DNA of 64,000 nt from Gordonia spumicola (GTDB lineage: Bacteria; Actinomycetota; Actinomycetes; Mycobacteriales; Mycobacteriaceae): positions 62,001 through 126,000 of the forward strand of contig NZ_BJOV01000002.1 in assembly GCF_009932475.1 (NCBI RefSeq), read 5' to 3'. A program made the position numbers and the translations under genes. Each line of letters starts with the position of its first letter. Positions within the stretch are counted from its first letter, which is position 1. A model generated the notes under the pieces. That model made no database searches. It was not told where the DNA came from and saw nothing but the letters and a program-made list of their open reading frames with translations. Positions 1 to 64,000 of the stretch are shown in pieces.

Positions 1-323
1 ACGCCGTGCGCGCCCGCCGTGTGGGTGACGATGGTCCCGGGTCGGAACGAGTCGACGGCCGCGATCTCGGCGGCGACCTTGTCCAGTTCCGTGTCGGGGA
101 CGGCGATCACGATGAGGTCGGAGACCGCCACCAGGTCGGGGAGTTCACGGATGCGGGCGGACGGGAGCCGCTGCGCGGCACGAGCGGCCGACTGCGGGGA
201 ACCCGCGACGACGGAGTCGACGCGGTGGCCTGCCGCGGCGAGGGCCTCGCCGAGCGCGGTGCCCACTCGGCCCGCGCTCACGATCCCGACGCGCAGACGC
301 GCCGGCGCCATCGGTGAATCCAC
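1..323 (-). CDS. Rossmann-like/DUF2520 family protein, 3' end beyond the window
   Basis: Only the N-terminal ~107 residues are visible. They form a dinucleotide-binding Rossmann start: a beta strand (LRVGIVSAG) with the glycine turn GRVGTALGEAL, then a second unit ending DLIVIAVPD. The family resembles NADP-dependent reductases of the ProC/6PGDH type (DUF2520). In related actinobacteria it lies between the folate genes and panC/panD, so panC would be expected just left of the window; that is inference. I chose the GTG start because GGAGG lies 5 nt upstream; an in-frame ATG at 311 has poorer spacing. Its substrate is unknown. Confidence 0.75.
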   Translation of the reverse strand, partial: MDSPMAPARLRVGIVSAGRVGTALGEALAAAGHRVDSVVAGSPQSAARAAQRLPSARIRELPDLVAVSDLIVIAVPDTELDKVAAEIAAVDSFRPGTIVTHTAGAHG

Positions 324-471
324 CGTTGCCTCCACACTCCGTTCCAGTCCCTCGCACGCGCGGTTCGCACGCTCCGGGTACCAGACGTTCGGACACCACG
401 ATAGGCCCACGGTCACGGACCCGCCACACCGCTGTGATCGGCCTCACGCGACGGTGGTTTAGCGGAAGCGG

Positions 472-1545
472 TCAGTCCCGACGGCGACGGCGACCACCGG
501 ACTGGCGGTCGGGGTCGTCCGGGGTCTCCCGCAGCCTGGAGAACAGTTCGCTCGCGGGTCGGCCCGCGGCGTGCGCGCCGTCCTCGTTCGGGTGCGGCTG
601 CTGCGGCCCGGGGGCCTGACGCGGCGGCTGGGGGCGTCCCGGAGCCTGCCGGACCGGGCCCGACGGCGGCTCGTACGCGCCCGGACCGAACGCGGCGCGC
701 TGATGACCGCCGGTCTGCGGACCCGACGGAAACTGCGGTCGCGGCTGCTGTCCGGTCTGCGGGCGCGGCTCGGGGCGCGGACGCAGATCGCCCTGCGGGC
801 GCTGCGGAGTCTGCGGGACCGGCGGCGGCTGCGGGAAGCGACCCGACGGTGTCTGCTGCGGCTGCGGCGGCTGCTGCGGCGCGGGACGCGGCTCCGGTTC
901 GCGTTCGGGCTCCTCGGTCACGACCGGGATGATCTCCGTCATGCCCGACGGCGGCGCATCGTCGCTCGGCACGTGGCGACCCGACTCGACGGGCGGCGCG
1001 GTGGTCGCGAAGTCGCGTTCGGCCGCGGCCCGATCGTCGGACGCCTCCGCGTACGACGCACCGGCCAGACCCGATCCCAGCTCACGGGGACGTTCGAGCC
1101 CGATGGCGATCCGCGACGCCGGAAGCGGCTCGCCCAACAACTGCTCGAGGCTCGACCGCAGTGCCAGGACCTGGATCTTCAACTCCTCGAGCTCGTGGTT
1201 CGACTCGGTCGCCAGCTCGTGGCGGATCGACGCCTCCACGTCCGACTCGTACTGGCGGCGGGCCGCGATCTCGCGTTCGAGCTGCAGTTCGTAGACCAGC
1301 CGCAGGTCGCGGGTGCGGTTCTCCGCCACATCGGCCTGACGGCGATACTTCGTCACCAGCACCGCGCCGATCACCGCGGCCCACAGCGCGGCGATCACCG
1401 CGAGCGAGGCCTGCATGGACAGATCGTTGCCGACCACCATCAGCACGCTGGCGACCAGGGCGAGGACCACGAACAGCGCGATCACCCACTGGCCTGCGGA
1501 AGGACGCGAACCCTGCTTGGAGTCGGAGTGTGCATCGTCGGTCAT
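472..1545 (-). CDS. DUF6779-like membrane protein with Pro/Gln-rich tail
   Basis: About 357 residues. Two adjacent membrane spans (roughly residues 17-38 and 44-63) lead into a charged, probably coiled-coil stretch (TKYRRQADVAENRTRDL through the conserved-looking LKIQVLALRSSLEQLLGE). The remaining ~200 residues are low-complexity Pro/Gln/Arg, likely disordered and cytoplasmic. It lies 51 nt downstream of the DUF3180 gene on the same strand, at the tail of the folate operon. An in-frame GTG at 1590 would add 15 residues; the ATG at 1545 starts just before the first hydrophobic segment and is preferred. Function unknown; the family assignment rests on architecture and position. Confidence 0.7.
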   Translation of the reverse strand: MTDDAHSDSKQGSRPSAGQWVIALFVVLALVASVLMVVGNDLSMQASLAVIAALWAAVIGAVLVTKYRRQADVAENRTRDLRLVYELQLEREIAARRQYESDVEASIRHELATESNHELEELKIQVLALRSSLEQLLGEPLPASRIAIGLERPRELGSGLAGASYAEASDDRAAAERDFATTAPPVESGRHVPSDDAPPSGMTEIIPVVTEEPEREPEPRPAPQQPPQPQQTPSGRFPQPPPVPQTPQRPQGDLRPRPEPRPQTGQQPRPQFPSGPQTGGHQRAAFGPGAYEPPSGPVRQAPGRPQPPRQAPGPQQPHPNEDGAHAAGRPASELFSRLRETPDDPDRQSGGRRRRRD

Positions 1546-1596
1546 GCCCGCTAACTTACCGGCACGTAGACGTGAGCGGAGGAACCGCACCTAAAG

Positions 1597-2103
1597 TCAG
1601 GCCGGCGCGGCGTCGGACGCGTCGGTGTCGGACTCCGGGTCGTCCGGCGCCCGGCAGCAGTGTTCGAGCCAGACCGCCGCGACGGCGAGGACGACGCCGC
1701 CGACCGCTCCGACCACGGCGGCGGGACGGTCCGCGCGCGCCGCGTCGAGCAGGCCGTTGTTCAGCAGGAACACGAGCACTCCGACCCAGCCGCCCGCGGC
1801 GACGGCCCCGAGGATCGCCGACGCCTTCGCCAGCACCATCACCCGCGCCACGGCGATCGGGTGGAGCTGCCCTCGGGCCCGTCCGATGTCACGTCCGGCG
1901 ACGCGGGCGCGAACGACGAACCCGGTGACGAACTCGATGACGGCGAGTATGTACAGCGAGACGCCCGCGGGCCACGGCAGGGACGGGAACGCCCCGTAGT
2001 TGTAGCGGATCACGATCCACAGGGCGACACCCGCGACCAGCGCGATCACCAGCAGATCGCGGATCCTCGTGGAGCCGAGGCGGTTCTCGTCGTCGGACGT
2101 CAC
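1597..2103 (-). CDS. DUF3180 family four-span membrane protein
   Basis: 168 residues with four hydrophobic segments, around residues 13-29, 36-54, 83-108 and 122-141, and a short acidic C terminus. This is the DUF3180 family, found next to folK in mycobacteria and relatives (Rv3605c type). Its GTG start overlaps the folK stop in a GTGA, so it is translationally coupled to folK. No biochemical role is established. The position suggests a link to folate or pterin metabolism, or simply co-transcription with it. Confidence 0.85.
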   Translation of the reverse strand: MTSDDENRLGSTRIRDLLVIALVAGVALWIVIRYNYGAFPSLPWPAGVSLYILAVIEFVTGFVVRARVAGRDIGRARGQLHPIAVARVMVLAKASAILGAVAAGGWVGVLVFLLNNGLLDAARADRPAAVVGAVGGVVLAVAAVWLEHCCRAPDDPESDTDASDAAPA

Positions 2104-2609
2104 GACAGCGCTCCCCCGCGGCGGACACCGGCCACCTCGGCCGGGTCGAGGCGCGCGACCAGATCCGCGACGGCCCGCACGCCGTCGGACGTCGCGAGGG
2201 TGGCGGACGGGTCGATCTCGAGCCACGGGACCAGCACGAACGCGCGCAGTTCCGCGCGTGGGTGGGGAAGGATGAGTTCCTCCTCGTCCGACACCACGGT
2301 CACGCCGTCGACGTCGACGGAGATCACGTCGACGTCCAGGGTCCGCGGTCCCCAGCGCACGTCGCGGACCCGCTCGGCGGCCAGCTCACACGACCGGCAG
2401 AACTCGAGCCAGTCACGGGGACCGCGGTCGCCGTCGACGATCAGCGTCACGTTGGCGAAGTCGTCCTGTTCCACGCCGCCCCACGGTGCGGTCAGATACA
2501 CGTCCGAGACGGCCACGAGACCGTCTCCGGCCGCGTCGACCACCGACCGCAGGAATCCCTCGCGGTCTCCGATGTTCGAGCCCGCGGACAGGACGGCCCT
2601 GCTGGTCAC
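2100..2609 (-). CDS. folK: 2-amino-4-hydroxy-6-hydroxymethyldihydropteridine pyrophosphokinase
   Basis: HPPK transfers pyrophosphate from ATP to 6-hydroxymethyl-7,8-dihydropterin, the step before dihydropteroate synthase. The 169 residues show the N-terminal [11 protein letters not shown] motif and the signature [12 protein letters not shown] (about residues 85-96), whose two aspartates bind Mg-[19 protein letters not shown] follows, as in the family. Length is normal. The GTG start overlaps the folB stop in a GTGA and the stop overlaps the DUF3180 start, so translation is coupled along the operon. Confidence 0.96.
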
Positions 2610-2983
2610 GCTCCGCGCGGCTTCCGTGAGCGGCGGGCGACGACGGCCACGTCGTCGAAGGTCAGCGGGATCGGCGCGGACGGCTTGTGCAGCGTCACCT
2701 CGCACGCCGTGATCCGCTCGTCGTCGGCCATCACGGCGTCGGCGATCTCGGCGCTGACCGTCTCGATGAGGTCGCGGGACGGACCCGCGACGATGTCGTT
2801 GGCGCGCTGCGCGAGCGTGCCGTAGTCGACGGTGTCGGCGAGGTCGTCCGACGCGGCGGCCGCCCTCAGGTCGACCCACAGGGTGATGTCGACGACGAAC
2901 TCCTGTCCGTCGCGCTTCTCGTGGTCGAAGACGCCGTGGTTTCCGCGGACGCGCAGTCCGCGGAGTTCGATCCGATCAGCCAT
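2606..2983 (-). CDS. folB: Dihydroneopterin aldolase
   Basis: FolB cleaves 7,8-dihydroneopterin to 6-hydroxymethyl-dihydropterin and glycolaldehyde, making the FolK substrate. The 125-residue protein begins [22 protein letters not shown], with the conserved G-x-H-G-V-F-x-x-E, and ends with the family pattern [20 protein letters not shown], where the Lys is the usual catalytic residue. Its ATG lies inside the end of folP, overlapping the folP stop by 8 nt (ATGGCTGA). Confidence 0.96.
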
Positions 2984-3851
2984 GACTACCTCTCCGTCCG
3001 CCCACGCGCCACGCGGCGGCCACTTCGATGGCGTCGCGACTGGCCGCGACATCGTGCACTCGAACACCCCATGCGCCGCCCGCGGCCGACAGCGCGGACA
3101 CCGCGGCGGTCGCCACTTCGCGTCCCGCGGGCGGACGGTCGCGACCGTCGGCGGCCAGCAGTGAACCGAGGAACCGTTTCCGGGACGCCCCGATGAGCAC
3201 CGGGAAACCGAGGCCGACCAGCGTCGGGAGGGCGTGCAGCAACGCCCAGTTGTGATCGGCGGTCTTCGCGAATCCGAGACCGGGATCGAGGACGATCCGG
3301 TCGGGGTCGACGCCCGCCGCGACGGCCGCGTCGACCTGGCCGAGCAGTTCACCGGACACTTCGGCGACCACGTCGCGGTATCCGCCCGCGTCCTCGACAC
3401 GGTGGGTGAAATGACGGTCGCCCCCGTCGCCCGCGGGCCGCCAGTGCATGAGGATCCAGGGGACGCCCGCTTCGGCGAGGACGCGTCCCATCTCGGGATC
3501 GGCCCGCCCGCCGGACACGTCGTTGACGATGCTCGCGCCCGCCTCCAGCGCCGCGGCTGCGACCGAGGCCCGCATCGTGTCGACGGACACCCGCACTCCG
3601 GCGGCGCTGAGGGCCGAGATCACCGGGACCACGCGTTGCGCCTCGGTTCCGGGGTCGACGCGGACCGCGCCCGGCCGTGTCGACTCGCCGCCGACGTCCA
3701 CGATGTCGGCGCCCGCTCGGGCGAGCGACTGTCCGTGGCGGACGGCGTCGTCCACGTCGAGGTACCGACCACCGTCGGAGAACGAGTCGGCCGTCACGTT
3801 CAGCACACCCATCACGAGGGTGCGCTCGTCCGCCGGTGGACTGCCGGTCAC
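2976..3851 (-). CDS. folP: Dihydropteroate synthase
   Basis: DHPS condenses 6-hydroxymethyl-dihydropterin pyrophosphate with p-aminobenzoate and is the sulfonamide target. The 291-residue TIM barrel carries the two family signatures: [15 protein letters not shown] near the N terminus and [14 protein letters not shown] (pterin-binding loops 1-2). The C-terminal [10 protein letters not shown] loop, usually the pABA/sulfonamide site, is intact. The GTG start overlaps the folE stop in a GTGA. Gene order folE-folP-folB-folK matches the classical mycobacterial operon, which makes this FolP1 rather than the inactive FolP2 paralogue. Confidence 0.96.
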
Positions 3852-4473
3852 CGAGTGATCAGGTCCAGGGCTTCGCCGCGCGAGGTGGCGTTGGTCTTGA
3901 ACAGTCCGCGGACCGCCGACGTGGTGGTCGTCGCACCCGGTTTGCGGATGCCGCGCATCGCCATGCACAGGTGCTCGGCCTCGATGACGACGATCACGCC
4001 GCGCGGATCGAGACGACGCACGAGGGCGTCGGCGATCTGGCTGGTGAGACGTTCCTGGACCTGCGGCCGCTTGGCGTACAGGTCGACGACGCGCGCCAGT
4101 TTCGACAGCCCCGTCACCTGCCCGGACTCGCCAGGGATGTAGCCGACGTGGGCGACGCCGCGGAATGCGACGAGGTGATGCTCGCACGTCGAGTACATCG
4201 GGATGTCCTTGACGAGCACCAACTCCTGGTGGCCTTCGTCGAAGACGGTCGCGAGCACTTCGTCCGGCTCGGTGTAGAGGCCCGCGAACATCTCGCGGTA
4301 GGCGTTGGCGACGCGTGCGGGCGTGCGCTTGAGCCCTTCCCTGTCGGGGTCCTCGCCGACGGCGATGAGGAGTTCCCGCACCGCCGCTTCGGCGCGCGGC
4401 TGGTCGAAGGCTCCGATCGCGGCGTGTCCCGGCGCGGACACGCCGTCCACCGTGTGGCTGTCGTCGACGCTGG

Positions 4474-4477
<4 letters not shown>
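3848..4477 (-). CDS. folE: GTP cyclohydrolase I
   Basis: Converts GTP to 7,8-dihydroneopterin triphosphate, the first step of folate synthesis. The 209-residue protein has the zinc-binding CEHH (Cys98, His101) and the second zinc ligand in HLCMAMRG (Cys171), plus the [18 protein letters not shown] substrate loop. Typical zinc-type FolE of a toroidal decamer. The ATG overlaps the ftsH stop in an ATGA, so folate synthesis is translationally coupled to the protease gene, an arrangement conserved in mycobacteria. Confidence 0.97.
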
Positions 4478-6828
<2,351 letters not shown>

Positions 6829-6967
6829 GGGTGTGCTCGTGGACCGGCGCTCCTGGCGTTCTCAACGCTCCCGGCGAGCACCGGACCTCTGGTCCTTCCC
6901 GTCGTCTGACGAATACGAGGCTACCTGTCAACGCTCGGGCGACCCGCAGTGTTCCCGACGCCGTCGA

Positions 6968-7552
6968 TCAGGACGAATAGACGCTCGGGTGCAGGGTTCC
7001 GATGTACGGCAGGTCACGGTAGCGCTCGGCGTAGTCGAGGCCGTAGCCGACGACGAACTCGTTGCCCACGTCGAACCCGACGTCGGCCACATCGATCACC
7101 GCGCGCATGGCGTCGGGCTTGCGCAGCAGCGTCACCACTTCGAGCGACCGCGGCGAGCGGGTCGCGAGGTTCTTCATCAGCCACGACAGGGTGAGGCCGG
7201 AGTCGATGACGTCTTCGACGATCAGCACGTCGCGACCGGCGATGTCGCGGTCGAGGTCCTTGAGGATGCGGACGACGCCCGACGACGACGTCGACGACCC
7301 GTAGCTCGACACCGCCATGAACTCCATCTGCGACGGGATCGGCAGTGCGCGGGCGAAATCGGTCATGAACATGATGGCGCCCTTGAGGACGCCGATCAGG
7401 ACCAGGTCTTCCTCCGCGTCCTTGTACCGTTCACCGACGGCCTGCGCCATCTCGACGGTGCGAGCATGAATCTGCTCGCCGCTGATCAGGACGGACTCGA
7501 TGTCTCCGCCGTAACCGCTTTCCGAACCCAGGGCGTTGTCGTCAGATGCCAC
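6968..7552 (-). CDS. hpt: Hypoxanthine phosphoribosyltransferase
   Basis: Purine salvage enzyme that joins hypoxanthine or guanine to PRPP. The 194 residues contain the PRPP-binding signature [14 protein letters not shown] (about residues 109-122) and the flexible-loop segment [10 protein letters not shown]. It is the last gene of the dacB-DUF2342-tilS-hpt series, 12 nt after tilS; tilS-hpt-ftsH is a widespread bacterial order. A 139-nt gap separates it from ftsH, which probably has its own promoter there. Confidence 0.95.
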
Positions 7553-7564
7553 GTCTCTAGCTTG

Positions 7565-8575
7565 TCACGACGGACGTGCCCGTGGCACATCGGGACGTGT
7601 GCGCCGACGTCGCGCCCGCTCGAGCCGGAGCGCATCGGCGCGTCTGACGACCACCAGTCTGGTGTCCGCGTCGCCGCCGACGGCGATCGGCCCCTGTCCT
7701 CGCCAGTCGACGACCAGCGCGTCGACAGCAGCCACGATCCGCCCGTGTGGGGCGTCGATCCCGTTCTCCCGCAACCACATCCGGATGACGCGCGTGCGCA
7801 GCGCGGCGGGCAGCGCGGCGAGGTCCCCGGTGTTGACGATCCCGGTGTCCACGACTTCGGCGAGGTGACCGCGGGCGAGGGCGTCGAGGGCGTCGGCGTC
7901 GGCCGTGAGCAGCGTCGCAGTGCGCGCGAGGGCCTCGGCGACGCCGCCGGACAGGACGTCCTCCATCAGCGGAAGCACCTCGTTGCGCAGGCGGACCCTG
8001 GTGAAGCGCGGATCGTCGTTGTGCGGGTCGTCCCACACGGGCAGGCCCCAGCCCGCGCAGGCGGCGCGGGTCTGATCACGGCGGACGTCGAGCAGCGGTC
8101 TCCCCCACGGCGACGACCACGGGCGCATCCCCGCCAACGACCGTCCACCCGACCCCCGACCGAGGCCGAGCAGCACGGTCTCGGCCTGGTCGTCGAGGGT
8201 GTGGCCTACGAGCACCGGGCGGTCGCCGCGCGCGTCGTCGAGCGCGCGGTACCTGGCGTCGCGGGCGGCGGCCTCGAGGCCGCCCGCCCCGTCCACGATC
8301 ACCCGCCTGACCTCGGCCGTCGCACCGAGTGCGCGCGCCACGGACGCCGCGGAGGCCGCGACGTCGGCCGAGGCGTCCTGCAGTCCGTGGTCGACGACGA
8401 TCGCGTGCACGTCCAGTCCCGCGCGGACGGCGCCCGCCGTCAACGCCAGCGAGTCGGCCCCGCCCGAGAGCGCCACGCACACCGGTCCGGGCGTCAGGTG
8501 TGCGGCCGAGAAGGCGCGTACGGCGCCGATCACCGCGCGCTCGCTCGCGGCGGTCAGAGCACGCGGTCGATCCAC
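7565..8575 (-). CDS. tilS: tRNA(Ile)-lysidine synthase
   Basis: TilS adds lysine to the wobble C of the CAU-anticodon tRNA-Ile so that it reads AUA. The PP-loop motif SGGADS is at about residues 37-42, followed by VDHGLQ and the GHTLDDQAETVLLGLGRGSG segment of the N-type ATPase domain. At 336 residues it is the short actinobacterial form. The start is a judgement: GTG at 8575 gives MDRPRALTAASE, resembling other actinobacterial TilS starts, and overlaps the upstream gene by 22 nt. Internal alternatives exist (for example a GTG at 8533). Confidence 0.92.
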   Translation of the reverse strand: MDRPRALTAASERAVIGAVRAFSAAHLTPGPVCVALSGGADSLALTAGAVRAGLDVHAIVVDHGLQDASADVAASAASVARALGATAEVRRVIVDGAGGLEAAARDARYRALDDARGDRPVLVGHTLDDQAETVLLGLGRGSGGRSLAGMRPWSSPWGRPLLDVRRDQTRAACAGWGLPVWDDPHNDDPRFTRVRLRNEVLPLMEDVLSGGVAEALARTATLLTADADALDALARGHLAEVVDTGIVNTGDLAALPAALRTRVIRMWLRENGIDAPHGRIVAAVDALVVDWRGQGPIAVGGDADTRLVVVRRADALRLERARRRRTRPDVPRARPS

Positions 8576-9618
8576 GTCGACGGCTCGTCGATCTCGCTCA
8601 TCAGCGGCAACGTGTCGGGCGAGGTCCAGATCGTGTTGAAGCGCTCCATCCCGACGGTGTCGACGACCTCGTCGACGAACGCCTTGCCGCGCACGTACTG
8701 CGCCATCTTCGCGTCCATGCCGATCAACGCGCGGAACAGTCGCTGGAGCGGATTGCGGGCCGCGGTGCGACGGGCGTCGAAGCCCGCGCGGATCTGCTCG
8801 ACCGACGGGACGTGCGCCGGTCCGACCGCGTCCATGACGTGGTCGGCGTGGCCCTCCAGGAGAGTGCCGAGGGCGAGCATCCGCTCGAACGCCGCATACT
8901 GCTCCGGCGACTGCAGGAGCTGCATGACGCCGATCATGCCCTTCTCCCTCGGCTTGCCGCTGCGCAGCGCCTCGGTGACGCGCGCGAGCATCTCGGTCAT
9001 CGAGTCCTCGTCGCCGCCTGCGAGCGAGCCGACGGTGTCGCGCATGTACCCGCTGATCCACGGGTTGGCCGAGAACTGCACACGGTGCGTCACCTCGTGC
9101 AGGCACACCCACAGCCGGAAGTCTGCGGGCGCGGCCCGCAGCTGCCTCTCCACGGCGATGATGTTGGGCGCCACCAGCAGCAGGACTCCGGGCTCACCGG
9201 TCTCGGCGTCGACGGTGAACGGATCGTACTGGCCGAGGATCGCGCTCGACAGGAACGCGAGCAGTCCGCCCGCCTGCAGACCTGCGAGCTTCGCACCGAC
9301 GCCGGTGGCGGGTTCGTCGCTGTCCGACACCATCGCGGGCATCGACGTCGACGCCGCGTCGATCCATCCGGCGCGGTCGACGACGCGTGCCGCGGGCACC
9401 CGCAGGCCGTCGGCCAGTCCGGTCACCTCGCGGACCGGCCCCTCCGCCCGGACCGCGGCGTCGGTGAGCTCGGCGCGCGCCTGCTCCATCGTGTAGCGGG
9501 TCACCCGCGGGCCGGGACGGGCGATGCGCCGCCCGACGGACGCCGCGAAGGCCCAGTCGACGTCCACCGGGATCGACGACGCCGTCTCCGTCGTATCGTC
9601 TGCGATGGTCTCGGCCAT
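8554..9618 (-). CDS. DUF2342 zinc-dependent metalloprotease-like protein
   Basis: A 354-residue protein with one HEXXH site, HEVTH at residues 174-178, in WVCLHEVTHRVQF. Later glutamates, for example in GTLLEGHADHVMD, could supply the third zinc ligand. This matches the DUF2342 zincin-like family, sometimes labelled 'coenzyme F420 biosynthesis associated', which in mycobacteria lies between dacB and tilS. I chose the ATG at 9618 because AGGAG lies 8 nt upstream; an earlier ATG at 9642 would overlap the dacB stop in TGATG. No signal peptide is seen, so it is probably cytoplasmic. Substrate unknown. Confidence 0.88.
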   Translation of the reverse strand: MAETIADDTTETASSIPVDVDWAFAASVGRRIARPGPRVTRYTMEQARAELTDAAVRAEGPVREVTGLADGLRVPAARVVDRAGWIDAASTSMPAMVSDSDEPATGVGAKLAGLQAGGLLAFLSSAILGQYDPFTVDAETGEPGVLLLVAPNIIAVERQLRAAPADFRLWVCLHEVTHRVQFSANPWISGYMRDTVGSLAGGDEDSMTEMLARVTEALRSGKPREKGMIGVMQLLQSPEQYAAFERMLALGTLLEGHADHVMDAVGPAHVPSVEQIRAGFDARRTAARNPLQRLFRALIGMDAKMAQYVRGKAFVDEVVDTVGMERFNTIWTSPDTLPLMSEIDEPSTWIDRVL

Positions 9619-9641
9619 GTGTCGGCTCCTCGTGTCGGACA

Positions 9642-11054
9642 TCAATTGCGGCAGCCGCATTCGCGGAGCGCTCCGGCCACCGAGTCGATGGCCGGGCGGG
9701 CGTCCGCGGGCGAGGTGCCGCCGGACATCAACGCGAACGACAGCACGCGGCCGTCGACGGTCTGCACTATCCCCGTCAACGACGTGACGCCCGTCAATGT
9801 TCCGGTCTTGGCGCGGACCCAGCCCGCGCCCGGCATCTGCGACGGATCGAAACGGTCCGAGAGGGTCCCCGTGCCGTGTGCGACGGGCAGTGTGTCGAGC
9901 AGGGACCGCAGCTTCGTCGACCGGTCGCCGCCGACGGTTGCCGCCATCACCGAGTCGAGGACGCCCGCGGGCACCTTGTCGGCGTACGACAGCCCCGACA
10001 GGTCGTTCAGCTTCACGTCGTCGACGTCGAACCCGGCGTGGCGCAGCGCCTCGAGCACCGCCGCGACGCCGCCCGCCGTGCTGGCCTCCTTGCCGGTGGC
10101 CTCGGCGAGCTCGACGCCGAGCATTTCGGCGAGCACGTTGTCGCTGAACCGCATCATGTCGCCGACCCGAACCGACAGGGGCGCCGACTGCACCGACGCG
10201 ATGGTCCGCGCCCCCGTCGGCGCGTCGACCTGCTTCACCTCACCGTGCACGCCGAGGGCGTCGGCGAGGGCCCGCCCGGCCTCTTCGGCCGGCTGGTCGG
10301 TGCGAGGCGAGTACTCGTTCATCGGGTCGCGTCGACCCGCGTCGATCATCAGCGACGACAGCGGCGCGATGTCGCCGCCCTCGATGTCGCGGCGGTCCCA
10401 GGTCCGGACCATCGACGGGCCGGTGAAGCCCGGAGTCGCGAACGCGACCGATGTGACGGGGACCCCGGACCGCTTGATCTGCGCGGCGAGGTCGGAGATG
10501 CGCCCGGGGTCGGAGTAGAAGGTCTGCTCGTCGTCGCCGGAGGTGAGGGTCGGATCGCCGGCGCCGACGAGGATCGCCTGACCGTCGTCGCCGAGGACGA
10601 CGGTCGTGGTGATCCGCTTGTCGTGGGGCAACGCCATCAGCGCGGCGGCGGCGGTCAGGATCTTGGCGTTGGATGCGGGCGTCCGCGCCTGGTCGGCATG
10701 CCGACTCCACAGCACCGTCCCGGTGACCGGGTCGGTCACCTGACCGGTGAAGTCGCCGAGTTCGGCGGCCCGCGACGGTTTGGCGAGTGCACCGCGGACG
10801 CCGGCGGCGGTAGGGATCGGAGCCGAATCGGAGACGGCCCTGATCACCTGGTCGACGGTCACCGGGCCCGGGCGCGCCGGGGTTCCGGCAGGCACCGGGT
10901 CCGGGCGCTGCGACGTGAACCACCATGCGGCCGTTCCGCCGCCCGCGAGCAGGACGACGAGCAGCAGGCTCAGCGCGATCCACAGTCCCTTCCTGGACTT
11001 CCGGACGGGCTCGGCCGTCGGCTCGATCACGGTCGGCGGGGTGCGCGAAGCCAC
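9642..11054 (-). CDS. dacB: D-alanyl-D-alanine carboxypeptidase/endopeptidase (class C PBP, S13 family)
   Basis: A penicillin-binding protein that trims or cleaves peptidoglycan cross-links. The 470 residues have a cytoplasmic tail, one membrane anchor (about 23-47) and the three serine-penicillin-recognition motifs: SNAK (128-131), SDN (304-306) and KTG (416-418). Motif spacing fits PBP4/S13 enzymes with a large insert between SxxK and SxN. It heads the minus-strand unit and is divergent from ppa across 111 nt, where both promoters must lie. Confidence 0.95.
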   Translation of the reverse strand: MASRTPPTVIEPTAEPVRKSRKGLWIALSLLLVVLLAGGGTAAWWFTSQRPDPVPAGTPARPGPVTVDQVIRAVSDSAPIPTAAGVRGALAKPSRAAELGDFTGQVTDPVTGTVLWSRHADQARTPASNAKILTAAAALMALPHDKRITTTVVLGDDGQAILVGAGDPTLTSGDDEQTFYSDPGRISDLAAQIKRSGVPVTSVAFATPGFTGPSMVRTWDRRDIEGGDIAPLSSLMIDAGRRDPMNEYSPRTDQPAEEAGRALADALGVHGEVKQVDAPTGARTIASVQSAPLSVRVGDMMRFSDNVLAEMLGVELAEATGKEASTAGGVAAVLEALRHAGFDVDDVKLNDLSGLSYADKVPAGVLDSVMAATVGGDRSTKLRSLLDTLPVAHGTGTLSDRFDPSQMPGAGWVRAKTGTLTGVTSLTGIVQTVDGRVLSFALMSGGTSPADARPAIDSVAGALRECGCRN

Positions 11055-11165
11055 ATGACCTCCGGTCTGGGAACTGCAGGGACAGGACTAACAGTATCGT
11101 TGTAGGCCGTCGCCCGTGTTTTCCGCTGGCACGAGGCCCCACACACGAGAAGAAGGAGCGTACGC

Positions 11166-11645
11166 ATGGAGTTCGAGGTCACCGTCGAGATCCCCAAGGG
11201 CGCACGGAACAAGTACGAGGTCGATCACGAGACGGGCAAGATCTACCTCGACCGCTACCTGTACACGTCGATGGGCTACCCGGCAGACTACGGCTACATC
11301 GACCACACCCTCGGCGAGGACGGCGACCCGCTCGACGCGATGGTCCTGCTCCCCGAGTCGGTGTACCCGGGCGTGATCGTCAAGGCGCGCATCGTCGGCA
11401 TGTACACGATGACCGATGAGGCCGGCGGCGACGACAAGCTGCTCGCCGTCCCCGCGGGCGATCCGCGGTGGGATCACATCCAGGACGTCGGCGACGTCAA
11501 CGAGTTCGAGCTGAAGGCCATCGCGCACTTCTTCGAGCGCTACAAGGACCTCGAGCCCGGCAAGTCCGTGACTCCCGGCGGCTGGGTCGGCAAGGATGAG
11601 GCGATCAAGGTCGCCGAGGCCGCCGTCGCCCGCTACCAGGGCTGA
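11166..11645 (+). CDS. ppa: Inorganic pyrophosphatase (family I)
   Basis: Hydrolyses pyrophosphate to phosphate, pulling biosynthetic reactions forward. The 159 residues include the family I signature DGDPLDAMV with its metal-binding aspartates and the GYPADYGYI loop. The ATG has AAGGAG 8 nt upstream. Transcribed divergently from dacB and followed by a strong hairpin; apparently monocistronic. Confidence 0.98.
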
Positions 11646-11679
11646 CTCTCCCGCCCGTCGAGCGGAGTTCTCCCGCCCG

Positions 11680-11695
11680 TCGAGCGCAGTCGAGA
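11680..11695. repeat. Palindromic TCGAGCGCAGTCGA repeat, copy 1
   Basis: TCGAGCGCAGTCGAGA lies between the ppa stop and its terminator. A partly decayed copy (TCGAGCGGAGTTC, from about 11658) precedes it, each introduced by TCTCCCGCCCG, so the unit is imperfectly duplicated. The same core occurs inside the SpoU methyltransferase gene (45495-45510) and three times in kdpB (55478-55547). Confidence 0.8.
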
Positions 11696-11700
11696 CGACG

Positions 11701-11731
11701 ACGCCGCGCACCCGAGTCGGGTGCGCGGCGT
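11701..11731 (+). terminator. Hairpin terminator of ppa
   Basis: Inverted repeat ACGCCGCGCACCCGA / TCGGGTGCGCGGCGT with a one-base centre, followed by CTTCGTATT. It sits at the convergent junction between ppa and the frameshifted SnoaL-like gene and could serve both strands. No long U-tract, as is common in actinobacteria. Confidence 0.8.
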
Positions 11732-11762
11732 CTTCGTATTCCCTACCGGGCGGCGCCACCCG

Positions 11763-12306
11763 TCACGACGTGGGTCCGTCGATCGTGATCCCCTGCGCCG
11801 CCGCGACGTCGTACGCGTCGTGCACATCCAGGATCGGCGCGGTGTCGGAGATCTTCGAGACGCCCGGAACCCGATCGAAGTCGTCGCCCAGCTGCCATCG
11901 CCAGACGTTCGCGTATTCGAGGTCGGCGTACTGGCGCTCGCCGATGATCAGGCGCTCGACGGGATCGAATGCGAGGATCACGCAGTAGAGTCCGGTCTTC
12001 CGCACGCCCGTGTGCGGATCGTTGAAGGTCATGTACGCCTCCCTCAGGAGAGTGTTCGGCGCGATCGGCGTGCACTCGCTTGCGGGCCGCGAAGTCGAGG
12101 GACAGCGTCGGCAGGAGACGTCGATAGAGTTCGCGCACCGCGGACCGCCCGTCGACCTGAAGGCCCAACGGCGGAAGCTCGTAGTGCGGATTCTCGACGA
12201 CGGTCGCCATCGTGGCGTCGATGTCTTGATTGAGTTCGGCGATCTCGTGCGCGAGCAGGAGTTCTTCCATCTCGTCGAGCGTGAGATCGGGACGATGTCC
12301 GGACAT
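11763..12306 (-). pseudogene. SnoaL/NTF2-like protein, interrupted by a frameshift
   Basis: The first ~80 codons from the ATG at 12306 encode MSGHRPDLTLDEMEELLLAH through VRELYRRLLPTLSLDFAARKR, like the N-terminal helices of a SnoaL-like fold. That frame then turns to Arg-rich nonsense. The +1 frame takes over at about 12040-12090 with APNTLLREAYMTFNDP and continues as a plausible beta-sheet half (RKTGLYCVILAFDP, YANVWRWQLGDDFDR) to the stop at 11763. Joined, they give one ~180-residue cone-shaped domain protein. Either a real inactivating indel or a sequencing error. It lies 42 nt downstream of the lipocalin-like gene and is probably co-transcribed. Substrate unknown. Confidence 0.75.
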
Positions 12307-12348
12307 GAGTGAATCCCTTCCAGTAGTACTTCGTTGGGGTCGAATCCG

Positions 12349-12813
12349 TCAGTGCGCGGCTGCGCGGCGCCACACCACGGCGGGATCCCACACCACGCCG
12401 TTTCGGCGGAACGGCTCCGCACCGAGCGCCAGATTGCGCTCGGTGCGGAGGCGGATGCGGCGGACCCGATCGGTGCCCACCCAGTTCGGGAACAGCGATG
12501 CGGCGACGAGGTGGTGAACGGTCAGTCCGTCGTCCTCGAGTCGATAGCGACCGCTGTACGCCAGGTAGCCACCCGCGGCCGCGGCCAGTTCGTCCGACGT
12601 CCCCGCGTGCACGTCCGGCCCCGCGAACGGCGCACGATCCGGGTTCATCAGCTGCGCGGACATGTGTCCGTCCGCGGTGTACATGATCAGACCCGTCGTA
12701 TTCGGCCCGAGCGGGCGATGGACCCGGCCCGCGTCCGACGTGATCGAGTACTCGACGAGTTCCCAGGTTCCGACGAGCCGATCCCGCGCAGCCTCCACCA
12801 TCGGTGACACCAT
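12349..12813 (-). CDS. Lipocalin-like domain protein
   Basis: About 154 residues. The opening RDRLVGTWELVEYSI is the usual start of lipocalin-like (PF13924-type) proteins, followed by GLIMYTADGHMSAQLMNPDR, a central YSGRYRLEDDGLTVHHLV and a late beta strand. These small cytoplasmic barrels often accompany polyketide- or SnoaL-type genes, and here the next gene downstream is SnoaL-like. In-frame starts at 12813, 12810 (GTG) and 12801 cannot be separated with certainty. A near-palindrome sits immediately upstream, suggesting a regulated small operon. Ligand unknown. Confidence 0.7.
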   Translation of the reverse strand: MVSPMVEAARDRLVGTWELVEYSITSDAGRVHRPLGPNTTGLIMYTADGHMSAQLMNPDRAPFAGPDVHAGTSDELAAAAGGYLAYSGRYRLEDDGLTVHHLVAASLFPNWVGTDRVRRIRLRTERNLALGAEPFRRNGVVWDPAVVWRRAAAH

Positions 12814-12821
12814 CCTTCGAC

Positions 12822-12837
12822 TAGATAGATCAATCTA
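12822..12837. promoter_or_regulatory. Near-palindromic operator upstream of the lipocalin/SnoaL pair
   Basis: TAGATAGATCAATCTA matches its reverse complement at 14 of 16 positions and lies 9-24 nt upstream of the first start codon, in an unusually AT-rich patch. Its position suggests a repressor site of the TetR or MarR kind. The cognate regulator is not evident. Confidence 0.5.
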
Positions 12838-12880
12838 CTTAGTCCGAACGTAATGTGCCGCCGGTCACGCGTCAAGAAGA

Positions 12881-12924
12881 ACCGCCCGCCTCTCCCGTTC
12901 CGTGGAGCGGGTGAGGCGGGCGGT
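12881..12924 (-). terminator. Terminator of the MarR/exporter operon
   Basis: Arms ACCGCCCGCCTC and GAGGCGGGCGGT flank an interior that also pairs (CCCG/CGGG), giving a very stable stem. On the minus strand it is followed by TCTTCTTGAC, a modest T-rich tract just after the exporter stop codon. Confidence 0.8.
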
Positions 12925-12947
12925 GCGTGGGAGCGGAGACGGTCGCG

Positions 12948-14633
12948 CTACGCGACCTCGACCTCGCCGTCGTCCTTCTTGCTCGGCCCGCCGCGCAGCG
13001 GGACCTCCGACCAGGTGATGGTGCCGATGATCGCGAGAAGCGACAGGATCGACACCGACAGGAACACGCGATCCATCGAGTCCGCGAAACCCTGCTTGAT
13101 CGGGTGCGACAGCCCCTCGGGCAGACGTTCGATGATGGTGGTGTCCTTCATCAGTCCGTCGGTCTTCCCACCGGCGTCGGCGTTCGGATCCGCCGCGGCG
13201 GCCTTCAGTGCCTCGCCGAACGCCCGAACGTCCTTGTCGTCGCTCTGGATCGCCTGCACGACGGCGGTGCGGAACTCCGGAGTCTGTGCCGCCGACTGCA
13301 TCTGGTCCTGAATGTTCGGACCCACCGTCGAGAACAGCAGCGAGAAGAACACCGCGACGCCCAACGTTCCGCCGATCTGACGGAAGAAGGTGGCGGTGCC
13401 GGTCGCCATGCCGACATCGCGCATCGGCAGGATGTTCTGCATCGCCAGCATCATCGGCTGCATCAGATTGCCCAGACCGAAGCCGAGACCGAACGCGGCC
13501 AGCATCACCAGGTACAGCGGCGTCTCCGTGCTCAGGTAGTGCAACGCGAACGCCATCGTGGTGATCAGGATGGAGCCGAAGATCGGGAACTTCTTGTAGT
13601 GCCCGGTCCGAGAGATCAGCTGACCGGACAGGATCGACGCGCTCATCATGCCGAGCACCATCGGCAGCATCTGCAGGCCCGCCATCATCGGCGACGATCC
13701 GCGGAGCACCTGGAAGTACTGCGGCAGCATCGAGATGCCGCCGAACATCACGGCGCCGACGACCAACGAGATGAACACGCCCTGCGTGAACACCCGGTTC
13801 TTGAAGACGCGGAGCGGAATGATCGCCTCATCGCCCATCTTCGACTCGACGAACACGAACAATGCGAGACCGATCAAACCGATGGCGTAGCAGATGATCG
13901 CATTGGTCGACGTCCATCCCCAGTCGCGGCCCTGTTCGGCGACGATCAGCAGCGGCGTGACGGCGACGGCCACCGTGGCGGCGCCCCAGTAGTCGGTGCG
14001 GTGTCCGACGAGCTTGTTCTGCGGATAGTTGAGGACCTTGTAGACGACGACGAGCGCGATCAGGCCGATCGGCACGTTCACCAGGAACACCCAGCGCCAG
14101 CCGGACACGCCGAGGATCGAGTCGGCGCCCGCGAACAGGCCGCCGAGCACCGGGCCGAGGACGCTCGACGTGCCGAACACCGCGAGGAAGTAGCCCTGGT
14201 ACTTGGCGCGTTCGAGCGGCGGGACGATGTCGGCGATCGTCGTCAACGCCAGCGTGAAGAGACCGCCCGCGCCGAGGCCCTGCAGGGCCCGGAAGCCGGC
14301 GAGCTCGTACATCGACGTCGCCATCGAACAGGCGAGGGAGCCGATCACGAAGATCGTGATGGCGACGAGGAAGAACGGCTTGCGGCCGTAGATATCGGAC
14401 ACCTTGCCGTAGAGCGGCGTCACGACTGTCGAGGTCACGAGGTAGGCGGTGGTGACCCACGCCTGCATGTCGTAGCCGTTGAGGTCGTCGGAGATGGTCC
14501 GGATGGCGGTCGACACGATCGTCTGATCGAGCGCGGCGAGGAACATGCCGATCATCAGTCCGGCCATCACCGTGAGGATCTGACGGTGCGTCAGTCCTCG
14601 TCCGGGGAAGTCGGCCGTGGTTGCTGAAGTCAT
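12948..14633 (-). CDS. DHA2-family MFS drug exporter (EmrB/QacA type)
   Basis: A 561-residue, predicted 14-span proton-driven exporter. The first span region contains LDQTIVSTAIRTISDDL (motif D1 of DHA2), then LYGKVSDIYGRKP (motif A) and GLGAGGLFTLALTTIADIVPP (motif C/antiporter region). A long extracytoplasmic segment of ~90 residues precedes the last span, as in many actinobacterial DHA2 exporters. Its ATG overlaps the marR stop in an ATGA with GGAG upstream, so expression should follow the MarR regulator. Substrate unknown; multidrug efflux is the family expectation. Confidence 0.92.
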   Translation of the reverse strand: MTSATTADFPGRGLTHRQILTVMAGLMIGMFLAALDQTIVSTAIRTISDDLNGYDMQAWVTTAYLVTSTVVTPLYGKVSDIYGRKPFFLVAITIFVIGSLACSMATSMYELAGFRALQGLGAGGLFTLALTTIADIVPPLERAKYQGYFLAVFGTSSVLGPVLGGLFAGADSILGVSGWRWVFLVNVPIGLIALVVVYKVLNYPQNKLVGHRTDYWGAATVAVAVTPLLIVAEQGRDWGWTSTNAIICYAIGLIGLALFVFVESKMGDEAIIPLRVFKNRVFTQGVFISLVVGAVMFGGISMLPQYFQVLRGSSPMMAGLQMLPMVLGMMSASILSGQLISRTGHYKKFPIFGSILITTMAFALHYLSTETPLYLVMLAAFGLGFGLGNLMQPMMLAMQNILPMRDVGMATGTATFFRQIGGTLGVAVFFSLLFSTVGPNIQDQMQSAAQTPEFRTAVVQAIQSDDKDVRAFGEALKAAAADPNADAGGKTDGLMKDTTIIERLPEGLSHPIKQGFADSMDRVFLSVSILSLLAIIGTITWSEVPLRGGPSKKDDGEVEVA

Positions 14634-15100
14634 CGGGCGTCTCCTTTCTCCATACAGGGGTTGATTCGGTCTTCGATCGCGTCGACGAAGCGGGTCAGGA
14701 GAGCCGAGAAGGTGTCGAACTCCTCGTCTGACCAGTCGGCGACCATGTCGCCGACCACTTCGCGGCGTCGCGCGCCGAGTTCGGCGACACGGGCGCGGCC
14801 CGCATCGGTCAGCAGCAGTCGATAGGCCCGGCCGTCGTCCGGGTCGGGTTCCCGGCGGACGAATCCCTCGGCGACGAGCGTGGCGACGTGCCTGCTCGTG
14901 GTCGACGGGTCGGCCGCCATGGACGCCGCCAGTTCGCTGGCCCGCATGGGCCCGTGCTTGAGGACGAAGAGCCCCCGGTAGGCGGCGGTCTCGACGTCGC
15001 CGTCGGCCGACCGGAACGACGTCTGGACGCCGCGGTCCCGGAGACGGATGAACCGTCCGAGAGCGAGGAAGACCTCGTCGATGCGTTCGGGCGCGGGCAC
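14630..15100 (-). CDS. MarR-family transcriptional regulator
   Basis: 156 residues with a winged helix-turn-helix: GPMRASELAASMAADPSTTSRHVATLVAEGFVRR is the recognition region and DPDDGRAYRLLLTDAGR the wing. The GTG at 15100 has GGAG 7 nt upstream; a more upstream TTG at 15130 would fall inside the proposed operator and is unlikely. It is the first gene of a two-gene operon with the exporter. Autoregulation with release by an exported compound is the usual logic and is inferred here. Confidence 0.9.
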   Translation of the reverse strand: MPAPERIDEVFLALGRFIRLRDRGVQTSFRSADGDVETAAYRGLFVLKHGPMRASELAASMAADPSTTSRHVATLVAEGFVRREPDPDDGRAYRLLLTDAGRARVAELGARRREVVGDMVADWSDEEFDTFSALLTRFVDAIEDRINPCMEKGDAR

Positions 15101-15113
15101 GTGGGGACTCCAT

Positions 15114-15134
15114 TTACTTGCGTATGGCAACTAA
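15114..15134. promoter_or_regulatory. Probable MarR operator
   Basis: On the minus strand the site reads TTAGTTGC, then CATAC, then GCAAGTAA: two 8-nt arms with one mismatch around a 5-nt centre. It begins 14 nt upstream of the MarR start. TTGC-N5-GCAA is a typical MarR-type operator pattern. Confidence 0.7.
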
Positions 15135-15212
15135 CTCGGGCCATAAGCATGCACCCCGCAACTATCTGCGAGCAACTGCACCGATAGCCGCCGTTTCCCC
15201 TGGAAACGACAA

Positions 15213-15243
15213 CCGGCCCGACACCGTCACGGTGTCGGGCCGG
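15213..15243 (-). terminator. Terminator of the SufS-like gene
   Basis: Perfect 13-bp stem CCGGCCCGACACC / GGTGTCGGGCCGG around GTCAC, 16 nt past the stop codon. On the minus strand TTGTCGTTTCC follows. Confidence 0.85.
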
Positions 15244-15258
15244 GTCGCTCGCCGGACC

Positions 15259-16488
15259 TCAGCCCAAGTCGGCGAGGGCCGCCAGCAGGCGGTCGACGTC
15301 GTCGGACGACGTCCCGACACCGAAGCTCGCGCGGACCGCTCCATCGGCGTGGCCGAGCTTGGTCAGCAGCGGGTGCGCGCAGAACTTGCCGTCGCGCACA
15401 CCGATCCCGTGGTCGCTGAGATGCTCGGCCACCTCGCGCGGAGTGCGGCCGTCGACGCTGAAACTCGCGATCGCCACCCGGTCGACGCCGTCGTCGAACG
15501 CTCGCAGGGGCCGGATGTGCGGCAACGCGGCCAGCCCGGCGTCGAGCCTGCGGAGGAGGACGTCGTCGTGCTCGCCGATGCGCTCGAAACCGATGGCGCG
15601 CAGCTCGTCGGCGGCCGCCGCGATCGACACCGCGCCGAGGACGTTAGGCGAACCGGCCTCGTGTCGGGCGGCTCCGGTGTGCCACGCGACGTCGTCGACC
15701 GACACGTTCGCGCTGGCGCCGCCGCCCGCCAGGTAGGGCGGAGCCGCGTCGAGCCAGTCGGGCCGTCCCACGAGGACGCCCGCACCGAACGGCGCGTACA
15801 CCTTGTGCCCGGAGAACACCAGGTAGTCGATGCCGAAGCTCGCGATCGACACCCCGCGGTGCGCGACCAGCTGGGCTGCGTCGACGAGGATCCGCGCGCC
15901 GTGACGGTGCGCCAGACCCGCGAGCCGCGCCAGCGGAAGCACCTCGCCGGTCACGTTCGACGCGGCGGTCACCGCGAGGAGCGCGGCGGGCGACGACGCC
16001 AGCTCCGACTCCAGCGCCGCGAGGGTCTCGTCGATGCTCGGCCGCGACGCCACGACGCGAGCGCGGCCGGTGCGCGTCCACGGCAGCAGATTGGCGTGAT
16101 GCTCGATGTCGAGGACGACGACGTCGCCCGGGACGACGGTCGCGGCGAGGTTGATCGAGTCGGTCGTGTTGCGGGTGAAGACGACGGTGTCGTCGGCACG
16201 ACCCCCGACGAAGGCCCGGATGGTCTCGCGGGCCCGCTCGTAGCGGGCCGTCGTCACCTGCGACAGATGACCGGCGCCGCGGTGGACGCTCGCGTACTCG
16301 GCGAGCGCCCCGGCCAGCTGCTCGGCGACGGCGGACAACGCGGGCGCGGACGCCGCATAGTCCAGGTTGGCGTACGACACCCCGGCGGGATGTCCGGTGG
16401 CGGGCACCGAGACGTCGGCGCCCACCACCGGGGCCAGGGCGAGAACGGGGGCGGGACGGCACGCGGGCGCGTCGAGGACAGCGGTCAT
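15259..16488 (-). CDS. SufS-like PLP-dependent aminotransferase class V (cysteine desulfurase family), SAM-riboswitch controlled
   Basis: 409 residues of the fold-type I PLP class. Visible are NLDYAASAP at the start, HHANLLPW, ILVDAAQLVAHRG (Asp203 and Gln206 contacting PLP), SGHK with the PLP lysine at 229, and late GIGVRDGKFCAHPLL, where Cys370 sits where SufS/CsdA enzymes carry the catalytic persulfide cysteine. This favours C-S or C-Se bond cleavage over transamination. The ATG at 16488 has AAGGAG 7 nt upstream. It stands alone, not in a suf operon, and is preceded by a SAM-IV riboswitch, so its role is probably in sulfur or methionine supply. Exact substrate unproven. Confidence 0.85.
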   Translation of the reverse strand: MTAVLDAPACRPAPVLALAPVVGADVSVPATGHPAGVSYANLDYAASAPALSAVAEQLAGALAEYASVHRGAGHLSQVTTARYERARETIRAFVGGRADDTVVFTRNTTDSINLAATVVPGDVVVLDIEHHANLLPWTRTGRARVVASRPSIDETLAALESELASSPAALLAVTAASNVTGEVLPLARLAGLAHRHGARILVDAAQLVAHRGVSIASFGIDYLVFSGHKVYAPFGAGVLVGRPDWLDAAPPYLAGGGASANVSVDDVAWHTGAARHEAGSPNVLGAVSIAAAADELRAIGFERIGEHDDVLLRRLDAGLAALPHIRPLRAFDDGVDRVAIASFSVDGRTPREVAEHLSDHGIGVRDGKFCAHPLLTKLGHADGAVRASFGVGTSSDDVDRLLAALADLG

Positions 16489-16500
16489 GACAAGGCTCCT

Positions 16501-16616
16501 TGGAATCCACACTTGCCGCGCACTGCCGTGCGCGGCCGGGTCGTCACCCGGAGCACCCCACCGTGGTGGAGGGTTGCCGACCAGCGAGCCGGGGCTTGTC
16601 GCTGATACTCGTGACC
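16501..16616 (-). ncRNA. SAM-IV riboswitch
   Basis: Read on the minus strand, the leader begins GGTCACGAGTATCAGCGACA, continues AGCCCCGGCTCGCTGGTCGG, then CAACCCTCCACCACGGTGGG and GTGCTCCGGGTGACGACC, closing P1 (GGTCAC/GTGACGACC) around a SAM-I-like core. After the closing stem comes a hairpin GCGCACGGCAGTGCGC and a 3' segment that can make the outer pseudoknot typical of SAM-IV. The order and conserved blocks match the actinobacterial SAM-IV class as I remember it. It ends ~12 nt before the start codon and overlaps the approach to the Shine-Dalgarno, so translational repression by SAM is the likely mode. Confidence 0.88.
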
Positions 16617-16770
16617 CGCGGAGAACAATGCCCTGCCGATCCCGCCGCGGCGAGGGTTTCGCGCACGGTGACCGCAATCGGCGTCATTCGTTCGACTCGG
16701 CGGCCCGCTCGCATCCGTGCGAGACGGATAGAGTCGACGACAGAACTCTGTCGATGAAAGGCCCGCCGTC

Positions 16771-17574
16771 GTGACGTACCCGCAGGATCCGCGCATGGGG
16801 AACCGGGGTGCCCCGATCCCGCCCGGACCGCCGCAGACGTGGGCTCCGTGGAACGGTCCCCGCCCCCAGCCGCCGACGGCGCCGAGCCCGTTCGGCGCGC
16901 CCGGGCGATACGGCCCGCCTCAGCAGTACGGCGCGCCGGGACAGTTCGGCGCGCCCCCGCCTTTCGGGGGACCGTCGCCGCTGCCGTACGCACAGCCGCC
17001 GCGCAAGTCCCGGACCGGTCTGATCATCGGCCTCATCACTCTGGTCGCCGTCGTCGGTGCGGGCGTCGGCGTCCTCGTGTGGCAGCCGTGGAAGTCGACC
17101 GACTCGTCGGGCGGCCCGCACACCGAGACGGCGATGCTCGACGACAACGTCTCGCTCACGGTCGAACTGCCCGCCGACTGGCGCCTCGAGACCGGGACCA
17201 TCAAGGGCAAGGTCGCCGCGATGGCGATCCCCGACACGGACACGCGCACCGTGGCGCAGATCGACTCCGACGGCTCGGCCCTCGCCAACGGCGGCAACGG
17301 CAGGCAGGTCCACGCCGTCATCGCACAGGCCGGCCCCTGCTCGGAGTCGGCGGCGACGGTGGCCGTCGGACGTTGGTCGCAGGACTCGGACGACCAGTCG
17401 TCGCACGGGCAGGCCGACCGCAGCGGCGCGACCACCCGCATCGACGACTCCCGCTGCGTACGCGTCGTGGGCGTCGACTTCGCGCACTCGACGGACGCGC
17501 TCACCAGCGAGGCGTCCGAACTTCTCCCCAAACTCATCGCGAACGATAAGATCACCGCTGCTCGCGCGGTCTGA
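16771..17574 (+). CDS. Pro-rich single-span membrane protein with extracytoplasmic domain
   Basis: 267 residues, GTG start with AAAGG upstream. Residues 1-80 are Pro/Gly/Gln-rich with short QYGAPGQFGAP-type repeats and are predicted cytoplasmic. One membrane span lies at about 83-104. The ~160-residue exported part is mostly beta, with two cysteines (190 and 229) that could form a disulfide. The overall shape recalls mycobacterial Pro-rich anchored proteins. It is followed after 35 nt by the SPFH-GYF gene; the Pro-rich tail is a plausible ligand for that protein's GYF domain (inference). No named family recognised. Confidence 0.8.
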   Translation: MTYPQDPRMGNRGAPIPPGPPQTWAPWNGPRPQPPTAPSPFGAPGRYGPPQQYGAPGQFGAPPPFGGPSPLPYAQPPRKSRTGLIIGLITLVAVVGAGVGVLVWQPWKSTDSSGGPHTETAMLDDNVSLTVELPADWRLETGTIKGKVAAMAIPDTDTRTVAQIDSDGSALANGGNGRQVHAVIAQAGPCSESAATVAVGRWSQDSDDQSSHGQADRSGATTRIDDSRCVRVVGVDFAHSTDALTSEASELLPKLIANDKITAARAV

Positions 17575-17609
17575 CCGGCACTTTCCACCAGCGAACGGAG
17601 ACTAGAACC

Positions 17610-18752
17610 ATGGGCATCATCGACAAGATGCGCGGAGAACTCGTCGACATCATCGAATGGGTCGACGATTCGCGTTCCACGCTGGCGTGGCGGTTCCCGC
17701 GCTACAACAACGAGATCAAGAACGGCGCACAGCTGATCGTCCGAGAGGGCCAGCAGGCGGTGTTCGTCTACCGCGGTCAGCTCGCCGACACGTTCGGCCC
17801 GGGTCACTACGAACTGACCAGCGAGAACCTGCCGATCATGAGCACCATCCAGGGATGGAAGCACGGGTTCAACAGCCCGTTCCGTTCCGAGGTGTACTTC
17901 ATCAATCGCAGACCCGTCACCGACCTGCGGTGGGGCACGCCGAACCCGATCACCCTGCGCGACCCCGACTTCGGGATGGTCCAGGTCCGCGCCAACGGCC
18001 TGTGCGTCATCCGGATCGCCGACCCGGCGATCTTCTTGCGCGAAGTGATCGGCGCCGACAGTCAGGTGAACGCCGACGAGATCGCCGAGCTCCTGCGCCG
18101 CGTCATCTCCACGGCGTTCTCCGACATGATCCTGGAGACGGGCGTCGGAGCCATCGACCTGCAGGGCAAGCAGGTCGAGCTCAGCGACAAGCTCCGCGAG
18201 TACGTCCAGACGCGCGTCGACGACGAGTACGGCCTCGCCATCGAGTCGGTGACGATGAACATCTCGCTGCCCGACGAGATCACCGCGGCCATGACGCGGG
18301 GCGTCGCACGCGGTGTGGAGGAGCGCGGGTTCCTCAACAACGTCGGCGACATGAACCGCTTCCAGCAGGGACGGGCGGGCGACGCGATGCTGGCCGCCGC
18401 GCAGAACCCCGGAGGCGGCACCGCGGGCGACATGATGGGCATGGGCGTCGGCATGGCGATGGCGGGCCAGTTCGCGAACCAGTTCAACCAGCAGCAACAG
18501 CAGGCTCCCGCGGGCCCTCCGCCGATCCCGGCGGCACAGACGTTCCACGTCGACCAGAACGGCGCCGCGGCCGGTCCGTTCACGATCGATCAGCTTCGCG
18601 GCGTCCTCACCCCGACGACGCTCGTCTGGTCGCAGGGCATGGCCGGGTGGACCCAAGCCGGACAGGTCCCCGCCCTCGCCCCGCTGTTCGCGCCCACCGG
18701 TCCCCCGCCGCTGCCCCCGCAGACGCCGCAGGCTCCGCCGACCGGGCAGTGA
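17610..18752 (+). CDS. SPFH-domain protein (YdjI/virion-core type) with C-terminal GYF domain
   Basis: 380 residues. The first ~230 form an SPFH-like domain beginning MGIIDKMRGELVDIIEW and containing AVFVYRGQLADTFGPGHYEL, the pattern of the Bacillus YdjI/'virion core protein' SPFH subgroup rather than classical flotillin. A Gly/Met/Gln-rich linker (about 255-300) leads to a GYF_2 domain at about 302-355 (AGPFTIDQLRGVLTPTTLVW, then GMAGWTQAGQVPAL). A Pro-rich tail, PPPLPPQTPQAPP, ends the protein. GYF domains bind Pro-rich peptides, and three of the four cluster proteins carry such stretches. The predicted role is scaffolding at the inner membrane surface. Confidence 0.85.
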   Translation: MGIIDKMRGELVDIIEWVDDSRSTLAWRFPRYNNEIKNGAQLIVREGQQAVFVYRGQLADTFGPGHYELTSENLPIMSTIQGWKHGFNSPFRSEVYFINRRPVTDLRWGTPNPITLRDPDFGMVQVRANGLCVIRIADPAIFLREVIGADSQVNADEIAELLRRVISTAFSDMILETGVGAIDLQGKQVELSDKLREYVQTRVDDEYGLAIESVTMNISLPDEITAAMTRGVARGVEERGFLNNVGDMNRFQQGRAGDAMLAAAQNPGGGTAGDMMGMGVGMAMAGQFANQFNQQQQQAPAGPPPIPAAQTFHVDQNGAAAGPFTIDQLRGVLTPTTLVWSQGMAGWTQAGQVPALAPLFAPTGPPPLPPQTPQAPPTGQ

Positions 18753-18756
18753 TCCG

Positions 18757-19968
18757 GTGACCCAGCCTCCCCCGCTCCCACCGAGCGGGCCGCCGCCCGT
18801 TCCACGGCCGCAGGGTGTCGTGGGGCGCCCGCAGCCCACCCCGGCGAACGCCGCCGATCGGGCTCAGCGCCAGGTGACCGAGCAGACCCGCACCTATCCG
18901 TGCGGCAACTGCGGCGCGCCCCTCGCATACGCACCCGACCAGCAGCGACTCGCGTGCGCGTCGTGCGGCACCACATACCCGATCGAACTCGATCCGAACG
19001 CGCGGATCGTCAAACACGACCTGCAGACGGCGATGAATCAGCTCGCCGGAAACCGGGCTCTCGGCCTCGCGTCGATCGGCGGGAACGAGCACGTCGTCAC
19101 CTGTCAGGCGTGCGGCGGCAAGACCATCTTCAACGGCAGTCTCACCGCCACCCGCTGCCCGTACTGCGCGACGCCGATCCAGCGCGACGACATCCAGGAC
19201 GCGCCGGAACGTCTGGCACTCGACGCGGTCCTACCGTTGCAGGTGGCGCAGCCGCAGGCTCAGGCGGCGATCGAGAAGTGGATCAACAGTCGGTGGTTCG
19301 CTCCGAGCGAGTTCAAGAAGTACCGCACGCTCGGGTCGTTCACCAGCGTCTACATGTCGTACTACTCGTATGACGTCGAGGCGACGACCGGCTACTCCGG
19401 GCAACGCGGTGACGACTACACCGTCGTCGTGGGGTCGGGCGACGATCAGCACACCGAGACGCGGACGGCGTGGCGCCCGGTGTCGGGCCGGGTGCACGAC
19501 AGCATCCGCGACCTCCCCGAGATGGCGAACACCGGAATGGACGACGACCGCGTCCGCGAGCTCGAACCGTGGCCCGTCCAGGCCGCCGTCCCGTACACGC
19601 CGGAGTTCGTGGCCGGGCATCTGTCGAGGACCTACGACCGTGACCCCGGCGACGTGTTCGACAAGAACGCCCGACCGCGCGTCGACTCGCAGATCGACGG
19701 CACCATCCGCCGCGACATCGGCGGCGACCATCAGCAGATCCACCACAAGCAGACGGTGTTCGACCAGTTGGCGTTCATGTACCTGCTGCTCCCGATGTGG
19801 CTGCTGACCGTGAACTTCGAGGGACGCCCCTTCCAGGTGTTCGTCAACGGACTGACCGGCGAAGTGCAGGGCGACCGGCCGTGGAGCAAGGTCAAGATCG
19901 CGGCCGCCGTCGTCGCCGCGCTGATCCTGATCGGCGTCCTGGTGTTCCTGTTCATGAGGATGAGGTAG
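18757..19968 (+). CDS. Double zinc-ribbon, C-terminally anchored membrane protein (YdjG-like)
   Basis: 403 residues, GTG start 4 nt after the previous stop. A Pro-rich N terminus precedes two zinc ribbons: Cys49/52/67/70 (CGNCG, CASCG) and Cys116/119/134/137 (CQACGG, CPYC). The middle is a beta-rich domain with the segment FTSVYMSYYSYDVEATTGYSG. A single membrane span closes the chain at about 380-400 (VVAALILIGVLVFLFMRMR), with a hydrophobic LLLPMWLLTVNF patch before it. This is the architecture of Bacillus subtilis YdjG and its 'primosomal N'-like' homologues, which work with YdjH and the SPFH protein YdjI. Predicted cytoplasmic zinc domains on an inner-membrane anchor. Confidence 0.83.
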   Translation: MTQPPPLPPSGPPPVPRPQGVVGRPQPTPANAADRAQRQVTEQTRTYPCGNCGAPLAYAPDQQRLACASCGTTYPIELDPNARIVKHDLQTAMNQLAGNRALGLASIGGNEHVVTCQACGGKTIFNGSLTATRCPYCATPIQRDDIQDAPERLALDAVLPLQVAQPQAQAAIEKWINSRWFAPSEFKKYRTLGSFTSVYMSYYSYDVEATTGYSGQRGDDYTVVVGSGDDQHTETRTAWRPVSGRVHDSIRDLPEMANTGMDDDRVRELEPWPVQAAVPYTPEFVAGHLSRTYDRDPGDVFDKNARPRVDSQIDGTIRRDIGGDHQQIHHKQTVFDQLAFMYLLLPMWLLTVNFEGRPFQVFVNGLTGEVQGDRPWSKVKIAAAVVAALILIGVLVFLFMRMR

Positions 19969-19971
19969 ACG

Positions 19972-20502
19972 ATGACCATCATCGTGATCGTGATCCTGCT
20001 GTTCCTGGTGGTGATCGCCGGGGCGGCCGTCGCATTCGGCGTCGCGCTGGCTCGATCGGGGACCAAGGCGCAGGCGCAGGGAGCACGCATCCCCGGCGTC
20101 GACGTCGTGGTGCCGGTGTCGTGGGCCGGTTCGCACGATCCGGAACCGCGTCTGCACCGTCGGATCCGGGATGCCGCCGCGGCGCTGGACAAGACGATCG
20201 GCATGGCCGACGTCGCGCAACTCGACGAACGGGCCCGGCTGTTGGTCACCGCGCAGGAACTCGATCAGCTCTTGGTGACGATCTCGACGCTGCCCGCGAA
20301 CGCGAAGGCCGAACCGCTGGCCCGGGCCGAGGCGCAGGTCGCGCAGTTCGAGAGGGACGCTGCCGCGATCGCCGCGGCACCGGGCCTGGACGCCGGCCTC
20401 GGGTACGCACCGCCCTCGCCGCCGCTTCCTCCGCTCCCCCGACAGGAGCCCGCGCCTCGCCGCGACGACACACCGGAGCCGCCGGCCGGTCTGGCCCAGT
20501 GA
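19972..20502 (+). CDS. Small membrane-anchored protein with helical domain (YdjH position)
   Basis: 176 residues. An N-terminal span (residues 3-27) is followed by a short linker, a helical region (HRRIRDAAAALDKTIGMADV through LARAEAQVAQFERDAAAIAA) with coiled-coil character, and a Pro-rich C terminus (PPSPPLPPLPRQEPAPR). Gene spacing is 3 nt to the zinc-ribbon gene, and its stop overlaps the next start in a GTGA. No family name recognised; order and topology make it the candidate third partner of the SPFH/zinc-ribbon complex. Confidence 0.78.
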   Translation: MTIIVIVILLFLVVIAGAAVAFGVALARSGTKAQAQGARIPGVDVVVPVSWAGSHDPEPRLHRRIRDAAAALDKTIGMADVAQLDERARLLVTAQELDQLLVTISTLPANAKAEPLARAEAQVAQFERDAAAIAAAPGLDAGLGYAPPSPPLPPLPRQEPAPRRDDTPEPPAGLAQ

Positions 20503-21569
20503 CGGTCACGTCGTACTTCGCCACGACTGCCAGAGCTCTTCGGGGCCGCGGCGTGGCCGCCGAGTTCCCGAGCGTCGCGGCCGCTCGCGCGGCCCTGCTC
20601 ACGGGCGAGGTGACGGCCGTGACCGGTGCATTCGGCTTCGACTCGACGGGGAAGGCCGCGCTCCTGGCGCCACACGAATTCGGCGAGACGACACCACTGC
20701 GCTCCCGACCCGTCGACACCGTCGTCACCGACCGCGACATCACTCCCGCCGCCGTCCACGCCGACCGCGTGCGGGCCGTGCTCGACGCCATCGATGAGGG
20801 CCGCGTCGGGAAGGCCGTCCTCGCGCGCACGCTGCATCTGACACTCGACGCCCCGCTCGACCCGGAGGCGCTCGCCGCCCGGTTCACCCCGGGCTCGGAC
20901 GCCGCCACGACGACCGCGTTCGCCGTCCCCCTCGACGCCGCGGGCCGTGTCGGCCACTGGCTGATCGGCGCGAGCCCGGAACTGCTGGTCCGCCGCACCG
21001 GGCGCGTGGTCACCTGCCATCCGTTCGCGGGCACCGCGCCGCGCGGCACCGACGCCGTCTCCGACCGGGCGGCCGTCGAATCGCTTCGCGCCTCGGACAA
21101 GGACCTCCGTGAGCACGCGTTCGTCGTCGACTCGCTGGTCGACGCCCTGCGCCCGCTCTGCTGCGAACTCGACGTCCCCGATGCGCCGCGAATCGAGTCG
21201 ACTCCGGCGGTCTGGCATCTGGCGACGCCGATCCGCGGGGTGCTGGCCGACGAGTCGGTCACCGCTCTCGACCTCGCCGCGCTGCTCTCCCCCACTCCCG
21301 CCGTCTGCGGGACCCCGACGGCGGCTGCGGCCGACCTGATCGCCGAGATCGAGGGCTCACGCGATTTCTACGCCGGGGCCGTCGGCTGGTGTGACGCCTC
21401 GGGTGACGGCGAGTGGTTGGTGTCGATCCGCTGCCTCGAACTGGACGCCGCGCACACCGGCGTGACCACCTGGGCGGGCGGCGGCGTCGTCGCAGGCTCC
21501 GACCCCGACGCCGAAGTGGCCGAGACCGAGGCCAAGTTCCGTACCGTCCTCACCGCCCTCGGGCTCTGA
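20499..21569 (+). CDS. Isochorismate synthase (chorismate-utilising enzyme family)
   Basis: Converts chorismate to isochorismate, for menaquinone or siderophore synthesis. The 356 residues show the family's C-terminal catalytic motifs: GRVGKAVLAR with the general-base lysine, LIGASPELLVRR, CHPFAGTAPRG, ESTPAVWHLATPIRG, and the Mg-binding EIEGSRDFYAGAVGW. The N-terminal region is short, as in EntC/DhbC/MenF-like actinobacterial enzymes. The GTG start overlaps the upstream membrane-protein stop, so it is co-translated with that cluster, which is odd. No other men or ent gene is nearby, so the pathway cannot be decided. Confidence 0.9.
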   Translation: MTVTSYFATTARALRGRGVAAEFPSVAAARAALLTGEVTAVTGAFGFDSTGKAALLAPHEFGETTPLRSRPVDTVVTDRDITPAAVHADRVRAVLDAIDEGRVGKAVLARTLHLTLDAPLDPEALAARFTPGSDAATTTAFAVPLDAAGRVGHWLIGASPELLVRRTGRVVTCHPFAGTAPRGTDAVSDRAAVESLRASDKDLREHAFVVDSLVDALRPLCCELDVPDAPRIESTPAVWHLATPIRGVLADESVTALDLAALLSPTPAVCGTPTAAAADLIAEIEGSRDFYAGAVGWCDASGDGEWLVSIRCLELDAAHTGVTTWAGGGVVAGSDPDAEVAETEAKFRTVLTALGL

Positions 21570-21581
21570 TCCGGCTCATAA

Positions 21582-21638
21582 GTCCACTGACCTGCCGTTT
21601 CCTGTCATCTGGTGACAGGAAACGACAGGTCAGCGGAC
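21582..21638. terminator. Long convergent hairpin between isochorismate synthase and metZ
   Basis: Arms start GTCCACTGACCTG and end CAGGTCAGCGGAC, with an inner block CGTTTCCTGTCA / TGACAGGAAACG. About 24 of 26 positions pair around a 5-nt loop. It lies 12 nt after the first gene's stop and 9 nt beyond the metZ stop, so it can end transcription from both sides. No U-tract. Confidence 0.8.
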
Positions 21639-21646
21639 GTATGTCG

Positions 21647-22846
21647 TCAGCCGAGCGCGATGTCGAGGTCGCGGAGAAGGTCGTCGACGCCTTCCAGACC
21701 GACGGAGAGGCGGACCATCGCATCGGTGAGACCGATCGACGCGCGGCCCTCCGGTCCCATCGCGCGGTGCGTGGTTGTCGCGGGATGCGTGATGAGGCTC
21801 TTCGAGTCGCCGAGGTTGTTCGAGATGTCGATCACCCGCAGCTTGTTCAGCACCTCGAACGCCCGCTCCTTGCCCGACTTGCCCGGCTGGGCTCCGAGTT
21901 CGAAGGTCACGACGGTGCCGCCGCCCGCCATCTGGGCGCGAGCGAGGTCGTACTGCGGATGCGAGGGCAGGAACGGGTAGATGGCGTTCCGCACGCGAGG
22001 GTCGCCGTCGAGGAACTCAGCGATCCGTTGCGCCGACGCCACCGACTGGTCGAGGCGCACCTTCATCGTCTCCAGACCCTTGAGCATGGTCCACGCGTTG
22101 AACGGGCTCAGTGCGGGCCCGGTGTGACGCATCAGCTCCCGCACCGGGCCGTCGATGAACTCGCTCGTACCGAGGACGGCCCCGCCCATCACCCGGCCCT
22201 GGCCGTCGATGTGCTTGGTCCCCGAGTACACGATCACGTCGGCGCCGAAGTCGAGTCCGCGCTGCAGCAGCGGCGTCGCGAAGACGTTGTCGAGCACCAC
22301 CTTCGCGCCCGCGGCGTGCGCCATGTCGGCGACGGCGCGGATGTCGACGAGCGTCTGCATCGGGTTGGACGGCGTCTCGAAGAACACCGCGTCGGTCGGC
22401 TTCGACAGCGCCTCCTCCCACTGGGAGAGGTCGTCACCGTCGACGAAGACCGTCTCGACACCCCACGACGGCAGGATCTCGTTGCAGATCACGAAGCACG
22501 AGCCGAACAGGCTGCGGGCCGCGACGAGCCGGGTTCCGCTCTTGCAGATCGCGCCGAGTGCGACGAACACCGCGGCCATGCCGCTGGCCGTCGCGAACGC
22601 GGCCTCGGTGCCCTCGATCTGGCGCAGACGCTCCTGGAACATCGCGACCGTCGGGTTTCCGTAGCGGGTGTAGACGAACCGCTCGTCCTCGCCGGTGAAG
22701 GCGCGTTCGGCGGCTTCGGCCGAGTCGTACACGTAGCCGCTGTTCAGGTACAGGGCCTCGGACGTCTCGAAGAAGCCCGACCGCATCAGTCCGCCACGGA
22801 CGGCGAGCGTCTCGGGCGACACCCAATCGGGAAGCTTGTTGCTCAT
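21647..22846 (-). CDS. metZ: O-succinylhomoserine sulfhydrylase
   Basis: A PLP enzyme that makes homocysteine from O-succinylhomoserine and sulfide. The 399 residues show the Cys/Met-metabolism pattern: RYGNPTVAMFQERLRQIEG, ETPSNPMQ, VVLDNVFATPLLQ with the PLP aspartate, and VIVYSGTKHIDGQGR with the PLP lysine. The ATG has AAGGAG 8 nt upstream. It follows the rhodanese gene by 11 nt; rhodanese-metZ is conserved in mycobacteria (Rv0390-Rv0391), though purT is further away here. No SAM riboswitch is visible before this operon. Confidence 0.94.
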   Translation of the reverse strand: MSNKLPDWVSPETLAVRGGLMRSGFFETSEALYLNSGYVYDSAEAAERAFTGEDERFVYTRYGNPTVAMFQERLRQIEGTEAAFATASGMAAVFVALGAICKSGTRLVAARSLFGSCFVICNEILPSWGVETVFVDGDDLSQWEEALSKPTDAVFFETPSNPMQTLVDIRAVADMAHAAGAKVVLDNVFATPLLQRGLDFGADVIVYSGTKHIDGQGRVMGGAVLGTSEFIDGPVRELMRHTGPALSPFNAWTMLKGLETMKVRLDQSVASAQRIAEFLDGDPRVRNAIYPFLPSHPQYDLARAQMAGGGTVVTFELGAQPGKSGKERAFEVLNKLRVIDISNNLGDSKSLITHPATTTHRAMGPEGRASIGLTDAMVRLSVGLEGVDDLLRDLDIALG

Positions 22847-22857
22847 GGTGATGCTCC

Positions 22858-23271
22858 TTAGGGCTGACGCCAGGGAAGGGACTCGGCGCGCCATCCGACC
22901 GCGCCGCGATGACCGTCGGCGTCGGTCGCGCCTTCGAATCCGTCGAGAACGTTGTACGCGGTGACGAACCCGGCCGCGGTGGCGGCCTGGGCCGCTCCGA
23001 TGGACCGCTGGCCGGACCGGCAGAGGAACAGGACCTCGTCGTCGTCGGCCACTCCGGCGGCGCGGAGCTCCTCGACGAACCGCGGGTTCACCGCGCCGTT
23101 CGGGTAGTCGACCCATTCGACGAAGACGGTCCGCTTGCCGAGCGAACCGATGTCGGGCACTCCGACGAAGTTCCATTCGGCCGCCGTCCGGCAGTCGACG
23201 AGGACGGCCTTCGGGTTGTCGGACAACCGGGTCCACGCGTCACCCACGGTGACGTCTCCGGCGTAGGTCAT
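22858..23271 (-). CDS. Rhodanese-like sulfurtransferase
   Basis: A single rhodanese domain of 137 residues. Landmarks are VLVDCRTAAEWNFVGVPDIG and the active loop LCRSGQRS, whose cysteine carries the persulfide, followed by NVLDGFEG. Probably transfers sulfane sulfur in the cytoplasm. The ATG overlaps the upstream stop in an ATGA and metZ follows closely, suggesting that it supplies reduced sulfur for homocysteine formation (inference from context). Confidence 0.93.
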   Translation of the reverse strand: MTYAGDVTVGDAWTRLSDNPKAVLVDCRTAAEWNFVGVPDIGSLGKRTVFVEWVDYPNGAVNPRFVEELRAAGVADDDEVLFLCRSGQRSIGAAQAATAAGFVTAYNVLDGFEGATDADGHRGAVGWRAESLPWRQP

Positions 23272-23747
23272 GCGGCACACACCTTCCAGTCGTCGCCGAT
23301 CTTGACGACGGTCAGTTCGGTCTTGGTGACTTTGTCTCCGGTGTTCTTCCGCTTCTCGTGGACGGTGACGGCGGCGCGGTCACCCGCCACTTCGACGTCC
23401 ATCTCGGGGATGACGAACGCGCCGTCGCGCGGATCCCGGTTGGCTTCGGCGAACTGCGCGGCCGTGGGGAAACCTTCCGCGGACAGGTTCTTCTCGCATT
23501 GGGAACTGCGGTACAGCTCGTAGTTGAGCGAATTGCGCGCGCTGTACATGTCGTTGACGACGTACTGGACCTTGGTGGAGTCGCTGACGCGGTCCTCGGA
23601 GGGCTGCACCTTGTGCGAGATGAAGATCGCTCCGACGGCGATGACCACCACGACGAGCGCGATGATGAACGGCAGCGCGTCCTTCCACGTCTTCGGTCGC
23701 TCGTCGTCGACGGGCGTCTCGGGGTTGTCGGACTGTTTCGCGCTCAT
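23268..23747 (-). CDS. Rv0361-like single-span membrane protein, paralogue A
   Basis: 159 residues: an acidic cytoplasmic N terminus with DDERPKTWKD, one span at about 26-44, and an extracytoplasmic domain ending AVTVHEKRKN..ELTVVKIGDDWKVCAA. That ending matches the C terminus of the protein at 35361-36260 (ITLHKVGDDWKVCKD), so the two are paralogues of a DUF4878-like/NTF2-like exported domain. It is the first gene of the operon with rhodanese and metZ. Function unknown. Confidence 0.8.
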   Translation of the reverse strand: MSAKQSDNPETPVDDERPKTWKDALPFIIALVVVVIAVGAIFISHKVQPSEDRVSDSTKVQYVVNDMYSARNSLNYELYRSSQCEKNLSAEGFPTAAQFAEANRDPRDGAFVIPEMDVEVAGDRAAVTVHEKRKNTGDKVTKTELTVVKIGDDWKVCAA

Positions 23748-23833
23748 GGGTTCCGATTCTATCGACCCGGGAGACGATGCCGGGCGGCGCGTCCACCGCA
23801 GTTCAGCGCGGCATATCGACCATCGAACGTCAA

Positions 23834-23871
23834 GAGTTAGCCTCACGTCCGGACGTACTGAGGCTGACCTC
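23834..23871. promoter_or_regulatory. Large inverted repeat in the fprA promoter region
   Basis: GAGTTAGCCTCA and TGAGGCTGACCTC face each other across 13 nt. Each half, read outward from the centre, gives TGAGGCT(A/G)AC, which partly resembles half of an IdeR/DtxR iron box (AGGCTAACC), but the full 19-bp box matches at only about 11 positions. A possible fprA -10 (TAACGT at 23905-23910) lies downstream. I read it as a regulator site whose owner is undecided. Confidence 0.5.
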
Positions 23872-23952
23872 ATTAACAGATTTTGGCCGTGGCGGCACAC
23901 GACTTAACGTAGAGGCGACAGCATTCCATCCAGTCCGAGGAAGCACCAGCAC

Positions 23953-25335
23953 ATGACTGACACCAACCGCCCGCTGCGGGTCGCCATCGTCGGCGCCGGA
24001 CCGGCAGGCATCTACTGTGCCGATGCCCTGATGAAGTCCGACACCGCGGGCGAACGCGGCGTGAGCATCGACCTGTACGAGCGGATGCCCGCACCGTTCG
24101 GCCTGATCCGCTACGGCGTCGCCCCCGACCACCCGCGCATCAAGGGCATCATCAACGCCCTGCACAAGGTGCTCGACAAGCCGCAGATCCGCCTGCTCGG
24201 CAACATCGACTACGGCACCGACATCACGCTGGACGACCTCCGCGCGCACTACGACGCGATCGTCTTCTCGACGGGCGCCACCGACGACCGCGGCATGGAC
24301 ATCCCCGGCATCGATCTCGAACGCAGCTACGGCGCGGGAGAGTTCGTCGCCTGGTACGACGGCCACCCGGACTTCTCGCGCACCTGGCCGCTGGAGGAGG
24401 AGAAGGTCGCCGTCATCGGCGTGGGCAACGTCGCCCTCGACGTGGCGCGCGTCCTCGCCAAGACCGGCGACGAGCTGCTCCCGACCGAGATCCCGGACAA
24501 CGTCTACCAGGGACTGAAGGCGAACAAGGCGATCGAGGTGCACGTCTTCGGCCGTCGCGGCCCCGCGCAGGCCAAGTTCACGCCGCTCGAGCTCAAGGAG
24601 CTCGACCACTCGCCGAACATCGAGGTGATCGTCGACCCCGAGGACATCGAGTACGACGAGGGTTCGGCCGTCGCCCGCCGCAGCAGCAAGATCACCGATC
24701 AGGTCGCGACGATCATCGAGAACTACGCGATCCGTGAGCCGAAGCAGGGCGCGATCCACAAGCTGTTCCTGCACTTCTTCGAGAACCCGGTCGAGGTCCT
24801 CGGCGAAGACGGCAAGGTCGTCGGTCTGCGCACCGAGCGCACCGAACTCGACGGGACCGGCAATGTGAAGTCGACCGGCACGGTCCGCGACTGGGACGTC
24901 ACCGCCATCTACCGCGCGGTCGGCTACCTGTCGGACAACCTGCCGGAGATCCCGTTCGACAGCCAGGCGGGCGTGATCCCGAACGAAGCGGGACGCGTCT
25001 TCGACGACGGAGCCCACCTCACCGGCCTGTACACGACCGGCTGGATCAAGCGCGGCCCCGTCGGCCTCATCGGCCACACCAAGGGCGACGCCAACGAGAC
25101 CGTCGAGTGCATCCTCGAGGACATGAAGGCCGACTCTCTGAACGCTCCCGCTCAGCCGTCGGAGGACGCGATCATCGCGCTGCTCGAGGAGCGGAAGATC
25201 GCATTCACCACGTGGGACGGTTGGAACCGTCTCGACGAGCACGAGCGCGCCCTCGGAGCCGAACAGGGCCGCGAGCGCATCAAGGTGGTCGAGCGCCACG
25301 ACATGCTGGCCGCGTCGGAGCCCGACAAGGTCTAG
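23953..25335 (+). CDS. fprA: Ferredoxin/adrenodoxin-type NADP+ reductase FprA
   Basis: An FAD flavoprotein passing electrons between NADPH and ferredoxins, for example for cytochrome P450s. The 460 residues have the FAD Rossmann motif VAIVGAGPAGIYCADAL (residues 9-25), YERMPAPFGLIRYGVAPDHP, the NADP site VAVIGVGNVALDVARVL, and the C-terminal GWIKRGPVGLIGHTKGDA. Length and motifs match mycobacterial FprA/adrenodoxin reductase. GAGGAAG precedes the ATG. The TAG stop is part of the terminal inverted repeat of the element that follows, so that insertion may have set the present C terminus. Confidence 0.96.
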   Translation: MTDTNRPLRVAIVGAGPAGIYCADALMKSDTAGERGVSIDLYERMPAPFGLIRYGVAPDHPRIKGIINALHKVLDKPQIRLLGNIDYGTDITLDDLRAHYDAIVFSTGATDDRGMDIPGIDLERSYGAGEFVAWYDGHPDFSRTWPLEEEKVAVIGVGNVALDVARVLAKTGDELLPTEIPDNVYQGLKANKAIEVHVFGRRGPAQAKFTPLELKELDHSPNIEVIVDPEDIEYDEGSAVARRSSKITDQVATIIENYAIREPKQGAIHKLFLHFFENPVEVLGEDGKVVGLRTERTELDGTGNVKSTGTVRDWDVTAIYRAVGYLSDNLPEIPFDSQAGVIPNEAGRVFDDGAHLTGLYTTGWIKRGPVGLIGHTKGDANETVECILEDMKADSLNAPAQPSEDAIIALLEERKIAFTTWDGWNRLDEHERALGAEQGRERIKVVERHDMLAASEPDKV

Positions 25336-25497
25336 GGTGTGTTGCCAAACTCTTCCGCCTCGGATCGGCGGATCCGATGGATGGCTGGCAAGGCGGAGGA
25401 GGGAGGGATACCGGTAGGTATCTCGACCGACGACAACGCGGCCAGGCGTCCATCGGGCCGTCGAGACAGGCGAAGAGAGTTTGGCAACACACCCTAG
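25332..25497. mobile_element. MITE-like element with 22-bp terminal inverted repeats at the fprA stop
   Basis: The sequence begins CTAGGGTGTGTTGCCAAACT and ends AGTTTGGCAACACACCCTAG, giving about 22 bp of perfect terminal inverted repeat (ends extending to CT/AG), then partial symmetry further in (TCCGCCT/AGGCGAAG). It is ~166 bp with no ORF of its own. CTAG at both ends could be a target duplication of the kind made by IS5/IS427-type elements, or the tip of the repeat. It is best read as a non-autonomous miniature transposon or solo IS remnant. Confidence 0.75.
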
Positions 25498-25507
25498 CCC
25501 ACACGAC

Positions 25508-25547
25508 GAGAAAGGGCCGTTCCCCCGCGGGGGAACGGCCCTTTCTC
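25508..25547. terminator. Perfect bidirectional terminator between fprA and the secreted-protein gene
   Basis: A 20-bp perfect arm, GAGAAAGGGCCGTTCCCCCG, is followed directly by its complement, ending GGCCCTTTCTC. The A-rich/T-rich flanks give a short U-run on both strands. It serves the two convergent genes. Confidence 0.9.
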
Positions 25548-25584
25548 CATCGTCGGCCCGCGTATGCGGCGGGCATCGATGCGA

Positions 25585-26040
25585 CTACGGCTGCACCTTG
25601 CGGGTGTTCTGCCAGAAGCCGGCGTTGTTGAACGGGTTCTCGACCTGCTGGCCGATGGTGTAGCCGGAGATCGACGACGGCCAGCAGCCCTTCCACGTGG
25701 TGTCGAACAGGATCGCCGTCTGACCGGCCTTGAGCTGGCCCGCCGAGGTGCCCTTCGCCTTGTCTGCCTTCACCGTCTTGGTCGCGCCGCCGAACTCGGT
25801 GACCGTCACGCCGGTCATCGTCGATCCGCCGATGTTCTTGACGCCCATGAAGCGATGCATCTGCCAGACGGGGCCGTCGGACCACTTGGGTCCCCACAGC
25901 TTGAAGGTGCAGGTGACGCCGCCGATGATCTGCAGGTCGCCGGGGCCTGCGGCCTGTGCGGGCGCCGCCATGAGGGAGCTCGCGCCGATCGCGCCCGCGG
26001 CCGCGATGCCCGCGACCATCCGTGTCAGGTTCTTCTTCAT
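25585..26040 (-). CDS. Secreted protein of unknown function
   Basis: 151 residues with a clear Sec signal peptide (MKKNLTRMVAGIAAAG...MAAPAQA, cleavage near residue 30). The mature ~120 residues contain two cysteines, in VTCTFKLWGPKW and WKGCWPSS, probably a disulfide, and many aromatic residues. The fold looks beta-rich, like a small extracellular domain. It lies convergent to fprA across the terminator. No family recognised. Confidence 0.85.
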   Translation of the reverse strand: MKKNLTRMVAGIAAAGAIGASSLMAAPAQAAGPGDLQIIGGVTCTFKLWGPKWSDGPVWQMHRFMGVKNIGGSTMTGVTVTEFGGATKTVKADKAKGTSAGQLKAGQTAILFDTTWKGCWPSSISGYTIGQQVENPFNNAGFWQNTRKVQP

Positions 26041-26166
26041 GTCGAAAGCCTTCCGTCTCGTCGACTGCGGCGGCAGTGAACCGCCGCGCTAACCGGAATA
26101 TCGACAGAAAGCCAAGTGTTCGTTACGAACCGGCGCGGAAATCGCTGTGAGACGACACAGAAACCG

Positions 26167-27654
26167 CTAAACCGGCGGACCGGGGCGCTGCGGCGGGCCC
26201 GGGGTCCCGGGCGCACCGGGCGGGGGCGGAGCCATCGGCCGGGGTCCGGCCGGACCCGCGGGGCCCGGGCGCCCTGGCCCCGGGCGACCCATCGGGGGCC
26301 GACCGCCCATCGGACCGGGCCCCATCGGTCCACCGCGCGGCGGCATCGGCGGACGTGGACCCGGCTGCGGCGGCCGCGTGACACCGACGGTGTCCTGTGC
26401 GACGGTCGGCGGCGCGGACGGCTCGTCGGCGTCGGCCAGGAGCGGTTGGACGAGCTCCGCCGCCCGCGACGCCTTCTGGCGCGCCACGTCGGTGGTCGGG
26501 GCGATCGCCACGGCCACGCCCATGCGTCGTTTCGCGAAGCTCTCCGGCTTGCCGAACAGCCGCAGGTCGACGGACGGGTCGGCGAGGGCCTGCGCGACGC
26601 CCGCGAACTTGATCGCCTCGGCGTCGTGCCTGCCGTAGATGACGGCCGACGCGCCGGGCGACACCGCGCGCGTGTCGACGGGCAGCCCGAGGACGGCCCG
26701 CGCGTGGAGTTCGAACTCGGAGAGACGCTGGGTGGCGAGCGTGACCAGCCCGGTGTCGTGCGGGCGCGGGCTGACCTCGGAGAAGTACACCTCGTCGCCC
26801 TTGACGAACAGTTCCACGCCGAACACGCCGCGCCCGGTGGTCTCGCCGTCGCCCATCGCCGTGGCGATGCGGGCGGCGACCGATCGCGCGGTGCCGTATG
26901 CGATCTGGCTCATCGGCTGCGGCTGCCAGCTCTCCACGTAGTCGCCCGCCACCTGTCGGTGTCCGATCGGGTCGCAGAAGTACGTGGTGAGCTTTCCGGT
27001 GGCCGGGTCGACGGCGCGGACCGTCAGCAGGGTGATCTCGTAGTCGAAGTCGACGAAGCCCTCGACGATCACGCGGTCGTTGTTGACGCGCGCTCCCGTG
27101 CGGGCGGCCTCCCACGCCGCGTCGACGTCGTCGGGTCCGCGGAGCACGCTCTGCCCCTTGCCCGACGACGACATGACGGGCTTCACGACGCAGGGGAATC
27201 CGATGCTCGTGGCGGCGCGCCGCATCTCGTCCAACGAACCCGCGAACAGGTACGGCGACGTCGGCAGGCCGAGTTCCTCGTCGGCCAGGCGCCGGATCCT
27301 CTCGCGGTCCAACGTCGCCGACACCGCCTTCGCACTGGGGATCACCTCGGCGATCCCGTCGCGTTCGACGTCTTCGAGAGCGTCCGTCGCGATCGCCTCG
27401 ATCTCCGGGAGCACGTAGTGCGGCTTGTGCTTGTCGATGACGGCGCGGACCTGTTCCGCGTCGGTCATGTCGATGACCTCGGCGTGATGAGCCACCTGGT
27501 GGGCCGGCGCATCGGCGTATCGGTCGACGGCGATCACCTCGACGCCGAACCGCTGCAACGCGATCGTCACCTCTTTGCCGAGCTCGCCCGAACCGAGCAT
27601 GAGGACCTTGACCGCCGTCGAACTCAGAGGGGTGCCGATCACCGTAGACGCCAT
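26167..27654 (-). CDS. purT: Formate-dependent GAR transformylase with unusual Pro/Gly-rich tail
   Basis: PurT makes formyl-glycinamide ribonucleotide from formate, ATP and GAR. Residues 1-400 are a standard ATP-grasp enzyme: [21 protein letters not shown], the [10 protein letters not shown] substrate loop, [15 protein letters not shown] (ATP lysines), and [27 protein letters not shown] with the Mg ligands. The remaining ~75 residues are almost only Pro, Gly, Met and Arg ([18 protein letters not shown] type). The usual PurT is ~390-420 residues, so this disordered tail is an addition. Purine neighbours hpt and purA lie in the same window but not in one operon. Confidence 0.95.
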
Positions 27655-27711
27655 ACCGGCCAGTTTACGGTCACTTCCGAGGTGCGTCGTCTGCGCACCA
27701 TTCCATCGTCG

Positions 27712-27717
27712 TACGCT
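27712..27717 (+). promoter_or_regulatory. -10 element of a probably leaderless promoter for the VOC gene
   Basis: TACGCT (consensus TANNNT) ends 7 nt before the ATG at 27725, so the transcript probably starts at or next to the start codon. No Shine-Dalgarno is visible. Confidence 0.5.
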
Positions 27718-27724
27718 GCAAGGC

Positions 27725-28210
27725 ATGGGAGACGTCAGCGACGGCCGCACGAGCCGCGAGATCCAGGTCACGTTCGACGCCCACGACCCGCGCGCGCAGT
27801 CGGTGTTCTGGGCGTCGGTCCTGGACTACCGGGTGCCCGGCCCGCCCGGCGTGAGCGTCGAACCCGGCGACGATCCGCTCGCCGCATGGGACGCGTTCCT
27901 CGCGAAGCTCGGCGTCCCGGAGTCGGAGTGGAACTCCCGCTCGGCCGCCGAGGATCCCGACGGTGTCGGGCCGCGCCTGTTCTTCCAGCGCGTCCCGGAG
28001 GACAAGGTGGTCAAGAACCGCGTCCACCTCGACGTTCGGGGAGCCGCGGGGCTCGTGGGCGACGACCGCATGGCCGCCCTCGAAGCGCTGTGCGGCAGGC
28101 TCGAGACTCTCGGGGCCACGCGGATCCGACGCCAGGAGCCCGCTCCGCCCATGGAGAGCGGCTACATCGTGATGACCGACCCCGAGGGCAACGAGTTCTG
28201 CCTCGACTGA
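27725..28210 (+). CDS. VOC-superfamily (glyoxalase_6-like) protein
   Basis: 161 residues in two beta-alpha-beta-beta-beta repeats: [27 protein letters not shown] begins the first module, and [22 protein letters not shown] through [16 protein letters not shown] forms the second. The HLDV and FCLD segments are typical of actinobacterial glyoxalase-like proteins often labelled PF18029. Metal ligands are incomplete, so the enzymatic role is uncertain. Divergent from purT and convergent with the cyclase gene, from which it is separated by only 3 nt. Confidence 0.85.
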
Positions 28211-28213
28211 CGC

Positions 28214-29761
28214 TCAGGGCCTGTCGGCCCGATACACCTGCGTCGGCTCGGTGCGTCCGCGTAAGACCACCGCCCGCAGGGGCGACCAGCGCGACGCCTC
28301 GACGTCCGAGGCCGCGGCGATCGCCCGCTCCGACGCCACCGGGTGCCGCGGATCGTCCTTCGCGACTTCGGAGAGGCGGGCGCTCTCGTTCACCGGGTCG
28401 CCGATCACCGTGTACTCGAAGCGCTGCACGGCGCCGACATTGCCCGCGACGACCGTCCCGTGACTGACACCGACTCCCGCCGACAGCTCCGGCACGTCAG
28501 CCGCCAGCCCGTCCGCGATCTGGCGGGCCGCGGCGAGCGCCGCCGACGCCGGGTCGTCGAGGTCGACGGGCGCGCCGAATATCGACAGCACCGCGTCGCC
28601 CTCGAACTTGTTGACCAGTCCCCCGTTGCGTTCGGTCGCGTCGACGATGACGGCGAAGAACCTGTTGAGGAGGGCCACGACCTCGGTGGGCGAGCGCTTC
28701 TCGGCGATCGTCGTCGACCCGATGACGTCGACGAACACCACCGCCACCACCCGTTCGGCTCCCCCGAGCTCCGGGTCGGTGCGCAGTGCCGCGGCGGCGA
28801 CGTCGCGTCCGACGTGTTTGCCGAACAGGTCGCGGACGCGTTCGCGTTCCCGGAGTCCGTCGACCATCGTGTTGAACCCGTACTGGAGTTCGCCGAGTTC
28901 GGAGCCGTCGTAGACGACGAGGTCGGCGTCGCCGTCCACCTGGCCGGTGCGTACCCTCGCCATGCCCGCACGGACGCTCTGCAGCGGACCGGTGATGCTC
29001 CAGACGAACAGGTACGTGGTCAGCAGACCGACAGCCCCGGCGATCAGGGCGAGCACCGTGACCGACACGAAGACGCTGGTGCTGGACGTCTCCTCGCGGA
29101 TCGCGGCGAACAGCACGACGAACGTGATGCCGAGCAGCGGAACGCCCGTCCCGATGAACCAGCTGGTGAACGCCCTCGACCGCACGGTGCTGCCGCGGAC
29201 GCCGAGGCCCGCCTCCATGATCTTGGCCCACACCGGACGCAGCAGGATCTCGGTGAAGAGGCTCGAGATCGACACCACGACGAGGCCGCACATTCCGGTG
29301 ACGAGGACCGTCTTCGGGATCAGTTCGGCGTCGACCAGCCCGTACAGCAGGCCGAGGACTGCGGCCGCACCGACCCACAGCGCTCCCTGCAGCAGGACGA
29401 GCTTGCGTTGCGCACGGCGTGCACGGCGGGCGTCCTCGCGCGACGGAATCTCGTCGACGATCGCCCAACGGACGGCCCTCACCGTCGTCGCCGTCCCGAC
29501 GACCACACCGATGAGCAGCGCGACGCAGATGTAGACGGGCACGGCGAGGAAATTGATCAGCACCAGATCGCGCCGCAGGAACGACGGCTCCGGTATCCCG
29601 AACAACATCAGGTTGATCGCGATCACGATCCCGATGACGTTGGCGATGACGATCGCACCCGTCAGGAACGTCTGGATCCGAACTCGCTGACTACGGGCCG
29701 ACTGGTCGGCCGACCCGAGCAGAACGGAACCGTAGTCCCGGCTGATCAACGGCATCCTCAT
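28214..29761 (-). CDS. Membrane-bound class III adenylate cyclase with HAMP domain
   Basis: 515 residues. Six predicted spans in the first ~255 residues are followed by a HAMP region (about 257-310: WSITGPLQSVRAGMARVRTGQ) and a cyclase homology domain. The catalytic part shows VVFVDVIGSTTIAEKRSP (metal-binding Asp) and NKFEGDAVLSIFGAPVDLDD (second Asp), then VGVSHGTVVAGNVG and the transition-state region EYTVIGDPVNESARL. This is the six-span HAMP-cyclase layout of mycobacterial Rv3645/Rv1318c-1320c. Probably makes cAMP in response to a membrane signal. No good Shine-Dalgarno is seen at the ATG. Confidence 0.93.
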   Translation of the reverse strand: MRMPLISRDYGSVLLGSADQSARSQRVRIQTFLTGAIVIANVIGIVIAINLMLFGIPEPSFLRRDLVLINFLAVPVYICVALLIGVVVGTATTVRAVRWAIVDEIPSREDARRARRAQRKLVLLQGALWVGAAAVLGLLYGLVDAELIPKTVLVTGMCGLVVVSISSLFTEILLRPVWAKIMEAGLGVRGSTVRSRAFTSWFIGTGVPLLGITFVVLFAAIREETSSTSVFVSVTVLALIAGAVGLLTTYLFVWSITGPLQSVRAGMARVRTGQVDGDADLVVYDGSELGELQYGFNTMVDGLRERERVRDLFGKHVGRDVAAAALRTDPELGGAERVVAVVFVDVIGSTTIAEKRSPTEVVALLNRFFAVIVDATERNGGLVNKFEGDAVLSIFGAPVDLDDPASAALAAARQIADGLAADVPELSAGVGVSHGTVVAGNVGAVQRFEYTVIGDPVNESARLSEVAKDDPRHPVASERAIAAASDVEASRWSPLRAVVLRGRTEPTQVYRADRP

Positions 29762-29780
29762 GAGAGGAATCTAGCCAGTC

Positions 29781-31094
<1,314 letters not shown>

Positions 31095-31144
31095 CTATCG
31101 GGTCGACCGCGTCCCGCGTGCCAGGAGGCCCAACCCCGCCTCGT

Positions 31145-31150
31145 TACGCT
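31145..31150 (+). promoter_or_regulatory. -10 element of a probably leaderless promoter (Rv0358-like gene)
   Basis: TACGCT ends 6 nt before the GTG at 31157, the spacing of leaderless actinobacterial promoters. There is no Shine-Dalgarno before the GTG. Confidence 0.5.
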
Positions 31151-31156
31151 GGGGTC

Positions 31157-31798
31157 GTGACTGTCATCCACCTAGCACCGTCGACGGCGGACGACGACGG
31201 CCGCACTCCCGCCGCACTCGTCGCCGAGGCGACCGTCGACCCGGACCTGACGCGCATCGTCGTCGTCCCGCCCGCCGCGTCGGAGTCGGGCGTCGAGCCC
31301 GACGTGTTCCTGTCGCAGGTGGTTGCGGCGTTGATGAAGACTGAGCGGCTGGATGTCGAGATCGCTTACGTCGCACCGCATTCCACTCCGGCGACCAAGG
31401 CGTATCGCCTCAAACACGGCGCCGGGGCCCTGGCCGTAGCCGAGTCGGGTGTCGCTCGGGCATTGCCCCTGATCCGCGACGACGCGGCGACGGTCCTCGT
31501 CGGGCGTGCCCGCCACCTCGGGTCGGGCGGCGACAAACTGCACGGGGAGACGTACGTCGACTCCGAGCGGCTCTTCGACGGCGAGGTGGCGGCGATCGAG
31601 ATCGAACCGACCGTCGACGAGCCGGGAGTCCGCGGACGTGTCGCGCGCTGGATTCCGGGCGGATGGAGGTCGGGCCGGGCCGTCCAGACCGGCGGGACCA
31701 ATGTGACGGTCGAACGCGAGGGCGTCCTGACCGATCGGGTCGTCAAGCGGTCGACGTTCTACCGCCATCACGTCGACTGGAAACTGGTGTGCCCGTGA
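31157..31798 (+). CDS. Conserved actinobacterial protein, Rv0358-like (CbiX-type fold possible)
   Basis: 213 residues, GTG start. The N-terminal two thirds have alternating strands and helices (RIVVVPPAAS, FLSQVVAALMKTERLDVEIAYVAP, ATVLVGRARHLGSG). The C-terminal third is beta (FDGEVAAIEIEPTVDEPGVRGRVARWIPGG). It occupies the place of Rv0358 between purA and the site-2 protease gene and overlaps the latter in a GTGA. Its role is unknown; coupling suggests it works with the protease. Confidence 0.75.
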   Translation: MTVIHLAPSTADDDGRTPAALVAEATVDPDLTRIVVVPPAASESGVEPDVFLSQVVAALMKTERLDVEIAYVAPHSTPATKAYRLKHGAGALAVAESGVARALPLIRDDAATVLVGRARHLGSGGDKLHGETYVDSERLFDGEVAAIEIEPTVDEPGVRGRVARWIPGGWRSGRAVQTGGTNVTVEREGVLTDRVVKRSTFYRHHVDWKLVCP

Positions 31799-32574
31799 CG
31801 ACGCCTACCGCCGCGGCCCTGCAGTCGGTGCGCCCGGGGGCGGTGTTCCTCGGTCTGTGCGCCACATTCGCGGCCGGGGTGTACCTGCTCGTCTCGTCCG
31901 GAGCCGAGAACGACGGGACCGCGAAGTTCGGGGCGGTCCTGCTGGTGCTGAGCGGCTGGGTGATCTCGCTGTCGTTGCACGAGTTCGCGCATGCGTTCAC
32001 CGCGTTCCGCTACGGCGACCGGTCGGCCCAGGTCCGCGGATACCTGACGCTGAATCCGCTGAAGTACACGCACCCGGCCCTGTCGATCGGCCTCCCGCTG
32101 CTGATCATCGCGCTCGGCGGCATCGGTTTCCCCGGCGGAGCCGTGTACCTGAACGAGTCGGGCTTCACCAAGGCCCAGCGCACCAAGGTGTCGCTCGCCG
32201 GTCCGTGCGCCAACCTGGTCCTCGGTCTGCTCCTGTGCGTCGTGCTCGCGTCGACGCCCGAGACGCTCGGGACCGCGAATCTCCGGTCGGCGGTAGCCGC
32301 CCTGACGTTCCTGCAGTTCACCGCGTTGATCCTGAATCTGATCCCGATGCCCGGTTTCGACGGGTACGGCGCGATCGAGCCTTATCTGTCGTGGGAGACC
32401 CGCCGATCGGCGGCCACGATCGCACCGTTCGGATTCCTGATCGTGTTCGTCCTGCTCGCGGTCCCGATGCTCAACTCCGCGTTCTTCGACATGGTCTACC
32501 GCGTGATGGAACTCCTCGGCGTCGATGCGGGCTACGTCGCATACGGAATGCACCTGTTCACCTTCTGGCGCTGA
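31795..32574 (+). CDS. Site-2-protease family intramembrane zinc metalloprotease (Rip2/Rv0359-like)
   Basis: 259 residues, about six spans. The zinc motif HEFAH is at residues 62-66 in SLHEFAHAFTAFRYG, and the second metal motif appears as NLIPMPGFDG (Asp ligand) in a later span. It is the compact S2P type without a PDZ domain. Such enzymes cut membrane-bound regulators such as anti-sigma factors. The GTG overlaps the stop of the Rv0358-like gene, and a perfect hairpin follows 8 nt after its own stop. Confidence 0.9.
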   Translation: MTTPTAAALQSVRPGAVFLGLCATFAAGVYLLVSSGAENDGTAKFGAVLLVLSGWVISLSLHEFAHAFTAFRYGDRSAQVRGYLTLNPLKYTHPALSIGLPLLIIALGGIGFPGGAVYLNESGFTKAQRTKVSLAGPCANLVLGLLLCVVLASTPETLGTANLRSAVAALTFLQFTALILNLIPMPGFDGYGAIEPYLSWETRRSAATIAPFGFLIVFVLLAVPMLNSAFFDMVYRVMELLGVDAGYVAYGMHLFTFWR

Positions 32575-32582
32575 TCGCCTGC

Positions 32583-32633
32583 GAACTTCGGCACTCGCGG
32601 CCGCGCCTGGCGCGGCCGCGAGTGCCGAAGTTC
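32583..32633. terminator. Perfect 24-bp convergent hairpin
   Basis: Arm GAACTTCGGCACTCGCGGCC plus GCGC is fully complementary to the other arm, ending GCCGAAGTTC, with a 3-nt CTG loop. It lies between the convergent protease and cation-exporter genes and contains a NotI-like GCGGCCGC core. No U-tract on either side. Confidence 0.85.
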
Positions 32634-32647
32634 CGAAGCGGCCGGAC

Positions 32648-33577
32648 TCACCAGGTGAGCTCGCCCGAGCAGCGGTTCCCGCCGGCTTCGATCTGGACGG
32701 TGGCGTGTTCGAGACCGTGGGCGTCGAGGACCGCGCGGGCGGCGTCGAGGACCGCGGGCTGATCACCCGACGCGGTCAGGTGCACGGTCGCCACGTCCAT
32801 GCCGGTGGTGACGGACCAGACGTGCAGGTCGTGGACGTCATCGACCCCGGGCAGCTCCGACAGCTCGGCGCGCAGAGCCGCGAGGTCCAGGTGGGCCGGG
32901 GCCTGTTGGTTGAGGATCTTGAGGGCGTCGCGGGCGAGCTTCACCGCCCGCGGCACCACCCAGAGGGCGATCAGGACGGCGACGATGAGGTCGGCGTATC
33001 CCCAGCCCGTCGTCAACGCGACGACGCCCGCGACCAGCACACCGACACTTCCGACGGCGTCGGCGAGCACTTCGAGGTAGGCGCCGCGGACCGCGATCGA
33101 CCCCTCCGAGTCGGCGCGCAGCAGGAGCATGACGACGACGTTGGCGAGCAGACCGAGCGACGCGACGATGATCATCGGACCGCCGGGGACCTCGGGGGCC
33201 TCGCCGATGCGGCGGATCGCCTCGACGAGCACGAACACCCCTACCCCGATCAGCAGGACGGCGTTGACGACTGCGGTGAACACCTCGGCGCGGTACCAGC
33301 CGAAGCTGCGGCCGTCGGTGATCCGCCCGTGCCGGGCGAGCAAGAGCGCGGAGAGTCCCATGCAGAGGGCGACGACGTCGGTCAGCATGTGGCCCGCGTC
33401 CGCGACGAGCGCCAGCGATCCGAAGACCAGCCCGGCGACGAGTTCGACGACGAAGAAGCCGCCGATGATCACCACGGACACGACCATCGGCCACAGCCTG
33501 CGGTTCACCGCCCCCGACGCGAGGTCGGCCGCACTCGGTCCGTGACTGTGCCCTTCGTGCGAATGCTCATTGCCCAT
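32648..33577 (-). CDS. Cation diffusion facilitator (CzcD/ZitB-type zinc exporter)
   Basis: 309 residues. A His-rich N terminus (MGNEHSHEGHSHG) is followed by six spans. Span 2 has the metal-site motif ALVADAGHMLTDVVAL (HxxxD) and span 5 has YLEVLADAVGSVGV (site A). The C-terminal cytoplasmic domain carries GVDDVHDLHVWSVTTGMDVATVHL. HxxxD favours zinc, possibly with cobalt or cadmium. The ATG at 33577 coincides with the predicted transcription start of the promoter described next, so a leaderless mRNA is likely. An in-frame ATG at 33604 lies within that operator and is less likely. Confidence 0.93.
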   Translation of the reverse strand: MGNEHSHEGHSHGPSAADLASGAVNRRLWPMVVSVVIIGGFFVVELVAGLVFGSLALVADAGHMLTDVVALCMGLSALLLARHGRITDGRSFGWYRAEVFTAVVNAVLLIGVGVFVLVEAIRRIGEAPEVPGGPMIIVASLGLLANVVVMLLLRADSEGSIAVRGAYLEVLADAVGSVGVLVAGVVALTTGWGYADLIVAVLIALWVVPRAVKLARDALKILNQQAPAHLDLAALRAELSELPGVDDVHDLHVWSVTTGMDVATVHLTASGDQPAVLDAARAVLDAHGLEHATVQIEAGGNRCSGELTW

Positions 33578-33583
33578 GACCTC

Positions 33584-33611
33584 AATATATGCGTGAAACT
33601 GCATATGTCAA
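33584..33611 (-). promoter_or_regulatory. Promoter and palindromic metalloregulator operator of the CDF exporter
   Basis: On the minus strand: -35 TTGACA (33611-33606), a 16-nt spacer, -10 TATATT (33589-33584), then GAGGTC and the ATG, which puts the +1 at the start codon. The palindrome ATATGC-N8-GCATAT (33587-33606) fills the spacer, exactly where a repressor blocks RNA polymerase. Arms of this kind are typical of ArsR/SmtB-family zinc or cobalt sensors. No arsR gene is in the window. Confidence 0.75.
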
Positions 33612-33619
33612 GGGTGGCG

Positions 33620-34786
33620 TCAACGGTTCAGGTGCAGCTGCGCGATCGCCGACGACCGCTTCAAACCGGCCACCATCAGCATGTCGACGAGCAGGGACCG
33701 GAGTTCGACGAGGACCGCGGTCTCCGAGATGTCCTCGACGTTGTCGGCGATGGACGTGCGTGCCTTCCGCACGATCGAGCGGATCACCCTGGCGGCGTCC
33801 GCCTGGTCGGGCGACTCCCCCGGCTCGGCCATCATCATGGCGCGCAGGATCTCGAAACCTTCCGACAGCGAGTCGATGACCTCGACGATCGCGGGCTCGA
33901 TCGTCACCCCTCGCTGGGTGACGCCGAGACAACGACGGGTGATGACACGGAAGTTGCGGACCGCGTTGTCGATCGGGTCGGCGGTCGCCGCGATGCGTTT
34001 GAGCCTGCCGCGCGACGACCAGTAGAGCGGCGACAGGCGTCCGACCTCGCGGCCCGCGGCCACGTCGTTGCGCAGGGCCTCGATCGACGACTGGGTGCCC
34101 CTGGCCGACGCCAGGACCCGGTAGATCGCGTCCTCGTCGCCGGTCCGCAGTCCGACCGCGAGGTCGGCGGACAGGTTGCGCAGGGTCTCCAGGATCGCCG
34201 CCGCGTCACGTCGCGCGCGTCGAGCGGGATTCACCGGGACCACCGCGACGACGAGGATGCCGATCCCGCCGCCGATCAGCGCGTCGACGGCGCGGTCGAG
34301 GCTGCCCGGTCCCGGCGGGATCAGCGTCGCGATGAGAACGGCGGACGACGCCGCCTGGATCGGGATCATCACACCGCCGTCGAGGAACACGGCGACCGAC
34401 ATCGCGACGGCGACGACCACCACGATCTGCCAGGCGCCCGACCCGATCCACGAGATCAGCAGGTCGCCGACGAAGATGCCGATGAGCACTCCGCCGATGA
34501 GCTCCACCGAACGCCGCCACCGCTTGGCGAGCGAGAGCCCGAGCGAGACGACCGCTGCGATCGGCGCGAAGAACGGTCGCGAGTGCTGCAGCACCTCGTC
34601 GGCGAGCCACCACGCGAGGCCCGCGGCGATGGCGCACTGCGTGATCGGCACGAGCGACAGCCACAACCGGCGGAGGCGGATGAACAGCCACCGGGGGATG
34701 CGCCTCCCGATCCGGCCGCGCAACGTCTGCAACGCCTGGTCACCGGCGTGATGGGCGTCGCGGATCGACTGCGGGGTGTTGGTCAG
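33620..34786 (-). CDS. FUSC-family membrane protein (aromatic acid exporter type)
   Basis: About 370-388 residues. The N-terminal half has some six spans (LWLSLVPITQCAIAAGLAWW, FFAPIAAVVSLGLSL, LIGGVLIGIFVGDLLISW and others) and the second half is a helical cytoplasmic domain. This is the FUSC/ArAE pattern of putative aromatic-acid or efflux permeases. The start is unclear: an in-frame CTG at 34786 has GGAGG 5 nt upstream and gives LTNTPQSIRDAHHAGDQALQ; the first in-frame TTG is at 34732. It follows the DUF3151 gene by 12 nt and probably shares its transcript. Confidence 0.8.
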   Translation of the reverse strand: MTNTPQSIRDAHHAGDQALQTLRGRIGRRIPRWLFIRLRRLWLSLVPITQCAIAAGLAWWLADEVLQHSRPFFAPIAAVVSLGLSLAKRWRRSVELIGGVLIGIFVGDLLISWIGSGAWQIVVVVAVAMSVAVFLDGGVMIPIQAASSAVLIATLIPPGPGSLDRAVDALIGGGIGILVVAVVPVNPARRARRDAAAILETLRNLSADLAVGLRTGDEDAIYRVLASARGTQSSIEALRNDVAAGREVGRLSPLYWSSRGRLKRIAATADPIDNAVRNFRVITRRCLGVTQRGVTIEPAIVEVIDSLSEGFEILRAMMMAEPGESPDQADAARVIRSIVRKARTSIADNVEDISETAVLVELRSLLVDMLMVAGLKRSSAIAQLHLNR

Positions 34787-34798
34787 CGGGGCCTCCGG

Positions 34799-35242
34799 TC
34801 AGTCGAGACCGAGTTCGGCGATGGCGCGGGGATCGCTGTCGTTGAGCAGGTCCAGGCAGCGGAGGTGCTCGTCTTCCTCGCCGATCGCCTCGGCCGCACG
34901 TGCGAGCGCGCCGACGCACCGCAGGAAGCCCTGGTTCTGCTCGTGGCTCCACGGAACCGGCCCGAAGCCCTTCCACCCGTGGCGACGCAGCTGGTCGAGT
35001 CCGCGGTGGTAGCCGGTGCGCGCGTAGGCGTATCCGGCGATGATTCGTGCCGTATCGGGTTCGGCTCCCGTCGTCGCACCGTCGAGCGCGGCTTCGGCGA
35101 GGTAGGCCCACGCGATCGACGCGGTGGGGTGTTCGGCGGCGACCGACGCCGGGTCGGCACCGTTGAGCAGGTCTGATTCGGCCTCGTCGTCTCCGGTGAG
35201 GAGAGTGGGCTGCGGTCCGAGAAGGTCTCCGAATGACGTCAC
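34799..35242 (-). CDS. DUF3151 family protein (Rv0360c-like)
   Basis: 147 residues, helical, with tetratricopeptide-like character: ASIAWAYLAEAALDG, RIIAGYAYARTGYHRGLDQLRRHGWKGFGPVPW and FLRCVGALARAAEAIGEEDE. Actinobacterial DUF3151 proteins, including Rv0360c, have this size and the HGWKGFGPVPWSHE signature. Cytoplasmic; function unknown. Divergent from the Rv0361-like gene. Confidence 0.9.
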   Translation of the reverse strand: MTSFGDLLGPQPTLLTGDDEAESDLLNGADPASVAAEHPTASIAWAYLAEAALDGATTGAEPDTARIIAGYAYARTGYHRGLDQLRRHGWKGFGPVPWSHEQNQGFLRCVGALARAAEAIGEEDEHLRCLDLLNDSDPRAIAELGLD

Positions 35243-35360
35243 GCCTCCATTGAATCATTCAACCGAAGCCTCCGAAGGGGACGTTGACCGAGTAGTTCGA
35301 TAGTCTCGACACCGCGCGTACTGCGCGTTGCACCGTTTACACCTCATGGGATTGAGCCAT

Positions 35361-36260
35361 ATGCCTGACTCCGACAACGACAAGTCGCTGACCGACCAGA
35401 CCGCGGACGACGCCGCCGCGTCGACCCCAACGCCGGTCGTGAAGCTGGGCGACGCCCCGGAGCCGAAGGGCGGAGACGCCGATTCGCCGACCAAGGCGTT
35501 CGCGGTTCCGGCCGAGGCCGCGACGTCCGATGCGGGAACGGAGGCCGAGGAGTCGGACGCCGAGTCGCAGACCCCGGAAGCGAACGACTCGACCACCGGT
35601 TCGGTCGAGTCGAGCGCCGACGTGACCGACACCGTTCAGATCTCGAAGTCGGACGTCGCCGAGGCAGCCGCCGCCGTCGACGACGACGCGGACAAGACGA
35701 CTCAGTTCGCGGTGCCGCCGAAGGCCGCACCCGCGCAGCCGACCGCGCCCGCCGCCGCACCCCAGCAGGCCGCACCGGCGCAGCAGCCCGCACCGCAGGT
35801 GATCCCGCCCGCCGCCGCGGCGCCCGCCGAGAAGAAGGGCAAGGGCAAGCTGATCGGCATCGTCGTCGCCGCGCTCGTCGTCATCGCGGCGATCGCCGTC
35901 GGCATCTGGTACATGACGATCGGCACGTCGCCGGAGACCAAGGTCGCCGACGCCGCCAAGGACTACCAGCAGGCGATGAACGACGGCGACCTCGTCAAGC
36001 TGCGCGACATCACGTGCGGCGACGAGAACACCACGTACACGTCGATGGACGAGGCCGAGTTCAAGAAGGCCTACGCGGCGCAGAAGGCCAATAACGAGCT
36101 GATGCAGTTCGACGACGTGAACGCCGTCTCGATCAACGGCGACACCGCCAAGGTCGGCGTCGACATGTACCCGTCGGGCGACCCGTCGAAGAAGGCCCCC
36201 GTGCAGATCACCCTGCACAAGGTCGGCGACGATTGGAAGGTCTGCAAAGACCTGAAGTGA
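35361..36260 (+). CDS. Rv0361-like single-span membrane protein, paralogue B
   Basis: 299 residues: ~130 acidic, Ala/Pro/Gln-rich cytoplasmic residues (AESDAESQTPEANDS, later APAQQPAPQVIPP), a basic KKGKGKL stop-transfer, one span at about 172-192 and an exported DUF4878-like domain with cysteines in DITCGDEN and WKVCKDL. It ends VQITLHKVGDDWKVCKDLK, like the protein at 23268-23747. ATG 35361 is chosen; ATG 35346 is an alternative. It occupies the Rv0361 position beside DUF3151 and fba. Function unknown. Confidence 0.85.
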   Translation: MPDSDNDKSLTDQTADDAAASTPTPVVKLGDAPEPKGGDADSPTKAFAVPAEAATSDAGTEAEESDAESQTPEANDSTTGSVESSADVTDTVQISKSDVAEAAAAVDDDADKTTQFAVPPKAAPAQPTAPAAAPQQAAPAQQPAPQVIPPAAAAPAEKKGKGKLIGIVVAALVVIAAIAVGIWYMTIGTSPETKVADAAKDYQQAMNDGDLVKLRDITCGDENTTYTSMDEAEFKKAYAAQKANNELMQFDDVNAVSINGDTAKVGVDMYPSGDPSKKAPVQITLHKVGDDWKVCKDLK

Positions 36261-36271
36261 CCCCGAGACGA

Positions 36272-36303
36272 AAGGGGCGCCCGGATCACTCCGGGCGCCC
36301 CTT
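36272..36303. terminator. Perfect bidirectional terminator between the Rv0361-like gene and fba
   Basis: Stem AAGGGGCGCCCGGA / TCCGGGCGCCCCTT, 14 bp with a 4-nt loop, at a convergent junction. TTCTCG follows on the plus side. Confidence 0.88.
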
Positions 36304-36320
36304 CTCGTGTGCGGTGTCGG

Positions 36321-37355
36321 TCAGCGACCGATGGTCTTGCCCGCCGAACCGAGGTCGTTGCACGCTTCGACGACACGCTCGGCCATCGAGGTCTCGGCCT
36401 TCTTCAGGTAGCTGCGCGGATCGTAGACCTTCTTGTTGCCGACTTCGCCGTCGACCTTCAGGACTCCGTCGTAGTTGGCGAACATGTGTGCCGCGACGGG
36501 ACGCGTGAAGGCGTACTGGGTGTCGGTGTCGACGTTCATCTTGATGACGCCGTAGCTGACGGCCTCTTCGATCTCGCTCTTGAGCGAGCCGGAGCCGCCG
36601 TGGAAGACGAAGTCGAACGGCTTGGCGTCGGCGTCGAGGCCGAGCTTGGCGATCGCGGCGTCCTGCCCCTCCTTGAGGACCGCCGGACGCAGCTTGACGC
36701 CACCCGGCTTGTACACGCCGTGCACGTTGCCGAAGGTCGCGGCCAGCAGGTACTGGCCGTTCTCGCCTGCGCCGAGCGCGTCGACGGTCTTCTCGAAGTC
36801 TTCGACCGAGGTGTACAGCTTGTCGTTGATCTCGTTCTCGACGCCGTCCTCTTCGCCGCCGACGACGCCGATCTCGACCTCGAGGATGATGTTGGCTTCC
36901 TTGGTCTTGGCGAGGAGGTCCTTGGCGATCTCGAGGTTCTCGTCGATCGGCACGGCCGAGCCGTCCCACATGTGCGACTGGAACAGCGGGTTCTGGCCGT
37001 TCGCGACGCGCTCGCGCGAGATCTCGATGAGCGGGCGGACGAAGCCGTCGAGCTTGTCCTTCGGGCAGTGGTCGGTGTGCAGCGCGATCGTCACGTCGTA
37101 CTGCTCGGCGACGACGTGCGCGAACTCGGCGAGAGCGACCGCGCCGACGACCATGTCCTTCACGTTCAGGCCCGAACCGAACTCGGCGCCGCCGGTGGAG
37201 AACTGGATGATGCCGTCGCTGCCCGCGTCGGCGAAGCCCTTGATGGCTGCGTTGATCGTCTCCGACGAGGTGCAGTTGATGGCGGGGAAGGCGTAGCCCT
37301 CCGACTTCGCCTTCGCCAGCATCTCGGCGTACTTGGCGGGTGTTGCGATGGGCAT
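36321..37355 (-). CDS. fba: Class II fructose-1,6-bisphosphate aldolase
   Basis: Zinc-dependent glycolytic/gluconeogenic aldolase, 344 residues. Motifs: FPAINCTSSETINAAIKGF, ALHTDHCPKDKLDGFV (catalytic Asp and zinc His), EVEIGVVGGEEDGVE, AATFGNVHGVYKPG (zinc His), and FHGGSGSLKSEIEEAVSYG (phosphate loop and zinc His). The ATG at 37355 has AGGAA upstream. Divergent from dedA, as in mycobacteria (Rv0363c/Rv0364). Confidence 0.97.
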   Translation of the reverse strand: MPIATPAKYAEMLAKAKSEGYAFPAINCTSSETINAAIKGFADAGSDGIIQFSTGGAEFGSGLNVKDMVVGAVALAEFAHVVAEQYDVTIALHTDHCPKDKLDGFVRPLIEISRERVANGQNPLFQSHMWDGSAVPIDENLEIAKDLLAKTKEANIILEVEIGVVGGEEDGVENEINDKLYTSVEDFEKTVDALGAGENGQYLLAATFGNVHGVYKPGGVKLRPAVLKEGQDAAIAKLGLDADAKPFDFVFHGGSGSLKSEIEEAVSYGVIKMNVDTDTQYAFTRPVAAHMFANYDGVLKVDGEVGNKKVYDPRSYLKKAETSMAERVVEACNDLGSAGKTIGR

Positions 37356-37489
37356 GCTGATTATTCCTGTCGAGCCGGTGGATGTTTTCCACGCGTGAAA
37401 TAGGGATCGGTCACCAGTCTGCCAGGTCGGGTCGCGACCCGACTCGCTCCCCACCGATCTCCTATAAGGGTTCTGGAAGGTTTCACCGG

Positions 37490-37495
37490 TATCGT
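37490..37495 (+). promoter_or_regulatory. -10 element of a leaderless dedA promoter
   Basis: TATCGT ends 8 nt before the GTG at 37504 and no Shine-Dalgarno is present, which supports GTG 37504 as a leaderless start. Confidence 0.5.
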
Positions 37496-37503
37496 GAGGG
37501 CCT

Positions 37504-38208
37504 GTGATCGACACTTTGCTTGCCGAGTCAACCTCGCACGTGGCTTTGATGCCCGGATTCATGGACCCGTTCAACCTCATCGGCTACTTCGGCGCCGCCG
37601 CATTCTGGGGTCTGCTGCTGGTTGTCCTCATCGAGTCGGGTGTCCTGTTCCCCGTCCTGCCCGGCGACTCGCTGCTCTTCGTCGCGGGCCTCATCGCGGC
37701 AGGCAGTGCGACCGCCGAGAACGCCGACAAGGTCGCCAAATCCGGGCTCACCTTGTGGCCGCTGTTGATCGGCGTCCCCATCGCCGCGATCATCGGCGGT
37801 CAGATCGGCTACTGGATCGGCCGGTACGCGGGCACCGCCATGTTCAAGCCGGACGCCCGCTTCCTGAAGCAGAAGTACCTCGACGAGGCCCACGTGTTCT
37901 TCGAGAAGCGCGGCCCGATCGCCATCTTCCTGGCACGTTTCGTCCCGATCGTGCGCACCCTCGCGCCGATCGTCGCGGGCGCCGCCAGGATGAAGTTCAG
38001 CGTCTTCACCATCTACAACGTCGTCGGCGCGATCGTCTGGGGCGCGGGCATCACGCTCCTCGGCTACTGGCTCGGCCAGTTCGAGATCGTCCAGAAGCTG
38101 ATCGAGCCGATCTTCATCCTGATCGTCTTGGTCTCGGTGCTGCCGATGGTCTTCGAATGGCTGCGTCGCAGGCGCAACGGCTCGTCGGACGACGCCGCGG
38201 CCGCCTGA
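37504..38208 (+). CDS. DedA-family membrane protein
   Basis: 234 residues, with FGAAAFWGLLLVVLIESGVLFPVLPGDSLLF at the start (the acidic-residue re-entrant loop), then FLARFVPIVRTLAPIVAGAARM, which carries the two conserved arginines of DedA/VTT proteins, and a hydrophobic end. Members act in lipid carrier (undecaprenyl phosphate or phospholipid) translocation and in membrane-potential homeostasis. Start GTG 37504; internal ATGs at 37549 and 37561 would remove N-terminal residues before the first span. Confidence 0.93.
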   Translation: MIDTLLAESTSHVALMPGFMDPFNLIGYFGAAAFWGLLLVVLIESGVLFPVLPGDSLLFVAGLIAAGSATAENADKVAKSGLTLWPLLIGVPIAAIIGGQIGYWIGRYAGTAMFKPDARFLKQKYLDEAHVFFEKRGPIAIFLARFVPIVRTLAPIVAGAARMKFSVFTIYNVVGAIVWGAGITLLGYWLGQFEIVQKLIEPIFILIVLVSVLPMVFEWLRRRRNGSSDDAAAA

Positions 38209-38236
38209 CCTGCAGCCACGGCAACTTCTCCGCTAC

Positions 38237-38300
38237 ATTCGCTCCCCTCGGCGCATCCCCTCCCCTTCGCGGGTGAGCGGCGTCACCGAGGGGAGCGAAT
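38237..38300 (+). terminator. Long-loop hairpin after dedA
   Basis: Perfect 15-bp arms ATTCGCTCCCCTCGG / CCGAGGGGAGCGAAT separated by 34 nt, starting 28 nt after the dedA stop. The large loop makes it a weaker terminator candidate. Confidence 0.55.
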
Positions 38301-38375
38301 CGCATCCATAACGTTCACAGGCGATTCCCACCTGCCGTGGATGCGAATCCCAACGTCAGAGGCCATCGTTGGGGC

Positions 38376-38666
38376 ATGAGAAACCACCGCAGGATCACCC
38401 CGACCGACATCCCACTGATCGTGCTCGACGACGAGACCGTCGAGTACGCCCGAACGCTCGCGGCCGCGGGCACCCCGATGGCCGTCGTGAGCGATCGGTA
38501 CACACCGGTGCTTCCGTTCATGATCGGCAACAACGGCTACACCGTCGCACTCGTCGCCGACGTCGACGATCCGATCCAACTCGCCGAGGTCCTCGGACGC
38601 GTCGAGTCGCGGATCGGACCGGTCACGCGGACCGTCCGAGGGCATCACACGCAGCCGGCCGCCTGA
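38376..38666 (+). CDS. Small hypothetical protein
   Basis: 96 residues from ATG 38376 (MRNHRRITPTDIPLIVLDDE; an earlier ATG is at 38337). Mixed alpha/beta appearance (GYTVALVADVDDPIQLAEVLGRVESRIG), no membrane span, no cysteines, no family recognised. It stands alone between the dedA hairpin and a decayed gene. The codon pattern looks coding, but expression is uncertain. Confidence 0.5.
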   Translation: MRNHRRITPTDIPLIVLDDETVEYARTLAAAGTPMAVVSDRYTPVLPFMIGNNGYTVALVADVDDPIQLAEVLGRVESRIGPVTRTVRGHHTQPAA

Positions 38667-38706
38667 CGGCGTGGTCCGCTCACGTCACCAACGGTTCGCT
38701 GGGGTG

Positions 38707-38832
38707 TCACCACAGGTCGAATCCGGCGTTGACGGTGGGAGCGGATGCGGTGACGGTCTCGGTGGCGTACGGGGCCAGGGTGTGCCGGGGTGCGTTGATC
38801 CACTGGCCGCCGCCCGCCGGGGCGCGAGAACC
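38707..38832 (-). pseudogene. Remnant of a secreted-protein gene paralogous to 43586-44083
   Basis: The minus strand reads ...GGGQWINAPRHTLAPYATET, VTASAPTVNAGFDLW, stop. The intact gene 5 kb away reads GSGQWITAPRIVLAPHTSET, VVSTAP... and ends PSVNAHFTQW. The remnant has lost its signal peptide and the ~60-residue middle; the C-terminal piece is fused in frame to the central piece. An in-frame TGA at its upstream edge is the stop of the oxidase gene. The downstream flank (GTCCGCTCAC) is also shared with the intact copy, so the duplication covered the 3' flank. Confidence 0.75.
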
Positions 38833-40431
38833 TCAGACGATCGAGCCGATGTCGTTGGCGACGATGTCGTCGAGCGCCCGTTCGGCGATCGCCGCGATCG
38901 TCATCGACGGATTGCACGCGGCCGCGGTACCCGGGACGAGCGCCCCGTCGACCACGTAGAGGCCCTTCTGACCGCGGACCCGCCCCGACAGGTCGCATAC
39001 CGCGCCCATCGCCGCCCCGCCGAGCGGATGCCAGGTGGTGTCGACGAACCGGTTCGAATCGGTGAGGACGGACCCCGGCCCGGCGATCTTGAGCGCGGTC
39101 GGATGGATGTGACGCCACTGGATGCGGGTGTCGCCGCTCGCCGGCCACACGAGCCGTGCATCACCGGTCGACGCGTCGTACCTGAATCGTCCGCGTGACT
39201 CGCTGACGCCGTACCCGACCATCATCGTGCTGTGCACGTCCACGCCGAACGGCGGGATTGACGCCTGGATCACGGTGTGTGCGGTGGACGGCGAGTCCCA
39301 GTTGAGGCTGCCGAAGACGACCGGTCCGCCCTGTTTGATCCCGAAGTCGAGCCCCGGGTTGCTCCACACGTAGATGCGGTCGGCGTTGGTCCCCCACCCG
39401 CTGCCGATGGCGTCGGGCAGGTCACGCGCCGAGTGAGCCCGCGCCCGCATCAGCAGACGTGTGGTGTGCACACTGCCCGCTGCCATGAACAGCGAGGGCG
39501 TGACGAGCTTCTTCCGCGCGATCGTCGTGCCATGGACGTCGGTCTGCGCCACGTCGAGCGCCCACCGACCGTCCCGGCGGCGTTCGACGTCGAGCACTTC
39601 GTGAAGAGTCGCGACGGTGAGCAGCCCGTTGGCCCGCGCCTGTCGGATGTACGTGGTGTCGACGCTGTGCTTGCCGCCGTTGTTGACGCCGAGCGCCCCC
39701 GAGCCGTCGGTGTACGACGCCGTCATCTTCCCGTCGATCTCGGCCTGAGCGTACCGCCAGTCGATGGGCATCGGGATCTTGGAGACCGGCAGGCCAGCCC
39801 GTCGCGCGTGGTCAGCGAAGATGCGCGCCGCGCGGTACTCCGGCCGTCGGACCAACGAGTCGGGTGCGGTGGCGAGTCCGAGCATCCGCGCCACCCGCGG
39901 GTAGTACACGCGGTCCAGCAGGCCCCAGTCGAGCGACTCGGGCAGATGCTCGTTGAAGACGTCACGCGTGGGCTGCAGGGACATGCCCTGGTAGATGAGG
40001 CTTCCACCGCCAAGACCCGCCGCCGTCACCGCGGTCATCCCGTCGCCGACGACGGCGTCGATGAGACCCGCGTAGGGCTCGAAGACGGCCGGCTCACCGA
40101 AGAGCTGAGGGTCGCTGCGATGCCACAGCACGCGTTTGTCTGGGGCCGCCGGGTTCGGGAAAGTGGTCGCGTTCGGTCCCGTCTTCCATTCACGTCCGCG
40201 TTCGAGCAGAAGTACGGGCACTCCGGCTCGAGTCAGGCGCAGCGCGGTGATCGCTCCGCCGAATCCGGAGCCGACGACGATCACTCGATGCTCGGATGAC
40301 GCCGTCGTGACGCGGGCCGGCGCGGCCGTGGCCGATGCGGCGGCCGCGAGGCCGGCTGTTCCGGCTGCGAGGGCCGCGGCCCCGGCGAGGAACCCGCGGC
40401 GGCTGACGGCGTCGGACGGGGTGACAGACAT
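38833..40431 (-). CDS. Tat-exported GMC oxidoreductase, cholesterol-oxidase-like
   Basis: 532 residues. A twin-arginine signal, SRRGFLAGAAALAAGTAGLAA (RR at 11-12), precedes the FAD motif VIVVGSGFGGAITALRLTRAG (GxGxxG 54-59). Landmarks shared with Brevibacterium/Streptomyces cholesterol oxidase are AAGLGGGSLIYQGMSLQPTRDVF, NNGGKHSVDTTYIRQAR, FMAAGSVHTTRLLM, HPLGG with the active-site His, and GLYVVDGALVPG. In place of the usual VNPF it has ACNPSMTI. Likely a secreted sterol 3-hydroxyl oxidase or related alcohol oxidase. An alternative ATG at 40446 would add five residues. Divergent from a TetR gene that probably controls it. Confidence 0.88.
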   Translation of the reverse strand: MSVTPSDAVSRRGFLAGAAALAAGTAGLAAAASATAAPARVTTASSEHRVIVVGSGFGGAITALRLTRAGVPVLLLERGREWKTGPNATTFPNPAAPDKRVLWHRSDPQLFGEPAVFEPYAGLIDAVVGDGMTAVTAAGLGGGSLIYQGMSLQPTRDVFNEHLPESLDWGLLDRVYYPRVARMLGLATAPDSLVRRPEYRAARIFADHARRAGLPVSKIPMPIDWRYAQAEIDGKMTASYTDGSGALGVNNGGKHSVDTTYIRQARANGLLTVATLHEVLDVERRRDGRWALDVAQTDVHGTTIARKKLVTPSLFMAAGSVHTTRLLMRARAHSARDLPDAIGSGWGTNADRIYVWSNPGLDFGIKQGGPVVFGSLNWDSPSTAHTVIQASIPPFGVDVHSTMMVGYGVSESRGRFRYDASTGDARLVWPASGDTRIQWRHIHPTALKIAGPGSVLTDSNRFVDTTWHPLGGAAMGAVCDLSGRVRGQKGLYVVDGALVPGTAAACNPSMTIAAIAERALDDIVANDIGSIV

Positions 40432-40515
40432 GGATGCGCCTTTCATTCTTCGGTCAGGTGACTTAACAGGTGAACCGGCAGCCTCGGCGGGATGCGGGTG
40501 AGGGATCATGGATGC

Positions 40516-41157
40516 GTGAGTGTCGATCGCAACAGCAGGGCCGATGAGACCCGCGCTCGACTCTTGAGCGCGGCCGAACGACTGTTCGCCGAACGAGGGC
40601 TGTCGGCGGTGTCGAACCGCCAGATCAGCGAGGCGGCGGGCCAGGGGAACAACTTCGCGGTCGGCTACCACTTCGGCACCCGGTCCGACCTGCTGCTGGC
40701 GCTTCTCAAGGCGCATCAAGAGCCGATCGACGCCATCCGCGCACGCATGGTCTCCGAGGTCGGCTACGTGTCCGAGCTCAGGGACTGGCTCCGATGCCTG
40801 GTCCAACCCCAGCTGGAGCACATCGGGACCAGCCCCGGCCCGACGTACTACGGCCAGTTCTGGCAGCAGTTCCTCAACGATCCGGGCTCGGTCGAACTCG
40901 TCTACCGCGAGGCCTTCGAGTCGGGCCCGTTGACGACGATCCTCACCGAGATGTATCGCCGACTCCCGACGCTCCCCGAGGAGACCGTCCGCGTCCGCAA
41001 TCTGATGTCGCAGAACACCCTGATCTCGACCTTCGCCGACTTCGAACGCAGCAGGAACGAACTCGGCGCCCTCGACACGACGTCATGGTCAGGGTTCTCC
41101 GACTCGATGGTCGACGGACTCGTCGGACTCTGGCTGGCACCGGTCACCACCGACTGA
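40516..41157 (+). CDS. TetR-family regulator divergent from the cholesterol-oxidase-like gene
   Basis: 213 residues, GTG start. The HTH reads RLLSAAERLFAERGLSAVSNRQISEAAGQGNNFAVGYHFGTRSDLL, a classical TetR DNA-binding domain. The C-terminal ligand domain is of the larger type (LVQPQLEHIGTSPGPTYYGQFWQQFL). In the 84-nt intergenic space CAGGTGA occurs twice (40455-40461 and 40467-40473), direct repeats with 12-nt phasing that may be part of its operator. Ligand unknown; a sterol or other oxidase substrate is plausible. Confidence 0.88.
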   Translation: MSVDRNSRADETRARLLSAAERLFAERGLSAVSNRQISEAAGQGNNFAVGYHFGTRSDLLLALLKAHQEPIDAIRARMVSEVGYVSELRDWLRCLVQPQLEHIGTSPGPTYYGQFWQQFLNDPGSVELVYREAFESGPLTTILTEMYRRLPTLPEETVRVRNLMSQNTLISTFADFERSRNELGALDTTSWSGFSDSMVDGLVGLWLAPVTTD

Positions 41158-41404
41158 CCGGTCGCGCCCTCTTCCGCGACCACCTCCGTTTCCTTTGTTC
41201 GCCTCGCGGCATCACGCTCGTCAATAATCAGTCACACGACTTAAAAATGGAAGACGCCGATCGCAATGTGATGCAGGACACTACTTGCCGGCAATTCCTG
41301 GCCCGTCACCTTCGCATGGCACATACTCACTTCTCGACAGTCCAGTTCGTGCCGACGATGCGGCATCACGCACCCCGCATCCCTTCGCACTCCAGGACGG
41401 TTCC

Positions 41405-42919
41405 ATGTCTGCTCCACGTTTCCTCACGGTCGTCGTCGCCGCATTGTCGGCCGCGGCGCTGCTCGTCGCTGCTCCGGCGACGGCCGCTCCCCCACAAGCC
41501 GCCGACCCCGCACACTGCGGGCCCGGCTCGGCCCCGACCTCCGGCCTGCAGGGCGAGGTGACGGCCGCCGAACGCGCGTCCGGCCGGTCGAAACGCGGTT
41601 TCACGTGCAACGTCGTGCCTGTCTCGGCGTACGCGGGACACGGCGGCGGGATCGTCGCGGCCGCGTACGGCACATGCGGATACACCGGCACGGTGTTCCC
41701 CGGCTCCGCCGTCGGCCGGAACGGCGGGGTCCAGGTGATCGACGCGGCCACCCCGAGCCGACTGCGCACCACCGCAACCCTGGACGCGCCCGCCCTTCAG
41801 GCGGGCACCTGGGAGACGCTCAAAGTGAACGCCCGACGACGACTACTCGTCGGGACCGGGGTCCCGTTCCTGTTCGGGGCCGGTCTGATGGCGGTGTACG
41901 ACGTCTCCGACTGCGCGCATCCCCGTCTCCTCAACACGACGGCGGGCACGCCTGCCGCCCCGCTCCCGATCACCTCGCACGAAGGCGGGTTCTCCCCCGA
42001 CGGGCGCACCTACTGGACATCCGGCATGGGCCCCGGCCTGCTCAGCGCCGTCGACCTGTCCGATCCGGCGCGGCCCCGCGTGATCTGGCAGGGCCTCACC
42101 GGCCTCGAAGCACACGGGTTCGGCATCAGCGCCGACGGGTCCACGCTGTACCTGTCCCACAACTTCGGCGGCATCAGCGTCTACGACATCAGCCAGGTGA
42201 CGGCCCGCCGCACCGATCCACAGGTGCCGCTGCTGTCGAACCTGTCCTGGGACGACGCGGGCTGGGCCACCCAGCACTCGGTCCCGGTCGCCTACGGCGA
42301 ACGGACGGTCCTGTACACGCCGACCGAAGGTGGATCCGGAGGCGTCAAGGTGATCGACGCGACGGACCCGCGCCGCCCTCGACTCATCAACACGATCAAG
42401 CTCGCCGTCAACCTGCCGGAGAACCAGGACCGGGCGGTCGCGTCGAGTTCGGGCGGCGGAGTCTTCGCGTACGAGTCGCACTACTGCTCCGCGGACCGCC
42501 CGGTGAATCCGACGGCCTTGGCGTGCGGATGGACGTCGTCGGGCGTACGCGTCTTCGACATCCGAGATCCTAGGCGGGTCAAGGAGATCGCCTACTACGT
42601 TCCGCCGTCGAAGCCGGCGAGCCCGTTGACCGCATGGAACTCCCCGCACGTGATGAGCGCCGTAGTCGGCGTCCCGGTACTGAGCGCACCGTCGATCCTG
42701 GACGCGTTGCGGCGCGGCGAGTTCGATCCGGCGCAGGCGCGCAGCAACCGCACCTCGATGGTGCTCAGCGACCTGTCGACGGACATGTGCTTCTCCCCTC
42801 CGGAGTGGCGCGGCAACCGCCTGTACGTCACCTGTTCGGATAACGGCTTCCAGGTGATCGAGCTGACCAACGACGTGTACCGAGCACCCGCCGATCAGCG
42901 GACGACGGTGGGATCATGA
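41405..42919 (+). CDS. Secreted LVIVD-repeat beta-propeller protein
   Basis: 504 residues with a Sec signal peptide (about 1-28: FLTVVVAALSAAALLVAAPATA). The mature chain holds repeated blades of the VIDAATPSRLRTTATL / VYDVSDCAHPRLLNT / AVDLSDPARPRVIWQ / VIDATDPRRPRLINTIKL / VFDIRDPRRVKEIAYYVPP type, the LVIVD-like propeller signature, with 'Asp-x-x-Asp-Pro-xx-Pro' turns. Several cysteines suggest disulfides. AGGACG precedes the ATG, and its stop overlaps the DUF305 gene start in an ATGA. This pairing recurs in actinobacteria; molecular role unknown. Confidence 0.85.
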   Translation: MSAPRFLTVVVAALSAAALLVAAPATAAPPQAADPAHCGPGSAPTSGLQGEVTAAERASGRSKRGFTCNVVPVSAYAGHGGGIVAAAYGTCGYTGTVFPGSAVGRNGGVQVIDAATPSRLRTTATLDAPALQAGTWETLKVNARRRLLVGTGVPFLFGAGLMAVYDVSDCAHPRLLNTTAGTPAAPLPITSHEGGFSPDGRTYWTSGMGPGLLSAVDLSDPARPRVIWQGLTGLEAHGFGISADGSTLYLSHNFGGISVYDISQVTARRTDPQVPLLSNLSWDDAGWATQHSVPVAYGERTVLYTPTEGGSGGVKVIDATDPRRPRLINTIKLAVNLPENQDRAVASSSGGGVFAYESHYCSADRPVNPTALACGWTSSGVRVFDIRDPRRVKEIAYYVPPSKPASPLTAWNSPHVMSAVVGVPVLSAPSILDALRRGEFDPAQARSNRTSMVLSDLSTDMCFSPPEWRGNRLYVTCSDNGFQVIELTNDVYRAPADQRTTVGS

Positions 42920-43542
42920 CCGCCCGCACGGTCGTGACCGGGGCGGCGGCCACCATGCTGGCCGCCCTGGTGTTCGTGCTCGGCATCGCACTCCGGCCCG
43001 CGCTGGTGAGCGAGTCTCCGGCCGCGCCGTCCCTGTCGGCCGTCGAGATCGGCTACCTGCAGGACATGATCGCGCACCACCAGCAGGCCGTCACGATGGC
43101 GCAGTCCATCGACCGTGACGGGATGTCCGTCCCGATCCGCGGCCTGTCCAGGCAGATGGTGCAGGAGCAGTCGGGCGAGATCGGCACGATGATCGGCTTC
43201 CTGCAGATGGCCGACCAGCAGATCCAGTCGTCGTCGTCGATGGCGTGGATGCACGGACGCGGCCACGACCACTCCTCGAACGACGATCACGGCATGCCCG
43301 GTTCCGCCACGTCGGACGAGGTCGCCTCCCTCGGCTCACTCGGCGGAACAGCCGCGGAGAATCAGTTCCTACGTCTCATGCAACGTCACCACTACGGCGG
43401 CATCGCGATGACACAAGACCTTCTCGCCTACGGTCCGTCCGACGGCCCGGTGGTGCGACTGGCTCGGACGATCCTCGCCGTGCAGACACGTGAGACCGGG
43501 CTGATCGGCTCAATGCTGGTGGTCCGCGGCGTGACGGACTGA
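42916..43542 (+). CDS. DUF305 family membrane-anchored protein
   Basis: 208 residues with an N-terminal signal-anchor (about 5-27). The ferritin-like DUF305 pattern appears twice: YLQDMIAHHQQAVTMAQS and, after a His/Met-rich linker (MAWMHGRGHDHSSNDDHGM), LMQRHHYGGIAMTQDLL. The paired His-His and Met/His-rich linker suggest copper or another metal on the outer face. Translationally coupled to the propeller gene, so the two probably act together at the cell surface. Confidence 0.88.
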   Translation: MTARTVVTGAAATMLAALVFVLGIALRPALVSESPAAPSLSAVEIGYLQDMIAHHQQAVTMAQSIDRDGMSVPIRGLSRQMVQEQSGEIGTMIGFLQMADQQIQSSSSMAWMHGRGHDHSSNDDHGMPGSATSDEVASLGSLGGTAAENQFLRLMQRHHYGGIAMTQDLLAYGPSDGPVVRLARTILAVQTRETGLIGSMLVVRGVTD

Positions 43543-43585
43543 TCGAGGCGATGACTGCGCGGTCCGCTCACATGGCAGCGGATGG

Positions 43586-44083
43586 TCACCACTGGGTGAA
43601 GTGGGCGTTGACCGACGGGTATCCGGTGGCGATGTGGGCGTCGATGAAGTGGTGTGCGTAGCCCGCGCCGTTGATGCCGGACATCGCGGTGTTCACATCA
43701 CCTGCGGTGTCTTGGACCTCGTAGGTGGCGGTGGGTCCGGTCAGGCCGAGGCGGTAGTCGACGAAGTCGGTTTCGGATCGGCTGGTCGGTGCGGTGGAGA
43801 CGACGGTCTCGCTGGTGTGGGGCGCCAGGACGATGCGGGGTGCGGTGATCCACTGGCCGCTGCCTGCGGTGGCACCTGCGAAGTACTCGTTCTGGTCGGT
43901 GTTGTTGGTGATCGTCATGGCGACGGTCGGTTCGCCGGGGTGGGTGATGGGCATGGTGCCCGCGTGAGCCGCGCCGGCTCCGACGGCCGCCGCTGCGGTG
44001 ATGCCCGCGGCGACGGCGACGGCTGCGCCCGCGGCGGCGAGGCGGTTGTGGGAGAGGCGGCGTCCGGCGGTGGTGCTGTTCAT
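43586..44083 (-). CDS. Small secreted protein (intact copy of a locally duplicated family)
   Basis: 165 residues. The signal peptide is long and Ala-rich (to about residue 42, AAHA/GTMP). The mature part starts TMPITHPGEPTVAMTITNNTD and looks like an Ig/beta-sandwich domain (WITAPRIVLAPHTSETVVST) with no cysteines, ending HIATGYPSVNAHFTQW. A decayed paralogue lies at 38707-38832. It is convergent with the DUF305 gene across 43 nt. Unknown function; probably extracellular. Confidence 0.82.
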   Translation of the reverse strand: MNSTTAGRRLSHNRLAAAGAAVAVAAGITAAAAVGAGAAHAGTMPITHPGEPTVAMTITNNTDQNEYFAGATAGSGQWITAPRIVLAPHTSETVVSTAPTSRSETDFVDYRLGLTGPTATYEVQDTAGDVNTAMSGINGAGYAHHFIDAHIATGYPSVNAHFTQW

Positions 44084-44409
44084 GGTGGTTCCTCGTCTCT
44101 GGCGTGTGGCCGGTGGTGTGTCGTTGTCTGACACCCATGACTCTGCCCGCCGGAGAGGTCGGTGAACGTCCCCACGACGGGGGATGCACCGGTGGAAACA
44201 CAGGTCCACCGATCGGGGGAAGACGTCCGGTCGACGGCGCGCCGCGCGGCACTCCGCCCGTCGGACCAGCGACTCGGGCACGCGCGGTCAAGGGGTGAAT
44301 CGGTGTCGCGTGGTGACACCGATTCACCCCTTGAGCCTCAAATCATCGTCCCGGGAATCGAATCACCTAGGCTCGTGGACGACCGCACCGAACGAGGATG
44401 GAGACCGCA
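44084..44409. other. 326-nt intergenic region between divergent genes, with a 20-bp perfect hairpin
   Basis: No credible ORF is seen. At 44288-44334 an arm TCAAGGGGTGAATCGGTGTC meets its exact complement across the 7-nt GCGTGGT. Unlike the other hairpins here it lies between divergent genes, ~65 nt upstream of a possible -10 (TAGGCT, 44368-44373), so it may be an end-point for an unseen short transcript, a regulator site or a repeat remnant. The rest of the region shows nothing I can assign. Confidence 0.6.
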
Positions 44410-44829
44410 GTGAGCGATTGGAACACCCAGATCATCGACGAGTTTCGCGCCAACGAGGGCCGCGTCGGCGGGCCCTTCGAGGGCGCCCCGATGCTGCTGG
44501 TGCATCATGTGGGACGCAAGTCGGGCAAGCAGACGGTCTCCCCCATGATGTATCTGCAGTCCGACGACGACCCCGCCACGATCTACGTCTTCGCCTCCAA
44601 GGCCGGCGCGCCGACGCACCCGGCCTGGTACTTCAACCTCGTCGCCGCGGGCCGGGCCACCGTCGAGCGCGGCACGCAGACCTACGACGTCACCGTCGCC
44701 GAACTGACAGGTGACGACCGCGACCGCGTGTACGCCGAACAGGCCTCCCGCTACCCGGGCTTCGCCGAGTACGCCGAGAAGACCGCGGGCGTCCGCGTGA
44801 TCCCCGTGCTCGCACTCACCCGAGTCTGA
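44410..44829 (+). CDS. F420(deazaflavin)-dependent nitroreductase family protein
   Basis: 139 residues of the Ddn/split-barrel type: MSDWNTQIIDEFRANEGRVG, then PMLLVHHVGRKSGKQTVSPMMYL, PATIYVFASKAGAPTHPAWYFNLVA and YAEQASRYPGFAEYAEKTAG. The GRKSG and GAPTHPAWYFNL blocks are the F420-phosphate and isoalloxazine-site hallmarks of this family. Likely a quinone or nitro-compound reductase. The GTG at 44410 has GGAG 7 nt upstream; an in-frame ATG at 44398 is the alternative. Confidence 0.92.
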   Translation: MSDWNTQIIDEFRANEGRVGGPFEGAPMLLVHHVGRKSGKQTVSPMMYLQSDDDPATIYVFASKAGAPTHPAWYFNLVAAGRATVERGTQTYDVTVAELTGDDRDRVYAEQASRYPGFAEYAEKTAGVRVIPVLALTRV

Positions 44830-44835
44830 ATCGAC

Positions 44836-45573
44836 CTACCAGGCCTGATCGAGGTCGGCGTGGCGGGCGATCCACGAGTGCATGACGATCCCCGCGGCGA
44901 CACCCGCGTTGATGCTGCGCGTGGACCCGAACTGGGCGATGGACACGGTGAGGTCGGCGCGGGACTGCGCGTCGTCGCTGACGCCTGGACCTTCCTGTCC
45001 GAACAGCAGGACGCACCTGCGCGGAAGGTCGGTGCGCTCCACCGGCACCGAGCCGGGGGTGTTGTCGACGGCGACGACAGTCAGACCGTTGTCCCGCGCC
45101 CACGCGATGAGCTCGTCGACCGTGTCGTGGTGGCGCAGATGCTGGTAGCGGTCGGTGACCATCGCTCCGCGACGGTTCCAGCGGCGGCGGCCGACGATGT
45201 GCACCTCGGCGGCCAGGAACGCGTTGGCCGTCCGCACCACGGTGCCGATGTTGGCGTCGTGCGCCCAGTTCTCGATGGCTACGTGGAAGTCATGGCGGCG
45301 CGTGTCGAGGTCGGCGACGATGGCCTCACGCCGCCAGTACCGGTAGTCGTCGACCACGTTGCGCCGGTCCCCGTCCGCGACCAGCTCCGGGTCGAGCCGC
45401 GGATCGTCGGGAGACTGACCCGGACGTTCGACGGCCCACGGGCCCACTCCGACGGCGGGCCCCACACCGGTGACCCACTCGGTGGGTCCGGTCGTCTCGA
45501 CTGCGCTCGACGGGCCGGAGGACTGGCTCAACGGGCCGGAGGACTCGCTCGACGAGCCCGGAACGTCAGGCAA
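44836..45573 (-). CDS. SpoU-family (TrmH-type) RNA 2'-O-methyltransferase with repeat-derived N terminus
   Basis: 245 residues. SPOUT motifs: HDANIGTVVRTANAF (motif 1), CVLLFGQEGPGVSDD (motif 2) and STRSINAGVAAGIVMHSW (motif 3), matching actinobacterial Rv0380c-like proteins. The start is a TTG inside pyrE (overlap 8 nt). The first ~30 residues are Ser/Gly/Pro-rich and come from two repeats: a 21-nt tandem giving SSGPLSQ/SSGPSSA, and the palindromic TCGA repeat giving SSAVETT. The conserved part seems to begin at GPTEW. Target RNA unknown. Confidence 0.9.
   Translation of the reverse strand: MPDVPGSSSESSGPLSQSSGPSSAVETTGPTEWVTGVGPAVGVGPWAVERPGQSPDDPRLDPELVADGDRRNVVDDYRYWRREAIVADLDTRRHDFHVAIENWAHDANIGTVVRTANAFLAAEVHIVGRRRWNRRGAMVTDRYQHLRHHDTVDELIAWARDNGLTVVAVDNTPGSVPVERTDLPRRCVLLFGQEGPGVSDDAQSRADLTVSIAQFGSTRSINAGVAAGIVMHSWIARHADLDQAW
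45495..45550. repeat. Palindromic repeat copy 2 plus a 21-nt tandem repeat inside the methyltransferase gene
   Basis: TCTCGACTGCGCTCGA (45495-45510) is the complement of the ppa-side and kdpB copies. It is followed by two 21-nt units beginning ACGGGCCGGAGGACT. Both stay in frame and only lengthen a disordered N terminus. Confidence 0.75.
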
Positions 45574-46105
45574 GGCCGAGGTCGGCCAGCCCCAGCAGCG
45601 AGCGGTACGGCACGCCGAGCGCGCCGATCACCTCGTCGGCTCCGGTGGCCCGGTCGACGACGGTGGCGACACCGACGACCTCGGCACCGATCTCACGCGC
45701 GGCCTCCACGGCCTGCGACGGAGACGCACCGGTTGTCGACGTGTCCTCGACGACGAGCACCTTCTTGCCGACGATGTCCGGGCCCTCGATGCGGCGCTGC
45801 ATGCCGTGCGCCTTGGCGGCCTTGCGGACCACGAACGTGTCGATCGGGCGACCGTCCGCGTGCATGATCGACGTCGCCACGGGATCGGCGCCGAGGGTGA
45901 GGCCGCCGACCGACACGTAGTCCCAGTCGGCGGTCAGCTCGCGCATGAGCTTGCCGATGAGGCGGCTCGCCTCGTGGTGGAGGGTCGCGCGGCGCAGGTC
46001 GACGTAGTAGTCGGCCTCCTTGCCCGACGAGAGGGTCACCCTGCCGTGGACGACGGCGAGTTCGGTGACGAGTTCGGCGAGGCGCGCGCGATCGGCGTCC
46101 GACAT
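45566..46105 (-). CDS. pyrE: Orotate phosphoribosyltransferase
   Basis: Forms OMP from orotate and PRPP in pyrimidine synthesis. The 179 residues show SSGKEADYYVDLRRATLH, the lysine-rich loop VVRKAAKAHGMQRRIEG and the PRPP signature VLVVEDTSTTGAS. Normal length. It follows an Rv0383c-like gene by 26 nt and overlaps the methyltransferase, the same order as in mycobacteria. Confidence 0.96.
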   Translation of the reverse strand: MSDADRARLAELVTELAVVHGRVTLSSGKEADYYVDLRRATLHHEASRLIGKLMRELTADWDYVSVGGLTLGADPVATSIMHADGRPIDTFVVRKAAKAHGMQRRIEGPDIVGKKVLVVEDTSTTGASPSQAVEAAREIGAEVVGVATVVDRATGADEVIGALGVPYRSLLGLADLGLA

Positions 46106-46131
46106 GATGCTCCTGTTCTAGGTGACGCCGG

Positions 46132-47073
46132 TCAGCGGTGACGCGGGTCGTTCAGCGGCGGCAGCGTCGGGGGTGCGACACGCTCGCGACGCTGCTCCGG
46201 GATGGCTGTGGTCGGCTCGGCGCGGCGCGGCGCGGCGCGGCGGATCGGCTCCACACGCGACGGCTCGTCCGCCACCGGCTGGGGCCGGGCCGCGGGACGC
46301 GACGGGTTGCGCGGTCCGCCGAGCGGTGCGCTCGCGGCATCGGCCGCGGCGGCCTCGATGCGGCGACGACGTTCCTTGTCGCGCATCGACTCCGTCTTCT
46401 CATCGGCGAGTTCCTCGCGGGCCGGACCGTGCGGGTCGCGCGGATCGGGCGCGTCCTGCGGGTCGATCGCGGGCGGCAGCACGCGCAGCAGGTCGGCGAA
46501 GCGGCGGACCGTGTCGAGTGCCACGTCCAGACGCGAGTCGTCTGCGGTCACCGGCATCGAACCGAGAACCCAGTTGCCCTCGTTCCAGAGGACCTCGATG
46601 TAGGCGGGAGCCTCGGTCGCGAGCGTCACCATGCGGCGGTCGCAGATGCGGCGCGCCGCGTCCAGGTTCGACGCGAACATGACGCGGGAACCCATGGCGC
46701 CGAGCAGATCGACGTCGTCCTCGGCGGGCGCGAGGACGTCCTCGTACCGCAGGTCGACGGTGACCGACGATGCGGCCGGGCGCCGGACCGCGATGACGGT
46801 GGCCGTCTCCTCGAGGTCGAACACGACGGCCTCCGCACCCTCGTACACGCCGTACGCGACGTCGCGCACGAGAACGTGCTCGGGGGCGTCCATCGCGGCA
46901 CGCTGGAAGACGGTGCGCAGCTTGGAGTCGCTGTCGCGGAACTTGAAGGAGTGCGTCTGCCCCCACACGGCCCGCTGGTGGTGCACCTGCTCGGACCGGT
47001 TCCGGTCGAGCCACAGCAGTACCGCCGCACCGGCCAGTGCGAGCGCCGCAATCACGAAATAGACAATGGTCAT
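46132..47073 (-). CDS. Rv0383c-like membrane-anchored protein
   Basis: 313 residues with one N-terminal span (about 2-22, IVYFVIAALALAGAAVLLWL), a mixed alpha/beta domain (TVDLRYEDVLAPAEDDVDLLGAMGSRVMFASNL, YIEVLWNEGNWVLGSMPV) and a ~90-residue Arg/Ala/Pro-rich tail. It takes the position of Rv0383c next to pyrE. The N-out or N-in topology is not clear and the function is unknown. The short leader it shares with the divergent M20 gene (66 nt) must hold both promoters. Confidence 0.8.
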   Translation of the reverse strand: MTIVYFVIAALALAGAAVLLWLDRNRSEQVHHQRAVWGQTHSFKFRDSDSKLRTVFQRAAMDAPEHVLVRDVAYGVYEGAEAVVFDLEETATVIAVRRPAASSVTVDLRYEDVLAPAEDDVDLLGAMGSRVMFASNLDAARRICDRRMVTLATEAPAYIEVLWNEGNWVLGSMPVTADDSRLDVALDTVRRFADLLRVLPPAIDPQDAPDPRDPHGPAREELADEKTESMRDKERRRRIEAAAADAASAPLGGPRNPSRPAARPQPVADEPSRVEPIRRAAPRRAEPTTAIPEQRRERVAPPTLPPLNDPRHR

Positions 47074-47139
47074 CGCAGATAGCCTACTATCGAACGCCCC
47101 GCGAGCCATGACGACGCGGTCGTCAAGAAGGGAAACCCC

Positions 47140-48327
47140 ATGACCGAACGACGCGACGATGCCGTCAGGCGGCTCGTCGACAGCGTCGACGCCTCCGCTA
47201 TCGACGCGCTGACCTGCGCATTGATCGCCGAGCCGAGCGTCAACCCGGGTGGAACAGAGGCGTCGGCCGTCGCGGTGCTCGCCGACGCCTGTCGGGCCGC
47301 CGGATTCGACGTCGATGTCGACGACGCCGCTCCGGGGCGCCCGAACCTCGTCGCGACCGCGCACGTCGGCGGCGACGGACCGGGCCTCATGCTGCTCGGT
47401 CATTCGGACGTGGTGCCCGCCGGACCGGGGTGGACGGGCGACCCGTTCGTCCCCCGCCGTGACGGCGACCTGATCATCGGGCGGGGCGCGTCCGACATGA
47501 AGGGCGGCATCGCCTCGGCGGTCGCCGCGATGACCGCGTTGACCCGCGCCGCCGAGTTCGGCCTCGAATTGTCCGGTCCGGTCCGGCTGGTCGTGACCGT
47601 CGACGAGGAGGAGCACGGCTCGGGTGTGCGGCGTCTCGTGGCGTCCGGCAGGCGCGACCCCTACGTCGGCTGCATCGTCGCCGAGCCGACTCGCATGGAC
47701 GTGGTGCGCGGGTGCCGCGGCGCGTCGTACTTCGACATCGAGATCACCGGACGGGCCGCCCACTCGGGCAGGCCGACCGACGGGGTGAGCGCCATCGACG
47801 CCGCGGCCCGCGTGATCGACGTGATCCGCGCCGATCAGGCCCGTCTGGCCGCCGACCCCGATCCGCTTCTCGGCTTCGGAACATGGAACGTCGGCACCAT
47901 CGAGGGCGGCCAGGGCATCTCCGTCGTCGCGCCCTCGTGCTCACTCGGCGTCGACCGCCGTCTCATGCCCGGCGAGGACGTCGAGCAGATCGGCCGCGAC
48001 CTGTCCGACGCGATCCGCGCGGCGGGCGTCGAGTCGGACGGGGTGACGGTCACGGTGACGCCGACGATGTTCCTGCCCGGCTTCGCGACCGACGCCGACC
48101 ATCCCATCGTCGCGGCGGCCGCCGACGCGGGCGGTGGGACGATCGGCGGCTGGACCGCGGCATGCGACGGCGGTTTCATCAGCACGGCCCTCGGCGTCCC
48201 GACCGTCGTCATGGGCCCGGGCGACATCAACACCCAGGCACACCAGCCCGACGAGTCGGTCGGGCTGTCCGAACTCGTCTCCGCGGCTCAGGCATACGTC
48301 CGGGCCGCCGTGACCCTGCTGTCCTGA
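47140..48327 (+). CDS. M20-family metallopeptidase/deacylase (ArgE/DapE type)
   Basis: 395 residues. Di-zinc motifs are clear: MLLGHSDVVPAG (His, Asp), GRGASDMKGGIAS (bridging Asp), VTVDEEEHGSG (catalytic and metal Glu), IVAEPTRMDVV and a late VMGPGDINTQAHQPDE (His). The dimerisation lid begins FDIEITGRAAHSGRPTDGVSAID. Could be an acetylornithine deacetylase-, succinyl-DAP desuccinylase- or peptidase-like enzyme; the sequence does not decide, and no arginine or lysine gene is near. Confidence 0.88.
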   Translation: MTERRDDAVRRLVDSVDASAIDALTCALIAEPSVNPGGTEASAVAVLADACRAAGFDVDVDDAAPGRPNLVATAHVGGDGPGLMLLGHSDVVPAGPGWTGDPFVPRRDGDLIIGRGASDMKGGIASAVAAMTALTRAAEFGLELSGPVRLVVTVDEEEHGSGVRRLVASGRRDPYVGCIVAEPTRMDVVRGCRGASYFDIEITGRAAHSGRPTDGVSAIDAAARVIDVIRADQARLAADPDPLLGFGTWNVGTIEGGQGISVVAPSCSLGVDRRLMPGEDVEQIGRDLSDAIRAAGVESDGVTVTVTPTMFLPGFATDADHPIVAAAADAGGGTIGGWTAACDGGFISTALGVPTVVMGPGDINTQAHQPDESVGLSELVSAAQAYVRAAVTLLS

Positions 48328-48357
48328 GTCCCCGCGCGGCAGGCGACGTCACCGCGG

Positions 48358-50151
48358 TCAGCGGAGGAGGAAGAGCTCGCGGGAGGCGGGGGTCGGGCCG
48401 TCGCAGCGCAGGAGGACTCCCGCGCCGACTCCGAACACGCGACCGCGGCCGGTGCGGGTCAGGCGGCACGGCGACGCCTTGACCGTGACCGCGGGCAGCG
48501 GCTGCAGGGTGCCGCTGCCCGGAACCGGGGCTCCGACGAAGGTCAGCGGAGCCACCTGCGGAAATGACGTCGAATCGTCGACGACCGCCGGAATCGTGTA
48601 CGACGACGTGGTGAGCAGCGACCCGCCGATGGGCGCCCAGTCGTCACCGTCCCGGTCGCCGTCGGCGCCCGTCGGCACGATCGACTGCGTGTGCCGCGCC
48701 GGGTTCGCGTAGACGACGGCTGCCCGGCCGTTCGGGTCGACACCGGTGATCGCCCAGTCGTCACCCGTTCGGGCCAACCCGGTCACCGTCCACCCGTCGG
48801 GCAGGTCGGGCGCCACCACGTCCGATGCCGTGAGGAACACGTTCTTGCGGTCGGTGTCGCCGCGGACGTCGATCGCGGCGACGCTGCCGACCGACGCCGT
48901 CACCCGGACATCGGCGCCTGCGACGCCGAAGTCGGCCCCGGTGTAGCTGCGGAACTCAGTCCCGCTGGCGTAGTCGTACGAGTCGATGCGGTCCGCGGCG
49001 CCCGCGCACACAACGGGGACGGCGATCGCGCCGTCGACGAAATCGAACCGGGCGGGCCGCGCGCATCCGGGGGCCTGCGGGCCGATGCGGACGCGGGTGG
49101 TGACCGAGCCGTCCGAGAGCGCCAGTTCCACGACGGCGGACGATCCGTCGTCGCCCCAGGTCAACACGGATCCTCCCGACTGGTCGAATCGTCCGAACTC
49201 GATCGGGGCGAGCGCATCGGTGGTCCAGTCGATCCGCCCGGAGTCGCCGTCGACACGGTAGGTCAGGACGGTCGCTGTCGGCAGGTCCCGGACCTGGACG
49301 ATCACCGGCGACGACGTGTTCGTCTCGGACACCGTCGATCCCCACACGCCGAGCACGGGCCGCGCGAACTGCACCGTCCAGTTCTCGGCCCCGCCGACGA
49401 AACCCGTCACCGACGTGTCGCCGGCGAGCGCGAACCCGCCCGCGATCGGCGCGGGCGTCAACCGACCCCACGCGTCGCCGCGGACCGCGTGGTGCCAGTC
49501 GATGCGGATCTGGTCGCCGCGATAGCCCTCCGACACCCATCCCGCGCCGCGCTGCGACGCCTGCGACACCGTCGGCGACTCGCCGAGCGGCCAGGCGACG
49601 GCCGTCGCGATCACGCCGAGAGTCGTCACCGAGACCAGCACCCCGAAACCGAAACGGCGGCGCAGGCGATGCCGGCTGCGGCGCTCCAGACGTGCCCGCC
49701 GCGCCAGCAGGTTGACCGCGCCGAACACCACGCCCAACACGCAGACGAGCGCGACCACGCGGCCGATGTTGACGACGTCCGGCAACGACTGCCGGTCGGC
49801 CGCCGACATCCGTGCGGTGCGAGACGCGAACAGGATCGCCACCGAGGCGACGACACCGGCCGACGACGCGACGATGTCGAGCAGATCCACCCACCGTGTG
49901 CGACGCGTCCGCGCGACGATGTGCACCGCCATCGGCACCACGGCCGCCACCACCGCGCCCAGCAGCGGCCACCGCAGGTCGGAGCCGGGAGACGGTCCCG
50001 GCGCGTGGTGCCAGGTCGGCGACGCCATGATCGCCGCCGCACTCGCTGCGACCACGATGACCAGCATCGATCCGACCATGACACCGGTCCACACGGCACG
50101 GAACCGGCGCACCTCGCGGACCGTTGACCGATCCCGATCGTCCACCCTCAT
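48358..50151 (-). CDS. Large membrane protein with extracytoplasmic propeller-like domain
   Basis: 597 residues. Four spans in the first ~180 residues (WTGVMVGSMLVIVVAASAAA, WPLLGAVVAAVVPMAVHIVA, LLDIVASSAGVVASVAILF, VVALVCVLGVVFGAVNLLA) and a fifth at about 180-200 after an Arg-rich cytoplasmic loop. The C-terminal ~390 residues are outside and beta-rich, with repeated W/D-containing strands (VLTYRVDGDSGRIDWTTDAL, VLTWGDDGSSAVVELALSDG) like an irregular propeller. Paired cysteines (APGCARP, VVCAGA, SPCRLT, LLRCDG) suggest disulfides. No family recognised. The ATG at 50151 is preferred to an earlier start at 50166. Confidence 0.75.
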   Translation of the reverse strand: MRVDDRDRSTVREVRRFRAVWTGVMVGSMLVIVVAASAAAIMASPTWHHAPGPSPGSDLRWPLLGAVVAAVVPMAVHIVARTRRTRWVDLLDIVASSAGVVASVAILFASRTARMSAADRQSLPDVVNIGRVVALVCVLGVVFGAVNLLARRARLERRSRHRLRRRFGFGVLVSVTTLGVIATAVAWPLGESPTVSQASQRGAGWVSEGYRGDQIRIDWHHAVRGDAWGRLTPAPIAGGFALAGDTSVTGFVGGAENWTVQFARPVLGVWGSTVSETNTSSPVIVQVRDLPTATVLTYRVDGDSGRIDWTTDALAPIEFGRFDQSGGSVLTWGDDGSSAVVELALSDGSVTTRVRIGPQAPGCARPARFDFVDGAIAVPVVCAGAADRIDSYDYASGTEFRSYTGADFGVAGADVRVTASVGSVAAIDVRGDTDRKNVFLTASDVVAPDLPDGWTVTGLARTGDDWAITGVDPNGRAAVVYANPARHTQSIVPTGADGDRDGDDWAPIGGSLLTTSSYTIPAVVDDSTSFPQVAPLTFVGAPVPGSGTLQPLPAVTVKASPCRLTRTGRGRVFGVGAGVLLRCDGPTPASRELFLLR

Positions 50152-50225
50152 GGGACGAGCAAACACCGCCGAGCCGCGTAGATCACGTTATTCGGACGTT
50201 CGGACGACAGTCGTCGTGTCGCGGG

Positions 50226-50606
50226 TCAGACGACGTCGCGGACTCGGATCTCCACCGTCGCGCCCGAACCGCGCCTGATCTTCGATCCCCACACCGTGAG
50301 TCGACCCAGGATTCCGTACTTCGCGACGATCAGATCGGCGGCCCGCGACGAGTCGTCGATCACCTCGCCGACGCCCGCGACCTCGGGGCCGGACGTCTTC
50401 TTGCCTCGCGCGTCGCAGGTCTGCACGAGCACCCTGTTGTCGCGCCGCAGACGCTTGACCTTCCACGAGTCGCCGACGGTCCACATGACGAGGTCGTCGC
50501 CGTCGCGCGCCGCCCACAACGGCGTCGGGACGGCCGTCCCGTTCTTCCGGTACGTCGTCAGCATGACGTACGTCGATTCAGCGATCTCGCCCACGGTTGC
50601 ACTCAT
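50226..50606 (-). CDS. PPOX-class F420/FMN-dependent split-barrel protein
   Basis: 126 residues of the pyridoxamine-5'-phosphate-oxidase-like barrel: STYVMLTTYRKNGTAVPTPLW, DDLVMWTVGDSWKVKRLRRDNRVLVQTCDARG and a late GKKTSGPEVAGVGEV. This is the short 'PPOX class F420-dependent' type, common in F420-using actinobacteria. Substrate unknown. It lies alone beyond the kdp terminator. Confidence 0.88.
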   Translation of the reverse strand: MSATVGEIAESTYVMLTTYRKNGTAVPTPLWAARDGDDLVMWTVGDSWKVKRLRRDNRVLVQTCDARGKKTSGPEVAGVGEVIDDSSRAADLIVAKYGILGRLTVWGSKIRRGSGATVEIRVRDVV

Positions 50607-50648
50607 GTGTGCAGACTACGCGTGCCCCGAGGCTCGGGCTCGCAACAG

Positions 50649-50692
50649 ATTTGGTGCTCAAAAGGCGTATATCCGCCTTTTGAGCACCAAAT
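50649..50692. terminator. Perfect 19-bp hairpin ending the kdp operon
   Basis: ATTTGGTGCTCAAAAGGCG pairs exactly with CGCCTTTTGAGCACCAAAT around a 6-nt loop, 4 nt past the kdpE stop. The arms are AT-richer than elsewhere and give A- and T-rich edges, so it fits an intrinsic terminator of the minus-strand kdp transcript. Confidence 0.85.
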
Positions 50693-50696
50693 ATGA

Positions 50697-51392
50697 TCAG
50701 CGGAGGAAGCGGTAGCCCATGCCGGCTTCGGTGATGAGGTGGCGGGGATTCGAGGGGTCGTCCTCGAGTTTACGGCGGAGACCCGCGAGGTAGACGCGCA
50801 GGTAGTTGGTCTGGTTCACATAGGTCGGACCCCACACCGCCCCCAGGATCTCGCGTTGGCTGACGAGGTTCCCGTCCGCCCGGACCAGAAGTTCCAGGAT
50901 CCCCCACTCCGTCGGGGTGAGGCGGACCTGCTCGCCGTCGCGGAGCACGCGCGTGCCCGCGAGGTCGACCTGGATGGCCCCCGCTTCGACTATCGGCGCG
51001 GCAGGCGCGGGGGCCGCCGTCGCACCGCGACGGATCGCGGCCCGCAGCCGGGCGAGGAGTTCCTCCATCCCGAACGGTTTTGTCACATAGTCGTCGGCTC
51101 CGGCGTCCAAAGCGGTCACCTTGTCTGCGGCGTCGGTCCGCGCCGACAGGACGATCACCGGGACCGTGCTCCAGCCGCGCAGGCCGTGCAGCACGGTGAA
51201 CCCGTCCATGTCGGGCAGTCCGAGATCGAGGACGATCACATCCGGCGACACCTTCGCGGCCGTTTCGAGCGCACCGGCCCCGTCCGCGGCCGTCGTCACC
51301 TCGAATCCCCTGGCGCGCAGGTTGATCCGGAGTGCACGCAGCAATTGCGGCTCATCGTCGACCACGAGGACGTGTCCGTTCGCGCCGGTCAT
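50697..51392 (-). CDS. kdpE: Response regulator KdpE
   Basis: 231 residues: a receiver domain with the acidic pair Asp12/Asp13, phospho-acceptor Asp56 (VIVLDLGLPDMDG) and Lys105 (YVTKPF), then an OmpR-type winged helix (LTPTEWGILELLVRADGNLVSQREIL through YLRVYLAGLRRKLE). With KdpD it switches on kdpFABC at low K+ or high osmolarity. Its ATG overlaps the kdpD stop by one base (TGATG). Confidence 0.96.
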   Translation of the reverse strand: MTGANGHVLVVDDEPQLLRALRINLRARGFEVTTAADGAGALETAAKVSPDVIVLDLGLPDMDGFTVLHGLRGWSTVPVIVLSARTDAADKVTALDAGADDYVTKPFGMEELLARLRAAIRRGATAAPAPAAPIVEAGAIQVDLAGTRVLRDGEQVRLTPTEWGILELLVRADGNLVSQREILGAVWGPTYVNQTNYLRVYLAGLRRKLEDDPSNPRHLITEAGMGYRFLR

Positions 51393-53881
51393 CAGGCCTC
51401 CTCTCCGACGGGCAGCTCAACGACCATCGTCGCACCGCCGCCCGGTGTCTGCGTCGCGGACAGCGTGCCGCCGACCGCGGTGACGAATCCGCTTGCCACC
51501 GACAGTCCGAGGCCGACCCCGGACGTGGTGCGGTTCTGGTCGCCGTACTGGTGGAACGGCACGAACACCCGCTGCACCTCGTCGGTGGGGATGCCGACGC
51601 CGTGGTCGATCACGCTGATCCGGCATCGCGGGCCGCCGTCGGGTGCGACGGCGACCTCCGAACGGATCTGCACCTCCTTCGACCCGTGCCGCAACGCGTT
51701 GTCGACGAGATTCGCCAGAGCCCGCTCGAGCAGGCCGGCGTCGGTGAGGGCCCACGCCTGGTCGATGGTGACCGGAATGTCGACGGCGGCCGGATCGCGC
51801 AGGGACACGGCCGCCGTCGCGCGGTGGATCACCTCGGCCAGGAACGTCGGCCGCAGTTGCGGCCGGACGACGCCTGCCGCCAGGCGCGACGAGTCGAGCA
51901 GGTTCCCGACCAGCGCCGACAGCTGGTCGACCGACTCCTCGACGGTCGCGAGGAGTTCGGCGGTGTCTTCGGCGCTGAAGGTGACGTCCTCGCTCCGCAG
52001 GCTCGACGCCGCGGCCTTCGCGGCGGCCAGCGGCGTCCGGAGGTCGTGGCTGACGGCCGACAGCAGCGCCCGCCGCAACTCGTCGGTGCGGGCCACCTCG
52101 TCGGCGAGCGCGGCCTCGGCCGCCAGCCTGTCACGTTCGGCTGCCGACGCCACCTGGTTCGCGACCGCCGTCAACACCTGGCGGTCGCGGGCGTCGATGG
52201 CGGGTCCGGCCAGATTGAGGCGGTACGCGCCGTCGTTCGCCGGGCACACGGTGTCCGGTTCACCCGTCGGGTCCGGCCCGACCGACGCGACGACCCCCGC
52301 GTCGTCGTCGATCCACACCGACGTCTGCTGATACGTCCCGCGGACCCGCTCCAGCAGGTCGGCGACGCCCGCGCCGTCGAGCACGGCGCCGGAGAACAGC
52401 GCGAGGAGTTCGGCGTCGCGGCTCGCGCGCTGCGCCTGGACGCGTCGGACCGTCGCCGAGTCGACGAGCGCGGCGACGGCGATCGCGATCATCAGCATCA
52501 CGGCGAGGGTGATCACGTTGTCGGGTTCGGCGATCGTGAACGTCAGGCGCGGGTCGGCGAAGAAGAAGTTCAGCAGCAGCCCCGAGGCCACCGCCGACAG
52601 GGACGCGGGCCCCACACCGCCGAGCATCGCGACGGCGAGGACGCCGACGAAGAACAACGACGACTCGCTGGAGAAGCCGAGCCAGTCGTCCATCAGCGCG
52701 ACGACGCCCGTCACTATCAACGGCACGACCAGTGCAAAAACCCAGCTCAGCGGCCGGTGGAAGCGGGTCTGCCGGATGTCGAAGGGATTGCGCTGCTGGG
52801 CCTGCTCGTGCGTCACCATGTGCACGTCGATGCGGCCGCTGTCGCGGACCACGCGCGATCCGACGCCCTCGTCGAAGATGCGGCTCCACCGCGACCGGCG
52901 GGACGTGCCGAGCACCAGTTGAGTGGCGTTGGCCGCGCGCGCGAAGTCGAGCAGGGTGATCGCGACGTCGTCGCCGACGACGGTGTGCACGCGCGCCCCG
53001 AGGTCCTTCGCCAGCGCGCGCAGCGCGGCGAGGTCGACGGCTCGACTGTCGGCGAGCCCATCGCCCCGGACGACGTGCGCGACGATCAGTTCGGCGCTCG
53101 ACCGGGATGCGATCCGACTCGCGCGGCGGATCAGCGTGCCGCTCTCCGGTCCCCCGGTCACCGCGACGACAACACGTTCACGGGCCTCCCACGTGTCGGT
53201 GATGGCGTTCGCCGACCGGTACACGGCGAGCTTCTCGTCCACCCGGTCGGCGAGCCACAGCAGCGCCAGCTCGCGCAGCGCCGTCAGGTTGCCCTGCCGG
53301 AAGAAGTTCCCCAGCGCGTCGTCGATGCGGGACGCGTCGTACACCTTGCCCGCCGTCAGCCGCTGCCGCAGGGCCCTCGGCTCGATGTCGACGAGTTCGA
53401 TCTGGTCCGCGGCGCGAACCACCGCGTCGGGCACGGTCTCCTGTTGCGTGACGCCGGTGATCTGCGCGACGACGTCGTTCAGGCTCTCCAGATGCTGGAT
53501 GTTGACCGTCGAGAGGACGTCGATCCCGGCGTCGAGGATCGCGTCGATGTCCTCCCACCGCTTCGTGTTCGCGAGGCCGGGCGCGTTGGTGTGCGCCAGT
53601 TCGTCGACGAGCACCACATCGGGCCTGCGTGCCAGGACCGCGTCGAGGTCCATCTCGTCGAGGGCGGTCCCGCGGTAGTCGACGCGGCGACGCGGGATCA
53701 CCTCCAGTCCGTCGACCATCGCCGCTGTCGCGACCCGCCCGTGCGTCTCGACGACGCCGACCACCACGTCGACGCCGTCGTCGCGCAGGCCGCGGGCGGT
53801 CGCCAGCATCTCGTACGTCTTGCCGACGCCGGGGGCGCATCCGAGGAACACCTCGAGCTGGCCTCGCGTCTGCGCTGTCAT
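51392..53881 (-). CDS. kdpD: Sensor histidine kinase KdpD
   Basis: 829 residues. The KdpD N-terminal domain opens with FLGCAPGVGKTYEMLATARG (Walker A, about 13-22) and the aspartate box VLVDELAHTNAPG, followed by a USP-like domain (VVAVTGGPESGTLIRRASRI). Four spans come after (about 395-490), then a GAF-like region and the kinase: H-box AVSHDLRTPLAAAKAA (His612), N-box LANLVDNALRHG, and glycine boxes VIDHGVGIP and TTSGVGLGLSVASGF. It senses K+ limitation. It lies 10 nt after kdpC. Confidence 0.96.
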   Translation of the reverse strand: MTAQTRGQLEVFLGCAPGVGKTYEMLATARGLRDDGVDVVVGVVETHGRVATAAMVDGLEVIPRRRVDYRGTALDEMDLDAVLARRPDVVLVDELAHTNAPGLANTKRWEDIDAILDAGIDVLSTVNIQHLESLNDVVAQITGVTQQETVPDAVVRAADQIELVDIEPRALRQRLTAGKVYDASRIDDALGNFFRQGNLTALRELALLWLADRVDEKLAVYRSANAITDTWEARERVVVAVTGGPESGTLIRRASRIASRSSAELIVAHVVRGDGLADSRAVDLAALRALAKDLGARVHTVVGDDVAITLLDFARAANATQLVLGTSRRSRWSRIFDEGVGSRVVRDSGRIDVHMVTHEQAQQRNPFDIRQTRFHRPLSWVFALVVPLIVTGVVALMDDWLGFSSESSLFFVGVLAVAMLGGVGPASLSAVASGLLLNFFFADPRLTFTIAEPDNVITLAVMLMIAIAVAALVDSATVRRVQAQRASRDAELLALFSGAVLDGAGVADLLERVRGTYQQTSVWIDDDAGVVASVGPDPTGEPDTVCPANDGAYRLNLAGPAIDARDRQVLTAVANQVASAAERDRLAAEAALADEVARTDELRRALLSAVSHDLRTPLAAAKAAASSLRSEDVTFSAEDTAELLATVEESVDQLSALVGNLLDSSRLAAGVVRPQLRPTFLAEVIHRATAAVSLRDPAAVDIPVTIDQAWALTDAGLLERALANLVDNALRHGSKEVQIRSEVAVAPDGGPRCRISVIDHGVGIPTDEVQRVFVPFHQYGDQNRTTSGVGLGLSVASGFVTAVGGTLSATQTPGGGATMVVELPVGEEA

Positions 53882-53891
53882 GGCCTCGACA

Positions 53892-54521
53892 CTATCGGCA
53901 GCTCGGCCCGGTGAGCCCCAGCGCTGCGTTGACGCGTGCGACGTTCACCGTCGGCTCGCCGAGGAAGCCCAACTGGCGGCCGTCGGTGTTGTCGGTGATG
54001 ATCCGGCGGACCTCCGCGAGCGGCAGCCCCGTGTTCCGGGCGATGCGCGGCGCCTGCAGATCGGCGTAGGCGGTCGAGATGCCGGGATCCAGGCTCGACC
54101 CCGAGCGGGTGACGGCGTCGGCGGGCACCTGGTCGGGTCGGACGCCTTCCCGCTTCGCTACCGCGGCTCGCCGCGCGTCGACGATCTTCACGAGGTCGGC
54201 GCTGTTCGGTCCCAGATTGCTCGCACCCGACGACGACGGGTCGCCCGCGCCCGTCGGATCGTCGACGCCGCCCGCGAACCGTGCGTGCAGGTATTTGTCC
54301 GGCTGGCCGGGCTTCGCGTGCTGGTCGACGCCGAGCAGTTCCGATCCGACGACGCAGCCGTCGGCGTCGGTGATCTTCGACCCCTCCGCGCCGTCGGAGT
54401 TGATGCGCGAGACCGCCCACACCGCGGCCGGGTAGGCCACGCCGACCACCACGGTGAGGGCGGTCAGGGCGATCAGTCCGACGACGAACTGTCGGGCGAG
54501 ACCGGTGAGAAGGTTCTTCAT
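53892..54521 (-). CDS. kdpC: Potassium-transporting ATPase subunit KdpC
   Basis: 209 residues with one N-terminal span (about 13-33) and the periplasmic KdpC domain. Family markers: GSELLGVDQHAKPGQPDKYLHARFA near the start, ASNLGPNSADL, and PGISTAYADLQAPRIARNTGLP in the C-terminal part. It stabilises ATP binding in KdpB and is part of KdpFABC. Four nt after kdpB. Confidence 0.96.
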   Translation of the reverse strand: MKNLLTGLARQFVVGLIALTALTVVVGVAYPAAVWAVSRINSDGAEGSKITDADGCVVGSELLGVDQHAKPGQPDKYLHARFAGGVDDPTGAGDPSSSGASNLGPNSADLVKIVDARRAAVAKREGVRPDQVPADAVTRSGSSLDPGISTAYADLQAPRIARNTGLPLAEVRRIITDNTDGRQLGFLGEPTVNVARVNAALGLTGPSCR

Positions 54522-54525
54522 GAGG

Positions 54526-56637
54526 TCATCCCATTCCAGGTAGGAGGCGGACCAGCAGGTCGATGAGCCAGATGCCGATGAACGGCGTGATCACGCCGCC
54601 GACGCCGTAGATCAGCAGATTGCGGCGCAGCAGTCGGGCGGGCGCGACCGCGCGGTAGGTGACGCCCCGCAACGACAGCGGGATGAGCGCGACGATGATC
54701 AGCGCGTTGAACACGACAGCCGACACGATCGCCGACTGCGCCGAGTGCAGGCGCATGACGTTCAGCGCGTCGAGTTGCGGATACACCGTCGAGAACAGGG
54801 CAGGCAGGATCGCGAAGTACTTCGCCAGATCGTTGGCGAGGGAGAACGTCGTCAGCGCGCCGCGTGTGATGAGCAGCTGCTTGCCGATGCCGACGACCTC
54901 GATGAGCTTGGTCGGGTCGGAGTCGAGGTCGACCATGTTGCCCGCCTCCTTGGCGGCCGACGTCCCCGTGTTCATCGCCAGACCGACGTCGGCCTGCGCG
55001 AGGGCGGGCGCGTCGTTGGTGCCGTCGCCGGTCATCGCGACGAGGCGTCCCGCCGCCTGCTCCTTCCGGATCAGGGTCAGCTTGTCCTCGGGCGTCGCCT
55101 GTGCGACGAAATCGTCCACGCCCGCCTGGTGGGCGATGGCGGCGGCGGTGAGCGGGTTGTCGCCGGTCACCATCACCGTGCGGATGCCCATCGCCCGCAA
55201 CTGCGCGAACCGTGCGGCCATGCCCGGCTTCACCACGTCCGACAGTTCGATGACGCCGAGGATCTTCCCGGTCTGCGCCACGACGAGCGGGGTCCCGCCG
55301 CGGCCCGCGATCTCGTCGACGATCGCGTCGACCTCCGGCCGGGACGTCCCGACCCAGGCGCGGACCGAGTCGGCGGCGCCCTTGCGGTACTCGACGCCGT
55401 CCACGTCGACGCCGCTCATGCGGGTCTGCGCGGTGAACGGGATGGCGACATAGTCGTCCCGACTCCGACCCCGGTCGTCGAGCGCAGTCGAGAGACCTTG
55501 GCCTTCGAGCGCAGTCGAGAAACCTTGGTCTTCGAGCGCAGTCGAGAAGCGATCGGCGGCCAGTTCGACGATGCTGCGACCCTCGGGGGTCTCGTCGGCG
55601 AGGCTGCACAGGTGCGCGATGTCGGCCAGTTCGGCTTCGGTCACACCGTCGGCGGGGTGGAACGCCGTCGCCCGGCGGTTGCCGAACGTGATGGTGCCGG
55701 TCTTGTCCATGAGCAGGGTGTCGATGTCGCCCGCGGCCTCCACGGCGCGGCCCGACATGGCGAGCACGTTGCGCTGCACGAGACGGTCCATGCCCGCGAT
55801 GCCGATCGACGAGACGAGGGCGCCGATCGTCGTCGGAATGAGGCACACCAGCAGGGCGATCAGCTTCACCGGGTCGGCGGCCTCGCCCGCGAACTGCTGC
55901 ATCGGACCGACGGCGACGACGGCCAGCAGGAAGATGATCGTCAACGCGGTCAGCAGGATGTCCAGCGCGATCTCGTTCGGCGTCTTCTTGCGCGCCGCCC
56001 CCTCGACGAGGGCGATCATGCGGTCGACGAACGTCTCGCCGGGCTCGGTGGTGATGGCGACGACGATCCGGTCCGACAGGACGACTGTGCCTCCGGTGAC
56101 GGCACTGCGGTCACCGCCCGACTCGCGGACGACGGGAGCCGATTCGCCGGTGATCGCCGACTCGTCGACTGTCGCGATCCCCTCGACCACGTCGCCGTCG
56201 CCCGCGATCACCTCGCCCGCCTCGACGACTATCCGCATGCCGACCGACAGTTCCGATCCCGGCATCTGCGTGATCGAACCGTCGTCGTTCAGGACACGGG
56301 CGACGGTGTCGCGCTTGACCTTTCGGAGACTGTCGGCCTGTGCGCGGCCGCGTCCCTCGGCGACGGCCTCGGCGAGTCCGGCGAACAGCACCGTGAACCA
56401 CAGCCACGCGACGACGACCCATGCGAACACCGACGGATGCCAGATCGACAGTCCGGTGGTGATGGCGGCCCCGACGAACACGACGAACATGACGGGGTTG
56501 CGGGCCTGATCGCGCGGGTTCAGCTTGCGGACGGCCTGCGGCAGGGACGACACGAGTTGTCTGGCGTCGAAGGCGCCCGACGTGACGAGTTCCGGTTCGG
56601 ACTCGGCGGTGGGTCGGGGTTCTGTCTGGAGCGTCAT
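54526..56637 (-). CDS. kdpB: Potassium-transporting ATPase KdpB with an in-frame repeat insertion in the N domain
   Basis: 703-residue P-type ATPase powering K+ uptake. Visible are the TGES loop (163-166), the phosphorylated Asp311 in DKTGTIT, the KGA segment in the nucleotide domain, and the hinge [15 protein letters not shown] through [18 protein letters not shown]. Between SIVELAADR and [12 protein letters not shown] there is a stretch of about 30 residues (364-393) built from three copies of FSTALE(D/G)QG, which KdpB proteins normally lack. The start overlaps the kdpA stop in an ATGA. Whether the insert affects ATP binding is unknown; the reading frame is intact. Confidence 0.96.
55478..55547. 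repeat. Three tandem copies (27-nt period) of the TCGAGCGCAGTCGA repeat inside kdpB
   Basis: TCGAGCGCAGTCGAGA begins at 55478, 55505 and 55532, separated by ACCTTGG(C/T)CT-type spacers. The 27-nt period adds nine codons per copy and keeps kdpB in frame. The core is the one also found at 11680 and 45495. Confidence 0.88.
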
Positions 56638-58298
56638 GAGAGCGCCTCCGCGATCGGGCCCAGCGCCATCGCCGGGAAGAAGGTGAGACCGGCCACGAGC
56701 AGGGTGGTCCCGAGAAGTAGTGCGCCGTACAGGAATCCGCGGGTCGGCAGGGCCGTCGCCGGGTCCGCCTCCTTCGGCGACTGAGCCGCGAGACGACCGG
56801 CGAGGGCCAGCACGAGGATGATCGGCAGGAGTCGGCCGAACAGCATCGCCAGACCGAGCGATATCTGGAACCAGTCGCTGGTGACGGTGAGGCCGCCGAA
56901 CGCGCTGCCGTTGTTGTTCGCCGCCGACGCGTAGGCGTAGACGATCTCGCTGAAACCGTGCGCGCCGTCGTTGCTGAGGAAGCCCGTCGTCGAACCGAGC
57001 AGGACGGTGATCGACACGCCCGCAAGGACCAGCGCGGGCATCACCAGGACGTACAGCGCGGCGAGGGTGATCTCGTGCTGACCGATCTTCTTGCCGCGGA
57101 ACTCCGGGGACCGTCCGACGAGCAGCCCTCCGACGAACACCGTGATGATCGCGAGGACGAGCAGGCCGTACAGGCCGGAGCCGACGCCGCCGGGCGCGAC
57201 CTCCCCGAGCAGCATGTTCCAGATCAGGGCCCCGCCGCCTGCCGCCGAGAAGCTGTCGTGGGCGGCGTTGACCGCACCCGTCGACGTGCCCGTCGTCGAC
57301 ACCGCGAACAGCGCCGTGCCGGGAATCCCGAACCGCAGTTCCTTGCCCTCGAGCGCGGCGCCTGCGGCGCGGGTCGCGAGGCCGTCGGTCCTCGATTCGA
57401 ACGTCCACACGATCGCGAGCATCGCGCCCCAGATCGACGCCATCACGCCGAGGAGGGTGAGGCCCTGTTTGCGGTCGCCGACAAGCGTTCCATACGTGCG
57501 GGTCAGCGCGACGGGGATGATCAAGATCGCGAGGATCTGCACCACGTTCGTCAGCGGCGTCGGATTGGAGAACGGGTGCGCCGAGTTGGCGCCGTACGTC
57601 CCGCCGCCGTTGGTGCCGATGAGCTTGATCGCCTCCTGCGACGCGAACGGCCCGACGGGGACGTGCGATGCGGTGCCGTCGAGCGAGGTGTAGTCGAAGC
57701 CCGTGGCCCACGACTGGACCGCGCCCTGGAGTACGAGGATCACTGCAACGACGGCCGCGAGCGGCAGCAGGATGCGGATGGTTCCGCGGACCAGATCGAC
57801 CCAGAAGTTGCCGAGATGACCCGTCTTACGTGCGACGATGCCGCGGATCAGGGCCACGGCGACCGCCATGCCGACGGCCGCTGACAGGAAGTTCTGTACC
57901 GCCAGGCCCAGCATCTGCGTGAGATTGCTGATCGTCGACTCCGGCGTGTACGACTGCCAGTTGGTGTTGGCGACGAAGGAGACGGCCGTGTTGAAACTCA
58001 TCGCGGGCGACATGCCCGGCTTTCCGTCCGACCACGGCAGGACGCCCTGCAGACGCTGAAGCGCATAGAGGACCAGGAGTGACGCCGCGGAGAATCCGAC
58101 GACGCTGAGCGCGTACCCGCGCCACGTCTGACCGGACCGCGGGTCGACGCCCGCGACACGGTAGACGAGGCGTTCGACGGCCAGGTCTCTGTTCGACCGG
58201 TAGACGCGCGCCATGTAGTCGCCGAGCGGCACGTACACGGCCGCCAGGACGAGGAGGATGAAGACCAGCGTGAGCACGCCGGCGAGAGTGGAGTTCAC
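56634..58298 (-). CDS. kdpA: Potassium-transporting ATPase subunit KdpA
   Basis: 554-residue channel-like subunit of the superfamily of K+ transporters. Selectivity-filter segments resembling the four-repeat pattern appear as [52 protein letters not shown] and [14 protein letters not shown], each with the central Gly. GTG start, 4 nt beyond the kdpF stop. N-terminal hydrophobic segment from about residue 5. Confidence 0.97.
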
Positions 58299-58302
58299 CG
58301 GG

Positions 58303-58401
58303 TCAGAACCTCTCGGGATACAGGAGTGCCGCGATGAGGTAGCCGACGACGGCCACCGCGACGATCACCAGGATCACCGCGACGGTCCCCGCCCCGGTCA
58401 T
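58303..58401 (-). CDS. kdpF: KdpF small subunit
   Basis: 32 residues, almost all one membrane span: MTGAGTVAVILVIVAVAVVG followed by YLIAALLYPERF. The YLxxALLxPERF ending is the KdpF hallmark. It stabilises the KdpABC complex. Its ATG overlaps the stop of the upstream 30-codon ORF in an ATGA, and its stop lies 4 nt before kdpA. Confidence 0.95.
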   Translation of the reverse strand: MTGAGTVAVILVIVAVAVVGYLIAALLYPERF

Positions 58402-58490
58402 CGCGACATCCGACGGTCGAGCCCGTGGACGGCGAGCGCACAGAGCGCCGTCGCCGCGGCCACGATTGCCAGCATCACCACATCGGCCAT
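58398..58490 (-). CDS. 30-residue single-span membrane protein preceding kdpF
   Basis: MADVVMLAIVAAATALCALA followed by VHGLDRRMSR: one membrane helix with a short basic end. AGGAGG lies 8 nt before the ATG, the best Shine-Dalgarno in the operon, and its stop overlaps kdpF in an ATGA, so it is very probably translated. It is the first gene of the kdp transcript. It may be a second KdpF-like accessory subunit or a coupling leader peptide. No name is known to me. Confidence 0.8.
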   Translation of the reverse strand: MADVVMLAIVAAATALCALAVHGLDRRMSR

Positions 58491-58503
58491 GACAAGACCT
58501 CCT

Positions 58504-58530
58504 CGAATGTGTTCACAGAGTTCACATTCG
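58504..58530. promoter_or_regulatory. Palindrome upstream of the kdp operon, possible KdpE site
   Basis: CGAATGTG and CACATTCG form 8-bp arms around TTCACAGAGTT. On the minus strand the same site holds two TGTGAAC copies 9 nt apart, a direct-repeat layout like OmpR-family boxes. It begins 14 nt upstream of the first kdp start codon. Confidence 0.55.
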
Positions 58531-58719
58531 GCCCGGTTCCGGGCGTCCGCCAGAGGCCTTAACGCGATCCATACGTCGTCGATCACGATCTTGACGCGAT
58601 CTGATCGCATGTCCACCGATCGGCGGAAACGCGCCCGATTCAGAACTTAGATTTGCCTGATAGCCGAATCAGGCGTCTAGTTGATGCATATGTCCGTGTC
58701 TGCACGATTTGGAGGACCC

Positions 58720-59271
58720 ATGAAACTCTCACTGAAGCTCGCCGCCGTCTCGGCCGCGGCAGCCGCCACCGCCGTCTTCGGCGTCGTCCCCGGCGAGGCC
58801 GCCGCCGCCAACCCGACGCAGCCGACCCAGCCCGCCGGAGGCAACGGCGGTGTGGTCGTCACCAACACGAACACCAGCATCGACGTGCTGGTCGTGAACC
58901 GTCAGAAGGCCAGCGAGTGCACCGTCACCGCGAGCCGTCCCGACGGCGCCGCCACCAAGGTGTTCACCAAGAAGATCACTCTCAACGACGCGAACCAGCA
59001 CACGGCCGCCGCGAACATCAGCGGCCTCGGCCCGTACACGTACACCGTGACCGGCAAGTGCGTCGAGCCGAACGCCGACCCGACCAAGCCCGCGAGCGAG
59101 TCGAACCTGTTCGGCGGCACCAACCTGATCGACATCAAGCTCAAGGGCGGCACGTCGACCCCGACCAACCAGTGCCTGCTGATCGTCAAGGGCGTGGCCT
59201 GGGACCTCGGCCTGCGCGGCGCACCGCTCGAGTTCGTCATGGGCATCGCCACCCAGTTCTGCCCGAAGTAG
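58720..59271 (+). CDS. Secreted protein of unknown function
   Basis: 183 residues, GGAGG 5 nt before the ATG. The signal peptide is MKLSLKLAAVSAAAAATAVFGVVPGEAAA, cleaved near residue 29. The mature part is Thr/Asn/Pro-rich, with VVVTNTNTSIDVLVVN, cysteines in SECTVTA, TGKCVEP, TNQCLL and TQFCPK (two possible disulfides), and a beta-sandwich look. Divergent from kdp. No family recognised. Confidence 0.82.
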   Translation: MKLSLKLAAVSAAAAATAVFGVVPGEAAAANPTQPTQPAGGNGGVVVTNTNTSIDVLVVNRQKASECTVTASRPDGAATKVFTKKITLNDANQHTAAANISGLGPYTYTVTGKCVEPNADPTKPASESNLFGGTNLIDIKLKGGTSTPTNQCLLIVKGVAWDLGLRGAPLEFVMGIATQFCPK

Positions 59272-59287
59272 GCAGCGTTCATCGCGG

Positions 59288-59312
59288 TCCCCCGTCGGAT
59301 TCCGGCGGGGGA
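59288..59312 (+). terminator. Hairpin after the secreted-protein gene
   Basis: TCCCCCG-CGG and CCG-CGGGGGA pair around ATT with single mismatches, 17 nt past the stop at 59271. Confidence 0.6.
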
Positions 59313-59346
59313 TCTGCAGTTTCGGGCCCCTCATTCGACTGGATGA

Positions 59347-59772
59347 CCCAACGTCCCGGCCGACCTGTACTCGAAGGACTCCGAGCTGGTCGGTCTCACC
59401 GTGACGGCAATCGTCGACGGCAACGTCGACGACGTGAACTCGATGGGCGAGGTCGAGGCTTCCGGCTCGGTGCTGTACCTGCAGTACACGGTGACCAACG
59501 CCTCCGACCAGCCGCTGCCGAAGGACTTCAAGGCCAGCGGCCTCAGCATCGTGAATCAGAACAAGAAGGCCATCACGCCGAAGACGAGGATCGCCGGCCT
59601 CAAGAACTGCGACGGCAGACTGGAACCACCTGCCGGGATCACGAAGGGCGAGTCGTACACGTCGTGCACCGTCGTCCGCGGCGACGACGAGGTGCTCGGC
59701 GCCGGCTTCACCGAAGGCGGCGGCCCGTACTCGCCCGACTATCGGAGCAACCCGATCATCTGGAAGAAGTAG
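59347..59772 (+). pseudogene. Headless fragment of a secreted-protein gene
   Basis: An open frame runs from just after an in-frame TGA to the stop at 59772. It encodes VPADLYSKDSELVGLTVTAI, then VDDVNSMGEVEASGSVLYLQ, YTVTNASDQPLPKDFK and SNPIIWKK: a DUF4352-like extracytoplasmic beta domain. No signal peptide or good start exists; the only internal start is a GTG at 59401 with no Shine-Dalgarno, inside the domain. It appears to have lost its 5' end, perhaps by deletion against the adjacent secreted-protein gene. Confidence 0.65.
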
Positions 59773-59788
59773 TCGACCCGACCGCACT

Positions 59789-59833
59789 GAAGTGGTGACC
59801 ATGTGATCGTGACGATCGCGTGGTCACCACTTC
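59789..59833. terminator. Convergent hairpin before the ABC permease gene
   Basis: Perfect 13-bp arms GAAGTGGTGACCA / TGGTCACCACTTC, with GATC/GATC pairing inside the 19-nt centre. It lies just past the gene fragment and 7 nt beyond the permease stop. Confidence 0.75.
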
Positions 59834-59839
59834 GTCGTC

Positions 59840-60595
59840 TCAGATGGTCCGGCGGCGGAGCGTCGCGGCGGCGAGGGCCAGAGCGACGACGATGCATGCC
59901 GCGACGATCGCGATGTCTCGAACCATGAGCGCCGTGACCGACGGGTGGGCCGCCACCTCTTGCAGTGCTTGGACAGCGTACGTCAGCGGCATGACGTCCG
60001 ACAGCGCCTCCATCCAGCCCGGCAGCTGGTCGCGCGGGACGAAGAGTCCGCAGAGGAACAGCTGCGGGATCACCACGACGGGCAGGAACTGGACCGCCTG
60101 GAACTCGGTTTGCGCGAACGCGCTGCACAGCAACCCGAGACCGACACCCAGCATCGCGTCGAGCATGGCGATCAGAATCACCCAGCCGATCGATCCGACC
60201 GATTCGAGGCCGAGCAGCCCGAATGCGACCGCCGATGCGAGGACGGCCTGCACCGCGGCGACGACCGAGAACGCGACGCCGTAGCCGCCCAACAGGTCGA
60301 GCTTGCCGATCGGCGTCGTGAGGAGCCGTTCGAGGGTCCCGGAGCGGCGTTCGCGGAGCATGGCGATCGACGTGATCAGGAACATCGTGACGAACGGCAG
60401 GATGCCGAGCATGACGACGCCGACCCGCTGGAACGGATCGGGCGCGCCCGGCGGCGACGGCTGGTCGGAGTACATGAAGTACAGCAACGTCATCAACAGG
60501 ATCGGCACGACGAGGACCAGCGCGATGGTCCGCGGGTCGGCGCGCAACTGGCGGAGGACGCGGATCGCCGTCGCGCCGAGCATTCGCGGGTGCAT
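59840..60595 (-). CDS. ABC-2 type transporter permease
   Basis: 251 residues with six spans: ALVLVVPILLMTLLYFMY, VVMLGILPFVTMFLITSIAMLRERRSGTLERLLTTPI (the ABC-2 coupling motif), VVAAVQAVLASAVAFGLLGL, VILIAMLDAMLGVGLGLLCSAF, FLPVVVIPQLFLCGLFVP and the last. Exporter half paired with the ATPase; its ATG overlaps that gene's stop in TGATG. Substrate unknown (drug or lipid export is common). Confidence 0.9.
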   Translation of the reverse strand: MHPRMLGATAIRVLRQLRADPRTIALVLVVPILLMTLLYFMYSDQPSPPGAPDPFQRVGVVMLGILPFVTMFLITSIAMLRERRSGTLERLLTTPIGKLDLLGGYGVAFSVVAAVQAVLASAVAFGLLGLESVGSIGWVILIAMLDAMLGVGLGLLCSAFAQTEFQAVQFLPVVVIPQLFLCGLFVPRDQLPGWMEALSDVMPLTYAVQALQEVAAHPSVTALMVRDIAIVAACIVVALALAAATLRRRTI

Positions 60596-61302
60596 CAGGC
60601 CGCCCGCCCTTGAATGAGGGCGAGGAAGGCGTCTTCGAGGTTGTCGCATCCCGTACGTTCTCGGAGGTCACGCGGAGTCAGGTGGGCGACGAGCCCACCG
60701 TCGCGCATCAGGATGAGGTCGTCACAGCGGTCGGCCTCGTCCATGACGTGACTGGAGACGAGGATCGTCACGCCCGACGCGGCGAGGTCGGCGAAGCGCG
60801 ACCACAGGTCGGCGCGGAGGACGGGATCGAGCCCGACCGTCGGCTCGTCGAGCACCAGCAGCGACGGCTCCGTGACCAGGGCGCACGCGATCGACACCCG
60901 ACTGAGCTGCCCGCCCGACAGGTCGGCCGCGAGGTGATCGGCACGGTCGGTCAGGTCGACGGCGCGCAAGGCCTCGTCGACCCCGTCCACCGCGCCGAAC
61001 AGCGTCGCGAAGTAGCGGACGTTCTGCACCACGGTGAGGTCGGTGTAGATCGACGCCGCCTGGGTCACGTATCCGACACGGCGCCGCAGGCTCGGCGATC
61101 CGGCGGGTTCACCGAGGACCGTCACCGTGCCACGGACGTTCTTCTGCGTCCCCACGATCGAGCGGAGGAGCGTCGTCTTGCCACACCCGGACGGCCCGAG
61201 GAGCCCAGTGATCCGACCCTGCGGGATCGTCACGCTCAGCCCGTGGACGGCCGTGACCGGTCCACGCCGGACGGTCACGTTCTCACATCTGATCGCATCC
61301 AC
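60595..61302 (-). CDS. ABC transporter ATP-binding protein (drug/ABC-2 exporter type)
   Basis: 235 residues: Walker A GPSGCGKTTLL, Q-loop GYVTQAASIY, signature LSGGQLSRVSIACAL, Walker B LLVLDEPTVGLDP and H-loop VSSHVMDEADR. Close to DrrA/CcmA-type ATPases. GTG start. First gene of the two-gene exporter operon. Confidence 0.93.
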   Translation of the reverse strand: MDAIRCENVTVRRGPVTAVHGLSVTIPQGRITGLLGPSGCGKTTLLRSIVGTQKNVRGTVTVLGEPAGSPSLRRRVGYVTQAASIYTDLTVVQNVRYFATLFGAVDGVDEALRAVDLTDRADHLAADLSGGQLSRVSIACALVTEPSLLVLDEPTVGLDPVLRADLWSRFADLAASGVTILVSSHVMDEADRCDDLILMRDGGLVAHLTPRDLRERTGCDNLEDAFLALIQGRAA

Positions 61303-61448
61303 CGTCGCCTCAATTCATCGACTGTTGAGTTCAGGTGAGACGATACGCCGAGTCCGATCGGCCCGCACCGCGGATCGACGTGGAATCTTCGAGCGCCTTC
61401 TCGACGCAGCCCTACCGGAGGGATCGGCGACCGGGCACATGCCCCAAG

Positions 61449-61510
61449 ATCGGTCGATCCATCGATCTCCAACAGCACTATGCCGTTGAGACTCGATGGA
61501 TCGACCGATC
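61449..61510. repeat. Inverted repeat with 18-bp perfect arms in the clpB/ABC intergenic region
   Basis: GATCGGTCGATCCATCGA (61449-61466) and TCGATGGATCGACCGATC (61493-61510) flank a 26-nt centre that can pair partly itself (CAAC...GTTG). It lies downstream of clpB and 140 nt upstream of the ABC ATPase start. Either the distal terminator of clpB or an operator region; repeated GATCGA units make it distinct from the other hairpins. Confidence 0.6.
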
Positions 61511-61545
61511 TCAGGACGCCTTACTGAGGGTGAACCGCCGGACGC

Positions 61546-61587
61546 ACTGAACCCCGCCCTCCGATTGTCGAAAAGCGGGGTTCAGTG
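61546..61587 (-). terminator. Terminator of clpB
   Basis: Perfect 13-bp arms CACTGAACCCCGC / GCGGGGTTCAGTG with a 16-nt loop, 7 nt beyond the clpB stop. Confidence 0.8.
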
Positions 61588-61594
61588 GCTCCGG

Positions 61595-64000
61595 TCAGCC
61601 GATGACGAGCGTTTCGCCGTCGGCGTCGACGTTCACCGGCACCACGTCGCCGTCGCGGATGTCGCCCGCGAGCAGGGCCTTGGCGAGCTTGTCGCCGATG
61701 GCCTGCTGCACCAGCCTGCGCAGCGGCCGGGCGCCGTACAGCGGGTCGAAGCCGCGTTCGGCGAGCCATTCCTTGGCCTTCGGCGTCACTTCCAGATCCA
61801 GCCGACGCTGCGCGAGGCGCTTGCCGAGCTGGGCCAGCTGGATGTCGACGATCGACACGAGTTCCTCCGGGCTCAGCGCGTCGAAGACGACGACGTCGTC
61901 GAGCCTGTTCACGAACTCCGGCTTGAACGCCGCGCGGACGGCCGCCATCACCTGGTCCTTGGTTCCGCCCGCGCCCAGGTTGGACGTCAGGATGAGGATG
62001 GTGTTGCGGAAGTCGACCGTGCGACCCTGGCCGTCGGTGAGACGACCCTCGTCGAGGACCTGCAGGAGCACGTCGAAGACGTCCGGATGAGCCTTCTCGA
62101 CCTCGTCGAACAGGACCACCGAGTACGGGCGACGACGCACGGCTTCGGTCAGCTGACCGCCCGCCTCGTACCCGACGTAGCCGGGAGGTGCTCCGACGAG
62201 TCGGGCGACCGAGTGCTTCTCACCGTATTCGCTCATGTCGATGCGGATCAGGGCGCGTTCGTCGTCGAACAGGAACTCGCCGAGCGCCTTCGCCAGCTCC
62301 GTCTTGCCGACACCGGTCGGGCCGAGGAACAGGAATGACCCCAGCGGACGGTTCGGGTCGGCGACGCCTGCACGCGCACGTCGGACGGCGTCCGACACCG
62401 CACCGACAGCGGCCTTCTGGCCGATGACACGGTGGCCGAGTTCGTCCTCCATGCGGAGCAGCTTGGCCGACTCACCTTCGAGCATCTTGCCCGCGGGCAC
62501 GCCGGTCCACGCCGACACGACCTCGGCGACGTCGTCCGGGCCGACCTCCTCCTGCAGCATCACGTCCTGGTCGGGGTCGGTGCCGGTCTTGGCGATCGCC
62601 GCCTCCAGTTCCTTCTCCAGGCCGGGGATGGTGCCGTAACGGAGTTCGGCCGCCCGCCCGAGATCGCCGTCGCGTTCGGCCCTGTCGGCTTCGCCGCGGA
62701 GGCGTTCGAGCTCCTCCTTGACGTCGCGGACCGCGTCGATCGCCGTCTTCTCGCCCTGCCAACGGGCGAGCAGCTCGTTGAGCTTCTCGCGGTTGTCCGC
62801 GAGTTCGCCGCGCAGGGTCTCGAGCCGGTCCTTGGACGCGGCGTCGGTCTCCTTGGCGAGCGCGACCTCCTCCACTTCGAGTCGACGGACCACGCGCTCC
62901 ACCTCGTCGATCTCGACGGGACGCGAGTCGATCTCCATGCGCAGACGCGACGCGGCCTCGTCGACGAGGTCGATCGCCTTGTCCGGCAGGAAGCGCGAGG
63001 TGATGTAGCGGTCCGACAGTGTCGCCGCCGCGACGAGCGCGGAGTCGGTGATGCGCACGCCGTGGTGCACCTCGTACCGATCCTTGAGGCCGCGGAGGAT
63101 GCCGATCGTGTCCTCGACGGACGGCTCGCCGACGTACACCTGCTGGAAGCGACGCTCGAGAGCGGCGTCCTTCTCGATGTACTGGCGGTACTCCTCGAGG
63201 GTGGTCGCGCCGACCAGCCGCAGTTCGCCACGGGCGAGCATCGGCTTGATCATGTTGCCCGCGTCCATCGCCGAATCGCCTGTCGCGCCCGCACCCACGA
63301 TGGTGTGCAGCTCGTCGATGAACGTGATGATCTGGCCGTCGGAGCCCTTGATCTCATCGAGCACGGCCTTGAGCCGCTCCTCGAACTCGCCGCGGTACTT
63401 GGCGCCCGCGACCATCGAGCCGAGATCGAGCGAGATCACCGTCTTCCCGCGGAGGGATTCGGGGACGTCGCCCGCGACGACACGCTGAGCGAGGCCTTCG
63501 ACGATGGCCGTCTTGCCGACGCCCGGCTCGCCGATGAGCACCGGGTTGTTCTTGGTGCGACGCGAGAGGACCTGGACCACGCGACGGATCTCGCTGTCGC
63601 GGCCGATCACCGGGTCGAGCTCGCCTTCGCGGGCACGCTTGGTGAGGTCGGTCGAGTACTTCTCGAGAGCCTGGTACGTCGATTCGGGATCCTCGCTGGT
63701 GACGCGACCGGTTCCGCGGACGGAGACGAAGGCCTCGCGCAGCGCCTCGGGCGTTGCACCCGCTCCGGACAGGAGCTTGGCGACGTCCGACTCGCCGGTC
63801 GCGAGACCAACCACCAGATGTTCGGTGGACACGTAGTCGTCGCCCATCTCGGTCGCGAGATTCTGTGCCGCGGTGATCGCCGCGATCGACTCACGCGACA
63901 GCGTGGGCTGAGCGCTGGCGCTCGACACCGTCGGTGCTCGTCCGACGAGGGCTTTCGCTTCGTTTCGGATGTGCGCGGGGTCGACGCCGACCGCCTTCAG
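61595..64000 (-). CDS. clpB: ATP-dependent disaggregase ClpB, 5' end beyond the window
   Basis: 802 codons are visible; the first ~50 of the ~850-residue protein lie outside. A Clp N domain end ([40 protein letters not shown]) is followed by AAA-1 with GEPGVGKT and [15 protein letters not shown], the coiled-coil M domain (about [20 protein letters not shown] through the glutamate-rich repeats), and AAA-2 with GPTGVGKT and [20 protein letters not shown]. ClpB disaggregates proteins with DnaK. No LGF tripeptide for ClpP binding is evident, as expected for ClpB. Confidence 0.97.

Follow-up and report, generated by a model that had tools for sequence, protein, structure and literature searches.

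Three consecutive genes of the window (the whole stretch of 64,000 nucleotides of Gordonia spumicola DNA that was analysed), here called genes 2, 3 and 4, are, as judged from gene order in relatives, a conserved actinobacterial unit, a cassette of three genes and not of four. The chance that their products assemble into an SPFH scaffold beneath the membrane is about even; in such a scaffold gene 2 would use its GYF domain to dock on PPPLP-type motifs in the domain's own flanks and in gene 3. SPFH proteins organise membranes in many organisms, and the recruitment of those that have no anchor of their own has been worked out in few bacteria. Across the Actinomycetota this cassette pairs a short motif with the domain predicted to read it, so that peptides offer a direct test of the recruiting contact.

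Gene content and conservation

A sequence-only reading had described a set of four genes at this locus. The four co-directional open frames are real, with gaps, from the frame coordinates, of 35 bases (genes 1/2), 4 bases (genes 2/3), and 3 bases (genes 3/4). The genes, the signature of gene 4, and the coding sequence that follows are:

16771..17574, +: gene 1, proline-rich, one hydrophobic helix, predicted outside domain; outside the cassette
17610..18752, +: gene 2, SPFH (Band_7_1) protein with a C-terminal GYF_2 domain, 380 aa (Pfam, hydropathy)
18757..19968, +: gene 3, double zinc ribbon, beta-rich domain and C-terminal membrane helix, 403 aa
19972..20502, +: gene 4, N-terminal membrane helix and predicted three-helix bundle, 176 aa
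20113..20163, +: gene 4 signature P48, W51, H55, E58, R63, R64 (alignment of 55)
20499..21569, +: chorismate-binding enzyme, the usual neighbour of gene 1 (PF00425, 4.4e-68)

Relatives of gene 2 are present in 80 further loci, which are the nearest 80 of 476 relatives found, and genes in these relatives were called by a custom codon-usage script. In counts that are not independent, because the loci share kinship, gene 3 follows gene 2 in 76/81 loci, the remaining 5 being cut by contig ends, with gene 4 following in 66 of the 76; in one of these 66, L019, another called gene intervenes, and in 8 of the 76 there is space for gene 4 yet no match to it. Genes 2 and 3 are separated by -4 to +12 bases in 61/84 cases, and gene 3 of L050, which the gene-calling script overlooked, was placed between genes 2 and 4 by tblastn. 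L060 is truncated by a contig end, while three of the 15 weaker phylum loci (L194, L196, and L197) have no gene 2 match and were excluded from the comparison. The gene-order survey that had been suggested as a check upholds the order 2-3-4 across actinobacterial loci, and it does not uphold gene 1 as part of it.

Gene 1 is, from its own genomic context, an unrelated neighbour of the cassette. It is matched in 5/81 loci, all of them in Gordonia, and has no Pfam match over that family's cut-off. At each of the 8 loci examined, gene 1 is flanked on one side by a divergent class-V aminotransferase, and the chorismate-binding enzyme lies downstream; in 5 of these 8 it adjoins the enzyme with no cassette between, and 2 of these genomes have no gene 2. 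In the window the start of this enzyme, which we take to be of the isochorismate synthase type, overlaps the gene 4 stop by 4 bases. On the basis of the 5/81 loci, the separate neighbourhood, and its presence in genomes without gene 2, gene 1 was rejected as a cassette member, and the earlier idea of four genes conserved as a set falls with it. It might still be argued that all four genes form an envelope system, the exported gene 1 protein sensing the cell surface and signalling to the SPFH scaffold, given that gene 1 lies 35 bases before gene 2 here, that one genome of another genus has a weak relative (~30% identity) ~19.5 kb away from its cassette, and that gene 1 (E<1e-20) is found in 10/15 Gordonia genomes with gene 2 and in 2/44 without it (Fisher 2.6e-6), an association inflated by common ancestry. 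This is highly improbable: strong gene 1 matches are missing from 5 of those 15 genomes, matches at 1e-10 are limited to Gordonia and one other genus among 31 sampled genera of the family, and the aminotransferase/chorismate-binding enzyme context exists without an intervening cassette.

Gene 4 belongs to a widespread protein family, carried by the cassette, that is matched by no Pfam model. Since no Pfam family scored over its cut-off, gene 4 was rejected as a YdjH/TPM protein. The residues P48, W51, H55, E58, R63, and R64 are invariant among the 55 aligned sequences and A59 and H62 are nearly so, the window's own gene 4 having P, not A, after E58. The signature pattern is found in 69/70 relatives vs 0/1104 controls.

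The GYF domain and its predicted ligands

The features of genes 2 and 3 on which the proposed scaffold rests are:

17688..18314, +: Band_7_1 / SPFH domain of gene 2, residues 27-235 (Pfam)
18516..18530, +: PPPIP just ahead of the GYF domain, predicted as its ligand (motif and relatives)
18546..18677, +: GYF_2 domain of gene 2, residues 313-356 (Pfam; profile match to 7z3c)
18702..18716, +: PPPLP just beyond the GYF domain, predicted as its ligand (motif and relatives)
18766..18804, +: N-terminal PPPLP and PPPVP of gene 3, predicted GYF ligands (motif and relatives)
18898..18981, +: first zinc ribbon of gene 3, C49, C52, C67, C70 (CxxC pairs, sub-cut-off Pfam)
19090..19206, +: second zinc ribbon of gene 3, C116, C119, C134, C137 (alignment, CxxC pairs)
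19888..19962, +: predicted C-terminal membrane helix of gene 3, residues 378-402 (AlphaFold2 model, hydropathy)

The fusion of an SPFH protein with a GYF domain is borne out by Pfam. The best match of gene 2 is Band_7_1 (PF13421; 1.9e-96, 322 bits, curated cut-off 24), the SPFH subgroup that B. subtilis matches too, and GYF_2 is matched at 9.8e-14 (51.3 bits, curated cut-off 25.8). No membrane helix was found in gene 2 by hydropathy scan, and no C-terminal zinc ribbon as in YdjI by Pfam, GYF_2 standing there instead. The C-terminal domains of the 10 PF13421 proteins scanned are a zinc ribbon, SHOCT, HTH_17, or GYF_2, and the SPFH/zinc-ribbon pair appears as a core to which differing C-terminal domains are attached.

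In gene 3 there are four CxxC pairs and a hydrophobic C-terminus, the membrane topology being uncertain because positive charges flank the helix on both sides. Its Pfam zinc-ribbon matches fall under the Pfam cut-offs (best DZR, 0.00024), with DZR matched at E<=0.001 in 46/78 aligned gene 3 proteins. The four CxxC pairs are kept in 76/84 gene 3 relatives; the second-ribbon cysteines are invariant across 78 sequences, and several Tsukamurella alignment rows are without one first-ribbon cysteine.

Proline motifs flank the GYF domain in nearly all relatives that bear it. With lenient patterns, PP[PG]?[LIMV] is present within 25 residues before the domain in 89/89 and PPP[LIMVP] after it in 88/89, compared with PPP[LIMVP] among the final 40 residues in 8/1104 neighbouring proteins; the stricter PPP[LIMV]P follows the domain in 83/89. 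The strict motif is also present in the N-terminus of 58/80 actinobacterial gene 3 proteins vs 1/1104 neighbouring proteins and 0/14 proline-rich control proteins; it occurs 111 times, against 5.5 times on average and 13 times at most when composition was shuffled 500 times. Gene 3 starts were moved upstream by rule, because the gene-calling script shortens proline-rich starts, and the motif control was repeated with the identical start rule on the 1104 neighbouring proteins. Start uncertainty is perhaps behind some of the 22/80 gene 3 proteins from which the strict motif is missing. In the case of gene 4, PP.?P is present in 14/70 relatives vs 158/1104 neighbouring proteins, and it was rejected as a general proline partner. 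The three proline-rich partners proposed earlier are present in the window, but across relatives only gene 3 of genes 1, 3, and 4 is proline-rich. The suggestion of GYF-to-proline contacts survives, above controls, for the gene 3 N-terminus and the gene 2 GYF flanks, and not for genes 1 and 4.

GYF domains of eukaryotes have proline-rich motifs as ligands, and one that carries such a motif itself has been proposed to self-bind, although the eukaryotic ligand named is PPGF, not PPPLP (PMC5657617). In the proposed scaffold, the SPFH protein would use its GYF domain to bind PPPLP-type motifs that sit on the domain's own flanks and on the gene 3 N-terminus. The presence of motifs on both sides of the domain suggests that it can grip neighbouring SPFH subunits; with its own copies of the motif, the membrane partner, gene 3, would be able to enter the same GYF pocket or compete for it. 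Since gene 2 has no hydrophobic helix, its attachment to the membrane would depend on gene 3, and perhaps also on gene 4, the anchors being the predicted C-terminal helix of gene 3 and perhaps the N-terminal helix of gene 4 with its predicted three-helix bundle. PMC8581546 describes YdjI, likewise without a membrane helix, as reaching the membrane only with YdjG and YdjH. The gene 3 zinc ribbons and the conserved gene 4 residues would be the likely recruiting or sensing parts, and separately encoded PspA may be a client of the scaffold.

An alternative is that the GYF domain acts within the SPFH assembly only, the proline N-terminus of gene 3 being a flexible tether that binds nothing and genes 3 and 4 using other surfaces. 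GYF-flanking motifs are also found in plasmid proteins of Paracoccus, Vibrio, and Bacteroides, and the gene 3 partners in Paracoccus and Vibrio have no proline N-terminus, so that a GYF domain does not in every case call for the gene 3 motif. The excess of motifs over composition in gene 3 N-termini is, however, more than a simple tether would require, and we consider this alternative unlikely.

The place of PspA

The earlier statement that no pspA is present is correct for the locus but not for the genome, which has its own pspA on another contig with a helix-turn-helix gene before it. No relatives of this PspA were found in 1.42 million bases around 80 cassettes (flanks up to 10 kb); the search control, three other Gordonia at 86-87% identity, was an easy one. 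PspA is present in 59/59 Gordonia genomes examined and gene 2 in 15/59. The proposal that GYF/proline contacts have replaced PspA recruitment was rejected on account of the genome's own pspA and this distribution. Relatives of the genome's own TPM protein (YdjH domain) were not found in the 80 loci with a query that had no positive control, and the single TPM match of the genome lies elsewhere, outside the cassette.

These results bear on whether the cassette is a PspA-recruiting scaffold as in Bacillus, in which genes 2 and 3 act as YdjI and YdjG and bring separately encoded PspA to the stressed membrane, with GYF replacing the YdjI zinc ribbon as the contact. Gene 2 and B. subtilis share one Pfam SPFH subgroup, PF13421; gene 3 has, as had been noted from the sequence, the published outline of YdjG (a pair of zinc ribbons, one further domain, and a membrane segment; PMC11237479); YdjI binds PspA in B. 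subtilis (PMC8581546); and PspA, with its preceding helix-turn-helix gene, is encoded in this genome and found throughout the Gordonia sampled. Set against this are the absence of own-PspA relatives from the sequence around the cassettes, the 44/59 Gordonia genomes in which PspA is present and gene 2 absent, and the failure to find a TPM protein (YdjH) in the cassette, so that such a role is possible but doubtful. A PspA-independent SPFH scaffold working by tail mimicry is put forward just as tentatively. The GYF domain would hold the PPPLP of a neighbour, the same motif on the zinc-ribbon protein would open, cap, or anchor the assembly, and gene 4 would be a new regulatory subunit built around the invariant His, Glu, and Arg at the start of its helix bundle.

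Comparison with known systems

AgmX/GltJ of Myxococcus (PDB 7z3c) supplies the GYF domain that is the only solved structure matched by the gene 2 profile at E<=0.1 (4.3e-07), although it is, by the name of the entry, a gliding-motility protein. The flotillins FloA and FloT have the SPFH domain in common with gene 2 but attach to the membrane unaided (PMC8581546), whereas gene 2 has no hydrophobic helix and has Band_7_1 as its best Pfam match.

Closer are the plasmid pairs of Paracoccus and Vibrio, where a gene 2 homologue with GYF_2 is followed directly by a gene 3 homologue (profile E 6.2e-78 to 1.1e-79). These differ in having no gene 4 match, as well as in the partner's plain N-terminus, and on the Paracoccus plasmids a TelA gene and one further gene lie upstream of the SPFH-GYF pair.

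In the pspA-ydjGHI operon of B. subtilis, as in the cassette, there is a PF13421 SPFH protein without a membrane helix (PMC8581546), the PF13421 match in B. subtilis not being tied to one gene, and a protein in which a double zinc ribbon is joined to another domain and a membrane segment, for YdjG by published description (PMC11237479 and PMC8581546). The cassette differs in that the SPFH gene comes first, a GYF domain stands where YdjI has its C-terminal zinc ribbon, the zinc-ribbon protein bears a proline N-terminus, the third protein is of a different kind, and no TPM protein or pspA lay nearby in the searches made. In our reading the cassette is a variant, made of three parts, of SPFH scaffolds of the YdjG/YdjI kind.

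The three-gene cassette

All four frames lie on one strand of the window, in a Gordonia genome of 4.89 Mb and 10 contigs; the closest named proteins are likewise from Gordonia.

16771-17574, gene 1: proline-rich N-terminus and a single hydrophobic helix
17610-18752, gene 2: Band_7_1-family SPFH protein, with GYF_2 at residues 313-356
18757-19968, gene 3: protein with four CxxC pairs whose C-terminus is hydrophobic
19972-20502, gene 4: small protein with a hydrophobic helix at its start
from 20499, the next gene: chorismate-binding enzyme (PF00425), starting within the gene-4 stop

Neither gene 1 nor gene 4 contains a family over the cut-off in a Pfam scan. Genes 2, 3 and 4 form the conserved unit, hereafter the cassette. 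A profile scan with one genome per species identified 476 gene-2 relatives. The top 80 and the window together give 81 loci, which come from Gordonia, Williamsia, Tsukamurella, Nocardia, Mycobacterium, Actinophytocola, Propionibacteriaceae, Flexivirga and Acidimicrobiia, among others. Gene 2 is followed by gene 3 in 76 of the 81, including locus L050, where gene 3 is not in the gene calls and was located by tblastn; the other five are truncated by a contig end. Gene 4 is next after gene 3 in 66 of these 76, with two contigs ending and eight loci having no match to gene 4. There is one more called gene between genes 3 and 4 in locus L019.

In a sample of the phylum, 85 of 396 genomes passed the Band_7_1 cut-off and six, the window's genome among them, scored above 300 bits; each of the other five has the complete cassette in the order 2-3-4. 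Among 15 weaker loci that were read, gene 2 has a match in 12, with CxxC pairs in the SPFH protein itself in 11 of these, GYF_2 in one (L199), gene-3 matches that are weak (1e-2 to 1e-6), and no gene-4 match in any.

A gene-2 homologue is present on a 250-kb Tsukamurella plasmid (NZ_LR134447.1, 64861-65952), which would suggest that the cassette may at times be plasmid-borne. The Williamsia-like cassette of L044 (NZ_JNYV01000001.1) is in a record titled Kitasatospora arboriphila, which is probably mislabelled. In L033, L041 and L067, three loci of Propionibacteriaceae that lack a gene-4 match, there is a convergent gene after gene 3, which from its sequence type we take to be flotillin-like.

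Gene 1 and its locus

The sequence-only reading took the four genes as a set, yet gene 1 belongs elsewhere. At all eight loci where its neighbourhood was compared, the window's included, gene 1 is flanked by a divergent class-V aminotransferase, 42-83% identical to the window's in the other seven, with the chorismate-binding enzyme downstream. Gene 1 and this enzyme are adjacent in five of the eight, while in the other three (the window's locus and those of two relatives) the cassette separates them. In the window it is tightly fitted into the gene row, as the enzyme's start is inside the gene-4 stop (overlap 20499-20502; the same overlap is at 13005-13008 in relative L003). The other Gordonia cassette clade (L018, L022, L217, L218) has none of the gene-1-locus neighbours within the stretches compared. 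On this neighbourhood evidence gene 1 is the resident of the locus, and the cassette a plug-in beside it.

Inside Gordonia, genes 1 and 2 are associated, which speaks against this reading: gene 1 is found in 10 of 15 genomes with gene 2 vs 2 of 44 without (Fisher 2.6e-6), although shared ancestry can produce such an association. By coordinates, the 12 strong matches (E<1e-20, 12 of 59 Gordonia genomes) are directly before gene 2 in seven cases, downstream in three, and without gene 2 in two. Outside Gordonia, with 31 genera of the family sampled, gene 1 has a match at 1e-10 in one other genus. This relative (L222, 6064-6702) is weak, at ~30% identity, is separated by ~19.5 kb from the cassette of the same genome, and has no aminotransferase or chorismate-binding enzyme match within the 30 kb read.

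Proline motifs and the GYF domain

A profile search detects a GYF domain in 89 of the 92 SPFH proteins collected together with their neighbourhoods; the remaining three are one truncated protein, one from Comamonas that ends in HTH_17 and one from Burkholderia that ends in SHOCT. In the Comamonas case, on a plasmid (L205), HTH_17 replaces GYF and the gene-3 homologue is still next. PP[PG]?[LIMV] occurs no more than 25 residues before the GYF domain in 89/89, and after it PPP[LIMVP] occurs in 88/89, with 83/89 for the strict form PPP[LIMV]P; among 1104 control proteins, 8 have PPP[LIMVP] in their C-terminal 40 residues.

Of 80 actinobacterial gene-3 proteins, 58 carry PPP[LIMV]P ahead of the first zinc ribbon, and 70 the looser PPP[LIMV]. 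Among 1104 neighbouring proteins, one has the strict motif in its N-terminal 80 residues, still one when starts are shifted upstream by the gene-3 rule, and none of 14 controls with a proline-rich start has it. Residue shuffling of the gene-3 N-termini gave a mean of 5.5 motifs and a maximum of 13, against 111 observed. For gene 4, PP.?P is present in 14 of 70, compared with 158 of 1104 neighbouring proteins.

A simple rule pairing the GYF domain with gene-3 prolines is opposed by Paracoccus and Vibrio, in which the GYF domain has its flanking motifs but the gene-3 partner has no proline N-terminus. The GYF domain may therefore first have had its own SPFH protein as ligand and have acquired the gene-3 partner later, in Actinomycetota. 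On two Paracoccus plasmids (L203, L210) the order is TelA, a further gene (annotated DUF2927 in L210), SPFH-GYF and zinc-ribbon membrane protein, which may connect the pair with stress genes of the TelA type.

PspA and known systems

The suggestion that GYF-to-proline contacts replace PspA recruitment finds no sign in these genomes: PspA is present in 59/59 Gordonia genomes, compared with 15/59 for gene 2. The window's genome has one PspA match, on a different contig with a helix-turn-helix gene before it, and the cassette may act on this separately encoded PspA. A tblastn search of the 80 loci (1.42 million bases) at 1e-3 gave no relatives of this PspA or of the genome's TPM (YdjH-domain) protein; as a control the PspA query recovers its relatives from three other Gordonia, an easy case at 86-87% identity, and the TPM query had no positive control. 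Gene order and motif statistics are the basis of the putative mechanism of the cassette.

Literature searches listed no paper describing an SPFH-GYF operon. According to PMC8581546, membrane localisation of the B. subtilis SPFH protein YdjI depends on the membrane proteins YdjG and YdjH, and YdjI is required for PspA to reach the membrane; PMC11237479 describes the domains of the YdjGHI/PspA operon, and PMC10936438 discusses links between SPFH proteins and ESCRT-III. PF13421 proteins with SHOCT domains are reported in PMC3581485, so there is precedent for the kind of change in which this subgroup of SPFH proteins bears a different C-terminal domain. The core of the cassette, an SPFH protein with a zinc-ribbon membrane protein, is ordinary; what is new in the actinobacterial form is the GYF domain, the recurring proline motif and the third subunit, whose family has no Pfam model.
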